From Clostridia bacterium (GTDB lineage: Bacteria; Bacillota; Clostridia; Monoglobales; Monoglobaceae): a DNA stretch of 64,000 bases. The translations under genes were made by a program, and so were the position numbers. The notes beneath the pieces were generated by a model. The model made no database searches, was not told the origin of the DNA, and worked only from the letters and a program-made list of their open reading frames with translations. Positions 1 to 64,000 of the stretch are shown in pieces (the first letter of the stretch is position 1; each line of letters opens with the position of its first letter). The DNA is taken from the NCBI GenBank assembly GCA_017620615.1, contig JAGAUW010000006.1, positions 1 through 64,000 on the forward strand, in the 5' to 3' direction.

Positions 1-113
1 GTGGCAATAGCAAGAAGGTCACACCAGTTCCCATTCCGAACACAGTAGTTAAGCTTCTTAGCGCTGATGATACTTGGTGGGCAACCGCCCGGGAAAGTAA
101 GACGTCGCCGGAA
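1..113 (+). rRNA. rrf: 5S ribosomal RNA, 5' end cut by the window
   Basis: The sequence has the conserved 5S core: the CCATTCCGAACACAG loop region, the AGTTAAGC segment and the 3' strand GTCGCCGGAA that closes helix I. The matching 5' strand of helix I is mostly outside the window, so a few bases are missing. Followed by two tRNA genes, this is the tail of an rRNA operon whose 16S and 23S genes lie to the left. The exact 3' end is approximate. Confidence 0.93.
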
Positions 114-145
114 CACATACCGGAGCTTTAGCTCCGGTAACATAT

Positions 146-221
146 TCCTCCTTAGCTCAGTCGGTAGAGCATGCGGCTGTTAACCGCAGGGTCGTTGGTT
201 CAAGTCCAACAGGGGGAGCCA
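146..221 (+). tRNA. tRNA-Asn (anticodon GTT)
   Basis: A complete cloverleaf is visible. The acceptor stem is TCCTCCT/AGGGGGA with G discriminator and encoded CCA. The anticodon loop is CTGTTAA with anticodon GTT at 179-181, and the T-loop is GGTTCAAGTCC. It lies 30 bases downstream of 5S and is probably transcribed with the rRNA operon. Confidence 0.96.
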
Positions 222-224
222 TAT

Positions 225-299
225 GGCTCCGTGGTCAAGCGGTCAAGACACCGCCCTTTCACGGCGGTAACAGGGGTTCGATTCCCCTCGGAGTCACCA
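225..299 (+). tRNA. tRNA-Glu (anticodon TTC)
   Basis: The acceptor stem GGCTCCG/CGGAGTC contains one G-T pair, and CCA is encoded. The anticodon stem CCGCC/GGCGG holds the loop CTTTCAC with anticodon TTC, and the T-arm is GGGGTTCGATTCCCC. It starts three bases after tRNA-Asn, so both are processed from one transcript. Confidence 0.96.
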
Positions 300-301
300 T
301 A

Positions 302-338
302 AACAACAACTTATCTTAGGATAGGTTGTTGTTTTTTT
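302..338 (+). terminator. Intrinsic terminator of the rRNA/tRNA operon
   Basis: A long hairpin has arms AACAACAACTTATC (302-315) and GATAGGTTGTTGTT (319-332, one mismatch) and a TTAG loop. A run of seven T follows. It lies immediately after tRNA-Glu. Confidence 0.88.
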
Positions 339-487
339 GTTGCCTAAATTGTTTGCACATTAGTTTTATATCGGGCTGACACTTTCCATCGACACACATC
401 CCTAAAATATGTCAAAAATTGTCATTGCTATTTACAGTCAGGTGTGATAGAGTAGTAATGTAACATAAAAATTGAGGAGGTATTGTT

Positions 488-721
488 GTGAAAAAAATAA
501 TTTCAAAAGTAGAATATGACACAGAAACAGCTGAGCTTATTGCGAAAAATACGGTAGGCGAATTTGGGGATGAAGATGGCTTCGAAGAAAGCCTTTATAT
601 GACAAAGGAAGGGAAGTATTTTCTTTATACCAACGGCGGTGAAGAATCAAAGTATCCCAAAGAAGCGATAACAAGAATGTCTGCTGAAAGGGCAAAAGAA
701 TGGCAAGAGAACAATAAATAA
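488..721 (+). CDS. Small acidic protein of unknown function
   Basis: The product is a 77-residue acidic protein read from a GTG codon at 488, with a strong ribosome site (GAGGAGG, 474-480) seven bases upstream. I recognise no characterised family. It has no signal peptide, membrane segment or cysteine motif. The centre (YMTKEGKYFLYTNGG) reads like a beta-hairpin and the C-terminus is a charged helix. It stands alone between the rRNA terminator and its own terminator at 727-754, so it is a single-gene transcript. Strong ribosome site, isolated unit and coding-like composition argue that it is real. Function unknown. Confidence 0.72.
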   Translation: MKKIISKVEYDTETAELIAKNTVGEFGDEDGFEESLYMTKEGKYFLYTNGGEESKYPKEAITRMSAERAKEWQENNK

Positions 722-726
722 TTTAT

Positions 727-754
727 GAAAACACATCCTGCGGGGTGTGTTTTT
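727..754 (+). terminator. Intrinsic terminator after the small acidic protein
   Basis: The hairpin AAAACACATCC / GGGGTGTGTTTT has a TGC loop and a T run. It begins six bases after the stop codon at 719-721. The dtd start at 815 lies downstream of it. Confidence 0.82.
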
Positions 755-814
755 CGTTACGGGGTGTTGAAAAAAAGGCCTAGCTATGATACAATGGCTA
801 AAGAGGTGAATATC

Positions 815-1267
815 GTGAAAATTGTTTTACAAAGAGTTTCAAGTGCAAAGGTAGAGGTTGAGGAAAATATTGTTGGAGAAATCGGAAAAGGCTATCTTTT
901 GCTTTTGGGCGTTTCAAATGAGGATACAAAAGAAATTGCGGAAAAGATGATTGAAAAGGTCGCAAAGCTCCGGATTTTTGAGGATAGTGAGGGAAAGACA
1001 AATCTCAATATAGATGCGGTTGAGGGCGAGGTTTTGGTGGTTTCGCAGTTTACTTTGTATGCTGATTGCAGAAAAGGTAACAGGCCCAGCTTTATAAATG
1101 CAGGGGCTCCGCAGATGGCAGAGGAGCTTTATGAATATGTGCTCATGAGGTGCAGCGAGCTTTTCAGAAACACAGAGTGCGGAATTTTTGGTGCTGATAT
1201 GAAGGTGTCGCTTGTGAATGACGGACCGTTCACCATAGTTCTTGATAGTAAGGAAATTTTGGCATGA
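815..1267 (+). CDS. dtd: D-aminoacyl-tRNA deacylase
   Basis: DTD hydrolyses D-aminoacyl-tRNAs (and mischarged glycyl-tRNA-Ala) in the cytoplasm, recycling tRNA and keeping D-residues out of protein. The product is 150 residues, the normal family length. Both family signatures are present: SQFT at 77-80 and the Gly-cisPro loop DGPFT at 136-140, which rejects L-amino acids. I chose GTG 815 because AGAGGTGAA (802-810) sits just upstream and the protein then begins MKIVLQRV, as in the family. A longer reading from 725 would run through the terminator hairpin at 727-754. The stop overlaps the start of the next gene, so the two are probably translationally coupled. Confidence 0.95.
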
Positions 1268-1818
1268 TGACGAAAGCTGAGATAAGAAAGATAAATAAAG
1301 AAAAACGCAAGCTGATGACGGAGGCAGAGGTAAAAGAAAAAAGCCTTGCCATAGCCAAGACTTTTCTGGATAGTGAAATATATAAAAATGCAAAAACAAT
1401 AATGGTTTATATGCCCATTGGGAATGAGGTTGACACTAAAGAGATAATTGCATCAGCGCTTTCTGATGGAAAAAGAATTATTGTTCCGGTGACAGATGCG
1501 AAAACAGGGGAAATAACCCCTTGTGAAATAAATGAAAATACCGCTTTTGAAAAAGGTGCATTTTCAGTTTTTGAGCCGGTTGAAAAAGTGCCGGCAGACC
1601 CGCCACAGATAGATGTGGTTTTGGTGCCGGGGATTGCCTTTGACAAAAAAGGCGGGCGGATCGGCTTTGGAAAGGGCTGTTATGACCGCTTTTTGAAAAA
1701 GATGGAGGCGTTTAAAATTGGCTTATGCTATGACTTTCAACTGTGTGATGAAATAGAGGCAGAAAGCCATGATATAAAAATGGATTTTGTGATTACCGAA
1801 AAAGTGAATAGTATTTGA
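1264..1818 (+). CDS. 5-formyltetrahydrofolate cyclo-ligase
   Basis: This enzyme converts 5-formyl-THF to 5,10-methenyl-THF with ATP, returning the stored folate to one-carbon metabolism. It has 184 residues, typical of the family. The diagnostic C-terminal motif [19 protein letters not shown] is at residues 126-144, and basic residues near the N-terminus (KEKRK) fit the ATP/folate site. ATG 1264 overlaps the dtd stop (ATGATGA); ATG 1267 is an equally possible start one codon later. A bidirectional hairpin follows at 1828-1862. The YgfA/YqgN assignment is family-level and firm. Confidence 0.94.
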
Positions 1819-1827
1819 TTTGGGATA

Positions 1828-1862
1828 AAAAAACACCATCCAATATTTTGGATGGTGTTTTT
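1828..1862. terminator. Bidirectional intrinsic terminator
   Basis: A perfect 13-bp stem AAACACCATCCAA / TTGGATGGTGTTT has a TATT loop and is flanked by T runs on both strands. It lies between the convergent ends of the cyclo-ligase gene (1818) and the secreted-protein gene (1899), so it can end both transcripts. Confidence 0.9.
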
Positions 1863-1898
1863 ATGTTTGTATGTGGCTTAGTTGGTAAATATCTTAAA

Positions 1899-2963
1899 TC
1901 ATTGAACGGAATCAAGAAAACTTTTAACAATAATTACATCGACAGGTATATTTTCGTAAGTTCTAACATATACATGGTCTGCACATTTCATAGCGGCAAG
2001 TCTGTTTTCTGCTATGCTCATGTCATCGGTTTCAGTTGTTGTACCATACACGTCGGTTAAAGTCAAAGTGCCACCTGTTGTTTTATATAAAGGAGAAAAG
2101 TACTGAAAGCTTGCAACTGAACTATTTTCTATTTTAAGATTTCTACCAGTATTATCAACAACATAAATGTTTTTTGCTTTAGAAAGTTTATATTCTCTTC
2201 CGTCAATGGTTGCTATATCTTTACTATCATCAAAAGATGTTACAACTCCTCCTGCCAAAGTTTCATCAGGGTTGGTTATTATGTATGCATCATCACCAGT
2301 TGCGAGTGAAACAGGCTCGTTGTTTTCATAATTAAAGGGAAGCCTAACATCCCATGGAAAATCCCAAATATACTTTATTGATGAAATCGTATCGTTTGAA
2401 TCAAATTCAAGTTTTACTACATCACCAGGATTTAAACGTGAATAATTATTAAATAAGTCGCTAGTTGTTTCTTTAGCAGGAAACTCTTCTCCATTCATGC
2501 GGAAGGAGATAAATAGTGTTTCGTTTCCATCGGCATTGTATCCCATGCCATATTCTGTAATAACAGCAAGACATGAGGGTTTTGACTCAACAGTTCCGCT
2601 CAGAGATATGTTAAGCGGCTTGAGGGTATTGAGAGTATCCCAGAAAAAGATTTTTGCGGGGCAATTAAGATAGCTTTGGTATCCGCTCAAAGAAATGCTG
2701 AAATCGGTGGCGGTTGAGGGGGAAGATTTATATGTAACGTTTAAAAGCCTTTCTGAATTATCATACACCGCCAGTATCACAGTGCAGTCAAGGACAGCAT
2801 CAAAGGTCATTTTTGCGGTAACAGTTTCCCCGGTGCCGTTACAAACAATGCTTTTGAGAGTTACATTGCTTGGCAAGACGTCGTTCGCTGCCGCAATTGG
2901 CGCAACAGACATAGCGATAAGAAGTATCGAAATGATAAGTAGTATGCTTATAAATTTTTTCAT
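1899..2963 (-). CDS. Secreted protein of unknown function
   Basis: This 354-residue protein has a classic signal peptide: KK at positions 2-3, a hydrophobic core to about residue 18, then APIAAAND, giving likely cleavage near residue 26. The mature part is rich in Ser, Thr, Asn and Asp with beta-strand character and contains no recognised catalytic motif. It resembles the non-enzymatic parts of clostridial surface proteins, but I see no SLH repeat, LPXTG motif or choline-binding repeat, so it may be released. The start at 2963 is supported by AGGAGGG a few bases upstream. Its promoter (2994-3022) is close to consensus and has a perfect dyad in its spacer. The divergent XRE gene is the natural candidate repressor. 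Function unknown. Confidence 0.85.
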   Translation of the reverse strand: MKKFISILLIISILLIAMSVAPIAAANDVLPSNVTLKSIVCNGTGETVTAKMTFDAVLDCTVILAVYDNSERLLNVTYKSSPSTATDFSISLSGYQSYLNCPAKIFFWDTLNTLKPLNISLSGTVESKPSCLAVITEYGMGYNADGNETLFISFRMNGEEFPAKETTSDLFNNYSRLNPGDVVKLEFDSNDTISSIKYIWDFPWDVRLPFNYENNEPVSLATGDDAYIITNPDETLAGGVVTSFDDSKDIATIDGREYKLSKAKNIYVVDNTGRNLKIENSSVASFQYFSPLYKTTGGTLTLTDVYGTTTETDDMSIAENRLAAMKCADHVYVRTYENIPVDVIIVKSFLDSVQ

Positions 2964-2993
2964 AAAAGGTCCCTCCTGGAAGTATTTTACAGT

Positions 2994-3022
2994 ATTATAA
3001 CATATTTTGGAAAATATGTCTA
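2994..3022 (-). promoter_or_regulatory. SigA-type promoter of the secreted-protein gene with an operator dyad in the spacer
   Basis: Read on the minus strand, -35 TAGACA (3017-3022) and -10 TATAAT (2994-2999) are separated by exactly 17 bp. The perfect inverted repeat ACATATTTT-N2-AAAATATGT (3000-3019) fills the spacer and touches both hexamers. A protein bound there would exclude RNA polymerase. The promoter elements and dyad are directly visible; repression is inferred. Confidence 0.75.
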
Positions 3023-3056
3023 CTGTATGTTAATAATATTACTTAACAACATTATA

Positions 3057-3069
3057 GGACAATATGTCC
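3057..3069. promoter_or_regulatory. Second dyad upstream of the XRE gene
   Basis: GGACA-ATA-TGTCC is an inverted repeat located 52 bases before the XRE start. It shares the half-site AATATGTC (3061-3068) with the dyad in the divergent promoter (AAATATGTC, 3012-3020). This suggests that one protein binds both, with autoregulation at this copy. Confidence 0.5.
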
Positions 3070-3120
3070 ATAATGTCAATAAAAATATGCAGAATGCTAT
3101 ATAATTTTATTGGTGATAAT

Positions 3121-3348
3121 ATGGTTATGAAGTTGAGAATACGAGATTTGAGGGAAGATAATGACTTAACACAGAAAGCTGTTGCAAAGCATTTGATGTG
3201 TGACCAATCATTATATTCAAAGTATGAAAGAGGGGAAAGGGAAATACCTCTTAAGCTTGTTGTTGAGCTTGCGAAGTTTTATAACGTCAGTGTTGATTAT
3301 CTTGTAGGTCTTACTGATGAAAATATGTCATATTGCCGAAAAGTATAG
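3121..3348 (+). CDS. Small XRE-family DNA-binding regulator
   Basis: The 75-residue protein is essentially one Cro/C1-type helix-turn-helix domain (about residues 6-62). The recognition region is around LTQKAVAKHLMCDQSLYSKY, followed by the family's ERGEREIPL turn and the terminal FYNVSVDYLVGLTD helix. ATG 3121 follows GGTG at 3112-3115 and gives the usual short N-terminus; an in-frame upstream codon at 3064 would lie inside the dyad region. It is transcribed away from the secreted-protein gene and has its own terminator. A single-domain repressor beside one target gene is the simplest reading. No sensing domain is present, so how it would be relieved is unknown. Confidence 0.85.
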   Translation: MVMKLRIRDLREDNDLTQKAVAKHLMCDQSLYSKYERGEREIPLKLVVELAKFYNVSVDYLVGLTDENMSYCRKV

Positions 3349-3397
3349 ATGAATATTTTCTTGTAGTGGTAAATATTCAGATTTTGTGTCGCATAAA

Positions 3398-3453
3398 AAA
3401 CCGACCTCCCAATCGTTAGGTTTCTGGTCTAACTTTTGGGGGTCGGTTTATTT
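3398..3453 (+). terminator. Terminator after the XRE gene
   Basis: A long hairpin has outer arms AAACCGACCTCCCAA (3398-3412) and TTTTGGGGGTCGGTTT (3434-3449), and an inner stem GTTAG/CTAAC. It ends in TTTATTT. It isolates the XRE gene from the downstream GntR operon. Confidence 0.75.
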
Positions 3454-3481
3454 CTAGGCTATATTTTTTTGAAAAAATCTC

Positions 3482-3510
3482 TTGACAAGTGAAACAAAGT
3501 ATGCTATATT
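3482..3510 (+). promoter_or_regulatory. SigA-type promoter of the GntR-ABC operon
   Basis: A consensus -35 TTGACA (3482-3487) and -10 TATATT (3505-3510) are spaced by 17 bp. The ribosome site GGGGAGGTGAA and the gntR start follow about 50 bases downstream. Confidence 0.85.
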
Positions 3511-3539
3511 AACTGTACTAATACAAATAATACAGTTAA
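3509..3539. promoter_or_regulatory. Inverted-repeat operator of the GntR operon
   Basis: Perfect 9-bp arms TTAACTGTA (3509-3517) and TACAGTTAA (3531-3539) overlap the end of the -10 box and the predicted transcription start. An inner TGTA-N4-TACA dyad (3514-3525) lies inside. GntR proteins of the YtrA type autoregulate from such promoter-proximal dyads, so repression by the first gene product is likely. Confidence 0.65.
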
Positions 3540-3558
3540 ATTCCGGGGAGGTGAAAGT

Positions 3559-3939
3559 ATGATAAATCTGGACTATAAGGACGGCAAATCATTGCACGAG
3601 CAGATAGAGAAAGGGTTTCGGGAACTGATTATAAACAAAATACTCGTTAAGGACGAACAACTGCCATCGGTGAGGGAGCTTTCAATCAGCCTTACGGTGA
3701 ATCCCAATACGGTGCAAAGGGCATACAAACAGCTTGAACAGGACGGATTTATTTACAGCGTAAAGGGAAAGGGCAGCTTTGTGGCGGCAGTTTCGGATGT
3801 GTTGGCGGATAAACGGCTTGAGGAACTGTATAATCAATTGACACTTGCTTCAAAGGAGCTGGCATTTTTGGGGGAAGATGAGGAAACGCTCAAAAATGTC
3901 ATAAGAAATATATATTCAGAAAAGGAGGGAGCTTTGTGA
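3559..3939 (+). CDS. GntR-family (YtrA subfamily) transcriptional regulator
   Basis: The 126-residue regulator has an N-terminal winged helix (about residues 5-75) with the GntR signature LPSVRELSISLTVNPNTVQ, then a short helical tail. The tail is much shorter than the effector domains of FadR or HutC types and matches the YtrA subfamily, which controls ABC transporter operons. The start ATG 3559 follows GGGGAGGTGAAAG. It is the first gene of a three-gene operon and its stop overlaps the ATPase start by four bases. It probably represses its own promoter through the dyad at 3509-3539. The inducer is unknown; relatives respond to cell-wall antibiotics. Confidence 0.92.
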   Translation: MINLDYKDGKSLHEQIEKGFRELIINKILVKDEQLPSVRELSISLTVNPNTVQRAYKQLEQDGFIYSVKGKGSFVAAVSDVLADKRLEELYNQLTLASKELAFLGEDEETLKNVIRNIYSEKEGAL

Positions 3940-4835
3940 TAAAGGTAAGCGGAGTTACAAAGTATTTTGACGAATTTCGGGTGCTTGATGACATTTCATT
4001 GAATGTCAGACGTGGCACTATATATGGTCTCATTGGTCCGAACGGGGCAGGAAAGACCACCATTATAAATCATATAAACGGAGTGCTTTTGCCAAACAGC
4101 GGCACTATAACAATAAATGATGAAAAGGTTTTTGAAAATGAAAAAATAAAGCAGACGGTCCTCAGTATTTCAGACGACTGGTTTTATTACAGCACATTTA
4201 CCATTCGGGAAATGGCAAAATTTTATAAGGCAGTATATCCGGCGTTCAATATCCATAGATATGAATCCATAAAAAAGATTTTCAACATTGACGAAAAACG
4301 CCAGATAAGAAAGCTTTCGAAGGGTATGAAAAAGCAGGTTGCATTTTGGCTTTCGCTGTCTGCTATGCCCGATGTTCTTATCCTTGATGAGCCTCTTGAC
4401 GGACTTGACCCTGTGATGAGAAAGCAGGTTCTAAATCTTGTGATTGCGGATGTTGCTGACCGAGAAATGACAGTGCTTGTTTCATCTCACAACCTACGTG
4501 AACTTGAAGATATCTGTGACTGGGTGGGTATTATACATAAAGGTAAAATGATTCTTGAAAAGCCTCTTGATGACCTGAAAGGTGCTGTTCACAAGTATCA
4601 GCTGGTTTTGGCAGAGGAACAGGGAAATTTACTTGAGTCAATGGAAAATGTACTACACATTTCAAAAACCGGCTCGGTTTACAATGTGATTGTAAGGGGA
4701 GATTCAAAGGAAACTGACCGACAGATGAAGGCGCTTATGCCTGTCCTTTGTGAAAGGATAAGTCTCACTTTGGAAGAAGTATTTATTTATGAGCTGGGAG
4801 GGCTTGGTTATGATTTCAAGAACATCATTATTTAA
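3936..4835 (+). CDS. ABC transporter ATP-binding protein (YtrB-like)
   Basis: This cytoplasmic ATPase drives the membrane protein encoded next to it. In 299 residues it shows Walker A GPNGAGKT (34-41), an ABC signature degenerated to LSKGM (127-131) as is common in this exporter group, Walker B VLILDEP (147-153) and the switch histidine in SSHNL. The region after about residue 215 is a C-terminal extension of the kind seen in BcrA/YtrB-type drug and peptide exporters. The GTG start at 3936 overlaps the regulator stop. The preceding AAAGGAGGG sits inside the regulator gene, showing tight coupling. Confidence 0.93.
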   Translation: MIKVSGVTKYFDEFRVLDDISLNVRRGTIYGLIGPNGAGKTTIINHINGVLLPNSGTITINDEKVFENEKIKQTVLSISDDWFYYSTFTIREMAKFYKAVYPAFNIHRYESIKKIFNIDEKRQIRKLSKGMKKQVAFWLSLSAMPDVLILDEPLDGLDPVMRKQVLNLVIADVADREMTVLVSSHNLRELEDICDWVGIIHKGKMILEKPLDDLKGAVHKYQLVLAEEQGNLLESMENVLHISKTGSVYNVIVRGDSKETDRQMKALMPVLCERISLTLEEVFIYELGGLGYDFKNIII

Positions 4836-6855
4836 TAAGGGAATATTTCATTCCACCCTCAAACGTTATATGTGGGGCTCGGTCTTATATAGCATTATTC
4901 TTTTTGCCCTTACCTCGCTGGTTATTCTTCTGGGCGTTGACGTGGAAAATTCGTGGCGTAAAATGAGTGACAGCCGTGTGGCACTTATATTGGACGAACA
5001 CTATCTGATTTTGCCAGTTATTATAGGACTTTTTGTTCCTACTGTTGTGTCACTTCTGACGTTTAGATTTTTGCATTCAAAAAAGACGGCAATTTTCGTA
5101 CACAGCTTGCCCGTGACAAGAACCGCGAATTACATTTCCACAATTCTTGCGGCATTTGTCCTTATGGGTGCGCCGGTTGTGCTCAATGGCGTTATCCTCG
5201 CGTTTCTCAGTGTTTTTAAGTACGGAGAGTTTTTCACGGTTACATCTTGTCTTATATGGACAGGACTAAATCTTTTGACGCTGTTTTCAATGTTTTCAAT
5301 CGCAGCGTTTGTGGCAGGGCTTACCGGAAACAGCTTTGCAATGGTGGGGCTAAACGGTCTTATTCACGGAATTGTGCTTATCTTTGCGGCAGCCTTTTCG
5401 GCGATTGCAAAATGCTTCCTTTATGGTTATCATGATTTGAACACGTTGTTTTATGGAGCGATGAAGTGGAATTTTGTATCTTACTTTACAGAAACGGCAA
5501 ATGCTATGAGTATTAGAAACTCTCAGGAGCTTGATTTTTTAAAGCTTGGCATAATAGTTCTTATTTCCCTTGTGTTCTACGTTCTTGGATGGCTGCTTTA
5601 CAAAAAACGTAAGATGGAAACGGCGGAGGATGTTGCGGCATTTGGGTGTCTCAATCCAATTTACAAATATTTGCTTTCGTTTCTTGCGGCACTTTCAACC
5701 TTTGGAATTTTGAGCGGCACTATTGCGGAAAAACCACTTGTTCCGGTGATTTTTACAATTATTGTGAGCCTTGTGGTATATTTCGCTGCGGAAATGGTAC
5801 TTAAGAAAAGCTTCAAGGTATGGAAGTCATATAAGGGTTATCTTGTTTTTGTAGCTGCGTTTTCAGCGATGATATGTATTTTTGCATTCACCAGCTTTTT
5901 CGGATTTGAAACACGTGTTCCTGATAGTGATGACTTTGACGAAGTTGCAATATATGAATATTATTATCAGGATGATATGCCGTGGATTTCGAATGAGAAA
6001 ATTGTAGATTACACCACAGCGGTACACAAGGCGTTGACAGAAAAGGAAAATATCTACACAGTAAAAAATTATGATGCCAAGTATACCACGGCAATCAACA
6101 TAAGATATAAGCTCAAAAACGGAAAAACACTGATAAGACGTTATCCTGCGACTCGCGTAATGGCTTGTGAAATTCTTGAGAATCTCTATAAGTATGAAGA
6201 TTATAAGAAAAAGATATTCGAGATATTCGGCGAGCAGGTTGGTGAGGTTTATCGCATAACGGTGAATGACGGCAATATTGAATTTACCGACAAAGAAAAG
6301 ATAGAGGAGTTCTTTGATTGCCTGAGCCGTGATATTTTGGAGCTTGATTACACCCAGATGTGTGACAGTAATGCATGGCGTACCAGTGTTATGATTGAAT
6401 ATATAAGGACGGAGGATTTGATGGACGATGATAAGCGCCATATGTGGAACATTCATCAGAGTATAAATGCTAATTTCAAGCACACTCTCGGCTGGCTGAT
6501 AGCGAATGGTTATCAAAAACCTCTTTTCAATGCAGGAGACTGGGACCTTTGCATACTTAATAAAGAACAATGGGAAAAGTACAGAGAAATTGAAGAAGTA
6601 ACAATGGCATCTTATAAAGGACCAACTGCTCAGGTGGCAAGACTTCCTCAAATTCAGGAGCTTTCGGATATTGGCATAATTTCGGACAGCCTCAGGAAAA
6701 ACAAAATTAATGATTTTGTGATTTTCAGGGGAGTGAGATTTGTTCCTGAAAAGGACTATTCATATTATGTATGCGGAATAGACAATAGCGGATACCTTAA
6801 TATCTTAGCGGCATTTTATGAGGACGGAGCGGATTTGTTAAATCTTCTTGATTAA
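4810..6855 (+). CDS. Large ABC transporter permease with a long soluble C-terminal region
   Basis: The protein has 681 residues from ATG 4810, which has GGGAGG (4797-4802) seven bases upstream; the gene overlaps the ATPase by 26 bases. About nine hydrophobic segments lie in the first 365 residues, in two blocks (roughly 20-195 and 245-365). A hydrophilic, acidic tail of about 310 residues begins with PDSDDFDEVAIYEYYYQ. The first block resembles ABC-2-type permeases of the YtrC/YtrD kind. I recognise no known domain in the tail, which probably faces outside. It appears to be the only permease of the operon, so it may dimerise. The substrate is unknown; export or cell-envelope stress defence is inferred from the YtrA/YtrB partners. 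Confidence 0.85.
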   Translation: MISRTSLFNKGIFHSTLKRYMWGSVLYSIILFALTSLVILLGVDVENSWRKMSDSRVALILDEHYLILPVIIGLFVPTVVSLLTFRFLHSKKTAIFVHSLPVTRTANYISTILAAFVLMGAPVVLNGVILAFLSVFKYGEFFTVTSCLIWTGLNLLTLFSMFSIAAFVAGLTGNSFAMVGLNGLIHGIVLIFAAAFSAIAKCFLYGYHDLNTLFYGAMKWNFVSYFTETANAMSIRNSQELDFLKLGIIVLISLVFYVLGWLLYKKRKMETAEDVAAFGCLNPIYKYLLSFLAALSTFGILSGTIAEKPLVPVIFTIIVSLVVYFAAEMVLKKSFKVWKSYKGYLVFVAAFSAMICIFAFTSFFGFETRVPDSDDFDEVAIYEYYYQDDMPWISNEKIVDYTTAVHKALTEKENIYTVKNYDAKYTTAINIRYKLKNGKTLIRRYPATRVMACEILENLYKYEDYKKKIFEIFGEQVGEVYRITVNDGNIEFTDKEKIEEFFDCLSRDILELDYTQMCDSNAWRTSVMIEYIRTEDLMDDDKRHMWNIHQSINANFKHTLGWLIANGYQKPLFNAGDWDLCILNKEQWEKYREIEEVTMASYKGPTAQVARLPQIQELSDIGIISDSLRKNKINDFVIFRGVRFVPEKDYSYYVCGIDNSGYLNILAAFYEDGADLLNLLD

Positions 6856-6882
6856 AGTTTAAAAAGTCCAGAAAAAACAGAG

Positions 6883-6926
6883 GCCTCCTATGGTAGAATA
6901 AACGAAACTACCATAGGAGGCTTTTT
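6883..6926. terminator. Strong bidirectional terminator
   Basis: A perfect 14-bp stem GCCTCCTATGGTAG / CTACCATAGGAGGC has an 11-base loop and is followed by TTTTT on the plus strand. On the minus strand a T6 run appears after CTCTG. It lies between the convergent permease and mgtE genes. Confidence 0.92.
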
Positions 6927-6986
6927 GTGCTAACTAAACAAAATGGTGAAGTTTAAAGTGTTTGCCTTTTAAATTTTACTGAAGAA

Positions 6987-8345
6987 TCACATGGGCAAAA
7001 AGCTCATTGCGATTTCAAAATAGATGAGGAGAGAAATTGCATCGACGATTGTTGTGACAAAGGGGCTTGCTGTAACTGCCGGGTCAAAGCCAAGCCTTTT
7101 TACCAAGATAGGCAGGCTACAGCCCACGAGCTTTGCGCAGATTACGGTAACAAGAAGAGTCAGGGAAACGATGATTGAAATAACAACAGGGTCTTGACCT
7201 GATGACAGGATTGAACCATAGTCAACAAGCATCATTTTGCCGAAATTGACAATTCCTAAAGCCAAGCCGCAAAGGATAGAAGTAAAAAGTTCTTTGCGCA
7301 AAACCTTGAAAATATCTTTCATAGTTATGTCATTAAGTGAAAGACTGCGGATAATAGTAACAGATGCCTGACCGCCGGAGTTTCCGCCGGTACCCATGAG
7401 CATTGGAATAAATGCAGTGAGCACAACGCATACCGAAAGCATACTTTCAAAGGAGCTTATAATTTTTCCTGTAAAGGTGGAAGAAATCATAAGGAGCAAA
7501 AGCCAGGGGATTCTGTTTTTGAATGTGTCCCATACTGACGTTTTCAGGTACGGTTTTTCTGAAGGCAAGATAGCTGCCATCTTCTCAATATCCTCGGTGT
7601 GTTCTTCCTGAATGACGTCGATTACATCGTCAAAGGTGATGATTCCAACAAGTCGGGTTTCCTTATCAACCACCGGCATAGCAAGAAGGTCATATTTGCG
7701 GAAAAGGTTTGCAACATTTTCCTTATCTTCAAAGGTGTCAACAAAAATGACGTTTGTTTCCATCATTTCACCGATTTGTTTGCAGTTGTTACAGAGCAGC
7801 AAATCCTTGACGGTGGTGTACCCAAGAAGATGACGGTTTTTGTCCGTTACATAGCAGGTGTAAATTGTTTCTTTGTCAACACCAGTTGCACGAATACGTT
7901 CGAACGCCTCGGTCACGGTCATGTCGGCTTTGAGGTTTACATACTCAATGGTCATAATGCTTCCGGCACTGTCTTTTGGGTAATTGAGAATTCTATTTAT
8001 TTCAGACCTTGTCTGTGGGTCTGACTGCCGCAGTATTCGCTTGACAACGTTTGCAGGCATTTCTTCAATAATATCAACAGTGTCATCTACGTACATTTCG
8101 TCAAGGACATCACGAAGCTCCTTGTCGCTGAAGCACTTCAAGAGATGCTCCTGCGTGTCCGGGTCCATTTCGACAAAGGTGTCTGCGGCAAGCTCTTTTG
8201 GAAGGAGACGGAAAAGCCTGAGAACGTGTTCCTCAGGAAGCTCGTCATACATCAATGCAATATCAGGGGCGTTCATTTCGGAGAGGGTATTTCGCAGCTT
8301 AACAAATTCCTTATTTTCAATCAGTGTCAAAATTTCTTCAAACAT
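6987..8345 (-). CDS. mgtE: Magnesium transporter MgtE
   Basis: MgtE is a homodimeric Mg2+ channel gated by cytoplasmic Mg2+. The 452-residue protein has the standard layout. An N-domain of helical repeats occupies about residues 1-125, two CBS domains lie at about 130-255 (AGSIMTIEYVNL and GIITFDDVIDVI edges), and five membrane helices lie after about 280. The pore signatures TGGNSGGQA and FDPAVTASPFVTT are present, including the ion-binding Asp. I chose ATG 8345 because the protein then starts MFEEILTLIE, as in the family, with a GGGGG ribosome site. An upstream in-frame ATG at 8456 lies inside the riboswitch. Expression is controlled by the M-box and terminator upstream. Confidence 0.96.
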   Translation of the reverse strand: MFEEILTLIENKEFVKLRNTLSEMNAPDIALMYDELPEEHVLRLFRLLPKELAADTFVEMDPDTQEHLLKCFSDKELRDVLDEMYVDDTVDIIEEMPANVVKRILRQSDPQTRSEINRILNYPKDSAGSIMTIEYVNLKADMTVTEAFERIRATGVDKETIYTCYVTDKNRHLLGYTTVKDLLLCNNCKQIGEMMETNVIFVDTFEDKENVANLFRKYDLLAMPVVDKETRLVGIITFDDVIDVIQEEHTEDIEKMAAILPSEKPYLKTSVWDTFKNRIPWLLLLMISSTFTGKIISSFESMLSVCVVLTAFIPMLMGTGGNSGGQASVTIIRSLSLNDITMKDIFKVLRKELFTSILCGLALGIVNFGKMMLVDYGSILSSGQDPVVISIIVSLTLLVTVICAKLVGCSLPILVKRLGFDPAVTASPFVTTIVDAISLLIYFEIAMSFLPM

Positions 8346-8387
8346 ACAAAAAACCCCCCATTTCAAAGTATTTTTTAAAAATAAAAT

Positions 8388-8420
8388 CCCTGTGTCAAAG
8401 AAAGGAACAATGACACAGGG
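8388..8420 (-). terminator. Riboswitch-controlled terminator of mgtE
   Basis: On the minus strand the stem CCCTGTGTCA / TGACACAGGG is followed by ATTTTATTTTT. It sits between the M-box aptamer and the mgtE start, where the expression platform is expected: high Mg2+ should favour this hairpin and stop transcription. Confidence 0.88.
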
Positions 8421-8437
8421 AAAAATATATCCAAAGA

Positions 8438-8595
8438 AAACGATGTCACCGTTCAAGCTTTAGCTTCGCAGGGCGATGAAATTGCGTTAGACGATACCTT
8501 GTGTTCGATATTGCCTGTTCAACCATCTTGTGGTGTCTCCACCATGTCGCGGCAGCAATCCGTATCCCTGTGGTAGCCTTACCTACCGGAATTAT
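8438..8595 (-). promoter_or_regulatory. M-box (ykoK leader) magnesium riboswitch
   Basis: The minus strand carries the conserved M-box blocks in order: GGTAGGTAAGGCTACC (8572-8587), GGATACGG followed by GCTGCCGCG (8549-8557), and near the 3' side GCGAAGCTAAAGCTTGAAC. These match the GTTAGGTGAGGCT, GCTGCC and GCTAAAGCT blocks of the Bacillus ykoK/mgtE leader. M-box RNA folds around several Mg2+ ions and turns off Mg2+ importer genes. The downstream gene is mgtE and a terminator follows the aptamer, so the assignment is secure. The outer borders are approximate. Confidence 0.93.
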
Positions 8596-8604
8596 CTTTC
8601 ATAT

Positions 8605-8633
8605 ATTATAACTCAAAAAGTATGATTTGTCAA
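8605..8633 (-). promoter_or_regulatory. Consensus SigA promoter of the mgtE transcript
   Basis: The minus strand shows -35 TTGACA (8628-8633) and -10 TATAAT (8605-8610) with a 17-bp spacer, a perfect consensus. Transcription should start near 8598, just before the M-box. The -35 box lies about ten bases from the stop of the upstream SLH gene (8637). Confidence 0.92.
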
Positions 8634-8636
8634 CAG

Positions 8637-11213
8637 TTACATTGAAGAGTATAAAATCTTGGCGGCTTCAGCCTTTGTAAGTGGGTTAAGCGGCTTGAAA
8701 CTTTGGTCTTCATATCCCCTCATAGCCCCAATATTCGTAAGTGTAAGAATTCCGTCCATTGCCCATGCGGGAATGTCCTCTTTGTCCGTGGCGGTGATTT
8801 CGCCCTTGAAAAAACCACCAGGCAGGGTTCTTGCAACGATCGTTGCAGCTTCAGCACGGCTGATTGAGGAAAGTGGGTCAGCACAGCTTTCGGTGTCGCT
8901 CACGTATCTGCCTTTCAAGATGCCAAGCTCATAAAGAACTTTGAAGCTGTCAAGTGCCCAGAACGGAATTTCTTCGAGGTCGGTATAAGGAAGAATTACG
9001 TCCTGATATTTGGTCTTGTCAACTCTTAGATAGTTTGTTACCATAACGGCAAATTCAGAGCGCGTCATAGCCTTTTGCGGATTGAAACGGAGTTCATCAC
9101 CCACCATTTCGCCGTTTATAATATTTTGAGATTTCATATACCTCAGAATGTCATCCGCCCAATGCCCTGCGGTGTCTGAAAATGCTCCGGAGGGGTATGA
9201 TGCTTTGAACATGTCAAAGGTTTTGAAAGTGGTATACCCTAAGATATTTGATGCAATAACGGTAACTTTTTTAACACCAACTGGTATTTTAGCGGTGAAC
9301 TCTCCTGTTTCAGCATTGTAGGAAAACCCTGTTTCATTACCATCCGCACGAATCAAAATGCCATCAGCTGTGGTAGGAATGTTGTATTCGCATGAAATTT
9401 TGCCCGTAAAAGTTCCAAGAGTATATGCTGTATCAACAATAATCGGGTAGGATTTCGGGTCATTTGCATCAGCGGGGGTGAGAGTTATCGGGATAGAAAC
9501 TGTTTTGTTGCCTGCTGAAATGTTTATATTTCCTGTTTCGCCATAATTGTCTGATGCTGTGAATACAAATTTTTCGTTTATGCTGCCGATATTCTCATCG
9601 GCGTCCCAAGTAAAGTTTTCATCACTTGATACAAGCCGGTTATATCCGCCATAAGCCTCTGCGGTCAGTGAAACCGTATCGCCGGGGTTAAGATTTAGTG
9701 AGGTAATATACTTTCCGCTGTTTTTGTCCTTGATTCTTATGTCGGTGGGGGTAGAAAGACATACTATTGATGTGGATGAGGAAACATCTCCGCTTTCTGC
9801 ATAGACTGTGACTGTCCCGCTATCTTTTGCGGTAAAGATGCCATCCTTCGTGATAGTACTGTTTTTTCCATCCTGAATGCTGAAAGCAACATTTTTTGGC
9901 ACATCAACAGGGTAAAAGCCGGAGTCAGTGGCTTTTAGGGTCAGCTTTGTGCTTGCTCCTGTTAAAACATAGTTTGTCAAAGGATAAATATGAAGATTTG
10001 CAAGTTTGCCGGTTTTTTCTGCGGTATTAGTGAAAATAATGTGAGTCGAAAGCTTGCGTTCCTTCCCATCAGAGGGCTTGTTCATAAGACTTGCGGTTTC
10101 GTTTCCGGGTAGCTGAGTGGAAATTGCGGTTGAGCCACCGCCGTCAAGGTTGAGAGCTTCTATGCAGCCAAGTTCCTTCATTCGCTTTGCCAGAGTTTTA
10201 AGCTGAACCCCATAGCTGTGACCACTTTGACGTCCGTCGATGGTATAGAGAATTATTTCGCCATTTTCGGTTATACCGATAGCTGTTCTTGGTGCAGCAC
10301 CTGTGCCAAGATTTGGATTTACTTCGCCATCTATGAGAAGTCGTCCGCCAACAGACCCCATACCGCAAATAACGTCATTCCAACGTTTATCACCGCTGAC
10401 GCTGAAATGGATGGTCACGGTCTCCCCTTCGACAAGGGTGGATATGGGATTCAAAAACTCTTCGGGAGCTTTTTTGTCAACGGTGAGAACTATTTTTCCC
10501 TTCGGTATAGGGATGGAGGAAGAATTTTCGCTTATTGATTCCACAACTGCGGTAAGCTTTGACCCAAGCTTCATTTCACCATCAATGGGATTTAAAATTA
10601 CGTCAATTCCTTCGGTGGTGTTCTGGGTCTGGTCCGAAAACTGGGAAGTCATCATATATGCAGAATAGGGCTGGCGGTATTTGTTTATGTTGTAGATGTT
10701 AAGTTCGCTGCCGTCTTCTTTTTGCAAAACAGAATTGAGATAAAAATACGAAATGAATGCGGTTCCGTCAGGCAAAATGCCAATTCCATCCTGACCTGAG
10801 GCGTCTTTTGTGAGAATTTTTCCGTCAACTATTGCATTGCTCATAGGTACAAGGGTCTGGAGAGAAAAATAATCAGCATTTGTTCCTGCTAAAACGTCCC
10901 TGCCCTCTTTTTCAAAAAGTGAAATCTGGTTTGAGAGGGTGTTCCCGCCATAAAGTGTATCGCCATAAGTGATGGTGGGAAAGACCGCATCGTTTGGGGT
11001 GTATGTTATATAGTTTTCGCTTTGTTTGCCTACACCCGACTGGTCACTGAAAAACAGGTTATGGGTGAAATGGAGACCCTCACCTATTTTGACAGAATAA
11101 CCGTCAATTTTTGTGCTGCCCAAAGTGGAGGCAAGACTACTAAGCGGTGACAAAACAAGGCTCGCCGCGAGAAAAGTGCTGTATAAAATTTTTGTCAGTA
11201 TTTTTGTTTTCAT
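8637..11213 (-). CDS. SLH-domain surface protein with a phosphodiester glycosidase (NAGPA-like) domain
   Basis: The 858-residue secreted protein is anchored by S-layer homology domains. In order it has a signal peptide (about 1-30, ending SSLASTL), then a DUF2233/NAGPA-type domain recognised by PRTAIGITENGEII, YTIDGRQSG, GVQLKTLAKRM and LNLDGGGSTA. Beta-rich Ig-like segments follow, and three SLH repeats (AFSDTAGHWADDIL, DLEEIPFWALDS, DIPAWAMDGILTL) bind secondary cell-wall polysaccharide. NAGPA relatives remove GlcNAc from phosphodiesters; here the likely target is an envelope polymer such as a teichoic-acid-like glycan, which is inference. ATG 11213 gives AGGA an 11-base spacing; ATG 11225 would overlap that site. 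Confidence 0.9.
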   Translation of the reverse strand: MKTKILTKILYSTFLAASLVLSPLSSLASTLGSTKIDGYSVKIGEGLHFTHNLFFSDQSGVGKQSENYITYTPNDAVFPTITYGDTLYGGNTLSNQISLFEKEGRDVLAGTNADYFSLQTLVPMSNAIVDGKILTKDASGQDGIGILPDGTAFISYFYLNSVLQKEDGSELNIYNINKYRQPYSAYMMTSQFSDQTQNTTEGIDVILNPIDGEMKLGSKLTAVVESISENSSSIPIPKGKIVLTVDKKAPEEFLNPISTLVEGETVTIHFSVSGDKRWNDVICGMGSVGGRLLIDGEVNPNLGTGAAPRTAIGITENGEIILYTIDGRQSGHSYGVQLKTLAKRMKELGCIEALNLDGGGSTAISTQLPGNETASLMNKPSDGKERKLSTHIIFTNTAEKTGKLANLHIYPLTNYVLTGASTKLTLKATDSGFYPVDVPKNVAFSIQDGKNSTITKDGIFTAKDSGTVTVYAESGDVSSSTSIVCLSTPTDIRIKDKNSGKYITSLNLNPGDTVSLTAEAYGGYNRLVSSDENFTWDADENIGSINEKFVFTASDNYGETGNINISAGNKTVSIPITLTPADANDPKSYPIIVDTAYTLGTFTGKISCEYNIPTTADGILIRADGNETGFSYNAETGEFTAKIPVGVKKVTVIASNILGYTTFKTFDMFKASYPSGAFSDTAGHWADDILRYMKSQNIINGEMVGDELRFNPQKAMTRSEFAVMVTNYLRVDKTKYQDVILPYTDLEEIPFWALDSFKVLYELGILKGRYVSDTESCADPLSSISRAEAATIVARTLPGGFFKGEITATDKEDIPAWAMDGILTLTNIGAMRGYEDQSFKPLNPLTKAEAAKILYSSM

Positions 11214-11249
11214 AAATATGCACATCCTAAAAAATCTTTGTCGAATTTA

Positions 11250-11278
11250 AGTATAACAAAAATATAAAATAATGTAAA
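11250..11278 (-). promoter_or_regulatory. Promoter of the SLH surface-protein gene
   Basis: The minus strand shows -35 TTTACA (11273-11278), -10 TATACT (11250-11255) and a 17-bp spacer. The likely start is near 11243, about 30 bases before the chosen ATG. Confidence 0.75.
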
Positions 11279-11303
11279 TAAAAAAATATTTACAAAAGTG
11301 TAA

Positions 11304-11335
11304 CAAAAAAGACGGCAGTGAGTATCTGCCGTCTG
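11304..11335 (-). terminator. Terminator of the CBM9-like gene
   Basis: On the minus strand AGACGGCAG / CTGCCGTCT with an ATACTCA loop is followed by TTTTTTG. It begins six bases after the stop codon at 11341. Confidence 0.88.
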
Positions 11336-11340
11336 AAAAA

Positions 11341-11925
11341 TTATTCAATAACCATTGTGCCGAAATATTCAGGCTTGTGGAAGTCAGGCTTTTCTCTATC
11401 AACCATACACCAGCATCCCCAGTGGGGGAACTCGGTTTCGTCACCGCATTTATAAACATTTGCGGGGAGGGTCATTCCTGACTTAAATTCATAATCGGGT
11501 ATGTATTTTTTTATAAAGTCAAAAGTTACTGTATAATCCGCTGTCCAGTAGTTATCAAAAATTTCTGTTTTGATGCCCAGCATTAGGAGGTCTTCTTCGG
11601 TGAGGTCGATTTTTTCATATCTGTCCTTGCGGAAAGAAACGTTCATAGCTCCATTGGGATTAACCTCGAAATTGAAATATCTGTCGCAGTGCTCTGGGTC
11701 AAAAACAACAAACCATTCAAGACAGCTGTCAAGATGCACCATGCCAAAGTGCTTGGTAGCAATGGCCTTTGGGTTTTTTTCGTATGCGGTGAAGTGCACA
11801 TGAAATCCTTCGCTGCTGTAACATACATTGAACTCAACCTTTGGATAGTATCCGTTTGTGTTTATATAGTCTGTCAGGGTGATGACAGGGATGTCTGAGC
11901 AGCCCTTTTCTTTAATTGTGTACAT
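11341..11925 (-). CDS. CBM9-like carbohydrate-binding domain protein
   Basis: The 194-residue protein is built almost entirely of one beta-sandwich domain resembling family 9 carbohydrate-binding modules and the DOMON-like fold. Aromatic-rich strands such as VHFTAYEKNP, CLEWFVVFDP and NFEVNPNGAMN are visible, with a closing WGCWCMVDREKPDFHKPEYFG motif common in stand-alone clostridial members. No signal peptide or membrane segment is present, so it is predicted cytoplasmic, unusual for a module that elsewhere is attached to xylanases. GGAG precedes the start. It lies downstream of the tRNA-Arg terminator and has its own terminator. The ligand is unknown; the family call is moderately firm. 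Confidence 0.8.
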   Translation of the reverse strand: MYTIKEKGCSDIPVITLTDYINTNGYYPKVEFNVCYSSEGFHVHFTAYEKNPKAIATKHFGMVHLDSCLEWFVVFDPEHCDRYFNFEVNPNGAMNVSFRKDRYEKIDLTEEDLLMLGIKTEIFDNYWTADYTVTFDFIKKYIPDYEFKSGMTLPANVYKCGDETEFPHWGCWCMVDREKPDFHKPEYFGTMVIE

Positions 11926-11964
11926 AACTTACTCCAATCCGCCGCTTGTGGCAAGAATTCTAAA

Positions 11965-11996
11965 AAATAAACTCCCGAAACAAATGTCCGGGAGTT
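11965..11996 (-). terminator. Terminator downstream of tRNA-Arg
   Basis: On the minus strand the stem AAACTCCCG / CGGGAGTTT is followed by ATTTTTT. It starts directly after the CCA end of tRNA-Arg. Confidence 0.85.
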
Positions 11997-12073
11997 TGGT
12001 GCGCCAGAAGGGACTCGAACCCCTGACCTACTGGTTCGTAGCCAGTCACTCTATCCAGCTGAGCTACTGGCGC
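11997..12073 (-). tRNA. tRNA-Arg (anticodon ACG)
   Basis: On the minus strand the acceptor arms GCGCCAG and CTGGCGC are closed by an A discriminator and encoded CCA. The anticodon stem ACTGG/CCAGT holds loop CTACGAA (anticodon ACG, wobble-deaminated to ICG in the family). The T-arm is GGGGTTCGAGTCCC. It is a stand-alone gene with its own promoter and terminator. Confidence 0.96.
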
Positions 12074-12112
12074 ATACCGCAGCAAAAGAAATGTCGCTGC
12101 CAACGATTACTT

Positions 12113-12141
12113 ATTGTAGCACACCTTTTAATAAAATGCAA
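12113..12141 (-). promoter_or_regulatory. Promoter of tRNA-Arg
   Basis: The minus strand shows -10 TACAAT (12113-12118) with an extended TG motif, a 17-bp spacer and a weak -35 TTGCAT (12136-12141). The start would be about 30 bases before the mature tRNA. Confidence 0.65.
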
Positions 12142-12187
12142 GCCTTTTTTTGAAAAAATTCCGGTTTTCTCCAAAAAAGTTTAGAGG

Positions 12188-12457
12188 TCATTCAATATCT
12201 TCAAGGGCTTTGTATTCTGCAAGAAGCTGTTCAAACCTTGTTTGTTCTGATTGTATGCGATAAATGTAAAAATCCACAAGCTTTGGTTCTGTGACATTGT
12301 TGAAGTTTTCAATGGCGTATGCTAAATTGATTTTTGTATGTTCGATGCTTGATTTCAGGGCCTGGCGTCGTTCGTCTGTTGGGTCAGGAATACGTTTTTT
12401 TGGTACTGTGATTGTGCTTAAACCCAAAGAAATACCAGAGGAAATTGCTGAAAACAT
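12188..12457 (-). CDS. DUF2508 (YaaL-like) family protein
   Basis: The 89-residue protein starts at 12457, where AAGGGTGAT gives the ribosome site. It has a short hydrophobic N-terminus (MFSAISSGISLGLST) followed by a predicted two-helix region. The pattern KLVDFYIYRIQSEQTRFEQLL corresponds to the DUF2508/YaaL pattern (LID-x-YIY-x-K-A-x-x-Y-x-x-LL). The family's function is unknown; YaaL sits near recR in Bacillus. Here it stands alone, divergent from secA. An in-frame extension to 12559 adds an implausible leader. Confidence 0.78.
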   Translation of the reverse strand: MFSAISSGISLGLSTITVPKKRIPDPTDERRQALKSSIEHTKINLAYAIENFNNVTEPKLVDFYIYRIQSEQTRFEQLLAEYKALEDIE

Positions 12458-12551
12458 AAAATCACCCTTTCTTCTATATAGTCTTAATAGTAGTATAGGC
12501 AAAAAAATGAAATTTATTCCAAAATATTGGCAAAGATTTATGAAAGAACAC

Positions 12552-12580
12552 TTGTGCATTTTGAGAAAGTGTGGTATACT
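12552..12580 (+). promoter_or_regulatory. Promoter of the secA-prfB-prfA operon
   Basis: -10 TATACT (12575-12580) is preceded by an extended TGG element and, after a 17-bp spacer, a weak -35 TTGTGC (12552-12557). The secA ATG is about 50 bases downstream. Confidence 0.6.
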
Positions 12581-12631
12581 GAAATAGATTGTATTCCTAT
12601 GAAAATATAAGTTGGACGTGGAGGTCTGATA

Positions 12632-15388
12632 ATGAGTATAAAAGGAATTATTGAAAGGTTTATCGGCACGTACAGTGAACGTGAACTGAAAAGAATATAT
12701 CCCATTGCCGACAAGGTAATGGAACTTGAAAATGAAATGCAGAAAAAATCCGACAGTGAGCTTCGTGAAATGACGGATGTTTTTAAAAGTCGACTTGCAT
12801 CAGGTGAAACCTTGGATGATATTTTACCCGAGGCTTTTGCCGTTTGCCGTGAGGCATCCTGGCGCGTTCTTGGAATGAAACATTTCAGGGTGCAGATTAT
12901 CGGTGGAATTGTGCTTCATCAAGGAAGAATTTCCGAGATGAAAACCGGTGAGGGCAAAACCTTGGTTGCGACACTCCCAGCATATCTCAACGCTCTTACG
13001 GGAAAAGGCGTGCATATTGTCACCGTCAATGACTACCTTGCAAAGCGTGACAGCGAGTGGATGGGAAAGCTTTATAACTTTCTTGGTCTCAGCGTTGGGC
13101 TTATCATCCACGAAAAAGACAATCAGCAGCGAAAAGAAGCATACGCGGCTGACATCACTTATGGAACAAACAACGAGATGGGTTTTGACTATCTTCGTGA
13201 TAATATGGTTATTTACAAAGAACATCGTGTTCAGCGGGGACACAGTTTTGCAATAGTTGATGAGGTGGATAGTATTCTGGTTGACGAAGCGAGAACACCG
13301 CTGATTATATCAGGTGTTGGGGACAAGTCAACAGCCCTTTATGACAGTGCCAATCATTTTGCCAAAACACTTAAATATCGCACAGTTGTTGAAACTGACA
13401 GCAAGGAAGAGGCTGAAGAGGTTTACAGCGATGTGGATTATATCGTGGATGAAAAAGCAAAAACTGCAATACTTACCCCTGAGGGTGTTAAGAAAGCCGA
13501 GGCGGCGTTTGGAATTGAAAATCTTACTGATCCCGAAAACGCAACCATTTCTCACCACATAAATCAGGCGATAAAAGCAAATGGCGTTATGAAACGTGAC
13601 CGAGAATATGTGGTGAAGGACGGTCAGGTGATAATCGTTGATGAATTCACAGGCAGACTTATGTTTGGAAGACGTTACAGCGACGGGCTGCATCAGGCGA
13701 TTGAGGCAAAAGAGGGCGTTAAGGTAGAAAACGAAAGCAAGACCCTTGCCACCATTACGTTCCAGAACTTTTTCAGACTTTACGACAAGCTTTCGGGTAT
13801 GACTGGTACGGCACTTACTGAAGAAATGGAATTTCGTGATATATATGGTCTTGATGTTGTGGAAATTCCTACAAACCGTCCTATGCAGAGAACTGACCTT
13901 CCTGACATTATGTATAAGACCGAGAATGCGAAATACAATGCGGTTATTGAAGAGGTTGTGGCGGCACACAGCAAGGGCCAACCGGTGCTTATCGGTACGG
14001 TTTCCATCGATAAATCCGAAAAGCTCAGTGCTATGCTGAAGAAACGGGGCATCAAGCACAATGTGTTAAATGCCAAACTTCACGAGAAAGAAGCAGAAAT
14101 AATTGCTCAGGCAGGCAAGCGTGGGGCTGTGACAATCGCAACAAATATGGCGGGCCGTGGTACGGATATTATACTTGGCGGAAACGCAGAATTCCTTGCC
14201 AAACGCGAAATGACAAATATGGGTTTTCCTCCCGAGATGATTGTGCAGGCTACGGGATTTGCCGAAACTGATGACCAGGAAATCATTGAGGCAAGACGTA
14301 TCTTTTCTGAACTTAATAACAAATATAAAGCTGAAATCGAGCCTGAACAAAAAGAGGTTCTGGAAGCAGGCGGACTGTATATAATCGGCACTGAACGTCA
14401 CGAAAGCCGAAGAATTGACAATCAGCTCCGTGGCCGTGCAGGGCGTCAGGGCGATGCAGGAAAATCGAGATTTTTCCTGTCACTTGAAGATGACCTTTTG
14501 AGGCTTTTTGCTGCAGAACGCATAAACCGCATCCTTGAAATTGCGGGATTTGACGAAACTCAGGCAATCGACAGCCGTATGTTTTCAAATGCCATTGAGG
14601 TGGCTCAGGGCAGAGTTGAGGGCAGAAACTTTGATATAAGAAAGCATGTCTTAAATTATGACAATGTAAACAATCAGCAGCGTGAAATGATTTACACCCA
14701 GAGAAACGAGGTTCTTGATGGCGAGGACATAAAAGAGTCTATTGTAAAGATGATGCGAAGTGTCCTTGAAGAAATTGCCACCACCGGTGCTGCAGAGTGT
14801 CCCCACGCAGAGGATTGGGACTGGGATGGCATAAGAGCTCGGCTTACCGAGGTGTTTGGCAGATTTGATGTCGGTGAATTAAGGTTTGACCCATATGACA
14901 TTGACCGCATGACAACCGAGTCATTTGTTGAAATTATGATGGAGAAGGTGCTGGGGAAATATGCCGAAAAGGAAGAGATGTTCGGTGACAGAATCCGTGA
15001 AATTGAACGCATAATTCTTCTTCGCACTGTTGATGCAAAATGGATGGACCACATCGATGCTATGGAGCAGCTTCGTCAGGGTATAAACCTCAGGGCTTAT
15101 GCACAACGTGACCCAATTATTGAATACAAGTTTGAAGCTATGGATATGTTTGAAGAAATGATTGCTGTCATCAAGGAAGAAACAGTGAGACAGCTTTTCC
15201 ACATAGTTCTTGAATCAAAAATCGAAAGAACTCAGGTCGCAAAACCCATAGCGGCGAACCACGGCGGTGACGGAACGCTTGAGAAAAAGCCGGTTGTGAA
15301 AAGTGAAAAAGTGGGAAGAAACGACCCGTGTCCTTGCGGCAGCGGCAAAAAATATAAGCATTGCTGTCTTGGCAAGGAGAATAATTAG
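12632..15388 (+). CDS. secA: Preprotein translocase ATPase SecA
   Basis: SecA is the ATP-driven motor that pushes unfolded precursors through SecYEG. The 918-residue product shows Walker A GEGKT (106-110), the DEVDS box followed by [14 protein letters not shown], the preprotein cross-linking domain, the second RecA-like domain ([13 protein letters not shown] and GRAGRQGD), and the C-terminal zinc-binding tail [15 protein letters not shown], which contacts SecB or ribosomes. The start is supported by GTGGAGG upstream. It is followed after 33 bases by prfB, a pairing conserved in many Firmicutes. It serves the signal-peptide proteins in this window. Confidence 0.98.
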
Positions 15389-15421
15389 ACAATAAAAAAT
15401 TTCTTTAAAGGATGTGAAAAT

Positions 15422-16541
15422 GTGATAGAGTTTGATGAATACAAGCTTCAGCTTGACGGAATGAAAAATGATATTACAGATTTGAGGGATTCACTTTAAC
15501 ATAGAAAAAACTATGGAAGAAATAAGTGAACTTGATGCAAAAACAATGGAGCCTGATTTTTACAGCGATATGGAAAATGCAGGCAAGGTTATGCAAAGGA
15601 TAAAGGGGCTTAAAAACAAAATTGAACGTTATGAGTCACTTTATTCTGCGTGGGATGACCTCACAACGCTTGTGGCACTTGCCATTGAGGAAGAAGATAT
15701 AAGTGTTCTTGATGAGGTGAAGTCGGGCTTTTCGGAGCTTTCTGAAAACCTCAGTGCAATGAAACTTGAAACATTGCTTTCAGGAAAGTATGATGGCAAT
15801 AATGCAATACTCACACTTCACGCCGGTGCCGGCGGAACAGAGGCTCAGGATTGGTGCGAAATGCTTTATCGTATGTTTACAAGGTGGGCTGAGCGTCGTG
15901 GATTCAAGACCGAAACCATTGACTTTCTTGATGGTGAAGAAGCAGGTATAAAGAGCGTTACTTTCAGGATTGAGGGTGTCAATGCCTATGGCTATGCCAA
16001 GTGTGAAAAAGGTGTTCATCGTTTGGTACGAATTTCGCCTTTTGATTCATCAGGCAGACGCCATACGTCGTTTGCGTCACTTGATGTAATGCCTGAGATT
16101 GATGATGATATTGAAATCAACATAAGCCCCGACGATTTGAAGGTGGATACTTACCGTGCCAGCGGTGCAGGCGGTCAGCACGTCAACAAGACAGAATCCG
16201 CAATCCGCATAACACATATTCCCACAGGGGTGGTTGTTACTTGCCAGAACGAGCGTTCACAGCACAAAAACCGTGATATGGCCATGAAGATGCTGAAATC
16301 AAAGCTTGCTGAAATTGCTGAGCGTGAACAAAAGGAAAAAATCGAAGACCTGAAAGGTGTCCAGATGGAAATCGGTTGGGGCAGCCAGATTCGTTCATAC
16401 GTTTTCCATCCTTATAGTATGGTGAAAGACCACAGAACAAATTTTGAAACGGGAAACACCGGTGCTGTTATGGACGGTGACCTTGACGGGTTTATAAATG
16501 CATATCTCACAGCACTGTCGCGTGGCGAGATTGAGAAATAG
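15422..16541 (+). CDS. prfB: Peptide chain release factor 2, expressed by programmed +1 frameshift
   Basis: RF2 terminates translation at UGA and UAA. The gene is in two frames. A 25-codon zero frame from GTG 15422 (AAAGGATG upstream) reaches CTT TAA C (15494-15500); skipping T15497 continues with AAC ATA GAA through ATG 15513 to 16541. The joined product has 372 residues, the normal RF2 length. With that numbering the stop-recognition tripeptide SPF is at 205-207 and the catalytic GGQ at 250-252, the same positions as in E. coli RF2. A Shine-Dalgarno-like GAGGGA (15484-15489) precedes the slip codon. The in-frame stop is TAA, whereas the well-known site uses TGA. RF1 also reads TAA, and its gene follows 20 bases downstream. 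Confidence 0.96.
15484..15500 (+). other. Programmed +1 ribosomal frameshift site of prfB (UAA variant)
   Basis: GAGGGA-TTCA-CTT-TAA-C matches the prfB recoding signal: an internal Shine-Dalgarno-like element, CUU slip codon, stop codon, then C. tRNA-Leu can shift from CUU to UUU, after which AAC (Asn) is read. Both frames translate well into RF2 on either side. The stop is UAA rather than UGA. Confidence 0.9.
16146..16219 (+). repeat. Near-identical tract shared with prfA (copy 1, in prfB)
   Basis: These 74 bases match 17231-17304 in prfA with only two mismatches (at 16151 and 16199), including one run of 47 identical bases. The tract encodes the GGQ loop region, the same amino acids in both genes. 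The two mismatches are synonymous. Confidence 0.9.
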
Positions 16542-16561
16542 AGGCAGAAAGGAAGGCTATT

Positions 16562-17641
16562 ATGTTTGATAAATTATCTTTTATAGAGCAGCAGCACGAA
16601 GAACTGGCAGCAAAAATCAGTGACCCTGCTGTTATGGCGGATATGGACAACTGGAGAAAGCTCTGCAAGGAGCATTCCGATATGACTCCGATCGTTGAAA
16701 AGTATAAAGAATACAAAACAAATATGAACACCATTGAGGATGCGAAGGTTATGCTTGACGACCCGGAGACCGACAAGGAATTTAAGGAAATGCTTCAGGA
16801 GGAAATTTCTGCGGCAAAGGAAAACATCGGCCGCATTGAAGAAGAACTCAAGATTTTGCTGCTTCCCAAAGACCCCAACGATGACAAAAACGTTATTGTG
16901 GAAATCCGCGGCGGTGCAGGCGGTGATGAAGCGGCACTCTTTGCGGCTGACCTTTATCGTATGTATTCAATGTATGCTGAAAGCAAGAGATGGAAGACAG
17001 AGGTTATGAACCTCAGCGAAATCGGTATTGGCGGAATAAAGGAAGTTTCTTTTATGATTGAGGGTCAGGGTGCATACAGCCGTCTCAAGTATGAAAGCGG
17101 TGTTCACCGTGTTCAGCGTGTTCCTGAAACCGAGTCTCAGGGCAGAATTCATACATCCACTGTTACTGTTGCGGTGCTCCCTGAGGCGGAGGAAGTTGAC
17201 TTTGAGATTAACCCTGCAGATCTCCAGATTGATACCTACCGTGCCAGCGGTGCAGGCGGTCAGCACGTCAACAAGACAGAATCTGCAATCCGCATAACAC
17301 ATATCCCGACGGGTGTGATTGTTGAGTGTCAGGATGAACGGTCTCAGCACAAGAACAAGGACAAAGCTATGAAAGTTCTTCGTTCAAGACTCTATGAGGC
17401 AGAACTCCAGAAACAGCAGGAGGCAATCGCTGCAGACAGAAAGAGTCAGGTGGGAACAGGCGATCGAAGCGAAAGAATAAGAACATACAACTTCCCGCAG
17501 GGAAGAGTTTCAGACCATCGTATTGGACTTACACTTTACAAGATTGAGGCTATTATGAATGGTGATATTGACGAAATAATTGATGCGCTTATCACAACAG
17601 ACCAGAGTGAAAAGCTAAAATTACAGGGCGAGGGAAACTAA
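16562..17641 (+). CDS. prfA: Peptide chain release factor 1
   Basis: RF1 terminates translation at UAA and UAG. The 359-residue protein has the class I layout with the RF1-type tripeptide PET (P-x-T) at 188-190 inside [17 protein letters not shown], which separates it from RF2 with SPF. The catalytic GGQ is at 232-234. ATG 16562 follows AGAAAGGAAGG. It lies only 20 bases after prfB and is probably cotranscribed; prfA more often sits beside the release-factor methyltransferase gene prmC, which is absent here. Premature termination in prfB could reduce its expression by polarity, which is inference. Confidence 0.97.
17231..17304 (+). repeat. Near-identical tract shared with prfB (copy 2, in prfA)
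   Basis: Partner of 16146-16219, same orientation, 1085 bases apart, two mismatches in 74 bases. The flanks fall off quickly to ordinary RF1/RF2 divergence. This suggests local gene conversion or strong codon constraint rather than a mobile repeat. Confidence 0.9.
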
Positions 17642-17743
17642 TATTTCCGTAATTGTACAGAAAATATTTTGGATTTGTAAATTGTTTGCTATGACTAAAT
17701 AGGGAAACGTCAAATAAGTGAAATGAGTAGAGTAGGTGATATA

Positions 17744-18883
17744 ATGAGAAAGTTGTTATCAATAGTTTTAACTGCAACAATTATGTTTGTTATATCGGTA
17801 ACGACTTTAGCCGCAAAGGTAGATGTTGTTGGACATATATATTCAACAGACATTCGTGCATATATAAACGGTGTTGAAGTTCACTCCTATAACATAGGAG
17901 GCAAAACAGCTGTAGTTATTGAGGATATATTTAAAGAACGCACACAGCAGTACATTTACGATGATTCTTCCCGTACATTAAAGTTTTTTTCGTTAAACCC
18001 AGATTACCTTGTTGAAGAAAAAGCTCAAAACAAAACAAAGCCGGGCAAAGTTATAGGTAACATATATGAAACAGATATTGAAACATCGATTTATGATGTC
18101 ACTATTCCTGCTTACAATATAGGGGGAAAAACAGCCGTTGCGATAGAAGATTTGGGATATGACGGTACGTTTTCGCCTATAGGGGGAAAATTTGTTTGGA
18201 ACGAAAAAGACCGTACAATAAGTCTTGAATTTTTGTATGAAACAGGGTACACTCCATTAGAACTCTCGTTAGATAAGAATATAAATATAACTGCAAATGA
18301 AACCATGACCGAAGCTGAGGCAACATTTGAGCAACTATTTCATTGTGGCGGTTACCAACAACACTTTAGTTTTCCTGATTATATAACAGACGATTCAAAC
18401 ATAGAAGTTGTATTGCCTATAAAAGCCGAAGGAGAAACAATAGGGTATTATTTTCGCAGACCATCAAAGGAAAATAAATTTACAGCATTTACATACTGGT
18501 ATCCCGAAAAGTTTAAGGAAGCCGAGAAGATTTATACTCCGGCTCCACACAAAACAAGAGAGGAGATTATTTCCCATTTTGTATACAATCATACAGCGGG
18601 TGGGATAGTTGAACGTTTTGACACGGACGATTACGCTTTTGTCTATTCGTCATTAGCAGGACCATCATGGACAGCCTATAGCATTGTACAAGCTTATGAT
18701 GACGGTACATACCTTGATTATGCAGACAAAATTCACATACCGAACCGGTCTCCGAGAGATTTGGTAATTGATAAAGAAAATGAAAAGGTTACATTTAAGT
18801 ATGTTGACCGATATACTAGTGATTGGTTTACAAATTACGAAATTGATTTAAAAAATAGTAAGATAATGACACTAGGAGACTAA
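17744..18883 (+). CDS. Secreted protein with a duplicated N-terminal domain, function unknown
   Basis: The 379-residue protein starts at ATG 17744 after AGGTGAT, with a signal peptide (RKLLSIVLTATIMFVISV, ending TTLAAKV). The mature part opens with two copies of one domain, at about residues 28-85 and 107-165. They share the pattern G-x-IY-x-TDI plus YNIGGKTAV-IEDL, and the first ends in RTLKF, the second in RTISLEF. This resembles the copper-amine-oxidase-N-like repeats used as surface adhesion modules in clostridia. The remaining roughly 210 residues resemble nothing I can name. The gene is more AT-rich than its neighbours and breaks an otherwise housekeeping row, so it may be an accessory insertion. 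No anchor motif is seen. Confidence 0.85.
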   Translation: MRKLLSIVLTATIMFVISVTTLAAKVDVVGHIYSTDIRAYINGVEVHSYNIGGKTAVVIEDIFKERTQQYIYDDSSRTLKFFSLNPDYLVEEKAQNKTKPGKVIGNIYETDIETSIYDVTIPAYNIGGKTAVAIEDLGYDGTFSPIGGKFVWNEKDRTISLEFLYETGYTPLELSLDKNINITANETMTEAEATFEQLFHCGGYQQHFSFPDYITDDSNIEVVLPIKAEGETIGYYFRRPSKENKFTAFTYWYPEKFKEAEKIYTPAPHKTREEIISHFVYNHTAGGIVERFDTDDYAFVYSSLAGPSWTAYSIVQAYDDGTYLDYADKIHIPNRSPRDLVIDKENEKVTFKYVDRYTSDWFTNYEIDLKNSKIMTLGD

Positions 18884-18955
18884 ATATGCTCGCAACTTGC
18901 ACTAGCCTAAGTGTTATACAGTAGAAATTAATTAGCGAAAAAGAGGGTTGTTTCT

Positions 18956-20377
18956 ATGGAAACAAAAATTTTTGAAAATAAAACTGAAGATTTGAAAGTG
19001 GCGGCAGAGCTTATTTGTCAGGGCGAAACCGTAGTTTTCCCTACGGAGACAGTTTATGGCCTTGGTGCGAATGCCCTCGATTCTTTGGCGGTTAAAAAAA
19101 TTTTTGAGGCAAAGGGCAGACCCTCTGATAATCCGTTGATTGTTCATGTTTCGGAATTTGATGAAATAGAAAATCTGGTTGAAGAAGTTCCTGACGGGGC
19201 AAAAGCCCTTGCAGAAAAGTTCTGGCCCGGACCCCTTACTATGATTTTAAAAAAGAAAGACTGTATACCAGATGAGGTGTCAGCAGGGCTTGACACTGTG
19301 GGAATCAGAATACCAAAGGATGAAACGGCGAGAGCATTCCTCAAAGAATGCGGCGTACCCGTTGCGGCGCCCAGCGCAAATGTTTCGGGACGGCCAAGTC
19401 CAACATCTTTTTCTCACGCTTTTTGTGATATGAACGGAAAGGTTTCAGGAATCATAAAAGGCGAGGACTCTCGGGTGGGTGTTGAATCCACTGTGCTTGA
19501 CATGACGGCAGATATACCAACTATCTTGCGGCCGGGTGGGGTTTCAAGAGAGGAACTCAGAGCGGTACTTGGTGAGGTTCTTATATCAAGCGAACTCAAA
19601 AAAGATGATATTCCAAAGGCGCCGGGAATGAAATATAAACACTATTCACCCAAAGGGCAGGTTTATATTCTAAAAGGTGAAAATGAAAAAAGGGCAGAGT
19701 TTATAAAAAAAAGAAGCTGCGTTACATCCGTTGCGGTGATAGCATTTGACGAAATGGTGAATGCCGATTTTGGTGATGCAAAGATTTTGTCTTTTGGCAG
19801 TGAGAAATCACCTGAAGATGCGGCGCACAGACTTTTTGACATACTTCGTGGATGTGACGATTTGGGCGTGAAAGAAATTTATGCCCCTGAAATTCCTGAT
19901 GACGGGCTTTGGCGAGCGGTTAAAAATCGTCTTTACAAAGCGGCGGCAGGACGTGTAATAGACGTGAAAACTGCAAAGTCTGTGTTGTTTGTTTGCACAG
20001 GGAACACCTGCAGAAGCCCAATGGCAGAGGGCATATTCAATATATCAGGTAAAAATGCAGTTTCTGCATCGGCAGGGCTTTTTGTATCAGGCGGCAAAGC
20101 GTCAGAAAATGCAATTTCTGCAGCGGCAGAGCTTGGTGTAGATATAAAAAACCATGAATCCCGACAGTTGACTCCCCAAATGCTTGAAAATTCAGATATA
20201 ATTCTCACCATGACAGAAAGTCACAAATTAAGCATTCCTGACAAATACAATGTCCGGACTATAACTGAGTTTGTGGGAGAGATGGGTGAAATCATTGACC
20301 CTTATGGCGGTGACGTTGGGATTTACAGAAAATGCGCCAGTGGACTAAAAGAGCTTATAGAGAAGATGAATTTATGA
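18956..20377 (+). CDS. Fusion of Sua5 threonylcarbamoyl-AMP synthase with a YwlE-type arginine phosphatase
   Basis: One uninterrupted 473-residue frame joins two enzymes. Residues 1 to about 205 are a YrdC domain (PTETVYGLG 29-37, KGRPSDNPL 53-61, SAN 140-142), followed by a Sua5 C-terminal domain to about 335. This part makes threonylcarbamoyl-AMP for t6A37 of ANN-decoding tRNAs. Residues from about 342 form a low-molecular-weight phosphatase with the P-loop CTGNTCRS (Cys347, Arg353) and the acid loop DPYGG (Asp448). Thr in the fifth P-loop position is the residue that gives YwlE its phospho-arginine selectivity. In Bacillus sua5 (ywlC) and ywlE are near neighbours but separate. Downstream rimI overlaps by ATGA. 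Confidence 0.93.
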   Translation: METKIFENKTEDLKVAAELICQGETVVFPTETVYGLGANALDSLAVKKIFEAKGRPSDNPLIVHVSEFDEIENLVEEVPDGAKALAEKFWPGPLTMILKKKDCIPDEVSAGLDTVGIRIPKDETARAFLKECGVPVAAPSANVSGRPSPTSFSHAFCDMNGKVSGIIKGEDSRVGVESTVLDMTADIPTILRPGGVSREELRAVLGEVLISSELKKDDIPKAPGMKYKHYSPKGQVYILKGENEKRAEFIKKRSCVTSVAVIAFDEMVNADFGDAKILSFGSEKSPEDAAHRLFDILRGCDDLGVKEIYAPEIPDDGLWRAVKNRLYKAAAGRVIDVKTAKSVLFVCTGNTCRSPMAEGIFNISGKNAVSASAGLFVSGGKASENAISAAAELGVDIKNHESRQLTPQMLENSDIILTMTESHKLSIPDKYNVRTITEFVGEMGEIIDPYGGDVGIYRKCASGLKELIEKMNL

Positions 20378-20838
20378 TAGAATATGTGCTTATGGAAAGA
20401 AAGCATCTTGAGGGGCTTATAGCCGTTGAAGAACAGTGCTTTAACAGTGGCTTTGCGAGGGCTACTTTCCAGAAAGAATTTGAAAATAAAATAGCCACAT
20501 ACTTTGTGGCGGTGGAGGATGAAAAAGTCCTTGGCTATGCAGGGCTCTGGAATATTTGCGGAGCGGCGGATATTATTGACGTGGCTGTGCTTGAAAGTCA
20601 CAGAAGACGAGGAATTGCCCAAAACCTTATCTCGTGTTTGGTTGAATTTTGCAACAAAGAAAAAATATCCGAAATAAACCTTGAGGTCAGGGTTTCAAAT
20701 ACCCCTGCCATAAAGCTTTATGAAAAAATGGGGTTTGTGCAAAACGGCCTGAGAAAAAACTATTACGAAAACCGTGAGGACGCATATCTTATGCAAATAA
20801 AATTTGAGGAGGAGAAAAATGAAGATACTTGCCATTGA
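20374..20838 (+). CDS. rimI: Ribosomal-protein-alanine N-acetyltransferase (GNAT family)
   Basis: RimI acetylates the N-terminal alanine of ribosomal protein S18 and, in some species, other proteins. The 154-residue protein has the GNAT acetyl-CoA loop in [13 protein letters not shown] and the C-terminal [15 protein letters not shown] motif typical of RimI. ATG 20374 overlaps the stop of the fusion gene (ATGA), and its own end overlaps tsaD by 20 bases, so translation is coupled. The position between Sua5 and TsaD repeats the common tsaB-rimI-tsaD arrangement, though tsaB and tsaE are not here. Confidence 0.9.
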
Positions 20839-21820
20839 AAGTTCATGCGACGAAACAGCTGCAGCTGTGGTTGAAGACGGATGCAATGTCCTTTCAAATG
20901 TTATCAATACCCAGATTGAATTGCATAAGGAATTCGGGGGGGTTGTTCCTGAGGTGGCGTCCAGAAAGCATATTGAAAATATCAGTGATGTAGTGGATAA
21001 AGCGCTATCAGATGCAAAGACCACCCTTGATGATGTTGATGCCATAGCGGTGACTTATGGTCCGGGACTTGTAGGGGCTCTTCTTGTGGGAGTGTCAACC
21101 GCCAAGGCGCTTAGCTTTGCTGCGAAAAAGCCCCTTGTTCCAGTGCATCATATAAAAGGACATATCTCGGCGAATTATATAGAAAATCAGGGATTCAAAC
21201 CACCGTTCATTTGCCTTGTGGCATCGGGCGGACATAGTCATATTGTTTATGTAAAGAGCTATACCGAATATGAAGTGCTTGCAAAAACAAGCGACGATGC
21301 AGCAGGGGAAGCCTTTGACAAGGTTTCAAGAGTTTTGGGGCTTGGTTATCCCGGTGGTCCTGCCATACAAAAATGTGCAAAAGAGGGAAATCCTGATGCA
21401 ATAAAATTCCCAAGAGTAAATATGGGAAAAGACGGATTTGATTTCAGCTTCAGCGGAGTGAAAACGGCGGTAATCAACTATGTTCACAACGCTGAGCAAA
21501 AAGAACTTGAAATAAATAAGGCGGACGTCGCGGCGTCATTTCAAGCGGCGGTGACAGATGTTTTAAGCCAGCATCTTATTGAATGTGCAAAGAAGTATGG
21601 TGTGACAAAGCTTGCTTTGGCGGGCGGTGTCGCAGCCAATGCACAGCTCAGAGAAAAAGTTGAAGCTCTGGCACAGAAAAACGGAATGGAATTTGCCTGT
21701 CCGTCTATGAGCCTTTGCACCGACAATGCGGCAATGATTGGGTGCGCAGCGTTTTTTGAATATAAGGCAGGGGTGACCGCAGATATGTCACTTAATGCCA
21801 TAGCAAATTTGTCGCTTTAA
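20819..21820 (+). CDS. tsaD: tRNA N6-adenosine threonylcarbamoyltransferase
   Basis: TsaD transfers the threonylcarbamoyl group made by Sua5 to A37 of ANN-decoding tRNAs, working with TsaB and TsaE. The 333-residue protein starts [13 protein letters not shown], as in the Kae1/TsaD family. It carries the metal-binding HIKGH (His111, His115), the [11 protein letters not shown] loop and, near the end, the ASKH-fold motif [17 protein letters not shown] 20819 is preceded by GAGGAGGAG. It is the last gene of the unit and converges on spoIIR with a four-base overlap of the coding ends. Confidence 0.97.
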
Positions 21821-22452
21821 AAATATTTCTGAAAGATTTCTACAATTTTGAAACGCACTTCAACGGGTACAACACCACTTTGTGTATTAGTTACAAGATT
21901 ATATTCTTCTTGAGAGAGAGTATTGCGAAGTTTTGATTTTGTCTCGTTTGGGACAGAAATCGTTCCCTCGGTAAAACACAGAGGCGGGTACATAACACAC
22001 CACCAGTTTTCGCCGTTTGCCTTGCCAATCTCGATTTTTACCGCATTGTATTTCCCAGAGGGGAGTGCGATGTCGCCATAGACTTTTGTGGGGAAAGCAC
22101 ATTCGGTAACCGAAACATTTATTGGGTAATCAAATCCAAGGCGATTGATTTCGTCCTTAGCGGTTTTCTGAATGAGAGCGGAGTGCTTTTTTGCAAGAGC
22201 TTTTGCTTCATTTGCTGAGTGAGTGTTTCGAAAAATATGAGAGGTTTCACTCAAAACTTTGTCGCGGACAGCGAGTTTCAGTTCTTGGTCGTGGGTAGTA
22301 TTGCTGTTTGCCACAATGTGAAGACGAAGAACAGAGTTTGAAATGTTTTGAACTGTACCTTTTGCATAGGTTATAAGTAATGAAAAAGTTAAAATAAGTA
22401 AAATAAAGAGAAAAATAAGCCGTGATTTGTTTATATACTGCAAAAAATTCAT
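21817..22452 (-). CDS. spoIIR: Stage II sporulation protein R
   Basis: SpoIIR is made in the forespore and secreted toward the mother cell, where it triggers SpoIIGA to process pro-sigma-E. The 211-residue protein has an N-terminal membrane or signal segment ([19 protein letters not shown]). The family signatures follow: [23 protein letters not shown] and [11 protein letters not shown]. This is the clearest sporulation marker in the window. The start is uncertain: AAAGG abuts ATG 22452, so TTG 22443 may be used instead. It stands alone. A forespore (sigma-F) promoter is expected from the family but I could not place one confidently. Confidence 0.95.
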
Positions 22453-22577
22453 CCTTTCGTAGGTTTGTTTAGAAAAACAATGATTTTAAGGAAAGTGTTG
22501 ACATATATTTTCGGCTTTATACATATTGATTTTTTAGCTATGTTGAGTTAAAATTATTTGTAAAGGATAGATGTTTT

Positions 22578-23633
22578 ATGGAAAAGAAAAATATTTGTGT
22601 GTTGTTTGGCGGGGTTTCATCCGAGCATAGTGTGTCAGAGGTTTCAGCGTCAGCCGTGCTTGACAACATTGACCGCGAAAAGTACAATGTTTTTGCGGTG
22701 GGTATTACAGAAGACGGAAGATGGCTTTTGTATGACGGTGAAATTCAGAAAATTCGGGAACACAGCTGGGAAAGTGAAAAGACTGTTCCTGCAATTCTTT
22801 CGCCTGACAGATGTGATAAGGCTCTTCTTGTTATGAGAGATGGGGGCACAACAAAAATAAATATAGATGTGGTTTATCCCGTTATTCACGGCAAGAATGG
22901 CGAAGACGGAACAATCCCCGGACTTTGTGAACTTGCGGGAATTCCTTATGTTGGAAGTGGCGTAATTGGAAGTGCTGCTTGTATGGACAAATGCATCGCA
23001 AAGATACTTTTTGAAAAAGCGGGCATACCTCAGGCGGACTGGGTAGAACTGAAGCTTGGACAAACGCCTGATTTTGAAAAAATGGAAGAAAAGCTGGGAT
23101 ATCCTATGTTTATTAAACCGTCATCGGCGGGCTCGTCTGTTGGTGTTACCAAGGCACAAAACCGAAAAGAGCTTGAAGAAGGGATTGCTCTTGCGCTGGA
23201 ACACGATTACAAGGTGTTGATTGAAGAATGTATAAACGCCCGTGAGGTAGAGTGCGGCGTGATGGGGAATTTAGAACCTCAGACCGCAGCTGTTCTTGGC
23301 GAAATCAAGCCAGCAAAAGAGTTTTATGACTTTGAAGCAAAGTATGAATGTGAAGATTCAAAGCTTATGATTCCGGCACCTGTCGACAAGAAAACGGAAA
23401 ACAAAATAAAAGAATATGCCATAAGAGCATACAAGATTTGTGAATGCAGAGGACATTCAAGGGTGGATTTCTTTGTGGATAAGGAAACAGGTGATATTTA
23501 TCTCAATGAGATAAATACTATACCGGGATTTACCCCTATAAGTATGTATCCAAAAGTTTGGGAAGCATCGGGGCTCACTATGACAGAGGTTATTGACAGA
23601 CATATACAGCTTGCCCTTTTGAGAGAGGATTGA
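22578..23633 (+). CDS. ddl: D-alanine--D-alanine ligase
   Basis: Ddl makes the D-Ala-D-Ala dipeptide of peptidoglycan precursors. The 351-residue ATP-grasp protein begins LFGGVSSEHSVS and contains KPSSAGSSVGV, the active-site loop YDFEAKYE and the metal site EINTIPGFTPIS. The Tyr after Lys in AKY corresponds to the residue linked to dipeptide rather than depsipeptide synthesis, so vancomycin-type D-Ala-D-Lac activity is not expected. AAAGGA precedes the start. murI follows after four bases, so both peptidoglycan precursor genes are cotranscribed. Confidence 0.97.
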   Translation: MEKKNICVLFGGVSSEHSVSEVSASAVLDNIDREKYNVFAVGITEDGRWLLYDGEIQKIREHSWESEKTVPAILSPDRCDKALLVMRDGGTTKINIDVVYPVIHGKNGEDGTIPGLCELAGIPYVGSGVIGSAACMDKCIAKILFEKAGIPQADWVELKLGQTPDFEKMEEKLGYPMFIKPSSAGSSVGVTKAQNRKELEEGIALALEHDYKVLIEECINAREVECGVMGNLEPQTAAVLGEIKPAKEFYDFEAKYECEDSKLMIPAPVDKKTENKIKEYAIRAYKICECRGHSRVDFFVDKETGDIYLNEINTIPGFTPISMYPKVWEASGLTMTEVIDRHIQLALLRED

Positions 23634-23637
23634 TAAA

Positions 23638-24447
23638 ATGGACAAAAGGCCTATCGGCGTTTTTGATTCGGGACTCGGTGGACTTACTTGTGTCAAAGAA
23701 ATAATGAAAATAATGCCAAATGAAGAGGTTATCTATTTTGGAGATACGGGAAGAGTTCCTTATGGTACCAGGAGCCGTGATACTATTATCAAATATGTAA
23801 GACAAGATATAAGATTTTTAAAGACCTTTGATATAAAAGCGATAATCATCGCTTGCGGAACAGCCAGCAGTGCGGCACTTCCTTGGATTGAGGAAGAAAA
23901 TGATACGAAAGTTATGGGCGTGGTAGAGCCTGCGGCAAGAGCTGCAGTGGCTGCCACAAAGAACAAAAGGATTGGAGTTCTTGGTACAGGGGCTACCATA
24001 AAATATGGAAAGTACATGTCAAACATAAAGGATATTTGCCCCGATGTGGAGGTTTTCGGGAAGGCTTGTCCCATGTTTGTGCCACTGGTTGAAAATGGCT
24101 ATACCGATAGCGAGGCAACAAGGATTATTGCAAGGGAATATCTTGAGGAAATGAAAGAAAAAGAAATTGACACACTTATTCTTGGCTGTACACACTATCC
24201 CCTGATTAAATCAGTGATTGGTGATATTATGGGAAAAGATGTGACCCTTATTGATTCAGGGGCGGTGGCGGCACGTGCTGCATATGACTTTTTGGATGAA
24301 AAAAATCTGCTTAATAAAGGTGAAAAAAACGGGGCATACCGCTATTTTGTCAGTGACTCGGTTGAGGATTTTTCGACTTTGGGAAGTATGTTCTTGGACA
24401 GACCTATCAAGGAAAGTGTTGAGAAAATAGATATTGAAGGGTTTTGA
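23638..24447 (+). CDS. murI: Glutamate racemase
   Basis: MurI supplies D-glutamate for peptidoglycan by a two-cysteine acid-base mechanism. The 269-residue protein shows FDSGLGGLT near the N-terminus, the first catalytic Cys73 in IACGTASS and the second Cys184 in LGCTHYPL. The Thr usually following the first cysteine pair (CNTAS) is replaced within CGTASS, a common variant. It lies directly after ddl and before the DUF1934 gene, in a compact operon that probably runs to argS or further. Confidence 0.96.
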   Translation: MDKRPIGVFDSGLGGLTCVKEIMKIMPNEEVIYFGDTGRVPYGTRSRDTIIKYVRQDIRFLKTFDIKAIIIACGTASSAALPWIEEENDTKVMGVVEPAARAAVAATKNKRIGVLGTGATIKYGKYMSNIKDICPDVEVFGKACPMFVPLVENGYTDSEATRIIAREYLEEMKEKEIDTLILGCTHYPLIKSVIGDIMGKDVTLIDSGAVAARAAYDFLDEKNLLNKGEKNGAYRYFVSDSVEDFSTLGSMFLDRPIKESVEKIDIEGF

Positions 24448-24451
24448 TATA

Positions 24452-24883
24452 ATGGAAAATAATGCAATGATTCTTCTCAAAACTTTGCAAAGTGCAGAGG
24501 GCGAAGAAGAAACAAATGAAATAGAGCTGCAGACAAAAGGTAAATTTGCAAAAAGGAATGGCAAGTTTTATATTGTATATGAAGAAAGCGAATTGACAGG
24601 CTTTGAAGATACCACCACCACAATCAAGGTGTCAGAGGACAGCGTAAGCATGATGCGTCACGGAAAGTATAATACCAAAATGGAATTCCGTCTTGGTGAA
24701 AAGTGTCTGTGCAATTACCAGACGCCATATGGGGTAATTCCAGTGGGGGTAAATCCGGTGTTGATTGAAAACAATCTTGGCACTGATGGTGGAAACATCA
24801 AGCTTGAGTATATCCTTGATATAGACAACTGTGATTATCTTGTGAACAAGCTTAATCTCACGGTTACCAAGAATTTAGCATAA
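24452..24883 (+). CDS. DUF1934 (YwiB-like) beta-barrel protein
   Basis: The 143-residue protein has the DUF1934 pattern: a calycin-like beta-barrel with strands including GKFAKRNGKFYIVYEES, TTIKVSEDSVSMMRHG and LEYILDIDN. In Bacillus the homologue ywiB lies directly upstream of argS, exactly as here, which supports orthology. No catalytic residues are known. The start ATG 24452 sits ten bases after AAGGG inside the end of murI; a TTG at 24434 is a weaker in-frame alternative. Confidence 0.88.
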   Translation: MENNAMILLKTLQSAEGEEETNEIELQTKGKFAKRNGKFYIVYEESELTGFEDTTTTIKVSEDSVSMMRHGKYNTKMEFRLGEKCLCNYQTPYGVIPVGVNPVLIENNLGTDGGNIKLEYILDIDNCDYLVNKLNLTVTKNLA

Positions 24884-24932
24884 ACCAATGAAAATATTCC
24901 CCGAAAGAATCCGGGGCGGAATGGAGAATGAA

Positions 24933-26633
24933 ATGAGCATTATAGAAAATTCAAAGAAAAAAATCGGACAGGCAGTGGTTGAGGCATTTAATAAAGCTGC
25001 GGCAAGAGGTGCATTCAATGTTCCTGAGGGCCTCAGGATAGCAGAAAAGATTCAGCTTGAAATCCCCAAGGACGAACAGCACGGAGACTTTGCCTGCAAC
25101 GTGGCAATGATGCTTGCAAAAGAGCTTCGCTTGCCTCCGAGAAAAATTGCTGAAGAGATTGCCAGTGAAATTGAAAAAGGCGATGAAATCGAAAAGGTTG
25201 AGGTTGGTGGTGCTGGCTTTATAAATTTCTATCTGTCAAATGCAAGACTTTATAAGGTTCTTTGTGAAATCGAGAACCAGGGCGAGAATTACGGAAGAAT
25301 TGATATGGGCAAGGGCAAAAAGGTTATGGTTGAGTTTGTAAGTGCAAATCCCACCGGCCCTATGCATATGGGAAATGCCCGTGGCGGTGCGCTTGGCGAC
25401 TGTATGGCAAGTGTTTTGGAATATGCTGGCTATGATGTTACCCGTGAATTTTATGTCAATGATGCGGGTAACCAAATCGAAAAATTCGGCAAGTCTCTTG
25501 AGGCAAGATATATTCAGGCAATAAAGGGTGAGGATGCCATAGAGTTTCCTGAAGATGGATACCACGGCGATGACATAAAGGAACACGCTAAAAAGTTTAT
25601 TGAAATAGAGGGGGACAAGTATATTGATGCGTCTCCTGAAGAGAGAAAAGCGGCTCTTGTTGCCTATGCACTTGAAAAAAATGTAGAATCACTTAAAACT
25701 GACCTTGAAAAATACAGAATTTATTATGATGTATGGTTTAGAGAGAGTGTGCTTCACAAGGAGGGTAAGGTCCAGGAGGCTATTGACCGCTTGACCAAGG
25801 CTGGCTATACCTATGAAGAAGACGGTGCTGTGTGGATAAACTGCGAAAAAATGGGTCTTGAAAAGAACGAGGTTCTGGTTCGAAACAACGGTATTCCCAC
25901 ATATTTTGCAGCGGATATTGCATACCACATCAACAAAATCGAAACCCGTGGCTATGACCTTTGTATTGATGTATGGGGTGCTGACCACCACGGACATATT
26001 GCAAGAATGAAAGCGGCACTTGCGGCTGTTGGCATTGATCCTGACAAGTTTGAGGTTTCTATTATGCAGCTTGTACGTCTTACCCAGGGTGGCGAGGCTG
26101 TGAGAATGTCAAAGCGTACGGGAAAGGCGATTACCCTTACCGACCTTCTTGATGATGTGTCTGTTGATGCGGCAAGATTTTTGTTCAATATGCGAATGGC
26201 AGGCAGCCACCTTGATTTTGACCTTGATTTGGCTGTTAAGCAGGAGAGTGAAAACCCTGTATTTTATGTTCAGTATGCTCATGCAAGAATTTGCAGCATA
26301 ATAAGACTTTTGGAGGCAGAGGGTATAAGCGTTAAGTCTATGGCAGAGATTTCTCCTGAACTTTTAAAGGAAAAAGAGGAAATCGCACTCCTCAAAAAGC
26401 TCTGTGATTTGCCGGAGGAAATCCGAACTGCTGCGGAAACCCGTGAGCCTGCAAAAATCACCAGATATGTTATTGACCTTGCATCAGCTTTCCATACTTT
26501 CTACAACGCATGCCGTGTGAAAGTGGAGGATGAGGATTTGATGAATGCACGTCTTAAGATTGTTGACAGTGTAAGAATTGTAATTTCAGGCGTTCTTAAG
26601 ATGCTTAAAATTGATGCCCCTGAAAAAATGTAA
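24933..26633 (+). CDS. argS: Arginyl-tRNA synthetase
   Basis: ArgS charges tRNA-Arg. The class I catalytic core is clear: the HIGH variant HMGN at 145-148 within NPTGPMHMGNARGG, and the KMSKS variant RMSKR at 391-395. The N-terminal Add-1 tRNA-binding domain and C-terminal DALR anticodon domain (QYAHARICSIIRLLE) complete a 566-residue enzyme. I chose ATG 24933 because GGAG lies six bases upstream; ATG 24921 and the upstream in-frame 24888 would add only a short extension. It follows the ywiB-like gene. Confidence 0.97.
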   Translation: MSIIENSKKKIGQAVVEAFNKAAARGAFNVPEGLRIAEKIQLEIPKDEQHGDFACNVAMMLAKELRLPPRKIAEEIASEIEKGDEIEKVEVGGAGFINFYLSNARLYKVLCEIENQGENYGRIDMGKGKKVMVEFVSANPTGPMHMGNARGGALGDCMASVLEYAGYDVTREFYVNDAGNQIEKFGKSLEARYIQAIKGEDAIEFPEDGYHGDDIKEHAKKFIEIEGDKYIDASPEERKAALVAYALEKNVESLKTDLEKYRIYYDVWFRESVLHKEGKVQEAIDRLTKAGYTYEEDGAVWINCEKMGLEKNEVLVRNNGIPTYFAADIAYHINKIETRGYDLCIDVWGADHHGHIARMKAALAAVGIDPDKFEVSIMQLVRLTQGGEAVRMSKRTGKAITLTDLLDDVSVDAARFLFNMRMAGSHLDFDLDLAVKQESENPVFYVQYAHARICSIIRLLEAEGISVKSMAEISPELLKEKEEIALLKKLCDLPEEIRTAAETREPAKITRYVIDLASAFHTFYNACRVKVEDEDLMNARLKIVDSVRIVISGVLKMLKIDAPEKM

Positions 26634-26654
26634 AAATCGGAGGAGTTGAGTCAG

Positions 26655-28088
26655 GTGAAAAAGATTGCAAAGAATGTGATAGCGATATGTTTGTCGTTTG
26701 TGGTGGTGCTTTCCTGTGTGCAAATATCTGCTCAGGAGGAAAAGGCTCCCACCTATGCTGAAATTATTGAAAGCACAGCACAAAACATTTCAGTTTTTGG
26801 AAGATACGATAGTCTCTTTGAGGATGATTTGTATGTAAAGGTTCTTGAAGAACTGATAGGTGATGACCACGCACTTTACGAAAAAGCTATGCGGACAATG
26901 GTTGAATCGGTGGACGAAAATTCTGCTTATTACACAAAAGAAGAGGCAAAAGCTCTTATGGAAGATTTGGGCGAAGAGATTGTAGGAATTGGCGTAAATA
27001 TTCTATCCGACAATGGAAATCTCATTGTTTCAAGCCCTATTCCAAATTCACCCGCCGAAAGAGCGGGCATAAAGTCAGGGGATATAATAATCGGCGCTGA
27101 CAACATTGATTTGAGAGATATAGAGTTTGAAAATGCCATAAATTATATCCGTGGACAGGAGGGTACGACTGTAAAAATCAAGGTTTTGCGTTCGGGATTT
27201 GCTGACCCCATTGTTTTCAGCGTTGTGCGCGAAACAGTGGTAGCACCTGCCACAGACCTTGAAATTCTGGAAGAGGAAGACAAAAAAATCGCAAAGATTT
27301 CCATTTATTCCTTTACCGAAAACGTAGCAAAAGAATTTGAAGAAATAATGAAAGAGGTTGATGAAAAAGGTATAAAAAATATAGTGATTGACCTCAGAAA
27401 CAATGGTGGCGGTTATCTTGACCAGGCTGCTTTGATAGCCGACGTTTTCCTTGAAGAGGGGCAGATTATTACAACAGAAGATCACAAAATGGATGTTTTG
27501 GACAAGGTTTATAAAGCTACCGGAAAGAAAACAGATTATAACATTGCTGTCCTTACAAACGGAATGAGTGCAAGCGCATCAGAGGTGCTTACTGCGGCGC
27601 TTAAAGAGAACGGCGCAGCCAGAGTTGTAGGTGAAAAGACCTATGGAAAAGGCACTGTCCAGTCCCTCAGAGCACTGAGTGACGGGGCAATGATAAAGTT
27701 TACCGTTGCATATTATCTGACACCTCTCGGAAACAATATTCATAAAATGGGAATTATGCCTGATGTACAAGTGAAAAATTCCTCAAAGCCCGTTGATATG
27801 TCAAAGTATGACTTTTTTAAACTCAATAAGGTTTACAAAGCGGGCGACAAGGGCGAAGAAGTGAAAATGGCAAAAGAAATGCTTGAGCTCTTGGGACTTT
27901 TTGTGGGCGAAATAAATGACGTCTATGATGAAAATCTTAAGATTGCAGTTAATAATTTCCAACAGGCAAAAAAGCTGTTCCCTTATGGCGTTCTTGATAT
28001 AACAACACAAATGAATTTGTATGACACAGTACGGACCGCTGAGGTCGAAATTGATGACCAGCTGGCGGCGGCACTGAGAGGATTTTAA
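26655..28088 (+). CDS. S41 family C-terminal processing protease (CtpA/CtpB-like)
   Basis: The 477-residue protease starts at GTG 26655, nine bases after GGAGGAG, with a signal/anchor (VIAICLSFVVVLSC). The order is a helical cap, a PDZ domain (about 100-180, with SPAERAGIKSGDIIIG), the S41 catalytic core with the serine in MSASASEV and the lysine in TYGKGTVQ, and a C-terminal peptidoglycan-binding helical domain (GDKGEEVKMAKEMLELLG). In sporulating Bacillus, CtpB of similar size cleaves SpoIVFA to activate sigma-K. With spoIIR nearby that role is possible, but general cell-wall proteolysis is equally likely. Confidence 0.93.
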   Translation: MKKIAKNVIAICLSFVVVLSCVQISAQEEKAPTYAEIIESTAQNISVFGRYDSLFEDDLYVKVLEELIGDDHALYEKAMRTMVESVDENSAYYTKEEAKALMEDLGEEIVGIGVNILSDNGNLIVSSPIPNSPAERAGIKSGDIIIGADNIDLRDIEFENAINYIRGQEGTTVKIKVLRSGFADPIVFSVVRETVVAPATDLEILEEEDKKIAKISIYSFTENVAKEFEEIMKEVDEKGIKNIVIDLRNNGGGYLDQAALIADVFLEEGQIITTEDHKMDVLDKVYKATGKKTDYNIAVLTNGMSASASEVLTAALKENGAARVVGEKTYGKGTVQSLRALSDGAMIKFTVAYYLTPLGNNIHKMGIMPDVQVKNSSKPVDMSKYDFFKLNKVYKAGDKGEEVKMAKEMLELLGLFVGEINDVYDENLKIAVNNFQQAKKLFPYGVLDITTQMNLYDTVRTAEVEIDDQLAAALRGF

Positions 28089-28108
28089 GACAGAAAGGAT
28101 TTGATAAA

Positions 28109-28948
28109 ATGAGTGAAAATTGCACACACGATTGCTCAAGCTGCGGTGAAAACTGCAGTTCAAGAAAGGAAGAACAAAGCTTTCTTGCTCCCTGCAACTC
28201 AATGAGCAATGTAAAAAAAGTGATTGGAATAGTAAGTGGAAAGGGCGGTGTAGGTAAGTCTCTTGTTACCTCCCTTATGGCAGCAGGGGTTCAAAGAGAG
28301 GGATACCGCACAGCTATCTTAGACGCAGATATTACGGGACCATCCATACCCAAGCTTTTTGGTATAAATGCAAAGGCTGAGGGTACAGAGTATGGCATTT
28401 TGCCAAAGGTCAGCCGTGGCGGCACAAAAATTATGTCAATAAATCTTCTTCTTGAAAACGACACAGACCCGGTTGTTTGGCGCGGCCCCGTTATTGGCGG
28501 AACTGTAAAACAGTTCTGGACTGATGTTTTGTGGGAAGATGTTGACTGTATGTTTGTGGATATGCCCCCCGGAACAGGCGATGTTCCCCTGACCGTTTTT
28601 CAGTCTCTTCCTGTTGACGGAATAATTGTCGTTACATCACCTCAGGAGCTTGTTTCAATGATTGTTGAAAAGGCTGTGAATATGGCAAAGATGATGAATA
28701 TTCCCATCCTTGGAATAGTTGAAAATATGAGCTATGTAGAGTGTCCCACTTGCTCAGAAAAAATCAGCATTTTTGGCGAAAGCAAAATTGACGAGGTTTC
28801 AAAAAATGCAGGCCTTGAAGCTCTTGGAAAGATACCTATGAAAGCAGAGATTGCGTCACGTTGTGATGCGGGGCAGGTTGAAGCCATTGACAGCACGCTG
28901 TATCTTAAGAATGCTATTGATGCAGTGAAAGAAATTATAAATTCTTAA
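28109..28948 (+). CDS. Mrp/NBP35 family Fe-S cluster carrier ATPase
   Basis: The 279-residue P-loop protein starts with a cysteine-rich tail (CTHDCSSCGENC) like eukaryotic Nbp35 and many clostridial Mrp proteins. The deviant Walker A SGKGGVGKS, the switch DADITGPSIP and the MPPGTGD motif follow. A late CxxC (ECPTCSEK) coordinates the bridging Fe-S cluster between subunits. Such ApbC/Mrp proteins bind and hand over 4Fe-4S clusters to apo-enzymes in the cytoplasm. It lies 20 bases after the S41 protease gene and 13 before the methyltransferase, so it is part of the same operon. Confidence 0.93.
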   Translation: MSENCTHDCSSCGENCSSRKEEQSFLAPCNSMSNVKKVIGIVSGKGGVGKSLVTSLMAAGVQREGYRTAILDADITGPSIPKLFGINAKAEGTEYGILPKVSRGGTKIMSINLLLENDTDPVVWRGPVIGGTVKQFWTDVLWEDVDCMFVDMPPGTGDVPLTVFQSLPVDGIIVVTSPQELVSMIVEKAVNMAKMMNIPILGIVENMSYVECPTCSEKISIFGESKIDEVSKNAGLEALGKIPMKAEIASRCDAGQVEAIDSTLYLKNAIDAVKEIINS

Positions 28949-28961
28949 AAAGAGGAAAGCT

Positions 28962-29834
28962 ATGTTTTTATCAGATAAATGGAAGGATTATGAACTTCTT
29001 GACACAAGCCGTGGCGAAAAGCTTGAACGCTGGGGGAATATTGTTTTGAGACGTCCTGACCCACAAATTGTGTGGGATACCGAGGGCGAAAAGGCAAACC
29101 AAATCTGGCGCGAGGCTGATGCACACTATATTCGCAGCAATACCGGCGGCGGACACTGGGAGAGCCGAAAGGGTATGCCTGAAAGCTGGACTGTCGATTA
29201 TGGAAAGCTCAGGTTTGGCATCAAAATGATGGGCTTCAAGCATACGGGGCTTTTTCCTGAGCAAGCCACAAACTGGGACTGGTTTTCGGATATTATAAGA
29301 AAATCAGGTCGTGAAAATGTGAATGTTTTAAACCTCTTTGCATATACCGGCGGTGCTACTATGGCGGCATCAGCTGCGGGAGCTTCGGTTTGTCACGTGG
29401 ATGCGTCAAAGGGAATGGTTGCCTGGGCAAAGGAAAATGCGGTGCTGTCAGGGCTTGAAAACCGTCCTATACGTTATATCGTTGATGATGTGAAGAAATT
29501 TACTGAGCGTGAAATCAGACGCGGAAGAAAATATGATGCGGTGATTATGGACCCCCCCTCTTATGGAAGAGGACCATCGGGCGAAGTGTGGAAGATTGAA
29601 GACGAGCTTTTTGACCTTGTGAAGCTTTGCATGGAGGTTTTGTCGGATGAGCCATTGTTCTTTCTGATAAATTCCTATACAACAGGGCTTTCAGGGGGAG
29701 TTCTTGAAAATATCTATAAGATGACCCTCAAGAAAAAGTTTGGCGGAAATTCTGCGATTGATGAAGTTGGTCTTCCGGTGACAAAGAACGGACTTGTACT
29801 TCCTTGCGGATATTCGGGACGCTGGTGGAAATAA
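28962..29834 (+). CDS. Class I SAM-dependent methyltransferase of the RlmI/RlmK type, without a PUA domain
   Basis: The 290-residue protein has a Rossmann methyltransferase core with the SAM loop NLFAYTGGATMAASAAG, the acidic DASKGMVAWAKEN, and the catalytic MDPPSYGRG resembling the m5C/m2G rRNA methyltransferase PPxY/F motif. It matches the SAM-dependent family of RlmI and YccW cores but lacks the N-terminal PUA domain; instead it opens with a beta-rich region containing WDTEGEKANQIWREADAHY. The substrate is unknown; rRNA is the natural guess. It follows the Mrp gene closely. Confidence 0.85.
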   Translation: MFLSDKWKDYELLDTSRGEKLERWGNIVLRRPDPQIVWDTEGEKANQIWREADAHYIRSNTGGGHWESRKGMPESWTVDYGKLRFGIKMMGFKHTGLFPEQATNWDWFSDIIRKSGRENVNVLNLFAYTGGATMAASAAGASVCHVDASKGMVAWAKENAVLSGLENRPIRYIVDDVKKFTEREIRRGRKYDAVIMDPPSYGRGPSGEVWKIEDELFDLVKLCMEVLSDEPLFFLINSYTTGLSGGVLENIYKMTLKKKFGGNSAIDEVGLPVTKNGLVLPCGYSGRWWK

Positions 29835-29865
29835 AAGACATCTGTAAAAATTGAAGGTGAAGCTT

Positions 29866-30753
29866 TTGGACAAAACAGAAAAGAATACAGATACAATTAT
29901 TGAAATAAAGGATTTGGAATTTTCCTATGATGACACTGATGCCAATGAAACCGATGCGGTTTTAAAGGGCATAAATTTGTGTGTCAAAAAAGGTGAATTC
30001 CTTGCGGTTCTCGGCCACAACGGCTCGGGAAAATCCACACTTGCAAAACATTTGAATGCAATTTTAGTGCCAACGGGTGGTGCTGTAATGGTTGACGGAA
30101 TAAATACCGCAGATGAGAATTCACTTTATGCCATAAGACAAAAGGTGGGTATGGTTTTTCAAAACCCTGATAATCAGCTTGTTGCCACCATTGTTGAAGA
30201 GGACGTGGCTTTTGCCCCTGAAAACCTGGGCATTGAGCCAGGTGAAATACGAAGAAGAGTAGATTATTCTCTTGATGCTGTCAATATGACAAAATACAAA
30301 GACCATTCATCAAGTATGCTCAGCGGCGGTCAAAAGCAAAGAATTGCTGTTGCGGGTGTTCTTGCTATGAAGCCAGAGGTTATTGTTATGGACGAATCTA
30401 CGGCTATGCTTGACCCTGTGGGCAGGCGCGAGATTATGGAGACAGTGAAAAAACTGAACCGTCAGGAGAAAATGACGATTGTTATGATTACGCATTTTAT
30501 GGAAGAAGCGGCTCAGGCTGACCGCGTGGTGGTTATGGACCGTGGGGAAATTGTTATGGAGGGAACTCCTAAGGAGATTTTTTCTCAGGTGGAGACACTC
30601 AAAAAAATCGGGCTTGATGTGCCCCAGACAACAGAACTTCTTTATTCCCTGAAAAAGGCGGGATTTGGGCTTAAATGCGATGTTTTAACAGTGGAAGAAT
30701 GTGCTGCTGAAATAGAGAATTTCTTGAAGGACGGGGGAAATAGCTGTGATTAA
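29866..30753 (+). CDS. ecfA1: ECF transporter ATPase A1
   Basis: EcfA1 is one of two ATPases of the shared energising module for vitamin and metal ECF importers. The 295-residue protein has Walker A GHNGSGKST, the Q-loop VFQNPDNQLV typical of the family, signature LSGGQ and Walker B VIVMDESTAML, in which Glu of DE is kept. I chose TTG 29866 because GAAGGTGAAG sits directly upstream; TTG 29851 lies before that ribosome site. It overlaps ecfA2 by eight bases. The order ecfA1-ecfA2-ecfT-truA is conserved in Firmicutes. Confidence 0.95.
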   Translation: MDKTEKNTDTIIEIKDLEFSYDDTDANETDAVLKGINLCVKKGEFLAVLGHNGSGKSTLAKHLNAILVPTGGAVMVDGINTADENSLYAIRQKVGMVFQNPDNQLVATIVEEDVAFAPENLGIEPGEIRRRVDYSLDAVNMTKYKDHSSSMLSGGQKQRIAVAGVLAMKPEVIVMDESTAMLDPVGRREIMETVKKLNRQEKMTIVMITHFMEEAAQADRVVVMDRGEIVMEGTPKEIFSQVETLKKIGLDVPQTTELLYSLKKAGFGLKCDVLTVEECAAEIENFLKDGGNSCD

Positions 30754-31603
30754 GTTAAATGACGTAAACTATACATACATGAGCGGCGGTCCTTTTGAAA
30801 AAGCAGCGGTAAAAAATATAAATCTTGAACTGAAAACTGGCGAGTTCATAGGGCTTATAGGGCATACGGGTTCCGGAAAGTCCACTCTAATTCAGCTTAT
30901 GGCAGGGCTTTTAAAACCCGACAGCGGAAGCATAGCTATTGACGGACAAACCCTTTATGAAAAAACGACAAATATGCGGAAACTGAGATTTCAGATAGGC
31001 TATGTTATGCAGTATCCTGAATATCAGCTGTTTGAAGAAACGGTCTTTCAGGATATTGCCTTTGGACCAAAAAATATGGGACTTTCTGAGGATGAGATAA
31101 AGCGGCGTGTGCATTTTGCGGCAAAGCTTGTGGGACTTGATGATGCTGTTTTGGAAAAGTCGCCCTTTGACCTTTCCGGCGGACAGAAAAGAAGAGCTGC
31201 CATTGCGGGCGTTGTTGCTATGGGGCCAAAGCTTTTGATTCTTGATGAACCAACAGCGGGACTTGACCCCGGTGGCAGGGACGAGATTTTGTGCAAGATA
31301 CGGGATATGCACCGCCGGCTTGGTATAACTGTAATCCTTGTTTCTCACAGTATGGAGGATATTGCAAGTCTTGCTGATAGAATTGTTGTTATGAACCAAG
31401 GTGAAGTTGCGATGCAAGGTACACCACATGAGATTTTCCAAAATGCAAGGGAACTCAAAATCATGGGACTTGCTGTACCTCAGATAACCGAAGTTTGTGA
31501 CAGACTTCGCGATGCAGGAATGCCTCTCCCTGAGGGGATATATACCGTTTCTGCGGCAAAGGCAGAACTTGAAAAAATATTAAACGCAAAGGAAAAGAGA
31601 TGA
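30746..31603 (+). CDS. ecfA2: ECF transporter ATPase A2
   Basis: The second ATPase of the ECF module has 285 residues with Walker A GHTGSGKST, Q-loop VMQYPEYQLF (the aromatic Q-loop form that marks EcfA2), signature LSGGQ and Walker B LLILDEPTAGLD. A GTG start at 30746 overlaps the end of ecfA1 and has GGGGG nearby, so the two subunits are translated together. Substrate-binding S components are encoded elsewhere. Confidence 0.95.
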   Translation: MIKLNDVNYTYMSGGPFEKAAVKNINLELKTGEFIGLIGHTGSGKSTLIQLMAGLLKPDSGSIAIDGQTLYEKTTNMRKLRFQIGYVMQYPEYQLFEETVFQDIAFGPKNMGLSEDEIKRRVHFAAKLVGLDDAVLEKSPFDLSGGQKRRAAIAGVVAMGPKLLILDEPTAGLDPGGRDEILCKIRDMHRRLGITVILVSHSMEDIASLADRIVVMNQGEVAMQGTPHEIFQNARELKIMGLAVPQITEVCDRLRDAGMPLPEGIYTVSAAKAELEKILNAKEKR

Positions 31604-31607
31604 TAAA

Positions 31608-32408
31608 ATGCTTAAAGATATTACCCTTGGTCAATATTTTCCGGGAAATTCTTTGATACACAGACTTGACCCTCGGACAAAAATTCTTTGCATAGTTATC
31701 TACATCACAGTGATTTTTTGTATAAAAAATTTCTGGGGATATGGTATTTTGGCAATCTTTACGGCATTGTGCATTTTTTCGTCAAAAATTCCATTTAGTT
31801 ATGTGATAAAAGGCGTGAAGCCCATACTCATTTTCGTTGTGTTTACAGCGGTCTTTAATTTGTTTTTAACAAACGGAAGAATTATATGGAGTTGGGGCTT
31901 CCTCAAGATAACCGCGGAAGGCGTGCGTCTTGCGATTTTTATGGTGTTGAGACTGTTTTTCCTTGTGATGGGCACATCACTCCTGACACTGACAACATCA
32001 CCAATAGCACTTACTGACGGGATAGAGAGACTGCTCTCACCTTTCAAGAAGATAGGCGTTCCGGCACACGAGCTTGCTATGATGATGACAATTGCCCTTC
32101 GGTTTGTTCCTACACTTTTAGAGGAAACGGAGAAGATTATCAAAGCTCAGACTGCTCGTGGTGCAGATTTTGAAAGCGGAAATATAATAAACCGTGCAAA
32201 AGCGATGATTCCAATTCTCATCCCTCTTTTCGTAGGGGCGTTCAGGCGTGCCGATGATTTGGCGGTGGCTATGGAATGCAGATGCTATTGCGGAGGAGAG
32301 AACAGAACACGGCTTAAAGAACTTAAAATGACCAAGGCAGATGCGTGGGGATGGGTCTATGTTCTTGTTTTTGCGATGCTTGTTTTTGCATCGAATATTC
32401 TGTTGTAG
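31608..32408 (+). CDS. ecfT: ECF transporter transmembrane subunit T
   Basis: EcfT couples the two ATPases to interchangeable S components. The 266-residue membrane protein has about five or six hydrophobic segments and the two coupling-helix motifs, seen here as QTARGADFESG and the second as MECRCYCG. It begins LGQYFPGNSLIHRLDPRTKI, a well-known EcfT opening. It starts four bases after ecfA2, completing the module, and truA follows 24 bases downstream. Confidence 0.95.
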   Translation: MLKDITLGQYFPGNSLIHRLDPRTKILCIVIYITVIFCIKNFWGYGILAIFTALCIFSSKIPFSYVIKGVKPILIFVVFTAVFNLFLTNGRIIWSWGFLKITAEGVRLAIFMVLRLFFLVMGTSLLTLTTSPIALTDGIERLLSPFKKIGVPAHELAMMMTIALRFVPTLLEETEKIIKAQTARGADFESGNIINRAKAMIPILIPLFVGAFRRADDLAVAMECRCYCGGENRTRLKELKMTKADAWGWVYVLVFAMLVFASNILL

Positions 32409-32432
32409 TCTTTTCTTGACGCGAGGTATCCT

Positions 32433-33200
32433 ATGAAAAATATTGCGCTTAAAATTATGTATGACGGCACAAACTATCACGGTTGGCAGTTCCAGAAGAA
32501 CGGCATCACCGTTCAGGAACGAATAGAAGCCGTTCTTTCAGGACTTCTTGAAGAGAAAATCTCAGTTTGTGGCTGCAGTCGCACTGATGCGGGGGTTCAC
32601 GCTCTTGAGTTTGTCCTGAACTTCAAAAGTGAAACCACAATACCACTTGAAAGGCTTCCATATGCCATAAACACCCACCTTGGGGATGATGATATTTCGG
32701 TTATTGCTGCACGTGAAGTAAGTGACGATTTTAATGCAAGATTTTCAGCAAAAGGGAAGTGTTATGAATACAGGATATGGAATTCAAATATACAAAATCC
32801 CTTTGAGGCAAAGTACAGCTGGCATGTTCCGTATAAGCTTGATGTGGAAGAAATGAAAAAAGCGGCAGAGAAATTTTGTGGAACTCACGATTTTTCCGCT
32901 TTTATGGCTGCCGGCGGCTCACAAAAAACCACAGTTCGAACGGTTCATTTTTGTCGGGTGCTGTGGGACGAGAAAGAACCGCATAAAATAAAAATAGAAA
33001 TCGGGGCAAACGCCTTTCTTTATAATATGGTTAGGATTATTGCCGGAACACTGGTTGAGGTCGGCACAGGACGAAAAACCGCAGAAGAGATAGAAAAAAT
33101 TATTAGTGATTGTGATAGGCGCGGTGCAGGACAGACAGCGCCGCCAGAGGGACTTTTTCTCAAAGAGGTCTTTTATGACCAAAATGTTTTGGAGTGGTAA
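32433..33200 (+). CDS. truA: tRNA pseudouridine(38-40) synthase
   Basis: TruA isomerises uridines 38-40 in the anticodon arm. The 255-residue protein starts IALKIMYDGTNYHGWQ, carries the catalytic Asp in CSRTDAGVHA and ends with the FLYNMVRIIAGTLVEVG block of the family. It follows ecfT as in many Firmicutes. In those genomes rplM-rpsI usually come next; here they are replaced by a DUF5711 gene. Confidence 0.97.
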   Translation: MKNIALKIMYDGTNYHGWQFQKNGITVQERIEAVLSGLLEEKISVCGCSRTDAGVHALEFVLNFKSETTIPLERLPYAINTHLGDDDISVIAAREVSDDFNARFSAKGKCYEYRIWNSNIQNPFEAKYSWHVPYKLDVEEMKKAAEKFCGTHDFSAFMAAGGSQKTTVRTVHFCRVLWDEKEPHKIKIEIGANAFLYNMVRIIAGTLVEVGTGRKTAEEIEKIISDCDRRGAGQTAPPEGLFLKEVFYDQNVLEW

Positions 33201-33205
33201 ATATT

Positions 33206-34312
33206 ATGAGAGAGAAAAAAGAAACATTTAAAAATGTTTTCAGCAAAAAACGAATAGTGGCAGTGCTTATTTTATTGGTGCTGATACTTGTTATGATGTT
33301 TTCCAATCCGGAATTCCAAAAGTTTTTGTCAAGACCGGACTCGGTTTCAGTCAGCTTTCAGCCAGGGATGAATTATTATTCGGTAAATTATGGAAAAGAA
33401 ATGCTGATTGTAGGAAAAGAGGGCGTGCGCAGTATTGATAATCGGGGCAGAGAGGTATTCAGCCTTGTTAACAATATTACAGAGCCCGGTGTTATGGTAA
33501 AAAATGATTTCATTATGCTTGCTGATATGGGCGGAACTCAAAGCTATCTTTACAAAAATGACAAGCTTATTTCACAAATTAAGACAGAAAGAGAAATACT
33601 TGCGGCAAAACTGAATAAAAATGGTTATATAGCCATCTCCAGCAGTGAACTTGGATACAAAGGTGTAGTAAGTGTGTTCGACAAAAGCGGAAAAGAGCTT
33701 TTTAAATGGCACAGTGGAAGCGGATACATAGGTGATATTGACATTTCTTCAAAGAACGAGCTTGCAGTGGCACAGCTTATGACTGATAAGGAAAAGTTAT
33801 ACAGCAAAATTATGCTTGTTGATATCTTGGGCAAAGAAGAGGCGAAATGTATAGCCGAAGTTGATGGGGTTGTGCTGAAGCTTAAGTACAAAAACGGCGG
33901 TGGACTTATTGCTGTGACAGACGAGAAGGTCTATGCTTTTAAGAAAAATGGAAAACAACAATTTGTCATTGATTTTGACGGAAAAACTCCTGTTGAATGT
34001 AATATAGAAAACGAAAACAATATGGTGTTTGCCTTTGACAGTGGAACGAATAATACTATCTTGGAAAGTTACTCTTCACGGGGAAAGCTTCGCGGCAGGC
34101 TCGAAACTGACGGAGAAATAAAAACCTTTGACGTAAACGGCGAATGTATCTTGGCGGTTACGATAAATGGAGTATACAGATTTTCGCCGTCAGGAAAACA
34201 AAAAGGTAAAATTGACGCAGGTCAGGACATCAAGAAAATAAGGATTTTTGCCGGAAGAGACGAATTTTTGTCCTTAGGCAGTGCAAGTGCAGATATAATA
34301 AAAATAAAGTAA
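33206..34312 (+). CDS. DUF5711 family membrane-anchored protein
   Basis: The 368-residue protein has a basic N-terminus, one transmembrane segment (VAVLILLVLILVMMFS, about 22-38) and a large outward domain with many short GK/GN-turn strands, looking like an eight-bladed beta-propeller (repeats such as VSVFDKSGKELFKWH and VYAFKKNGKQQFVID). This matches the DUF5711 family of clostridia, which has no assigned function. GGAG precedes ATG 33206; the in-frame GTG 33194 is inside the ribosome site. It is followed at once by a CvpA-type gene, a pairing that suggests a shared envelope role. Confidence 0.85.
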   Translation: MREKKETFKNVFSKKRIVAVLILLVLILVMMFSNPEFQKFLSRPDSVSVSFQPGMNYYSVNYGKEMLIVGKEGVRSIDNRGREVFSLVNNITEPGVMVKNDFIMLADMGGTQSYLYKNDKLISQIKTEREILAAKLNKNGYIAISSSELGYKGVVSVFDKSGKELFKWHSGSGYIGDIDISSKNELAVAQLMTDKEKLYSKIMLVDILGKEEAKCIAEVDGVVLKLKYKNGGGLIAVTDEKVYAFKKNGKQQFVIDFDGKTPVECNIENENNMVFAFDSGTNNTILESYSSRGKLRGRLETDGEIKTFDVNGECILAVTINGVYRFSPSGKQKGKIDAGQDIKKIRIFAGRDEFLSLGSASADIIKIK

Positions 34313-34325
34313 AGGTGGGAACAAA

Positions 34326-34946
34326 ATGTTTGCGGATATTGTGGCTGTTTTGATAGTTGTAGCATTCATTGCCATAGGATACAGGTCTGGACTTATGAAA
34401 TCGCTGATAAGCATAGTTTCATATGTTTTATCAATTCTGCTCTCTTTTTGGATTTATCCCATTGTATCAGGCACGCTCAAAAAAACTGTTGTTTATAAAT
34501 ATCTTGTGGATTTTATTGGTGAAAAATATATTTCAGGAAGTCTTCCCTCTGAAACAGACGGTGCCTGGGGAATGATATGGAATTATGTGGGTGACGGCAT
34601 TGAGACTGCAACAACGAGTATTTCTGGAGCAATTGCTGATTTAATAATAAAAATCATTGCATTTTTGTTGGTGCTGATATTTTTCAAAATTGCTATACGC
34701 CTTATTGGAAAGGTGCTTAATATTTTCACAAAGCTCCCTGTGATAAAGCAGTTTAACCGCCTTGGCGGTGCGGTTTTGGGCGGCGGAATAGGTGTTGTGG
34801 TTCTATATATTGTGGCAGCTGTTTTGGTTTTGCTCTCGCCCTTTGACGGAGATAGCAAAGTTATGACCGAGATAAACAATTCGACATTTGCCTCACAGCT
34901 TTGTGAAAATAATGTAATTCTTGAATTTTTGAATAAGGGTGAGTAA
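34326..34946 (+). CDS. CvpA family membrane protein
   Basis: The 206-residue protein has the CvpA pattern of four membrane helices with FADIVAVLIVVAFIAIGYRSGLMKSLI at its start, which includes the family's G-x-x-x-G turn. A final helix FKIAIRLIGKVLNIF is followed by the LGGAVLGGGIGVVVLYIV hairpin. CvpA proteins have been linked to colicin V production and envelope homeostasis, but no activity is proven. AAAGGTGGG precedes the start. It is the second gene after the DUF5711 gene and ends before the pgk promoter. Confidence 0.88.
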   Translation: MFADIVAVLIVVAFIAIGYRSGLMKSLISIVSYVLSILLSFWIYPIVSGTLKKTVVYKYLVDFIGEKYISGSLPSETDGAWGMIWNYVGDGIETATTSISGAIADLIIKIIAFLLVLIFFKIAIRLIGKVLNIFTKLPVIKQFNRLGGAVLGGGIGVVVLYIVAAVLVLLSPFDGDSKVMTEINNSTFASQLCENNVILEFLNKGE

Positions 34947-35021
34947 ATAGTGGCCTTTTGAAATATGGCATAACACACAATATTTTGATTGAAAGATTGC
35001 GAAAATTTTAACAAAAAATAC

Positions 35022-35050
35022 TTGATAAATTTTCCCAAATAGGGTAGAAT
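35022..35050 (+). promoter_or_regulatory. Promoter of the pgk-tpiA-gpmI operon
   Basis: -35 TTGATA (35022-35027) and -10 TAGAAT (35045-35050) with a 17-bp spacer precede the GGAGGG ribosome site of pgk by about 40 bases. Confidence 0.8.
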
Positions 35051-35102
35051 ATATTTTGCGAAGTTAATTAAACATTAAGATAAATATATGGAGGGTTTTA
35101 AA

Positions 35103-36293
35103 ATGAACAAAAAAACAGTTGATGATATTTGCCCAAAGGGCAAACGCGTTTTGGTGCGTTGCGATTTCAACGTTCCCATTAAAGACGGCAAAATCACTGA
35201 CGAAACAAGAATTGTAGGGGCTCTTCCCACGATCAAGAAGCTTATTGCAGACGGTGCAAAGGTTATTCTTTGCTCACATATGGGCAAGCCCAAGGGTGAG
35301 CCAAAGCCTGAGCTTTCACTTGCTCCTGTGGCTAAGCGTTTATCTGAGCTCCTTGGAAAAGACGTTGTTTTTGCAGCTGATGACACTGTGGTTGGTGACA
35401 ATGCAAAGAAAGCGGTTGCTGAAATGAACGAAGGCGATGTTGTTCTTCTTGAAAACACAAGATACAGAGCAGAAGAAACAAAGAACGTAGAAGAATTCAG
35501 CAAGGAACTTGCAAGCCTTTGTGATGTTTTTGTAAACGATGCATTCGGCACAGCTCACCGTGCACACTGTTCAAACGTTGGTGTTACTGAATTTGTCGAC
35601 GAGGCTGTTGGCGGTTACCTTATCAACAAGGAAATCGAATACCTTGGTAATGCAGTGAATAACCCCGTAAGACCTCTTGTTGCTGTTCTTGGCGGCAGCA
35701 AGGTTTCTTCAAAAATTTCTGTTATCAACAACCTCCTCGAAAAGGTTGATACCCTTATTATCGGTGGCGGTATGGCTTATACCTTTATGAAAGCTCTTGG
35801 TGAGGAAGTTGGAGATTCACTTCTTGAAGCTGACTATCTTGACTATGCAAAAGAAATGATGGCAAAGGCAGAGGAAAAGGGCGTAAAACTCCTTATCCCT
35901 GTTGATACAGTTGTTGCAAAGGCTTTTGACAACGATGCAGAAAAGAAAACTGTTGGTCGCGGCGAAATCGAAGCCGGTTGGCAGGGCCTTGATATTGGTG
36001 AAAAGACAATCGAGCTTTATAAAGATGCGCTCAAAGACGCAAAGACTGTTGTATGGAACGGTCCTATGGGCGTGTTTGAAATGCCTAACTTCGCAAAGGG
36101 TACAAATGCAATAGCTCTTATGCTTGCTGATCTTGATGCCACAACAATTATCGGCGGCGGTGACAGTGTTGCAGCTGTTAATCAGGCAGGTCTTGGTGAC
36201 AAGATGAGCCATATCTCAACAGGCGGCGGAGCTTCTCTTGAATTCCTTGAGGGCAAAGACCTCCCCGGTGTTGTTGCTATTAACGATAAATAA
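35103..36293 (+). CDS. pgk: Phosphoglycerate kinase
   Basis: Pgk transfers phosphate from 1,3-bisphosphoglycerate to ADP, the first ATP-forming step of glycolysis. The 396-residue protein carries [11 protein letters not shown], the substrate loop SHMGKPKG, the nucleotide site GGGMAYTF and the C-terminal [12 protein letters not shown] 35103 is preceded by GGAGGG. Codon choice is strongly biased (many CTT, GTT and GCT codons), consistent with high expression. It heads the three-gene glycolytic unit; gapA, usually upstream, is not in the window. Confidence 0.98.
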
Positions 36294-36314
36294 AAGACGA
36301 AGGAGAAAACAAAA

Positions 36315-37067
36315 ATGGGAAAGTATATTATTGCGGGCAACTGGAAAATGAACAAGTTGCCAAGCGAAACATATGGTTTTGTAAAAGAGGTTGCTGCTGC
36401 AACAGAGGGTGCTAAATGTGAAGTGGTTTGCTGCACACCTTATGTTTGTCTTTCTGAAGCAGTCCGTGCTGCAAAAGACACACACGTTAAAATCGGTGCT
36501 GAAAACCTCCATTTTGAAGACAAGGGTGCCTTTACAGGTGAAGTAAGCGCAGATATGCTCAATGATTTGGGCGTTAGCTATGTTATCATCGGTCACTCTG
36601 AAAGAAGACAGTATTTTGCTGAAACCGACGAAACAGTGAACCTCAAAACCAAAAAGGCTCTCGAAAAAGGTCTTATCCCAATTGTTTGTGTGGGTGAAAG
36701 CCTCGAAGAAAGAGAAGCCGGAATCACAATGGACCTCATTGCTATTCAGGTCAAAAAAGCTTTCGCAGGTATTGCTGCAGAGGATGCAAAGAAGGTTGTT
36801 ATTGCATACGAGCCAATTTGGGCTATCGGCACAGGCAAAACTGCTACTGCTGAGCAGGCTCAGGAAGTTTGCGAGGGCATCAGAAAGATTTTTGCAGAGC
36901 TTTACTGCGAAAATTGTGCAAAAGATGTTACAATCCAGTACGGTGGAAGTATGAATGCAGGCAATGCGGCAGAGCTTTTGGCAAAGAATGATATTGACGG
37001 CGGCCTCATCGGTGGTGCAAGCCTCAAGAGTGCAGATTTTGCTGTTATTGTAAAGGCTGCACAGTAA
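36315..37067 (+). CDS. tpiA: Triosephosphate isomerase
   Basis: TpiA interconverts dihydroxyacetone phosphate and glyceraldehyde 3-phosphate. The 250-residue TIM barrel has the opening [14 protein letters not shown] with the catalytic His, the base in [14 protein letters not shown] (Glu) and the phosphate-binding YGGSMN and GGLIGGASL loops. It starts 21 bases after pgk and is followed by an intercistronic hairpin before gpmI. Confidence 0.98.
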
Positions 37068-37085
37068 TTTTAAAATAAAGAATGA

Positions 37086-37112
37086 GGGCGAAGAAAATTC
37101 GCCCTTGTTTTG
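37086..37112 (+). terminator. Partial terminator or processing hairpin between tpiA and gpmI
   Basis: The stem GGGCGAA / TTCGCCC (37086-37092 and 37098-37104) with a GAAAA loop is followed by TTGTTTTG. The interrupted T run suggests weak termination that could lower gpmI relative to pgk and tpiA. Confidence 0.6.
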
Positions 37113-37143
37113 AGTTAATATGGTCTAAAGAAAGGAAAGAATA

Positions 37144-38679
37144 ATGAGTAAAAAACCTTATGCACTTATAATTATGGACGGCTACGGCGTGAACGAGCGT
37201 CACGAGGGAAATGCTATTTATTCCGCAAAAACACCGAATATGGATAGGTATTTGGCTGAATTTCCAAATACTGTTATCCACGCATCAGGTATGGATGTAG
37301 GTCTTCCCGAAGGTCAAATGGGAAACTCTGAGGTTGGACATACCAACATTGGTGCAGGAAGAATTGTATATCAGGAACTTACAAGAATTACAAAGTCAAT
37401 CGAAGACGGCGATTTCTTCAAAAATGAAGCTCTTTGTGAGGCAGTTGAGAACTGTAAAAAGAACGACAGTGCTCTTCATTTGATGGGGCTCTTGTCTGAT
37501 GGCGGTGTTCACAGTCACATAAACCACCTTTTTGGGCTTCTGGAAATGGCAAAGAAAAACGGACTCGACAAAGTTTTTGTTCACTGCTTCATGGACGGAC
37601 GTGACGTTTCTCCCACATCAGGTGCTGAATTTGTGAGCCAGCTTGTTGAAAAAATGAGAAATCTTGAAGTTGGCAAAATTGCTACCATAATGGGCAGATA
37701 CTATGCTATGGACCGCGACAACCGTTGGGAACGCGTAAGTGAAGTTTACAAGGCTATGGTAAAAGGCGAGGGAAATAAGGACACATCCGCTGTAAATGCC
37801 GTTAAAAAATCTTATAATGATGGTGTAACTGATGAATTCATTGTTCCTACAGTTATCACTGATGACAGCGGAAATGCTTTTGGAACTATTTCTGAAAATG
37901 ACTCGGTTGTGTTCTTCAACTTCAGACCCGACCGAGCAAGAGAAATCACAAGAACTATTGTTGATACAGAGTTTAGCGGATTTGAAAGAGAATTCTTTAA
38001 CACCTATTTTGTTTGTATGACACAGTATGATGCATCAATGCCAAACGTAAATGTTGCGTTTAAGCCTCAGAGCCTTGTGAACACCTTTGGAGAGTACATT
38101 AGCCAGAAAGGTCTTAGACAGCTCAGAATCGCTGAAACCGAGAAGTATGCACACGTTACATTCTTCTTTAACGGCGGTGTTGAGTCGGTTTATGACGGTG
38201 AAGACAGAGCTCTTATCAATTCACCTAAAGTTGCCACCTATGACCTCCAACCTGAAATGAGTGCCTTCGAGGTGTGTGACGAGGTTGTGAAGCGCATTGA
38301 AAGCGGCGAATATGATGTTGTTATTCTTAACTTTGCAAACTGTGATATGGTGGGACATACCGGTGTGTTTGATGCGGCAGTAAAGGCTGTTGAAACCGTT
38401 GATGAATGCCTTGGCAGAACCATTGATGCGATACTCAAAATGGGCGGCACAGCTCTTATTACTGCTGACCACGGAAATGCAGACCAGATGCTTGATTATG
38501 ACACAAATGGCGTGTTCACAGCTCACACGACAAATGTTGTCCCCCTTGTTCTGGTGGGGGGACCAAGTGGTGCAAAATTGAAAGTGGGAAGACTTGCTGA
38601 CCTTGCTCCCACCATGCTTGACCTTATGGGACTTTCAAAGCCTGATGAAATGACTGGAGAAAGCCTTTTGGTTAGATAA
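37144..38679 (+). CDS. gpmI: 2,3-bisphosphoglycerate-independent phosphoglycerate mutase
   Basis: iPGM interconverts 3- and 2-phosphoglycerate using two Mn2+ ions and a phosphoserine. The 511-residue protein begins [12 protein letters not shown] (metal Asp), has the catalytic Ser in [15 protein letters not shown], the [11 protein letters not shown] substrate block and the closing metal set TADHGNAD and HTTNVVPLV. It is the third gene of the glycolytic unit; eno, often next, is missing. A strong terminator follows. Confidence 0.98.
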
Positions 38680-38697
38680 TAAGAAAATTAGAATTTG

Positions 38698-38730
38698 GTG
38701 GCACACAATTGTGTGCCACTTTTCTCTTTC
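38698..38730 (+). terminator. Terminator of the glycolytic operon
   Basis: A perfect 22-base palindrome of 11-bp arms (GTGGCACACAA / TTGTGTGCCAC, 38698-38719) is followed by TTTTCTCTTTC. Confidence 0.85.
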
Positions 38731-38788
38731 AGAGGAATTTTTATGAAGATAGAGGTTAAACTAACAAAAACTGTGAAAGGGAAATGTG

Positions 38789-40402
38789 ATGAAAGAAAAA
38801 ACATTATTATACAACGGACAAATCTTTACGGTGAACAAAAATGATGATATTGCAGAGGCAATTCTTTTTGAAGAAGATAGGATTTTGTTTGTAGGAAAGA
38901 CCGCGGAAGCTCTAAGACTCATAGACGAAAACACCGAATGGAAGGATTTGTATGGTTGCGCGGTGCTCCCCGGGTTTATTGATTGTCATATTCATATGGC
39001 GGTGGCGGGGGCAAAAATTCACAACCAGATTGATTTGTCAAAGAAAGCAGGGGTAGAAGATATAAACGGTCTGCTTGAAAGGGTTAAAAAAGTAGCAAAA
39101 GAGACAAAAAATGATGACTGGGTGATCGGTAGCAATTACAGCAACGAGTCTTTAAAGGAAAAACGTCATATAACGGCAGAAGAACTTGATAGAGTTGCGC
39201 CCCAAACACCAGTTCTCATAATCCATACCAGCGGTCACATAAGCGTTGCAAATACAAAGGCATTGGAAATTGCAGAAAGTAAAGGATTCAAAATTGACAG
39301 AAATGATGTTTTAAAAGGCGAAAATCAAAAGCCAATCGGCGTTTTGCAGGAAGGTGCGCATTTTGCTATGCTGAGGCTGTCACCTGTTTTGCCAACTGAT
39401 GAGGAACTAGTTTCGGGAATAGAAAAATTCAGTAGGGATTTGATAAAACGCGGGATTACCTCGGCTCACGATGCCGGAGGATTTGGAACAGCAACTTTTC
39501 GGACACTTCAAAAGGCAAAAGAAGAAGCTCGGCTTTTTTGTCGCACCTACCCGATGCTGTGGACACTTTTTGGAAAGACGGCACAGATTGAAATGGCAGA
39601 AAACTCCTTTGAGTCGGGCTTTTATACGGGGTTTGGTGATAATATGCTGAAAAAGGGCCCGCTTAAAATTATGGCAGACGGCTCGGCGGTTGGGGGAACT
39701 TGCGCCACAATCAGACCTCTTATGCACCTTGGAGAAATAACACCTACCACATTTACTCAGGAAGAAATGGACGAGATTTTTGTGAAGGGTCACCGCCTTG
39801 GTTTTCAGCTTACGGCACACGCAGTAGGGGACAGGGCAACGGAGATGGTTCTTGACTCTTTTGAAAAGGCAATGACGGTTTATCCAAGAAAGGATACACG
39901 TCACAGAATTGAACATTGTTTCCTGTGTACGCCCAATTTGGTAGAACGCATAAAAAAACTCAAGGTGTTGCCAATTCCAAACCCCGGATTTTTATCGGTA
40001 TGGGGCGGCGTATTTGAAAAGTATTATGGTGACAGACTTCAAAATGTTATGCCGCTGAAAAGCTTTGAGGATGCAGGCATTATTACGCCTTTTGGCTCGG
40101 ATGCAATGGTTATTGAAGAATATGGGTCTCTTTTCGGGATTGCCGCAGCTATGGAAAGACGTGATTTGAAGACAGGTGCGGTTATTGGCGATGAGCAGAA
40201 AATATCCCTGATGCGTGCAATAAGATGCTATACCTATTTCGGTGCCTATGCATCTTTTGAAGAAAAAATCAAAGGCAGTCTTGAAACAGGGAAGTTGGCA
40301 GATTTGGTTGTTTTAAGTTCGTCAATCGCGGGGAAAACTCCAGAAGAAATAAGGGGAATCAAGGTGACAGAAAGCTATCTGGGCGGAAAGCGAATTGTTT
40401 GA
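38789..40402 (+). CDS. Amidohydrolase family 3 (YtcJ-like) metal-dependent hydrolase
   Basis: The 537-residue protein belongs to the YtcJ-like branch of the amidohydrolase superfamily. Seen are the metal-binding HIHMA in GFIDCHIHMA, HTSGHISVANTKAL, HAVGDRA, and RIEHCF before the barrel end with the FGSDAMV aspartate region. Family members hydrolyse C-N bonds of diverse small molecules, so the substrate cannot be read from sequence; related proteins are often annotated as exoenzyme-regulator-like. ATG 38789 lies six bases after AAGGGA; GTG 38786 is only three. It is not obviously tied to its neighbours. Cytoplasmic, with no signal peptide. Confidence 0.9.
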   Translation: MKEKTLLYNGQIFTVNKNDDIAEAILFEEDRILFVGKTAEALRLIDENTEWKDLYGCAVLPGFIDCHIHMAVAGAKIHNQIDLSKKAGVEDINGLLERVKKVAKETKNDDWVIGSNYSNESLKEKRHITAEELDRVAPQTPVLIIHTSGHISVANTKALEIAESKGFKIDRNDVLKGENQKPIGVLQEGAHFAMLRLSPVLPTDEELVSGIEKFSRDLIKRGITSAHDAGGFGTATFRTLQKAKEEARLFCRTYPMLWTLFGKTAQIEMAENSFESGFYTGFGDNMLKKGPLKIMADGSAVGGTCATIRPLMHLGEITPTTFTQEEMDEIFVKGHRLGFQLTAHAVGDRATEMVLDSFEKAMTVYPRKDTRHRIEHCFLCTPNLVERIKKLKVLPIPNPGFLSVWGGVFEKYYGDRLQNVMPLKSFEDAGIITPFGSDAMVIEEYGSLFGIAAAMERRDLKTGAVIGDEQKISLMRAIRCYTYFGAYASFEEKIKGSLETGKLADLVVLSSSIAGKTPEEIRGIKVTESYLGGKRIV

Positions 40403-40444
40403 AAGAAAAAGCGCCAATAAAAGTGAAAAAAATAGTCAAAACAG

Positions 40445-40473
40445 TTGAAAAAAAAATATATATTTGATATAAT
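40445..40473 (+). promoter_or_regulatory. Promoter of the yybS-gdpP-rplI-dnaB operon
   Basis: -35 TTGAAA (40445-40450) and a perfect -10 TATAAT (40468-40473) are spaced by 17 bp. The start would be near 40480, leaving a leader of about 124 bases before the first ATG. Confidence 0.85.
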
Positions 40474-40479
40474 ATACTG

Positions 40480-40603
40480 TAAAATGTGGTAAATAGCGTG
40501 TTTTATTAGCCAAACCCAAGAAAAAATTACGAAACGGTACAAGTGAGTTTCTTGAAAACCGCGGGATATAGGTACGTTTGAGAGACCCTGAGGAGAAAGT
40601 GAC
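40480..40603 (+). other. Long 5' leader with possible secondary structure
   Basis: The leader from the predicted start to ATG 40604 can pair AAACGGTAC (40532-40540) with GTACGTTT (40572-40579) with one bulged G. The resulting hairpin encloses about 30 bases. I do not recognise a known riboswitch class in it. A ribosome site (GAGGAGAAAG) lies near its 3' end. The structure is visible; any regulatory role is inferred. Confidence 0.35.
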
Positions 40604-41605
40604 ATGAATCACAACAAAACAAAAGCCCTTCGTGAAGGGGCAATGATGGTTGCTCTTACAATTATTTTCGTTTTAATTTCGGTATATGTTCCCATTCTTT
40701 CATTTTTGGGGACTTTTGCAGCGCCGGTTCCTATGGCGGCATTTGCTGCCAGAAATGGACTGAAACATTCCTGGGTTGGTGTGGTTTCAGTTTTTGTACT
40801 CACTGTGTTTGTTACCGGTGGAAATATTTTTTCGGCCGTGTCAACAGTATTGATGTCAGTTATTCCGGGTGCTGTTTGCGGATATTTCCTGGGAAAACGT
40901 GCACTTTTTTTTAATTCACTGATTGCTACCTCTGTTGCTGTTGCAATAGGTTGGGTATTTGAACTTCTTGTGATAAACGTGTTTGCAGGAAGTGGAATTG
41001 ATGAAATGATTGCGCAGGCGGGTGAACAATTTAAAGCCATAAGCACATCGATGCTTCAAAATATTCCGAAAGCGCAGATGGAAAGTCTTGGGGTTTCATC
41101 ACCTGAAGCTTTTGCGGCTCAGGTTGTTGAAACTTTTGAATACACAATAAAGGTTTATTTACCGTCGTTTGTGATAATAAGTGCGGCGACTTCCGGGTAT
41201 ATAATCTTAAGAATAAGTGCTTTTGTGATAATACGCGCCAAAATTGCAGAGGTTTCGGTGGTGAAGTTTTCTATGATGAAGGCACCAAACAGTATGAGTA
41301 CAGCGCTCCTTTTGTTTTACATCATTCATCTTCTGCTGACGCCGGGGTCTCTTATATGGCTGGTGCTTGCAAACATCGTGATTATTCTCTATGCAATTTT
41401 GAGTGTGTGCGGACTTTCGTTTGTTGATTATAAGTTCAAAAAGAAAGTTCGCTCTGCGTGGGTAAGAGGTGCCATTTATTTTGTGGTTTTTCTAATGCTG
41501 AGTGCCTTTTCGTCAATACTTTCCACCGTGCTTATCATAATTGCAATTTTAGACAGCAGACGTGATTTCAGGAGTATTGGCTCAGCTGAAAATTACGACG
41601 GATAG
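40604..41605 (+). CDS. DUF2232 (YybS-like) membrane protein
   Basis: The 333-residue protein has eight or so hydrophobic segments and the DUF2232 opening ALREGAMMVALTIIFVLIS, followed by the FAAPVPMAAFAARNG loop. In Bacillus the homologue yybS lies directly upstream of yybT (gdpP), rplI and dnaC, the same order as here. The function is unproven; the family distantly resembles ECF S components. ATG 40604 follows CTGAGGAGAAAG. Confidence 0.88.
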   Translation: MNHNKTKALREGAMMVALTIIFVLISVYVPILSFLGTFAAPVPMAAFAARNGLKHSWVGVVSVFVLTVFVTGGNIFSAVSTVLMSVIPGAVCGYFLGKRALFFNSLIATSVAVAIGWVFELLVINVFAGSGIDEMIAQAGEQFKAISTSMLQNIPKAQMESLGVSSPEAFAAQVVETFEYTIKVYLPSFVIISAATSGYIILRISAFVIIRAKIAEVSVVKFSMMKAPNSMSTALLLFYIIHLLLTPGSLIWLVLANIVIILYAILSVCGLSFVDYKFKKKVRSAWVRGAIYFVVFLMLSAFSSILSTVLIIIAILDSRRDFRSIGSAENYDG

Positions 41606-41634
41606 GATATAGAGAAATTTGGAGGTGATTTCCA

Positions 41635-43641
41635 ATGAAAACTGAAAAGGTTGGAGCGAGAGTTTTTTTTAACTCAAAGCGAAGATACATAAGGCTTTCG
41701 GTGTATGCGGTTATTTTGTTTGCACTTGGATTGGTTTTGGCTGCAAACAAACGACCTGAGGCGATTTTTGAGATTGCTCTTACGGTGGGCATAATTGCAT
41801 TTGAGGTTTTTCATGTACAAAAAAGCCAGAAAGAGTTTTTGAAATATACACAGCATCTCGATTTTTGCCTGAATGACAATTCTCGTGGGTCGCTGCTTAA
41901 CTATCCTGCGCCTCTTATTATTACGGATATGGATGGAAAAATAAACTGGTATAACGATTGGTTCAGACTAGCGGTTGATGAAGAGGATATTTATGGACGT
42001 GATGTTCATCAGCTTATTCACGATATAAGCATAAACAAGCTGCTTGAAAACGATGACAAGGCTCATATTAAGCTGACCATAGGCGAAAACCATTATGAAA
42101 TATGGGGGAACGTCGTGGGCGGACGCAAAGGTCAAAGTGACAGCCTTGTTGTGATATATTTCATCGACAAAACAGAAGAGGTGCGCATAGCAAAGCTTCG
42201 CGAGGATGAATTTATTATTGAAAGCATAGTAATCATCGACAACTATGATGAGGTGCTGAAAGAGACACCGGATACCAACCATGGCGCTCTTATAGGTGAA
42301 ATTGAGCAAAAAGTAAATGCGTGGGTGGCACTGGGGAATGGTGTTATGCGGAAATATGAACGTGACAAATTTTTTGTATTTTTCAGCAACAAAGAGTTTG
42401 AAAAAATACTTGCCAATAAATTTTCTGTGCTTGATGAAGTGAGAAATATTAACCACGAAAACAAAATTCCTGCAACCCTCAGTATTGGTGTGGGGAAAAG
42501 CGGAGTTGATATTGCTGAAAACGACAAGTTTGCAAGGCTTGCTATTGATATGGCTCTCGGCCGTGGTGGTGACCAGGTGGTTATACGTGATAATGCGAAC
42601 TTTACATTTTTTGGCGCAAAAACCCGCGAGGTTGAAAAACGGACAAAGGTTAAGGCAAGGGTAGTTGCGCATGCTCTCCGCGAGCTTGTTGATCATTCAA
42701 GCAAGGTCTTGATAATGGGTCATGCGGGGTCTGATATGGACAGTATGGGTGCATCTATTGGTCTTTTCAAAGCGGTTAAAAGTCGCAACAAGGATGCATA
42801 CATTGTGGTTGATACAGAAAAAAGCAATGCCAAAATGCTCATTCAGGAATTCAAGACTATCGCGAGGTATGAAGATGCATTCATAAGCGGTGAACACGCT
42901 CTAAATATTTATGAAAATGATACACTTGTCATTGTTGTAGATGTTCACAGACCTGGTATGGTTGAGTGCCCCGAACTTTTGCAACACGCAAAAAATGTGG
43001 TTTTAATCGACCATCACAGAAGAAGCGAAGACTTTATTGAAAATGCTGTGCTTACCTATCACGAGCCTTATGCATCTTCAACCTGTGAAATGATAACAGA
43101 AATTCTTCAGTATCTTCAGGACAATGAGCGCCTTACCAAGCAAGAGGCAGAGGCCCTTTATGCAGGTATATTTATGGACACCAAGGGCTTTACCTTCAAG
43201 GCAGGTGTAAGAACCTTTGAGGCGGCATCTTATCTTCGCCGTATGGGTGTTGACACAGTAAATGTCAGACGACTTTTCAAAACGGATATTGACTGTTATG
43301 TGGCAAAGGCGGAAATAATCAGCAGTGCCGTTGTTTACAGAGACAACATTGCCCTCTCTTATCTCTATGAGGAGTGCCCCAATATGGCGGTGACGGTGGC
43401 TCAGGCAGCGGATGAACTTCTTGATATTTCGGGAATTGAAGCGTCATTTGTCCTGGCAAAGCAGGGTAATCGAGTTTTAATCAGCGGACGTTCACTTGAA
43501 AAGGTGAATGTTCAGGTTATCCTTGAAAAGCTGGGCGGTGGCGGTCATATTACAATTGCAGGAGCACAGATAGAGGATGCTGATATTGAAAGAGCAGATG
43601 AACTTTTGAAAGAGGCAATAGACGAATTTTTCAGTGAATAG
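41635..43641 (+). CDS. gdpP: Cyclic-di-AMP phosphodiesterase GdpP
   Basis: GdpP hydrolyses the second messenger c-di-AMP, which controls potassium and osmotic balance. The 668-residue membrane enzyme has two N-terminal helices (LSVYAVILFALGLVLA and the next), a PAS domain (about 90-180), a degenerate GGDEF domain (LGRGGDQVV replaces GGDEF) and a DHH/DHHA1 phosphodiesterase. The last is shown by LIMGHAGSDMDSMGA, the DHH box in VLIDHHRRS and the late LGGGGHITIAGAQ. Domain order and length match Bacillus YybT. GGAGGTGA precedes the start. Operon with yybS-like and rplI. Confidence 0.97.
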   Translation: MKTEKVGARVFFNSKRRYIRLSVYAVILFALGLVLAANKRPEAIFEIALTVGIIAFEVFHVQKSQKEFLKYTQHLDFCLNDNSRGSLLNYPAPLIITDMDGKINWYNDWFRLAVDEEDIYGRDVHQLIHDISINKLLENDDKAHIKLTIGENHYEIWGNVVGGRKGQSDSLVVIYFIDKTEEVRIAKLREDEFIIESIVIIDNYDEVLKETPDTNHGALIGEIEQKVNAWVALGNGVMRKYERDKFFVFFSNKEFEKILANKFSVLDEVRNINHENKIPATLSIGVGKSGVDIAENDKFARLAIDMALGRGGDQVVIRDNANFTFFGAKTREVEKRTKVKARVVAHALRELVDHSSKVLIMGHAGSDMDSMGASIGLFKAVKSRNKDAYIVVDTEKSNAKMLIQEFKTIARYEDAFISGEHALNIYENDTLVIVVDVHRPGMVECPELLQHAKNVVLIDHHRRSEDFIENAVLTYHEPYASSTCEMITEILQYLQDNERLTKQEAEALYAGIFMDTKGFTFKAGVRTFEAASYLRRMGVDTVNVRRLFKTDIDCYVAKAEIISSAVVYRDNIALSYLYEECPNMAVTVAQAADELLDISGIEASFVLAKQGNRVLISGRSLEKVNVQVILEKLGGGGHITIAGAQIEDADIERADELLKEAIDEFFSE

Positions 43642-43672
43642 ATTTAACAAAACAGAAAGGCAGGAAAGATAA

Positions 43673-44122
43673 ATGAAAGTTATACTTACTCAGGACGTAA
43701 AGGGACAAGGGAAAAAGGGTGACCTTATAAATGTCAGTGACGGATATGCAAGAAACTTTCTTCTCCCAAAGGGCGTTGCTATTGAGGCGAGCAAGCAGGC
43801 AATAAATGACCTTGAGGGAAAAAAAGGCGCTGAGGCATACCGCAAAAATGTTGAAGAAGAAAAAGCAAGAAATATTGCTGAAAGAATGAAAGAAATCGCC
43901 GTGAAGCTCGAAGCAAAAGCGGGAGCAGGCGGCAAGCTTTTTGGCTCAATTACATCAAAGGATGTGGCTGATGCACTCAAAGCTCAGTATAATATTGACA
44001 TAGACAAGAGGAAATTTGAACTTAAAGACGGCATCAAGAATTGCGGCGAAACAGAGGTAAGTGTTCGCCTTTATCCCCAGATTGTTGGAAAGTTCAAGGT
44101 GATTGTTACCGAACAAAAATAA
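43673..44122 (+). CDS. rplI: 50S ribosomal protein L9
   Basis: L9 binds 23S rRNA near the base of the L1 stalk and helps maintain the reading frame. The 149-residue protein begins [17 protein letters not shown], with the family's [11 protein letters not shown] loop, a long linking helix (about 45-75) and the C-terminal domain [24 protein letters not shown] precedes the start. It sits between gdpP and dnaB as in Bacillus. Confidence 0.98.
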
Positions 44123-44173
44123 AAAAACCAGTGAAAACAGCTTTGTGAAATTTGCAAAGGAGGGAAATGTGCT

Positions 44174-45535
44174 ATGGAAGAAAAAACAGTTTCCGAGTAT
44201 CAGGGCTTTGAAAGGGTTATGCCATTCAGCCGTGAGGCAGAACAGTCTGTGTTGGGTGCGATGCTTCTTGATATGCAGCGTATACCTGATGCGATGGCTA
44301 TCTGCCGTGCTGACGATTTTTATATTGAAAGAAACAAGGAACTTTTTAATACCATACTTGAGCTTTACAATCTTGGAAAGCCCATTGATATGGTTACTAT
44401 CAAAGAACAGCTTACTTTAAGGGGCAGCTATGACTCGGTGGGCGGTCTTGAATTTGTTATGGAAACCATGAATATGGTGCCAACCACCAGAAACATCAAG
44501 CACTATGCAGAAATTGTGGCACAAAAAGCACTCCTTCGAAATATCATAAAGATTTCCGAAAAAGCGGCAGAGGACAGTTACCGTGGTGATGAAGAAGCAG
44601 ACATTGTCATTGGTGAGATGGAGCAAAAGCTCATAGACTTGTCTCAGGAGCGAACATCAAAAGGCCCTGTTCACTTAAGAACTTATCTCGGACAGAGCGT
44701 TGAGAACTTGGCAAAACTTTCTGAGAACAATGATGATGTGACAGGTATTGCCACGGGATTTATTGATATTGACAAGCGTACCGCCGGACTTCACGGGTCA
44801 GAGCTTGTGCTGATTGCGGCACGTCCCGGCATGGGTAAGACAAGCTTTGCACTTAACATTGCACAAAATGCAGCCATAAGTACGGGAACAACCGTCGCAG
44901 TATTCAACCTTGAAATGCCTGGCATCCAGATTGCAAACCGTATGCTCTCAAGTGAAGCAATGGTAAGCTCAGATGCACTGAAAAAAGGAAATATAAAGGA
45001 CTCAGAATGGGAAAAGATTGGTGAGGCTGTTGAAGTGCTCAGCAATGCAAATATCTACATTGATGATACATCTTCAATAACTGCACCTGAAATTGTTGCA
45101 AGATGCAGAAAGCTCAAGATGGAGCACAACCTCGGTCTTGTAGTTATTGACTATATTCAGCTTATCAGCGGAAGTAATTCAAAAAGCGAGGGCAACAGGC
45201 AGCAGGAAATTTCAGAAATTTCGCGTTCCCTCAAAATTATGGCCAATGAACTGAAAATTCCGGTGATTGCCCTTTCTCAGCTCAGTCGTGCTGTTGAAAA
45301 GCGTGAAAGCAAAGAACCTATGCTCAGTGACCTTCGTGAATCGGGTGCTATTGAGCAGGACGCCGATATGGTTATGTTTTTATACCGTGAGGGTGCTTAC
45401 AATGAGGCGGCGGAAGAGCCAAACCGGACAAAATGCATCTTTGCAAAGCACAGAAACGGTGAAACCGGCTATGACTATCTGACCTGGCTGGGCGAATTTA
45501 CCAAATTTTCAAATTGGAGTGGAAGCCGTGAATAA
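44174..45535 (+). CDS. dnaB: Replicative DNA helicase
   Basis: DnaB is the hexameric helicase that unwinds the fork. The 453-residue product has the N-terminal collar domain (REAEQSVLGAMLLD), a linker helix and the RecA-like motor with Walker A ARPGMGKTSFAL, Walker B LVVIDYIQLI, ALSQLSRAVEKR and the DLRESGAIEQDADMV motif. There is no intein. AAAGGAGGG precedes ATG 44174. Its last codons overlap the GTG start of tilS by eight bases. In Bacillus terms this is dnaC. Confidence 0.97.
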   Translation: MEEKTVSEYQGFERVMPFSREAEQSVLGAMLLDMQRIPDAMAICRADDFYIERNKELFNTILELYNLGKPIDMVTIKEQLTLRGSYDSVGGLEFVMETMNMVPTTRNIKHYAEIVAQKALLRNIIKISEKAAEDSYRGDEEADIVIGEMEQKLIDLSQERTSKGPVHLRTYLGQSVENLAKLSENNDDVTGIATGFIDIDKRTAGLHGSELVLIAARPGMGKTSFALNIAQNAAISTGTTVAVFNLEMPGIQIANRMLSSEAMVSSDALKKGNIKDSEWEKIGEAVEVLSNANIYIDDTSSITAPEIVARCRKLKMEHNLGLVVIDYIQLISGSNSKSEGNRQQEISEISRSLKIMANELKIPVIALSQLSRAVEKRESKEPMLSDLRESGAIEQDADMVMFLYREGAYNEAAEEPNRTKCIFAKHRNGETGYDYLTWLGEFTKFSNWSGSRE

Positions 45536-46945
45536 TGGGAATTTCCTGTTGAAAAAGGTTTTTGAAACTATTTGCAAACACAATATGATAAGCCTTGATG
45601 AAAGAATTCTGGTGGCTGTTTCAGGCGGTGCCGACTCAGTTTGTATGCTTCACGCATTGAATGAGCTTAAAACGTCTTTTGGATTTAGCATATACTGTGC
45701 GCATCTCAACCATGGCCTCAGAGGTGAAGCGGCAGACAGCGACGAAAGATTTGTTGTTGACCTCTGCGGAAAGCTTGATATTCCGGTGTTTACAAAGTCG
45801 GTGGACGTTAAAGCTTTTGCAAAAGAAAAAAAGCTTCTCTTGAGGAGGCGGGCAGGGTTCTTAGATATGAGTTCTTTGACGAGCTTTCAAAACGACACAG
45901 AATAGACAAAATAGCTACCGCACACAACAAAAATGACAATGCAGAGACTGTGCTTATGCGGATTTTCCGTGGCACAGGGATTGACGGACTTTGCGGTATT
46001 TCGTATAAGCGTGAGGATGGCGTTATAAGACCTTTGCTTGATATAGAAAGATGTGAGATTGAAGAATATTGCAAAGATAATAACCTGCCTTTCTGCACCG
46101 ATGAAACAAACAACGAGAATGAATACACAAGAAATAAAATAAGAAATGAACTCTTGCCGTATTTAGCCGAAAACTTCAATCCTGATGTGGTGGACAGCCT
46201 TTCAAGGCTCACAGAAACCGCAAAGGAAGATGGCGAGTTTTTAAATAGTTATGCTAAACGGCTTTACGAGAGACTTCGCAGTCCCCTTCCTTCAAAGAAA
46301 CCGGTTATGCTTCACATCGAAAGCCTTTCGATGGTGAGCCGGAGCATAGCCTCAAGGGTCTTGCGTATTGCGGCACTTGACGCAGTCAAAGGTGTAAAGC
46401 TTGAGAAAAAACATATTGACGATGTGTTTGATTTAATGACAAAAGAGACGGGTACAAGGATTTCTCTTCCAAAAGGGCTTGTGGCAGAAGTGCAGTACGG
46501 CTGGCTGACTTTTCTGGACGGTGAACAAAAACCAAAGGTTTTGGCGGATGAACAGTTCTTTTTTACTGAGGTTTCACCAGGTGATACAGTTTATGTTCAA
46601 AATATTGAGAAGAACATTTCGTTGAGGATAGAAAATGAAAAAAGCTATAAGTGTAAGATAAACGAGCAAGCCCTGGATTTTGATAAGCTCGAAGGCAAGC
46701 ATTTGTTTTTAAGGAGTCGCCGTGACGGAGACAGAATGGTTTGCTTTTCGGATGGAAAAACAAAGAAAATAAAAAATATACTCATTGACGGCAAAGTCCC
46801 CAGAGGTGACAGAGACAAAATTTTGCTTCTTGCCACAGGGGATGAAATCCTTGCAATAGTGGGCAATCGTGTGAGTGAAAAATATAAAATTACAAATGAA
46901 ACAGAGAGGACTTTGGTGATAAGGTATGGAGACATTGATGAATAA
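45528..46945 (+). pseudogene. tilS: tRNA(Ile)-lysidine synthetase, interrupted by a one-base frameshift
   Basis: TilS adds lysine to C34 of tRNA-Ile(CAU) and is essential in most bacteria. The first frame (GTG 45528 to a stop at 45905) holds the PP-loop VAVSGGADS and HLNHGLRG. The second frame carries AGRVLRYEFFDELS and TAHNKNDNAETVLMRIFRG, continuing to the C-terminal domains at 46945. The switch falls at an A7 run (45826-45832). Adding one A gives AKEKKASLEEAGRVLRY, a normal TilS sequence, and a 472-residue product of usual length. Sequencing or assembly error, transcriptional slippage, or true inactivation are possible; total loss is unlikely for an essential gene. hpt overlaps downstream as in Bacillus. 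Confidence 0.9.
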
Positions 46946-47453
46946 AAAAGTTTTGATTGATGAAAAAGCTCTTGATGAACGTGTAAGCGAGCTTGCAGAA
47001 GAAATAAACCGTGATTTTGCAGGGGAAAAGCTCATCGTTGTAGGCGTTCTTAAAGGGGCGTTTATGTTTATGAGCGACCTACTCAAAAAGATAAACCTTG
47101 ACACCGAAGTTTATTTTTTGAAGGCTGAAAGTTATGGCAGAGGTACAGAAACATCAGGCACTGTCAAAATAATAAAGGATATTGAAGTGGATATTGCGGG
47201 CGAAAATGTACTTTTGGTTGAGGATATAATCGACAGCGGTTTTACTATGCGTGAGGTTATGTCACTGCTTACTGCAAGAAATCCAAAAACGTTGAAGCTT
47301 GCATCTTGCCTCAGCAAACCAAACCGCAGAGAATGTGAGATTGATATTGATTATCTTGGCTTTGAAATACCTGACGAATTTGTTATCGGTTATGGACTTG
47401 ACTATGCTGAAAAATACAGAAATTTACCTTATATTGGTTATATAGAACAGTAA
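46938..47453 (+). CDS. hpt: Hypoxanthine phosphoribosyltransferase
   Basis: Hpt salvages hypoxanthine and guanine with PRPP. The 171-residue protein has the PRPP-binding loop LLVEDIIDSGFTM, the flexible loop SYGRGTETSG and the C-terminal FVIGYGLDYAEKYRN that contacts the base. ATG 46938 overlaps the tilS end by eight bases and has GGAG five bases upstream; ATG 46926 is an in-frame alternative. The tilS-hpt pair is conserved in Firmicutes; ftsH, usually next, is absent. Confidence 0.96.
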   Translation: MNKKVLIDEKALDERVSELAEEINRDFAGEKLIVVGVLKGAFMFMSDLLKKINLDTEVYFLKAESYGRGTETSGTVKIIKDIEVDIAGENVLLVEDIIDSGFTMREVMSLLTARNPKTLKLASCLSKPNRRECEIDIDYLGFEIPDEFVIGYGLDYAEKYRNLPYIGYIEQ

Positions 47454-47474
47454 AATTTTCGGGAGGACAGAAAA

Positions 47475-48932
47475 ATGAATACAAATGAAGTACGCACAAG
47501 ATTTGCACCAAGCCCTACGGGTTATATGCACATAGGAAATTTAAGAACAGCTCTTTATGCATATCTTCTCACAAAATCCAAGGGTGGAAAATTTATTTTG
47601 AGAATTGAGGACACCGACCAGGAACGTTATGTTGACGGTGCGGTTGATGTTATATACAAAACCATGAAAGATACCGGTCTCATCCACGATGAAGGTCCGG
47701 ATGTTGGCGGTGACTTTGGCCCTTATATCCAAAGCGAAAGACGAAATATTTACAAAGAATACGCAGAAAAGTTGGTTGAACTGGGTCACGCATATTATTG
47801 CTTCTGCGACAAAGAACGTCTTGAAGATTTACGTCAAAGACAGACTGTTATGAAAGTTCCTACAAAATATGACGGTCTTTGCAGCAAGCTTTCAAAGGAA
47901 GAAATTGAAGAAAAAATAAAGGCGGGAGTGCCTTATGTAATCCGCCAGAAAATGCCCAAGTACGGAAAGACAAGCTTTCAGGATGAGGTGTTTGGGGAGA
48001 TTTCTGTTGAGAATGCAATCCTTGATGACAACGTTCTCCTTAAGGCTGACGGACTTCCCACTTACAATTTTGCAAACGTAATTGATGACCATCTTATGAA
48101 CATCACACATATAATAAGAGGAAGTGAGTATCTTTCATCAACACCGAAATACAATCTTCTCTATGAAGCGTTCGGTTGGGAAATTCCAAAGTATATCCAC
48201 GTTTCCCCGGTTATGAAAGACGCAAACAACAAGCTGTCAAAACGTAACGGTGATGCATCATACGAAGACTTTATTGCAAAAGGCTATCTCAAAGAAGCGA
48301 TTGTGAACTATATAGCACTTCTTGGTTGGGCACCCGGCGATGAAAGAGAAAAGTTCACTATGGATGAGCTTATCCAGGCTTTTGATGTTAAAGGTATCAG
48401 CAAATCTCCTGCGATTTTTGACGAGAAAAAATTGGCTTGGCTCAATGGCGAATACTTAAGAGAGTTGAGCCCAGAGAAATTCCATGAAATGGCTCTTCCC
48501 TATTATGATGGGGCAATCAAAAATCCTGAAATTGATTTGAAAGACGTTTCCGAACTTTTGCAGCCGAGATGCGAAAAGCTTTCGGATATTCCCGAGCAGG
48601 TTGATTTCTTTGACCAGCTTCCTGAATATGAAAACGAGCTTTACACTCACAAAAAAATGAAAACCGACCCTGAAAATTCTCTTGAAGCGCTGAAAGAAAT
48701 CTTGCCGGTTCTTGAGGGCATTGAGGAATGGACAAAAGAAAATATTCACGATAAACTTATTGCTTTGGTTGAACGGCTTGAACTCAAAAACGGCAGAATT
48801 TTGTGGCCCTTGAGAGTTGCGGTATCGGGCAAAGCCTTTACCCCCGGTGGCGGTGTTGAGCTTGCATATATCTTAGGTAAGAACGAAACAATAAGCCGTG
48901 TGAAATACGGAATTGAAAAGCTTTCAAAATAA
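47475..48932 (+). CDS. gltX: Glutamyl-tRNA synthetase
   Basis: GltX charges tRNA-Glu, and where GatCAB is present often also mischarges tRNA-Gln for amidation. The 485-residue class I enzyme shows [18 protein letters not shown] (the HIGH variant HIGN) and the KLSKR form of KMSKS in [12 protein letters not shown], plus the C-terminal anticodon domain. GGGAGGA precedes the start. The gatCAB genes lie 5 kb downstream on the other strand. A non-discriminating role is inferred, not shown. Confidence 0.96.
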
Positions 48933-48951
48933 AAAGACAGGAATGATAAAA

Positions 48952-50148
48952 ATGGATATTACAACAAAGTTCTCGGATAAGGTGAAGCATCTCGAGGCCT
49001 CAGCAATAAGAGAAATCTTCAAGCTTCTTGCAAAGCCGGGTATTATCAGCTTTGCCGGTGGTGCTCCTGACCCCGAACTTTTCCCCAAAAAAGAATTTGC
49101 AGAGATTGCAAAGGAAATACTTGAAACACAGGGCAATACGGCACTTCAATACGGAATTACTGAGGGCTATGCACCTCTTCGTGAATGGGTGAAAAACCGT
49201 CTTGTGAGTCAAAGAGTTTTGACGGCTGAAGACGATGTAATAATCGGCAGTGGCGGTCAGCAAGGTATTGACCTTGCCACCAAATCACTTATAAACCCCG
49301 GTGATGGTGTGATTTGTGAAGAACCAAGCTTCATCGGCGGACTCAATTGCTTCCGGTCATACAATGCTGAGCTTTATGGAGTTCCGGTTCTTGACGACGG
49401 CATTGACACCGAGGTACTTGAAGAAACTCTCAAAGCACATAAAAATGTAAAAGTACTTTATTCAATCTCCACATTCCAGAACCCGTCGGGGATAACCATT
49501 TCTCTTGAAAAGAGAAAAAAAATTCTGGAGCTTGCTGACAAATATGATTTTCTTATTTATGAAGATAATCCGTACGGCGAACTGCGGTTTGAGGGTGAGG
49601 AAATTCCAACACTCAAATCTATGGATAAATCGGGCAGAGTTATATATTTTGGTTCATTCTCAAAAATTCTTGCCCCCGGTATGAGACTTGGCTTTGTGTC
49701 AGCACCCGCGCCACTGCTTGAAAGAATGATAATCTGTAAGCAGACAGAGGATGTTCACACAAATGTTTTGTCACAGATGATTGCTTATGAATTTGTGACA
49801 AGGTATTCAATAGACGACCACATCAAAAAGCTTCGCGCGGCTTACGGTAGAAAATGCAGACTTATGATGTCAGCTATGGATAAATATTTCCCAGAGGAAG
49901 TTAAACACACTCATCCTGAGGGCGGACTTTTCTTGTTCTGCACCTTGCCGGATGGCTTTGACAGCAAGGAGCTTATGAAAAAAGCCCTTGAAAAAAATGT
50001 CGCTTTTGTACCGGGAACATCCTGTATGATTGACGACGAAGCAGTGTATAACACATTCAGAATGAATTATTCAACAGCGTCAGAGGAAGATATTGAAAAG
50101 GGGATAAAAGCCCTTGGCGAAGTTATTCATGAATTTTTAGGAAAGTAA
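48952..50148 (+). CDS. PLP-dependent class I/II aminotransferase
   Basis: The 398-residue protein belongs to fold-type I aminotransferases of the group close to 2-aminoadipate/aromatic aminotransferases and MocR-like C-domains. Marks are ISFAGGAPDPELFP, the PLP-contact region STFQNPSGIT, DNPYGELRFEG and the Schiff-base Lys in GSFSKILAPGMRLGF. Substrate unknown; LysN, AroH-like or alanine types are possible. ATG 48952 follows AGGAATGA; the in-frame extension from 48913 would overlap gltX. It stands between gltX and trpS in the same direction. Confidence 0.9.
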   Translation: MDITTKFSDKVKHLEASAIREIFKLLAKPGIISFAGGAPDPELFPKKEFAEIAKEILETQGNTALQYGITEGYAPLREWVKNRLVSQRVLTAEDDVIIGSGGQQGIDLATKSLINPGDGVICEEPSFIGGLNCFRSYNAELYGVPVLDDGIDTEVLEETLKAHKNVKVLYSISTFQNPSGITISLEKRKKILELADKYDFLIYEDNPYGELRFEGEEIPTLKSMDKSGRVIYFGSFSKILAPGMRLGFVSAPAPLLERMIICKQTEDVHTNVLSQMIAYEFVTRYSIDDHIKKLRAAYGRKCRLMMSAMDKYFPEEVKHTHPEGGLFLFCTLPDGFDSKELMKKALEKNVAFVPGTSCMIDDEAVYNTFRMNYSTASEEDIEKGIKALGEVIHEFLGK

Positions 50149-50177
50149 AGTATATCTTTTGAAAGGAATTTGTCAAA

Positions 50178-51197
50178 ATGGAAACAAATATTCAGACAGA
50201 GCCTAAAAAACGTATCTTGAGCGGAATTCAGCCGTCAGGTGCGCTCACTTTGGGAAACTATGTGGGGGCTCTTCGAAATTGGGTACAGCTTCAAAAGGAA
50301 GAAAAGTATGAAAGCTATTATATGATAGCTGACCTGCATTCAATAACAGTAAGGCAGGAACCAAAGGAACTCAGGAAGAACTGTATGGACCTTTTGGCAC
50401 TTTTTCTTGCCTGTGGCCTTGACGGCGAAAAAGAGCCGATATTCTTTCAGTCACACGTTCCGGCTCATACTCAGCTTGGTTGGGTGCTTGATTGTAACAC
50501 ATATATGGGCGAGCTTTCCCGTATGACTCAGTTCAAGGACAAAAGCCGCAAGCACGCAGACAACATAAACGCAGGGCTCTTTACATACCCCTCGCTTATG
50601 GCTGCGGATATTCTTCTTTATCAGGCAGACCTTGTTCCTGTGGGCAAGGATCAAAAACAGCATCTTGAACTTACCCGTGATCTTGCGGTGAGATTTAATA
50701 ATGCATACAGCGATACATTCAAAGTTCCCGAACCTTATATTCCAAAGGTAGGGGCAAAAATAATGAGTCTTCAGGAGCCGACACAAAAGATGTCAAAGTC
50801 TGACCCCAATGAAAACTCATACATCCTTTTGCTTGACCCTATCGATACTATCGTAAAAAAAATAAAGCGTGCAGTTACCGATTCGGATGCAAAGGTTTGC
50901 TGCGGAGAAGGTAAGGCAGGCGTTGAAAACCTGATGAGCATTTATTCTTCAATGACAGGAAAGACTATGGATGAAATAACAGCAGAATTTGATGGCAAGG
51001 GATATGGAGATTTTAAGGCGGCAGTTGCGGAATCTGTTGTTGAGGTTCTGAGGCCCATTCAGGAAAAACACGCTGACCTTATGAAGAACAAGGATTATCT
51101 TGAAAGTATCTATCAAAAGGGTGCTGAAATTGCAAATTATACAGCAAGAAAAACCATTTCAAAGGTATACAGAAAGGTTGGTTTTATTCAGCCATAG
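50178..51197 (+). CDS. trpS: Tryptophanyl-tRNA synthetase
   Basis: TrpS charges tRNA-Trp. The 339-residue class I synthetase carries SGIQPSGALTLGNYVGAL, in which TLGN is the HIGH variant, the tryptophan pocket QSHVPAHTQLGW and KMSKSDPNEN near residue 198. The start has GAAAGGAA upstream. It follows the aminotransferase gene by 29 bases. No T-box leader is visible in that gap, so regulation from this position is not evident. Confidence 0.97.
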   Translation: METNIQTEPKKRILSGIQPSGALTLGNYVGALRNWVQLQKEEKYESYYMIADLHSITVRQEPKELRKNCMDLLALFLACGLDGEKEPIFFQSHVPAHTQLGWVLDCNTYMGELSRMTQFKDKSRKHADNINAGLFTYPSLMAADILLYQADLVPVGKDQKQHLELTRDLAVRFNNAYSDTFKVPEPYIPKVGAKIMSLQEPTQKMSKSDPNENSYILLLDPIDTIVKKIKRAVTDSDAKVCCGEGKAGVENLMSIYSSMTGKTMDEITAEFDGKGYGDFKAAVAESVVEVLRPIQEKHADLMKNKDYLESIYQKGAEIANYTARKTISKVYRKVGFIQP

Positions 51198-51219
51198 CAG
51201 GAAGGACTAAAGAAAGATT

Positions 51220-52293
51220 ATGGTTACAAGTGGAAATATTTTTATTATTCTGGCACTTGCAGTAGGCTTTTTGGTTGCTTTTGCATCAACGCCTACGGTT
51301 ATTGCACTTGCCAACAAAATAAGGGCGATAGATATTCCAAAGGACTCCCGTCGTGTCCACAACAAACCCATACCGCTGATTGGCGGTCTGGCTATATTTT
51401 ATGGTTTTGTTGTGAGCGTGCTGTGTTTTGCTGTTGTTGACAAAGCTCTTATGGGTATTTTAGTGGGCTCTGTTATAATGGTTACTGTTGGAGTTATCGA
51501 TGATATGCGGAATCTTGATGCCAGAATAAAGCTTATTTTTCAGCTTTTATCTGCATTCATTGTTATATATTGTGGTGTTGATATTGAATATATAGCCAAT
51601 CCGCTTTCACGTTGGATTGGACCGCAGTATATAAGCCTTGGACTTTGGAAAATCCCTATTACAATGATTTGGATTGTGGGAATAACCAATGCGGTGAACT
51701 TGATTGACGGGCTTGATGGACTTGCGGCAGGAGTTTCAACAATAGCATCTGTTGCACTTCTCTCGCTCACAATTATTTCACAAAATTTGAATGCCGCTAT
51801 TGTGGCAGCAGCTCTTGCGGGTGCGGGCTTTGGATTTTTGCCCTACAACTTCAACCCGGCAAAAATTTTTATGGGTGATACAGGCTCTACTTTTCTTGGG
51901 TTTGTGCTGGCGTGCATTTCAATTCAGGGTGTTATGAAGATGTATGCTCTTGTTTCCTTTGTTGTGCCAGTTCTCATATTGGGACTTCCCGTATTTGACA
52001 CACTTTTTGCGATAATCCGCAGAATTATAAAAAGAAAACCCATAATGGCACCGGACAGAGGACATCTTCATCACAGACTGCTTGATATGGGCTTTTCGCA
52101 AAAACAAACGGTTACTATTCTTTACACACTAACAAGCCTTCTTTGCCTGACTGCAGTTGTTATGGCACTTAAAGATGCATTCCGCGGACTTTTCCTTATC
52201 CTTGCAGTTGTGGTAATAATGGTTGTAAGCCTTGGTGTTATGGCACCGAAAGAAGAATCCAATACGGAGGAAAAAGAAAATGAAAAAAATTAA
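51220..52293 (+). CDS. Undecaprenyl-phosphate sugar-1-phosphate transferase (TagO/WecA-like)
   Basis: The enzyme attaches a sugar-1-phosphate, typically GlcNAc-1-P, to undecaprenyl phosphate at the membrane, starting teichoic-acid or other cell-wall glycan synthesis. The 357-residue protein has about ten hydrophobic segments and the MraY/WecA family motifs: DDMRNLDARIK, NLIDGLDGLAAG (metal Asp pair), FNPAKIFMGDTGS and the HLHHR loop. MraY itself is excluded by the lack of its own signature and by context. It overlaps the next gene, a UDP-GlcNAc 2-epimerase, by 14 bases, which supports a wall-polymer role. Confidence 0.92.
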   Translation: MVTSGNIFIILALAVGFLVAFASTPTVIALANKIRAIDIPKDSRRVHNKPIPLIGGLAIFYGFVVSVLCFAVVDKALMGILVGSVIMVTVGVIDDMRNLDARIKLIFQLLSAFIVIYCGVDIEYIANPLSRWIGPQYISLGLWKIPITMIWIVGITNAVNLIDGLDGLAAGVSTIASVALLSLTIISQNLNAAIVAAALAGAGFGFLPYNFNPAKIFMGDTGSTFLGFVLACISIQGVMKMYALVSFVVPVLILGLPVFDTLFAIIRRIIKRKPIMAPDRGHLHHRLLDMGFSQKQTVTILYTLTSLLCLTAVVMALKDAFRGLFLILAVVVIMVVSLGVMAPKEESNTEEKENEKN

Positions 52294-53401
52294 AGTAATG
52301 ACAATTTTCGGAACAAGACCTGAGGCCATAAAAATGGCGCCTTTGGTAAAGGAACTTGAGAAAAATGAGAATATCGAGTCACTTGTTTGCGTTACGGCAC
52401 AGCATAGGCAGATGCTGGACCAGGTTCTTGAAATTTTCGATATAAAGCCAGACTTCGACCTTAACATAATGAAAGAAAGACAGACTCTTATCGGTATTAC
52501 TACAAGAGGTCTTGAGGGTCTTGACAGTGTCATGAAAGAGGCGCAGCCTGATATAGTTCTGGTCCACGGTGACACATCCACAACCTTTGTGGGAAGTTTG
52601 GCGGCTTTTTACAATCAGATTGCTGTTGGACACGTTGAAGCGGGTCTTCGCACTTACGACAAATATTCTCCGTTCCCTGAGGAAGTGAACCGCAGACTTA
52701 CGGGAGTTATTGCGGATATGCACTTTGCACCCACCGAAAGAAGTCGTGAAAATTTGCTCCGTGAAAATGTAAGTGACGACACGATTTATATTACGGGAAA
52801 CACAGTTATTGATGCACTGAAAACCACAGTCCGCAGTGATTATGAATTTAAGGATGACACTTTGGCGTCTATGAATTGGAACACAAAAAAAGTGATTGTT
52901 ATGACAGCACACAGACGTGAAAACCTTGGCAAGCCTCTTGAAAACATCTGCAATGCAGTGAAGAGACTGGTTGAAGAATTTGAGGATATTGAAGTTGTTT
53001 ATCCCGTTCACATGAACCCTGCTGTTCGTGAGGTTGCAAACAAGATTTTAGGGGGCCTTGACAGAGTGAAACTTATTGAACCGGTGAACGCCGATGAGCT
53101 TCACAATGCAATAAGCCGTGGATATATGGTTATGACCGACTCTGGCGGTCTTCAGGAGGAGGCTCCGTCCCTTGGAAAGCCCGTGCTTGTTATGAGAAAT
53201 GAAACAGAGCGTCCTGAGGCGGTTGATGCAGGAACGGTGAAAATCGCAGGGGTTGACGAAGATACCATATACAATATGGCAAAAGAGCTTATCTGCGACA
53301 CTGATGCATACAGTCGTATGGCAAAAGCTGTTAACCCATATGGCGACGGCTTTGCATCGGAAAGAATAGTGAAAGCTATTGTTGAAAAATATTGCAAATA
53401 G
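52280..53401 (+). CDS. wecB: UDP-N-acetylglucosamine 2-epimerase (non-hydrolysing)
   Basis: WecB/MnaA interconverts UDP-GlcNAc and UDP-ManNAc, a precursor for linkage units of teichoic acids and other glycans. The 373-residue protein starts VMTIFGTRPEAIKMAPL, with HGDTSTTFVGSLAAF, VGHVEAGLRTYDKYSPFPEE and the late DSGGLQEEAPSLGKPVLVMR typical of the family. ATG 52280 has GGAGGAAAAAG upstream; the in-frame extension to 52232 lies inside the previous gene. Together with the TagO-like gene it suggests a ManNAc-GlcNAc linkage pathway. Confidence 0.96.
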   Translation: MKKIKVMTIFGTRPEAIKMAPLVKELEKNENIESLVCVTAQHRQMLDQVLEIFDIKPDFDLNIMKERQTLIGITTRGLEGLDSVMKEAQPDIVLVHGDTSTTFVGSLAAFYNQIAVGHVEAGLRTYDKYSPFPEEVNRRLTGVIADMHFAPTERSRENLLRENVSDDTIYITGNTVIDALKTTVRSDYEFKDDTLASMNWNTKKVIVMTAHRRENLGKPLENICNAVKRLVEEFEDIEVVYPVHMNPAVREVANKILGGLDRVKLIEPVNADELHNAISRGYMVMTDSGGLQEEAPSLGKPVLVMRNETERPEAVDAGTVKIAGVDEDTIYNMAKELICDTDAYSRMAKAVNPYGDGFASERIVKAIVEKYCK

Positions 53402-53410
53402 AGTAATTGA

Positions 53411-53450
53411 AAAATCCTTGAAGCCAAAGGCTCCAAGGATTTTTGTTTTT
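53411..53450. terminator. Bidirectional terminator between wecB and gatB
   Basis: A perfect 10-bp stem AAAATCCTTG / CAAGGATTTT has an inner GCC/GGC stem and flanking T runs (TTTTTGTTTTT on plus, TTTTTCAATT on minus). It separates convergent wecB and gatB. Confidence 0.9.
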
Positions 53451-54873
53451 AAATCTCACTAAACTTCTTTTCAAGGTAGGCTTTGATTGACATAGGAGTT
53501 GCTTTTCCGGTGAGTGCACGGTTAGCCTGTCCCATAAAGAAGCCAAAGACGTTGGTTTTGCCGTTTTTGTAGTCTTCAATGAGGTCGGGACGGTCGGCAA
53601 AGAGCTTGTCGATTACCTCAGCGATTGCGGCAGTATCTTCAACCACAATAAACCCGTTTTTCTTTGCGATTTCCTCGGGGTCACCGCCCTCTTCAAACAT
53701 AATGCGGATTATTGATTTGGCATCGTTTCGGTTGACGGTATTTTTGTCAGCCATTTCCACAACCTTTGCAAAATCCTTTGGCGAGATGGGAATATCTTCG
53801 CTGTCGGTATCCTTTACACGACGCATAATTTCGGTGAGGAAGAGGTTTGCAACGTTCTTATATTGAGGATAAATCCTGACGGTTTGGTCGTAAAAGTCTG
53901 AAAGATATTTTTCAAGGGTAATAACTCTTGCATCCTCGTCGGTGAGACCGTATTCCTTGGTATACCTTTCAACCCGCTGATGGGGAAGAAGAGGGATTTC
54001 GCTTTTTGCCTTTTCGATGTCTTCATCAGTAAAGGTAATAGCCAGAATATCAGGCTCGGGGAAATAACGATAGTCATTTGCATTTTCTTTGCTTCGGAGG
54101 GAAGATGTAGTGCCTGTGGCATCGTCAAAACGTCTTGTTTCCTGAACTACCTTTCCACCGCCTTCCAGAATTTCGGTCTGGCGGGCAATTTCACTTTCAA
54201 TTGCACGCTGAATTGAACGGATGGAGTTGAGGTTCTTGATTTCGGCTCTGTCACCCAAAACGCTGGAGCCTGCGGGTTTCAGTGAAACGTTCACGTCGGC
54301 ACGGATTGAGCCTTCCTGCATTTTTGCATCGCAGACGTTAAGGTATTTAAGGTAAAGGGCGATTTTTGAAACAAATTCCGCTGCTTCTTCCGAAGACTTT
54401 ATGTCAGGCTCGGTAACGATTTCAATAAGGGGAACGCTGCAACGGTTGTAATCTGCCCAGCTTTCGCCGTGATAATCGTCATGGACCATTTTTCCTGCGT
54501 CTTCCTCAAGATGAATCTGGTGGATTCTGACAACAGTGCCTGTTGAAAGTTCCAAAGAACCATTTACGCAAAGGGGCAAATCAAGCTGAGAAATCTGGTA
54601 GGCTTTTGGAAGGTCAGGATAGAAATAATTTTTTCTGTCAAATCGTGTGTAGCGGTTTATGTCACAGTTAAGAGCAAGCCCTGCACGCATTGCATAGCTG
54701 ACTGCAGCGTGATTTATAATGGGAAGTGCCCCTGGCTGACCTGTGCAGACAGGACAGATATGAGTATTTGGGTCTCCACCAAAGGAAGCATCGCAGGTGC
54801 AGAATGCTTTTGTTTTTGTTGAAAGCTCGGCGTGAATTTCAAGACCGATGACTGTATCGTATTTTTTGCACAT
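53449..54873 (-). CDS. gatB: Asp/Glu-tRNA amidotransferase subunit B
   Basis: GatB binds the misacylated tRNA, activates it with ATP and receives ammonia from GatA. The 474-residue protein begins DTVIGLEIHAELSTKTKAFC and shows GQPGALPIINHAAV, the zinc-associated cysteines of FCTCDASFGG and the C-terminal YqeY-like tRNA-binding tail. AAAGGAGG precedes ATG 54873. It is the last gene of gatC-gatA-gatB. Confidence 0.97.
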   Translation of the reverse strand: MCKKYDTVIGLEIHAELSTKTKAFCTCDASFGGDPNTHICPVCTGQPGALPIINHAAVSYAMRAGLALNCDINRYTRFDRKNYFYPDLPKAYQISQLDLPLCVNGSLELSTGTVVRIHQIHLEEDAGKMVHDDYHGESWADYNRCSVPLIEIVTEPDIKSSEEAAEFVSKIALYLKYLNVCDAKMQEGSIRADVNVSLKPAGSSVLGDRAEIKNLNSIRSIQRAIESEIARQTEILEGGGKVVQETRRFDDATGTTSSLRSKENANDYRYFPEPDILAITFTDEDIEKAKSEIPLLPHQRVERYTKEYGLTDEDARVITLEKYLSDFYDQTVRIYPQYKNVANLFLTEIMRRVKDTDSEDIPISPKDFAKVVEMADKNTVNRNDAKSIIRIMFEEGGDPEEIAKKNGFIVVEDTAAIAEVIDKLFADRPDLIEDYKNGKTNVFGFFMGQANRALTGKATPMSIKAYLEKKFSEI

Positions 54874-54888
54874 ATTGATAACCTCCTT

Positions 54889-56322
54889 TTATATATTTGC
54901 AGTCGGGTGCGGATTTTCTTTTTCAAAGATATCAGCAGCACCGATAAGCTTTGCATCGTCAAAACGCTTTGCAGAAAGTGAGAAGCCAATGGGCATACCG
55001 GATTTATCACATCCACAAGGAACCGAGATTGCAGGAATTCCCGCAATGTTTGCGGTGACTGTGCAGATGTCAGCAAGGTACATCTTCACCGGGTCATTAA
55101 TGTTTGCGCCCGCCTTGTATGCAACGGTAGGTGCGGTAGGGGTCAGCATAAGGTCGCACTTTGAGAAAATCTCGTCGTGTTCTGCCTTGCATTGCTGACG
55201 TACGGCAAGAGCTTTTTTGTAATATGCATCATAGTATCCGCTTGAAAGAGCATAAGTGCCAAGCAGAATTCTGCGCTTGACCTCTGTGCCAAAGCCTTCA
55301 CTTCGGGTTTTCTTTATAAGCTCATCATAGCTTTCAGGGTTTTGGGTGCGGTACCCGTATTTCACTCCGTCATAGCGTGAGAGGTTTGAGCTTGCCTCGG
55401 CACAAGCCAAAAGGTAATAAGCCGAAACCGCATATTTGAGAGTGGGCATTGAAACCTCAACAAGCTCTGCACCCATATTTTCATAGAATTTTGCAACGTT
55501 TAAAACAGCGGCTTTCACTTCTTCATCAATGCCGTCACCAAAAAATTCTTTCGGGAGACCGATTTTCATACCCTTTATGCTGTTTCCTATAGAGGAGAGG
55601 AAATCGATATCGTGTTTTCTTGTGGTGCGGTCGTGCTTGTCCTGACCTGCGATGGCATTTAAAATAATTCCACAGTCCTCAGCAGAATTTGCCATAGGAC
55701 CTATCTGGTCAAGTGAGCTGCCAAAAGCCACAAGACCGAAACGTGAAACGGTGCCATAGGTAGGCTTTATACCAGTTATGCCACAAAAAGCTGCTGGCTG
55801 ACGGATTGAGCCGCCAGTGTCGCTGCCCAGCGCCGCACTGCAAAGACCTGCGGAAACCGCTGTGGCACTGCCACCTGATGAACCGCCGGGGACACATTCG
55901 GTATTGAATGGATTTTTAGGTTTTGAAAGAGCCGAAGTTTGTGACGAGCCGCCCATAGCAAATTCGTCCATTGAGGTCTTTCCAAGGAAAACAATGTTTT
56001 GGGAATTAAGCTTTTCCATGACTGTTGCGTCATAGGGTGGAGCATAACTTTCAAGCATCTTTGATGAACAAGTGGTTTTTATGCCTTTGGTGCAGATGTT
56101 ATCCTTGATGGCCATAGGGATACCCGTAAGGGGCAAGGCATCACCAGATGCAATTCTTTCATCTGCCTTTGACGCACTTATTAAAGCTTCCTCCTCGCAA
56201 ATAGTGTTGAAAGCACCAAGGTGTTCATTTTCATGAATTTTTTTGAGGTATTCTTTTGTAAGCTCCACCGAAGAAAATTCTTTCTGGTCAAGCTTTTTTC
56301 TTAAGAGTGAAACAGTAATCAT
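54889..56322 (-). CDS. gatA: Asp/Glu-tRNA amidotransferase subunit A
   Basis: GatA is an amidase-signature enzyme that frees ammonia from glutamine for GatB. The 477-residue protein contains the Ser-cisSer-Lys triad: Lys in MAIKDNICTKG, the serines in SGGSATAVSAGLC and in GSDTGGSIRQPAAFCG. TAAGGAG precedes the start. It sits 15 bases upstream of gatB in the direction of transcription. Confidence 0.97.
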   Translation of the reverse strand: MITVSLLRKKLDQKEFSSVELTKEYLKKIHENEHLGAFNTICEEEALISASKADERIASGDALPLTGIPMAIKDNICTKGIKTTCSSKMLESYAPPYDATVMEKLNSQNIVFLGKTSMDEFAMGGSSQTSALSKPKNPFNTECVPGGSSGGSATAVSAGLCSAALGSDTGGSIRQPAAFCGITGIKPTYGTVSRFGLVAFGSSLDQIGPMANSAEDCGIILNAIAGQDKHDRTTRKHDIDFLSSIGNSIKGMKIGLPKEFFGDGIDEEVKAAVLNVAKFYENMGAELVEVSMPTLKYAVSAYYLLACAEASSNLSRYDGVKYGYRTQNPESYDELIKKTRSEGFGTEVKRRILLGTYALSSGYYDAYYKKALAVRQQCKAEHDEIFSKCDLMLTPTAPTVAYKAGANINDPVKMYLADICTVTANIAGIPAISVPCGCDKSGMPIGFSLSAKRFDDAKLIGAADIFEKENPHPTANI

Positions 56323-56339
56323 CTAAATTTCTCCTTATA

Positions 56340-56624
56340 TCAGTCAACAATCTTTGGTACAACAAACTGATTTGCGATGGTCTCGGGACCATTGTCCACG
56401 ATGCCTTTCATATTGTCAAATCTTTCAATTTCGTCGGCACGAAGCTCTGAAAAGGGAACAGCGTTTGCTGTATCTATGGGGTTATACTCAAAATCTGATT
56501 CACCGATGGTGTCCATAAGTGAGATGATGTTGGTCATTTCCTTGCTGTATTCGGCAAACTCTTCATCGGTGAGGTGAAGTTTTGAAAGCTCACACAAAAG
56601 CTCAAGATTTTCTTTTGAAATCAT
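56340..56624 (-). CDS. gatC: Asp/Glu-tRNA amidotransferase subunit C
   Basis: GatC is the small chaperone-like subunit that clamps GatA and GatB. The 94-residue protein shows the family pattern LCELSKLHLTDEEFAEYSKEM and a C-terminal segment ending FVVPKIVD. AAAGGATG precedes ATG 56624. First gene of the minus-strand gatCAB operon. Confidence 0.94.
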   Translation of the reverse strand: MISKENLELLCELSKLHLTDEEFAEYSKEMTNIISLMDTIGESDFEYNPIDTANAVPFSELRADEIERFDNMKGIVDNGPETIANQFVVPKIVD

Positions 56625-56669
56625 AACTCTAGGTCACATCCTTTTGATTAAATAATTACAATCCTTTAT

Positions 56670-56698
56670 ATTTTAACACTTTTGACTTTTTTTTGCAA
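56670..56698 (-). promoter_or_regulatory. Promoter of the gatCAB operon
   Basis: The minus strand shows -35 TTGCAA (56693-56698), -10 TAAAAT (56670-56675) and a 17-bp spacer. The start of gatC is about 45 bases downstream. Confidence 0.7.
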
Positions 56699-56798
56699 CA
56701 CAAATTTGGGAAATTCTATAAATACGGGGAAAATAGTTTTTCGTTTGTAAGAAATTGCGAAAAACCATAAAAAATGTCAATGTTTTTTTAAAAAGTAC

Positions 56799-56827
56799 TT
56801 GATTATTTCTTTATTATTATGTATAAT
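56799..56827 (+). promoter_or_regulatory. Promoter of the potRABCD-like operon
   Basis: -35 TTGATT (56799-56804) and a perfect -10 TATAAT (56822-56827) have a 17-bp spacer. The regulator ATG at 56890 lies about 55 bases downstream of the predicted start. Confidence 0.85.
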
Positions 56828-56848
56828 AACACTTGTTTTATGGTGTTA
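56827..56848. promoter_or_regulatory. Possible operator of the XRE-cupin regulator
   Basis: The inverted repeat TAACAC (56827-56832) / GTGTTA (56843-56848) with a 10-base gap overlaps the -10 end and predicted start of the pot promoter. Autoregulation by the first gene product is the simple reading; the repeat is short, so this is tentative. Confidence 0.4.
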
Positions 56849-56889
56849 AAAGAAAAGTTTTGTATTACTAAATTTTGAGGTGAAACAAA

Positions 56890-57423
56890 ATGGACATAGG
56901 AAAGAAGCTGAAACGGCTTAGAATAAAGAACCAGCTTACCCTTTCAGACGTGGCAAACCGAAGCGAGCTTTCAAAGGGATTTTTGTCCCAGCTTGAAAAC
57001 AACAACTGCTCGCCGTCGATTTCTACTCTTGAGGATATTTTAGAGGTTTTGGGCTCGTCCCTGCAAGAGTTTTTTGCTGAGAACAAGGAAGACTCCATTG
57101 TTTTTACAAAGAAAGATTATTTTGAGAATTTGCAGGAGGAGTATAAGATAGATTATCTTGTTCCAAATGCCCAGAAAAACTCTGTAGAGCCAATAAGGAT
57201 AACTCTTTATCCAAATGGAAAATCTCAGACGGTTATTCCTCACGACGGTGAAGACTTTGGATATGTCGTTTCGGGAAATGCGGATTTGATTTATGGAAAC
57301 GAAAAACATCACCTTAAAACTGGCGATACCTTCTACGTTTATTGTAACGAAAATTATCACCTTGAAAACAACGGCAAAAAAGACTGTGAGATAATATGGA
57401 TATCAACCCCGCCGTTTTTTTAA
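56890..57423 (+). CDS. XRE regulator with cupin domain (PuuR/PotR-like)
   Basis: The 177-residue regulator joins an N-terminal Cro/C1 helix-turn-helix (about 5-60, LSDVANRSELSKGFLSQLEN) to a C-terminal cupin (about 105-175, with PHDGEDFGYVVSGNADLI and LKTGDTFYV). In PuuR-type proteins the cupin senses polyamines or related ligands. It leads directly into potABCD with no gap large enough for a promoter, so it probably controls that operon and itself. GAGGTGAAAC precedes the start. Confidence 0.92.
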   Translation: MDIGKKLKRLRIKNQLTLSDVANRSELSKGFLSQLENNNCSPSISTLEDILEVLGSSLQEFFAENKEDSIVFTKKDYFENLQEEYKIDYLVPNAQKNSVEPIRITLYPNGKSQTVIPHDGEDFGYVVSGNADLIYGNEKHHLKTGDTFYVYCNENYHLENNGKKDCEIIWISTPPFF

Positions 57424-57457
57424 AGAATGAATGAAAAAATCTGATTGGAGGATGAAA

Positions 57458-58495
57458 ATGAATACTCTGATAGAACTTAATAATATAACAAAAACCTTTG
57501 ATGATCAGCAGGTGTTAAAGGGCATAAACCTTAAAATTTACGAAAATGAATTTTTGACGCTTCTTGGTCCGTCGGGTTGCGGAAAGACCACAACGCTCCG
57601 GATTATTGCGGGCTTTGATGAGCCGGATTGCGGTGAGCTTTTGTTTGGAGGAATTGAAATCTCAAAACTCCCGCCGTATAAGAGGGAAGTAAATACCGTA
57701 TTCCAGAAGTATGCACTTTTTCCCCATCTTGATGTTTTTGAAAACATTGCCTTTGGACTTAATATAAAAAAGACCGAAAAGTCGGTTGTGAAGCAAAAGG
57801 TTGAACGTATGCTAGAGCTTGTTGGGCTTTCGGGCTTTGAAAAACGTGATGTCACATCTCTGTCCGGCGGTCAGCAACAGCGTGTGGCAATTGCAAGAGC
57901 TCTCATAAACGAGCCGAAAGTCTTGCTCCTTGATGAGCCTCTTGGGGCACTGGATGCAAAGCTTCGCAAAGAGATGCAGTTCGAACTTAAAAAAATCCAG
58001 AAAGAAGTGGGCATCACATTTATTTATGTAACTCACGACCAAGAAGAAGCCCTTTCCATGTCTGACACGGTGGTTGTTATGAATGACGGATACATTCAGC
58101 AGATAGGCACGCCCACCGATGTATATAACGAGCCTGAGAACAGATTTGTTGCAAGTTTTATCGGAGAGTCAAACATTATCGAGGGCGTTATGATACGTGA
58201 CTGCCTTGTGAGCTTTGACGATTTTGAATTTGAATGTGTTGACAAGGGCTTTAAGGACAATGAGGACGTAGAAGTGGTTTTAAGACCCGAAGATATTGAT
58301 ATAGTAAGCCCTGAGGGGGCAAAGCTCACCGGCACAGTTGAAAGCGTGGTATTCAAGGGCGTTCATTATGAAATTATGGTAAAGTCCAAATACAGAAGTT
58401 ATATGATTCATACCACCGATTTTTGTGAAGAGGGCAGACGTGTAGGGCTCAGCTTTGGTCCTGAGGATATTCATGTAATGTGGAAGATGGTGTAA
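57458..58495 (+). CDS. potA: Spermidine/putrescine ABC transporter ATPase
   Basis: PotA powers polyamine uptake through PotBC. The 345-residue protein shows Walker [10 protein letters not shown], signature [15 protein letters not shown], Walker [13 protein letters not shown] and the switch His in VTHDQEEAL, then a C-terminal TOBE_2 domain (about 240-340). I chose ATG 57458, six bases after GGAGG; 57452 is too close and 57431 lies before that site. Operon position between the cupin regulator and potB fits polyamine or similar cation import; spermidine versus putrescine cannot be told from sequence. Confidence 0.94.
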
Positions 58496-58513
58496 TCATA
58501 AAGGAGGATAAAA

Positions 58514-59332
58514 GTGAGATATTTCAAAAAACTGGTAAGACCGTATATCGCATGGTCTGCCGTTGTTATCATAATACCGCTTATCATGATGCTCCTTTAT
58601 GCATTCACAAACAGCGGAAATTCACTTCTTAATATTCAGTTCACCTTTGAAAACTTCAAAAGATTTGCAGAGCCGGTCTACTTAAATGTATTTTTGAAAT
58701 CGTTGAAGCTGGGACTTTTGACGGTGGCAATATGTCTTGTTCTTGGATATACCCTTGCGTATATAATTGCCCAGTTCAAAGAAAGCACACAAAATGTTTT
58801 GATACTCCTGGTTACCGTGCCTATGTGGATAAATATGCTTCTTCGTACATATGCGTGGATAAGCATTTTGTCGGATAACGGTCTTTTAAATGCGCTTCTT
58901 TCAAAGCTGGGGCTTGAGCCGGTTTCTATGATGTATACCGATTTTGCGGTTATGATTGGTCAGGTGTGTGACTTTTTGCCGTTTATGATAATCCCAATTC
59001 ATACGTCACTTAGCAAAATGGATAAATCCTTTATTGAGGCGTCATATGACCTTGGCGCAAACCCGGTGCAGACCTTTTTCAAAGTGGTATTCAAGCTGTC
59101 AATTCCCGGTGTGCTCAACGGAGTTATTATGGTTTTCCTTTTGTCAATATCGACATTTGTCATTCCAAAGCTTTTGGGCGGAGGTCAGTATGTGCTTATG
59201 GGCAATCTGATTGAAAGCCAGTTTGTTTCGGTGGGTGACTGGAATTTCGGCAGTGCTATTTCGATTATTCTTGCAGTAATCATTCTTTTTGCCATCAGGT
59301 GGATGAAAAAGGTGGACGCTGCAGACAACTAA
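58514..59332 (+). CDS. potB: Spermidine/putrescine ABC transporter permease PotB
   Basis: One of two membrane subunits of the PotABCD importer. The 272-residue protein has six hydrophobic segments beginning at WSAVVIIIPLIMMLLYAF. It carries the coupling-helix EAA motif in EASYDLGANPVQTFFKVVFKLSIPG. A GTG start at 58514 follows AGGAGGATAAAA. Usual family length. Cotranscribed with potA and potC. Confidence 0.94.
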   Translation: MRYFKKLVRPYIAWSAVVIIIPLIMMLLYAFTNSGNSLLNIQFTFENFKRFAEPVYLNVFLKSLKLGLLTVAICLVLGYTLAYIIAQFKESTQNVLILLVTVPMWINMLLRTYAWISILSDNGLLNALLSKLGLEPVSMMYTDFAVMIGQVCDFLPFMIIPIHTSLSKMDKSFIEASYDLGANPVQTFFKVVFKLSIPGVLNGVIMVFLLSISTFVIPKLLGGGQYVLMGNLIESQFVSVGDWNFGSAISIILAVIILFAIRWMKKVDAADN

Positions 59333-59361
59333 AAACTTAATGGTGTAAAGGGGGTTTTGTG

Positions 59362-60165
59362 ATGAAAAGATTGGCAAAAATTTCGATGGGTGTTTATGTG
59401 GCTCTTTGTTTTGCTTTCTTTTATCTTCCCATATTTATCACGATGATATTTTCATTTAACTCATCAAAGTCGCTGACCAAGTTCACCGGGTTTTCATTCA
59501 AGTGGTATCAAGAGCTTATAGAAAATCAGGAAATTATGTCGGCGGTGTGGGTTTCGGTGAGCATTGCAATTCTTGCAACAGCAATTTCCACAGTCCTTGG
59601 GACAATAACAGCCATAGGGCTTACAAGGCACCGAAAGCTGGTCAAGGAATGGATACTCAATGTGAACAACATTCCCATTATGAACCCAGAGATAGTTACT
59701 GCAATCGGTCTTATGTTGCTTTTCACGGCTATGAAAATTGATAAGGGCTATGTAACAATGCTGCTTGCACATATCTCGTTCTGCACGCCTTATGTGATAA
59801 CAAGCGTTTATCCAAAGGTCAGAGGTCTTGACAACAACATTGCCAATGCGGCTATGGACCTTGGCGCAACACCCTGGCAGGCACTTCGAAAGGTTATAAT
59901 CCCCATGATAAAGCCGGGTATTTATGCAGGTGTGCTCCTCGCTTTCACCATGTCCTTTGACGATTTTGTTATTTCCTATTTCGTAAGTGGCAACGGGGTT
60001 ATGAATATCTCGATGATTGTGTATAATATGACAAAAAGAACAAACCCAACCATAAATGCTCTGTCAACAATTGTTATTCTCGTTATATTTATAGCGGTGG
60101 CGGTTGTTAATATAGTTCCAATAATCAAAAGAAAGAAGGTAACTGTTCATGAAAAAAATAATTAG
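59362..60165 (+). CDS. potC: Spermidine/putrescine ABC transporter permease PotC
   Basis: The second permease subunit has 267 residues and six membrane segments. The EAA coupling motif appears as NAAMDLGATPWQALRKVI IP with the DxxG core intact, near residue 165-185. The start is ATG 59362; GTG 59359 immediately before is an alternative, both after GGGGG. It overlaps potD by 17 bases. Confidence 0.93.
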   Translation: MKRLAKISMGVYVALCFAFFYLPIFITMIFSFNSSKSLTKFTGFSFKWYQELIENQEIMSAVWVSVSIAILATAISTVLGTITAIGLTRHRKLVKEWILNVNNIPIMNPEIVTAIGLMLLFTAMKIDKGYVTMLLAHISFCTPYVITSVYPKVRGLDNNIANAAMDLGATPWQALRKVIIPMIKPGIYAGVLLAFTMSFDDFVISYFVSGNGVMNISMIVYNMTKRTNPTINALSTIVILVIFIAVAVVNIVPIIKRKKVTVHEKNN

Positions 60166-61189
60166 TCTTATTCTTTGCTTGGTACTCGTATGTGCCATTT
60201 CAGGCTGCGGTGAGGAAAGGTCCGTTCTTAAAGTTTACAATGCAGGCGAGTACATAGACACATCGCTCCTTTCAGCCTTTGAAAAGGAAAACGGCTGCAA
60301 GGTTGTTTATGAAACCTTTGATTCAAACGAATCTATGTATACAAAGGTTATGAGCGGCGAACAGTATGACATAATCATTCCATCTGATTATATGATTGAA
60401 CGTCTTTTGAAAGAGGGTTACCTTCAGGAGATAGACAAAGCAAAACTCACAAATTATGACGGAATAAATCCCGCATTGCTTTCTCAGCCATTTGACGAGG
60501 AAAATAAGTATACAGTTCCGTACTTCTGGGGAACTGTGGGAATTTTGTATGACAAGACAGTGGTGGCAGAAGAAGACCTTAAAGATGGCTGGGAACTTCT
60601 TAAAAACCCAAAGTATAAAGATGATATATATATGTACGACTCTGAACGTGATTCGTTTATGATTGCGTTGAAAGCTTTGGGATATTCGCTGAACACCGCT
60701 GACAAAGCGGAGCTTGATGCGGCATATGCTTGGCTGGTTGAACAAAGAGATATGGTAAATCCCATTTACGTTGGTGATGAAGTCATTGACAGTATGGTGT
60801 CAGGAAACAAATCCATTGCCATTGTTTATTCAGGTGATGCCGCGTATATTATGTCTGAAAATGAGGACCTCGGTTATTTTGAGCCAGATGATGGAACAAA
60901 CGCCTGGATTGATGCTATGGTGATTACAAAGGATTGTCAGGATACAGAACTTGCACACAAATTCATTGATTTTATGATAGCCCCTGAAAATGCAATGAAA
61001 AACTCTGAAGCGGTGGGCTATACCTCGTCTGTGATGAGCGTTTTTGACGAATTGAAAGAAACTGTATACAGCGGAAACAGTGCGTACAATCCCCGTCAAA
61101 ACGGTGAAAACGATGAGTTTTTCAGGTACCAGGACACAGAAACAAAAAAATACTGTGCAGAGCTTTGGACAAAAGTAAAGGCACAGTAA
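60149..61189 (+). CDS. potD: Polyamine-binding lipoprotein PotD
   Basis: The substrate-binding component is a lipoprotein: signal LILCLVLVCAISGCG with a lipobox giving Cys20 as the acylated residue, so it is tethered outside the membrane. The mature part of this 346-residue protein has the PotD pattern VYNAGEYIDTSLLSAFEKE, the MYTKVMSGEQYDIIIPSDYM hinge region and FWGTVGILYDK. Polyamine specificity is inferred from the family. The gene overlaps potC, as is usual in Firmicute pot operons. Confidence 0.94.
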   Translation: MKKIISLILCLVLVCAISGCGEERSVLKVYNAGEYIDTSLLSAFEKENGCKVVYETFDSNESMYTKVMSGEQYDIIIPSDYMIERLLKEGYLQEIDKAKLTNYDGINPALLSQPFDEENKYTVPYFWGTVGILYDKTVVAEEDLKDGWELLKNPKYKDDIYMYDSERDSFMIALKALGYSLNTADKAELDAAYAWLVEQRDMVNPIYVGDEVIDSMVSGNKSIAIVYSGDAAYIMSENEDLGYFEPDDGTNAWIDAMVITKDCQDTELAHKFIDFMIAPENAMKNSEAVGYTSSVMSVFDELKETVYSGNSAYNPRQNGENDEFFRYQDTETKKYCAELWTKVKAQ

Positions 61190-61212
61190 TTTACCGTCGG
61201 GAGTGAAGAACG

Positions 61213-61776
61213 ATGTATATAATTGCAGGACTGGGAAACCCCGGCAGACGCTATGTGAACAGCAGACACAATGTGGGCTTTGAGACCTTGGATGCTGTGG
61301 CGGCTAAATATAATATTGACGTCAAAAAAGTGAAATTCAACGGGATTTACGGCGAGGGTAAAATTGAAGGTGAAAAGGTGGTTTTGGTAAAACCCCAGAC
61401 CTTTATGAATTTAAGCGGTGAATGTATCAGGGACTTTAAAAACTGGTATAAGACCGAGAATACCCAAATAATAATTATTTATGATGATATATCTCTTCCC
61501 CTTGGGAAAATGCGCATAAGACCAAAGGGAAGCGCAGGCGGACACAACGGCGTTAAAAGCATTATTTATCAGCTGGGGTCAGAGGTTTTTCCAAGGATAA
61601 AGATTGGTGTGGGTGCACCGGATAATCCGGATTATGATTTGGCGGATTATGTTCTTGGGAAGTTTTCGGCAAAGGAAATCAAAGAACTGGTGCCTACAGC
61701 GGTGAAAGCCGCGGAGGCTGTTGGTGAAGTAATCAAAAATGGCACAGAGAGTGCTATGTCAAAATATAACGGCTAA
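61213..61776 (+). CDS. pth: Peptidyl-tRNA hydrolase
   Basis: Pth rescues peptidyl-tRNAs dropped by ribosomes. The 187-residue protein starts IIAGLGNPGRRYVNSRHNVGF (catalytic His in SRHNVG) and includes the Asp in YDDISLPLGK and the GSAGGHNGVKSI motif. The start is close to GGGAGTGAAGAACG. It directly precedes mfd, an order conserved in Bacillus (spoVC-mfd region). Confidence 0.97.
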   Translation: MYIIAGLGNPGRRYVNSRHNVGFETLDAVAAKYNIDVKKVKFNGIYGEGKIEGEKVVLVKPQTFMNLSGECIRDFKNWYKTENTQIIIIYDDISLPLGKMRIRPKGSAGGHNGVKSIIYQLGSEVFPRIKIGVGAPDNPDYDLADYVLGKFSAKEIKELVPTAVKAAEAVGEVIKNGTESAMSKYNG

Positions 61777-61804
61777 ATATAATCACAATATGAAAGGCTG
61801 AGTT

Positions 61805-64000
61805 ATGAACGGATTTTTCAAAATTTTGGACAGCTTGGCTGACTTTGAAGAAATTATAGGGGGACTCAAAAAAAATGAGTCCCCTGTAAGTGTTACGGGT
61901 GTTTCCGATTCTGTCAGGGCACACCTTGTTTTTTGTGCATCAAAAAAGCTTAAAAAAAGTTCTCTGGTGATTGCACCAAATCAGCTGAGAGCAAAACAAA
62001 TTTTTGAAGATATGAAGTTCTTTTTTGGTGAAAAGGTTTTGTTTTTCCCTGAGCGTGAGCTTATGTTTTATGACATAGAGGCGGCGGCAAATGATATAAA
62101 AAAGAAACGTCTTGATGTTATTGAAAAACTTATAGACTTCCCAGATGAATATTCGGTTGTGACAACTGCGACAGCACTGAGGGGAATAACCGTTTCGAAG
62201 GAATTTTATGAAGAACGGTCAATCTCTCTGAAAGTAGGAGATGAAATTGAACTTGACGAGCTCCAAAAGATAATGACAGATTTTGGCTATACTAGATGCG
62301 ATTTGGTTGAGGGTGCAGGTCAGTTCAGCATTCGAGGCGGTATTTTTGACTTTTTCCCATTTTGGAGTGATGTGGCTTTTCGCATTGAATTTTTTGATAC
62401 CGAGGTGGACTCAATTAGGGCGTTTCAGGTGGAAACACAGCGAACCTTGAGCGGAACTGATTTACCAGAAACAGTGAAAATAACCCCTGCGGATGAGCTT
62501 GCTATGGACAAGGACAAAAGAACAGAATGTGCAGAGAGGCTCAGAACCGAGGCAAATGCTATCTGCAAAAAGAAAGACCAGACGGATGAAACTTTAAAGC
62601 TTATAGCACGGCTGAAGCGTGATGCCGAAAGGATTGAGGAGGGCATTACATTTCCCTCAAGGGATAGGTATATTCCTATGTTTTACCCCGAAAATATGCC
62701 GTGTCTGCTCGATTTTTTTTCAGATGGATATATTGCGTTTATTGATGATGCGTCAAGTGTGTCAGCAGCAGTGAAAGCAGAGGAAACAAGACTTTCCGAA
62801 GATCTTAAGGATATGCTTGATAGGGGGATTATCCCTAAAAGCTCTATGAAATACATGGGCGACTATGGAGAGATGGTGAAAAAACTGTCAGCTATGGGTC
62901 TTGTGTGTATGAATGTGCTGTCACATCAAAACCCTGACATAAAGCCCAAGAAACTGGTAGGATTTACAGCAAAAAGTCTTACGGGATATGATGGCAAAAT
63001 GGAATTCTTTTATGATGCATTGAGCTTTTATCAAAAGAACAAATATAAGACGATTATTTTGGCAGGCTCAAAGCATCGCATGGAAAATCTTCACAGACAA
63101 CTTGAAGATGAGAGTATTATTGCGACTTTAAGCGAGGATTTTGATGATTTACCTGATGATGGGAAAATATTGGTTACCCAAGGAGCACTTTCTTCGGGAT
63201 TTGAATATCCGCTGATAAGAACGGTTGTAATAAGCGATAAAGAGATTTTTGGCGACAGAAAGAAAAAGCGCAAGAAAAAGGCGATAGGCCGTGAAAACAG
63301 AATAGAAAATTTCACCGACATAAGTGTGGGTGATTTTGTGGTGCATCAAAACCACGGAATAGGACAGTACACGGGAATAGAACGACTCACAGTGGAGGGG
63401 GCGCAGAAAGACTATTTAAAAATTGTATATAAGGGTGGGGACAGCCTTTATGTGCCGTCAGACCAGCTGAATCTTATATACAAGCACACCGCAAGAGGCG
63501 AGGGACAAGTGAAACTCAATAGCCTTGGCGGTCAGGAATGGAATCGTGCAAAGCAAAGGGTGAAAGAATCCTGTCAGGATATGGCAAAAGAGCTTGTTGA
63601 ACTTTATGCCAAAAGGGAAACCTTGAGAGGAATTGAGTTTTCAAAGGATGCCCCGTGGCAAAAGGATTTTGAAGCAGCTTTCCCTTATGAAGAAACTGAT
63701 GACCAGCTTCGATGTATTGAAGAAGTGAAACGGGATATGGAAAGACCAAGACCTATGGAACGTCTCCTTTGCGGTGACGTGGGCTACGGGAAAACCGAGG
63801 TGGCTATGCGTGCCGCTTTCAAAGCTATTATGGACGGATATCAGGTGGCATATCTTGTTCCAACAACCATTCTTGCAAATCAGCATTTTGTTAATTTCAG
63901 ACAGAGAATGAAGGACTATCCCATCAACGTAGAAAACCTTTCACGTTTTTCAACACCCGCACAACAGAAAAAGACGGTCAAAGGACTGAAAGATGGAGAA
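61805..64000 (+). CDS. mfd: Transcription-repair coupling factor Mfd, 3' end beyond the window
   Basis: Mfd removes stalled RNA polymerase and recruits UvrA. An open frame of 732 codons runs from ATG 61805 (AAAGGCTGAG upstream) to the window edge. The visible part has the UvrB-like N-terminal domains (GQFSIRGGIFDFFP), the RNA-polymerase-interacting domain beginning VGDFVVHQNHGIGQY, and the first translocase motifs DDQLRCIEEVKRDM and Walker A CGDVGYGKTEVAMRA. About 400 residues of the translocase and the TRCF C-domain should follow outside. The order pth-mfd matches Bacillus. Confidence 0.96.
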   Translation, partial: MNGFFKILDSLADFEEIIGGLKKNESPVSVTGVSDSVRAHLVFCASKKLKKSSLVIAPNQLRAKQIFEDMKFFFGEKVLFFPERELMFYDIEAAANDIKKKRLDVIEKLIDFPDEYSVVTTATALRGITVSKEFYEERSISLKVGDEIELDELQKIMTDFGYTRCDLVEGAGQFSIRGGIFDFFPFWSDVAFRIEFFDTEVDSIRAFQVETQRTLSGTDLPETVKITPADELAMDKDKRTECAERLRTEANAICKKKDQTDETLKLIARLKRDAERIEEGITFPSRDRYIPMFYPENMPCLLDFFSDGYIAFIDDASSVSAAVKAEETRLSEDLKDMLDRGIIPKSSMKYMGDYGEMVKKLSAMGLVCMNVLSHQNPDIKPKKLVGFTAKSLTGYDGKMEFFYDALSFYQKNKYKTIILAGSKHRMENLHRQLEDESIIATLSEDFDDLPDDGKILVTQGALSSGFEYPLIRTVVISDKEIFGDRKKKRKKKAIGRENRIENFTDISVGDFVVHQNHGIGQYTGIERLTVEGAQKDYLKIVYKGGDSLYVPSDQLNLIYKHTARGEGQVKLNSLGGQEWNRAKQRVKESCQDMAKELVELYAKRETLRGIEFSKDAPWQKDFEAAFPYEETDDQLRCIEEVKRDMERPRPMERLLCGDVGYGKTEVAMRAAFKAIMDGYQVAYLVPTTILANQHFVNFRQRMKDYPINVENLSRFSTPAQQKKTVKGLKDGE

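Follow-up and report, generated by a model that had tools for sequence, protein, structure and literature searches.

A minimal XRE repressor gene with a probable operator in the spacer of a putative divergent promoter, in a small block ahead of a secreted-protein gene of a Clostridia bacterium

The locus lies in a stretch of 64,000 nucleotides from a Clostridia bacterium (hereafter the window, 64 kb), in which the gene of a small XRE-family protein and that of a secreted protein stand on opposite strands on either side of 157 intergenic bases (2964-3120). The following features are referred to below, with positions counted from the first base of the window.

1899-2963, minus strand: secreted-protein gene, 354 aa, signal peptide by a simple rule
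2994-3022, minus strand: P2 (TAGACA-N17-TATAAT), the promoter that belongs to the secreted gene itself; a TGT precedes the -10 (extended -10)
3000-3019, no strand: dyad 1, ACATATTTTCCAAAATATGT, a perfect 9+2+9 inverted repeat, probably no operator of the adjoining XRE
3027-3455, no strand: XRE block, approximate extent, between stretches carried by relatives without the block
3051-3079, minus strand: P_div, divergent promoter TTGACA-N17-TATAAT, a consensus match pointing toward the secreted gene
3057-3069, no strand: O1 (dyad 2), GGACAATATGTCC, GGAC-N5-GTCC (13 bp), probable XRE operator within the P_div spacer
3080-3099, plus strand: place of O2, a second operator in many relatives, none recognisable in the window
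3100-3105, plus strand: TATAAT, presumed -10 of the XRE promoter
3121-3348, plus strand: XRE gene, 75 aa, a single HTH_3 domain with helix CDQSLYSKYERG, without a sensor domain
3395-3452, plus strand: terminator-like inverted repeat 3' of the XRE gene, from a repeat search (I3)

The XRE open reading frame was judged to be real, with the ATG at 3121, preceded by GGTGA, as the likely start because the ATGs at 3064 and 3094 precede the presumed -10. The predicted protein matched the Cro/CI-type HTH_3 family (PF01381) with 56.6 bits against a cut-off of 23; the helix-turn-helix takes up residues 7-61 of 75 and the inducible C-terminal domain is absent, in agreement with the first-pass annotation, which had described a minimal single-domain repressor with no sensor. 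Its best match in NCBIfam was RstR (NF041951) with 52 bits, below the curated cut-off of 80 for membership. The secreted protein had no significant family in Pfam, NCBIfam or PHROGs, and an AlphaFold2 model from the single sequence gave a mean pLDDT of 43.5, too low for use in a fold search. Residues ~124-354 resemble a stretch of much longer open frames (~970-1630 aa) in the same genus and family (L038-L045, L047-L050), so that the protein may represent a shared surface-protein module.

Between the two genes, the spacer of P_div is filled by O1, reading TTGACA-TTATGGACATATTGTCC-TATAAT on the minus strand. This perfect promoter around dyad 2 (3079-3051) had been overlooked in the first-pass annotation. 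Counting both strands, only two perfect sigma-A consensus promoters with 17-bp spacing occur in the 64 kb, P_div among them. The other, at 8605-8633, starts 4 bases beyond the 3' end of an NAGPA/SLH gene (8637-11225, minus strand) and faces an open reading frame at 6987-8456 (minus strand). From the -10 of P_div to the ATG of the secreted gene there are 87 nt. O1 is the single exact copy of GGAC-N5-GTCC in the window, and its score of 16.2 bits with the O1 matrix was the best in the window and below that of all 32 training sites (minimum 24.0); it is without TA after GTCC. Toward the XRE gene, the presumed -10 follows TGTCAA by 20 nt and has, by eye, no good -35, and the intervening place of O2 (3080-3099) contains neither GGAC nor GTCC. 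Within the XRE coding sequence, at its 3' end, a third copy of TGAAAATATGTC was noted (3318-3329); it continues as AATATGTCATATT, a 6+1+6 dyad.

Relatives of the XRE protein were collected by scanning contigs from 84,980 species genomes, of which the best 80 of 246 matches were kept. Together with the window and 31 further loci these gave 112 upstream regions, the duplicates L001, L006 and L007 being left out. A narrower set of 60 genomes comprised the window's own and those of 59 relatives, and the 30 listed matches among them that were used were those with loci. Seen from the XRE side P_div reads ATTATA-N17-TGTCAA, and upstream regions passed as carrying the cassette at a score of 2 or less against this pattern. 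The cassette was found ahead of 87/112 XRE genes compared with 13/252 other genes of the same loci, leaving 25/112 XRE upstream regions without it, and with a palindromic spacer in addition in 51/112 against 0/252; these counts are not independent, as the loci were picked by similarity to the window's XRE and are related, a dependence for which the Mantel test given below corrects in part. Carriers of the layout were mostly Clostridia. The window itself passes, having a dyad of its class in the spacer of a divergent TTGACW-N17-TATAAT (3051-3079); the second operator O2, present in the XRE promoter of ~60% of relatives, is not recognised there. The earlier suggestion, that a minimal XRE repressor acts from an operator placed between the hexamers of a promoter facing an exported gene, fits in its general form the layout found at 87 of the 112 loci with exported genes over-represented opposite; it is not supported for dyad 1, which had been taken as the operator. 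Without the dyad, the layout matched at one mismatch or fewer in 52/60 genomes, the window's included, and is not diagnostic alone because most of the dyad-less matches, among those listed, resemble plain promoters.

The sequence of the dyad followed the recognition helix. XRE genes with the helix CDQSLYSKYER had an exact GGAC-N5-GTCC within 200 nt upstream in 37/40 cases including the window (shuffles: mean 0.02, maximum 1), compared with 0/41 for genes with other helices. One member of the group (L079) had been assigned by tblastn, and its helix was confirmed. The three misses (L060, L073 and L085) are explained by their upstream DNA being coding, as another XRE frame ends 7-25 nt ahead of each; this arrangement suggests two-repressor operons. 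Among the genes with other helices P_div was present within 200 nt, at two mismatches or fewer, in 32/41 (shuffles: mean 1.6, maximum 5). The flanks of the element, both sigma-A hexamers at 17 bp, stay constant while the enclosed dyad changes with the helix, as in the following classes.

Helix CSQQVYSNYELGQR: half-site CTGCA or CCGCA
Helix RQNTYSQYEN: half-site TCTCA or TCACA
Helix TTQQVYSRYEKG: half-site CACCA
Helix CSQRVYSNYERG: half-site GCGGA
Helix IHQTTYSDYELG: half-site AGGGA

Reduced to three helix positions, chosen by our own alignment to the 434 repressor, type QS/K went with GGAC in 32/32, QQ/N with C(T/C)GCA in 13/14 and QN/Q with TCACA or TCTCA in 8/10, and the four proteins of type QT/R had no consistent half-site. 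About nine helix types each have their own half-site, several of them represented by one or two proteins. Over 81 proteins, half-site and helix residues were correlated with a Mantel r of 0.72, and of 0.66 in a partial test given the rest of the protein, values as high being reached by 0/2000 permutations; the rest of the protein given the helix yielded 0.10. The half-site of O1 recurred in the 20 nt after TGTCAA, that is, in the XRE promoter, in 48/81 (control mean 5.4, maximum 11). From this pattern, O1 is the probable operator of the adjoining XRE protein.

Some loci depart from the common arrangement. At L002/L003 (G000:C16:5798-6216) two paralogous XRE genes in tandem face a divergent gene for a small protein of 77 aa that ends in GGCHDF, and the gap contains ATAAGTACTTAT-type repeats; a 75-aa divergent protein at L055 may be related to this protein. 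In a further class (L008, L011, L016, L018 and L020), with helix CNRQVYARYERG and TACCATATGGTA-like dyads, TGTCAA stands close ahead of the ribosome-binding site, a geometry that differs from that of the other classes.

The element could also be read as an extended recognition site of the XRE protein and no promoter at all, in which case XRE would regulate only itself and the divergent gene would be a bystander. Such a reading would fit the persistence of the layout at some loci without a close divergent frame: a divergent frame within 260 nt was present at 63 of the 87 cassette loci and missing at 24 by our home-made gene caller, some of the latter having one by a looser listing. It would also fit the lack of a common Pfam family among the divergent proteins. 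Of the 55 in the non-redundant set 50 were searched, L101, L117, L118, L120 and L022 being set aside because their frames are short or doubtful; four had BspA-type leucine-rich repeats and four a zinc ribbon. However, the flanks match both sigma-A hexamers at the spacing of a promoter and are unchanged while the dyad varies, and the divergent genes begin at promoter-like distances (17-63 nt from the -10 in 42 of the 63) and encode exported proteins disproportionately often. We therefore consider a pure recognition site quite unlikely and retain the divergent promoter. The window's secreted gene, 87 nt away, starts beyond the usual range.

Export was called with a simple signal-peptide and lipoprotein rule on home-made gene calls, in place of SignalP and a trained gene finder. 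By this rule 20/42 divergent genes (non-redundant, 80 aa or longer) encoded exported proteins; among the remaining genes at these loci the figure was 33/242 (Fisher 2.4e-6). Compared with other neighbours, the divergent genes (20/43) exceeded the genes 3' of XRE (8/79, p 1e-5) and the next genes beyond (13/59, p 0.011); those within 65 nt (12/29) differed from the next genes beyond at p 0.079. As the excess shrinks in the comparison with the next genes beyond, it may in part reflect the region.

The XRE gene, O1 and P_div together look like a separable unit. When relatives' loci were compared by blastn with the window's first 9 kb, G007 matched at 802-3040, the secreted-protein locus of G004 at 1874-3022 and its XRE locus at 3027-3320, while G002 matched from 3456 rightwards with 90% identity over a GntR gene and those following, with no XRE within 1.4 kb ahead of the GntR match. 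As relatives carry both flanks without it, the three elements form a block of ~0.3-0.4 kb. The genomes are drafts (estimated completeness 68% for G002, 82% for G044, 84% for G007 and 89% for G004), so absence of XRE is claimed for the places read. No target-site duplication was obvious among the repeats found in 2960-3480.

Full-length orthologs of the secreted protein were found in two of the 60 genomes, G007 (64% identity) and G004 (65%). The G007 gene has, 3' of it, the two neighbours that it has in the window, and is not preceded by XRE; the G004 gene (L036, G004:C28:2076-3122) has no adjoining XRE, the XRE of that genome lying on another contig with a different divergent gene. L036 has a TAA within its frame and may be a decaying gene. 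The closest XRE relatives among the 60 genomes were those of G004 (81% over 70 residues) and of G044, from another family (74%), in which the secreted protein had no match. Conservation of the gene pair, which the first-pass annotation had proposed to check in relatives, is thus lacking: XRE adjoins neither of the two orthologs found.

The same comparison bears on dyad 1. The first-pass annotation had correctly noted a perfect 9+9 dyad in the spacer of P2, although the repeat runs from the base next to the TATAAT (2999-2994) into the TAGACA (3022-3017) on the minus strand and takes in the ACA of the latter. It had also noted a second dyad before the XRE gene with the same half-site; that dyad exists, as O1, but its half-site is GGAC, and what the two share is AATATGTC, which is spacer plus half-site in O1. 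There are six copies of AATATGTC in the window against 2.07 expected, a count reached by 0/100 shuffles. If XRE repressed the secreted gene through dyad 1, the perfect symmetry, the location in a promoter spacer, the shared AATATGTC and a rank of 25 in the window with the O1 matrix (-6.9 bits) would be accounted for, as would the one spacer base that differs, toward symmetry, between the window, where XRE is present, and G007, where it is not. Dyad 1 has, however, two core mismatches to GGAC-N5-GTCC, and 123 positions of the window do as well or better; its 9+2+9 geometry is unlike the sites of XRE relatives. In the aligned promoters (window TAGACATATTTTCCAAAATATGTTATAAT, G007 TAGACATTTTTTCCAAAATATGTTATAAT, G004 TAGACTTTTTTCCATATATATGATATAA) P2 is retained in G007 and looser in G004, while the symmetry of dyad 1 is broken in the former and the dyad absent from the latter, so that the secreted gene and P2 can be kept without it, an outcome that the first-pass annotation had named as refuting its proposal. 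At this place the best matrix score was slightly higher in G007, without XRE beside the gene (-6.35 bits), than in the window, and far lower in G004 (-17.6 bits) despite its XRE ortholog. Unlike dyad 1, dyad 2 goes together with XRE in relatives. On the ortholog comparison and the matrix score dyad 1 was rejected as the XRE operator, and repression through it appears very unlikely, though the protein may bind there weakly.

The perfect symmetry within a promoter spacer might instead mark an operator for another, unlinked regulator of the secreted gene. This we regard as highly improbable, given that the dyad is conserved in neither ortholog and that perfect 9+9 dyads (loop 0-10) arose in 63/2000 dinucleotide shuffles of the 157 intergenic bases (~3%). 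It is only mildly unusual, because the whole window has eight such dyads compared with 1-7 in 10 shuffles. Its ends coincide with promoter elements, the ACA of the -35 and the TGT of the extended -10, and dyad 1 is probably a chance or promoter-derived palindrome, which could have arisen as a by-product of P2 from these two elements and the A/T tract between them.

A wider regulon was not supported, site counts being no higher than those of a reversed-pattern control. Each of 16 genomes carrying an XRE of this class contained 1-8 exact copies of AGGAC-N5-GTCCT (38 in total), compared with 0-8 (47 in total) for the control, and the sole site was that of the XRE locus in 6/16. In G044 the sole exact site lies outside the XRE locus, whose operators are imperfect. 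The window's genome had 14 sites at one mismatch or fewer against 46 for the control.

Relatives were also found in phages, raising the question of origin. By tblastn, 124 phage records contained relatives, all of less than 60% identity, and 8 of the 10 listed were examined. Four of the eight passed the cassette score, namely the inoviruses bajarodino virus 37, 42 and 43 and the fecal record L173; L173 and virus 42 alone also passed the palindrome cut of 0.8 (virus 37, 0.71; virus 43, 0.5). XRE blocks might accordingly be inovirus immunity switches that were left behind in the chromosome or recruited there, and that may still silence incoming phages with matching specificity. Bajarodino virus 37 and 42 have the same layout ahead of their repressor gene, RstR is the best NCBIfam match of the window's protein, and heteroimmunity would account for the many operator classes. 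A TAACATTTTGTTTTA operator is moreover common to chromosomal loci L010 and L017 and to L170 and L172, in which it occurs as paired TAACATTTTGTTTTA-like dyads; the latter are fecal contigs of putative phage, however, and the chromosomal matches are flagged with one stop each. Against this origin, the other four phage records, L170 and L172 among them, fail the score, and the window's block has as neighbours the genes for the secreted protein, GntR and ABC, none of which is a phage gene. In IMG/VR there was one weak XRE relative, and among 66 pattern matches for the GGAC class and 24 for the C(T/C)GCA class no such cassette was accompanied by an XRE, as judged by a loose regular expression; the one frame flagged in this way (L188) does not look XRE-like. 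Phages may also have acquired the block from their hosts. On balance we judge a phage-immunity identity of these blocks unlikely. The one plasmid relative examined, L178, also fails the cassette score.

We favour the reading, with a probability of roughly 0.75, that the XRE gene and its upstream DNA constitute an autonomous Cro/CI-type switch with one target, positioned ahead of a gene already served by a promoter of its own. Bound to O1 as a dimer, the 75-aa repressor would lie across the spacer of P_div and block RNA polymerase; in the many relatives with O2 within the XRE promoter the repressor would also limit its own synthesis, and in the window O2 would have decayed. The O1 and O2 sites would be the only evident targets of the repressor in its genome. 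The switch would move as a block and adopt whichever gene is divergent, often one for an exported protein. In the window the block would have landed before a secreted gene with P2, the outcome probably being tandem promoters of which P_div is repressible and P2 is not; the gene would be transcribed from P2 at all times, and P_div would contribute at low levels of repressor. Since the protein has no sensor domain, relief may come about when the repressor is diluted, degraded or lost, or through an antirepressor protein.

Read more broadly, the sequences hint at a large radiation, in gut Clostridia, of stand-alone repressors of ~65-85 aa with operators of their own and a two-operator divergent promoter, derived from or shared with inovirus immunity switches, which would travel as units a few hundred bases long and come to lie repeatedly before surface or secreted genes as mutually independent plug-in switches. 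We offer this tentatively, at less than even odds. If it is true, the target of many small XRE genes now annotated merely as helix-turn-helix regulators could be predicted as the divergent neighbour, and the operator could be read from the promoter spacer. The relation of helix to half-site would provide a test bed for rules of protein-DNA recognition, the loci would supply very small repressor-promoter pairs that are independent of one another, and phage immunity switches would be linked to the control of exported proteins in gut bacteria.

Searches of open-access PubMed Central listed no paper describing this layout, and several known systems resemble it in part. In the divergent switch of lambdoid phages, CI and Cro act from palindromic operators that overlap back-to-back promoters. 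The window shares with it an HTH_3 repressor, operators so placed (here by sequence only) and a half-site related to helix residues; for Cro, a correlation of helix with half-site was reportedly described by Hall, LeFevre and Cordes in 2005 (a reference in PMC4997575). The XRE cassette differs in having no C-terminal domain, a single evident target, a chromosomal location and a variable partner gene, and the window has no Cro-like second repressor, its divergent gene encoding a secreted protein without a helix-turn-helix match. Also comparable are the small XRE repressors of the RstR family of filamentous phages, and the inoviruses above share the layout ahead of their repressor gene; RstR and rstA of CTXphi are said to be treated by Kimsey and Waldor in 2004. 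Here the window differs by the sub-threshold score of its XRE and by a partner that is not a phage gene.

Two further likenesses are by description. The Xre-family repressor VanU(G) of the vanG operon acts at a promoter with a 17-bp spacer, on a pair of neighbouring imperfect palindromes, and represses both itself and a second promoter. Its gene, unlike that of the window's XRE, shares a transcript with a two-component system, and VanR(G) displaces the protein (PMC4405338). Pf4r of the filamentous phage Pf4 is likewise a small repressor, with a role in immunity, and differs in its 46 ChIP-seq peaks, compared with no evident extra sites for the XRE protein of the window (PMC8402870).
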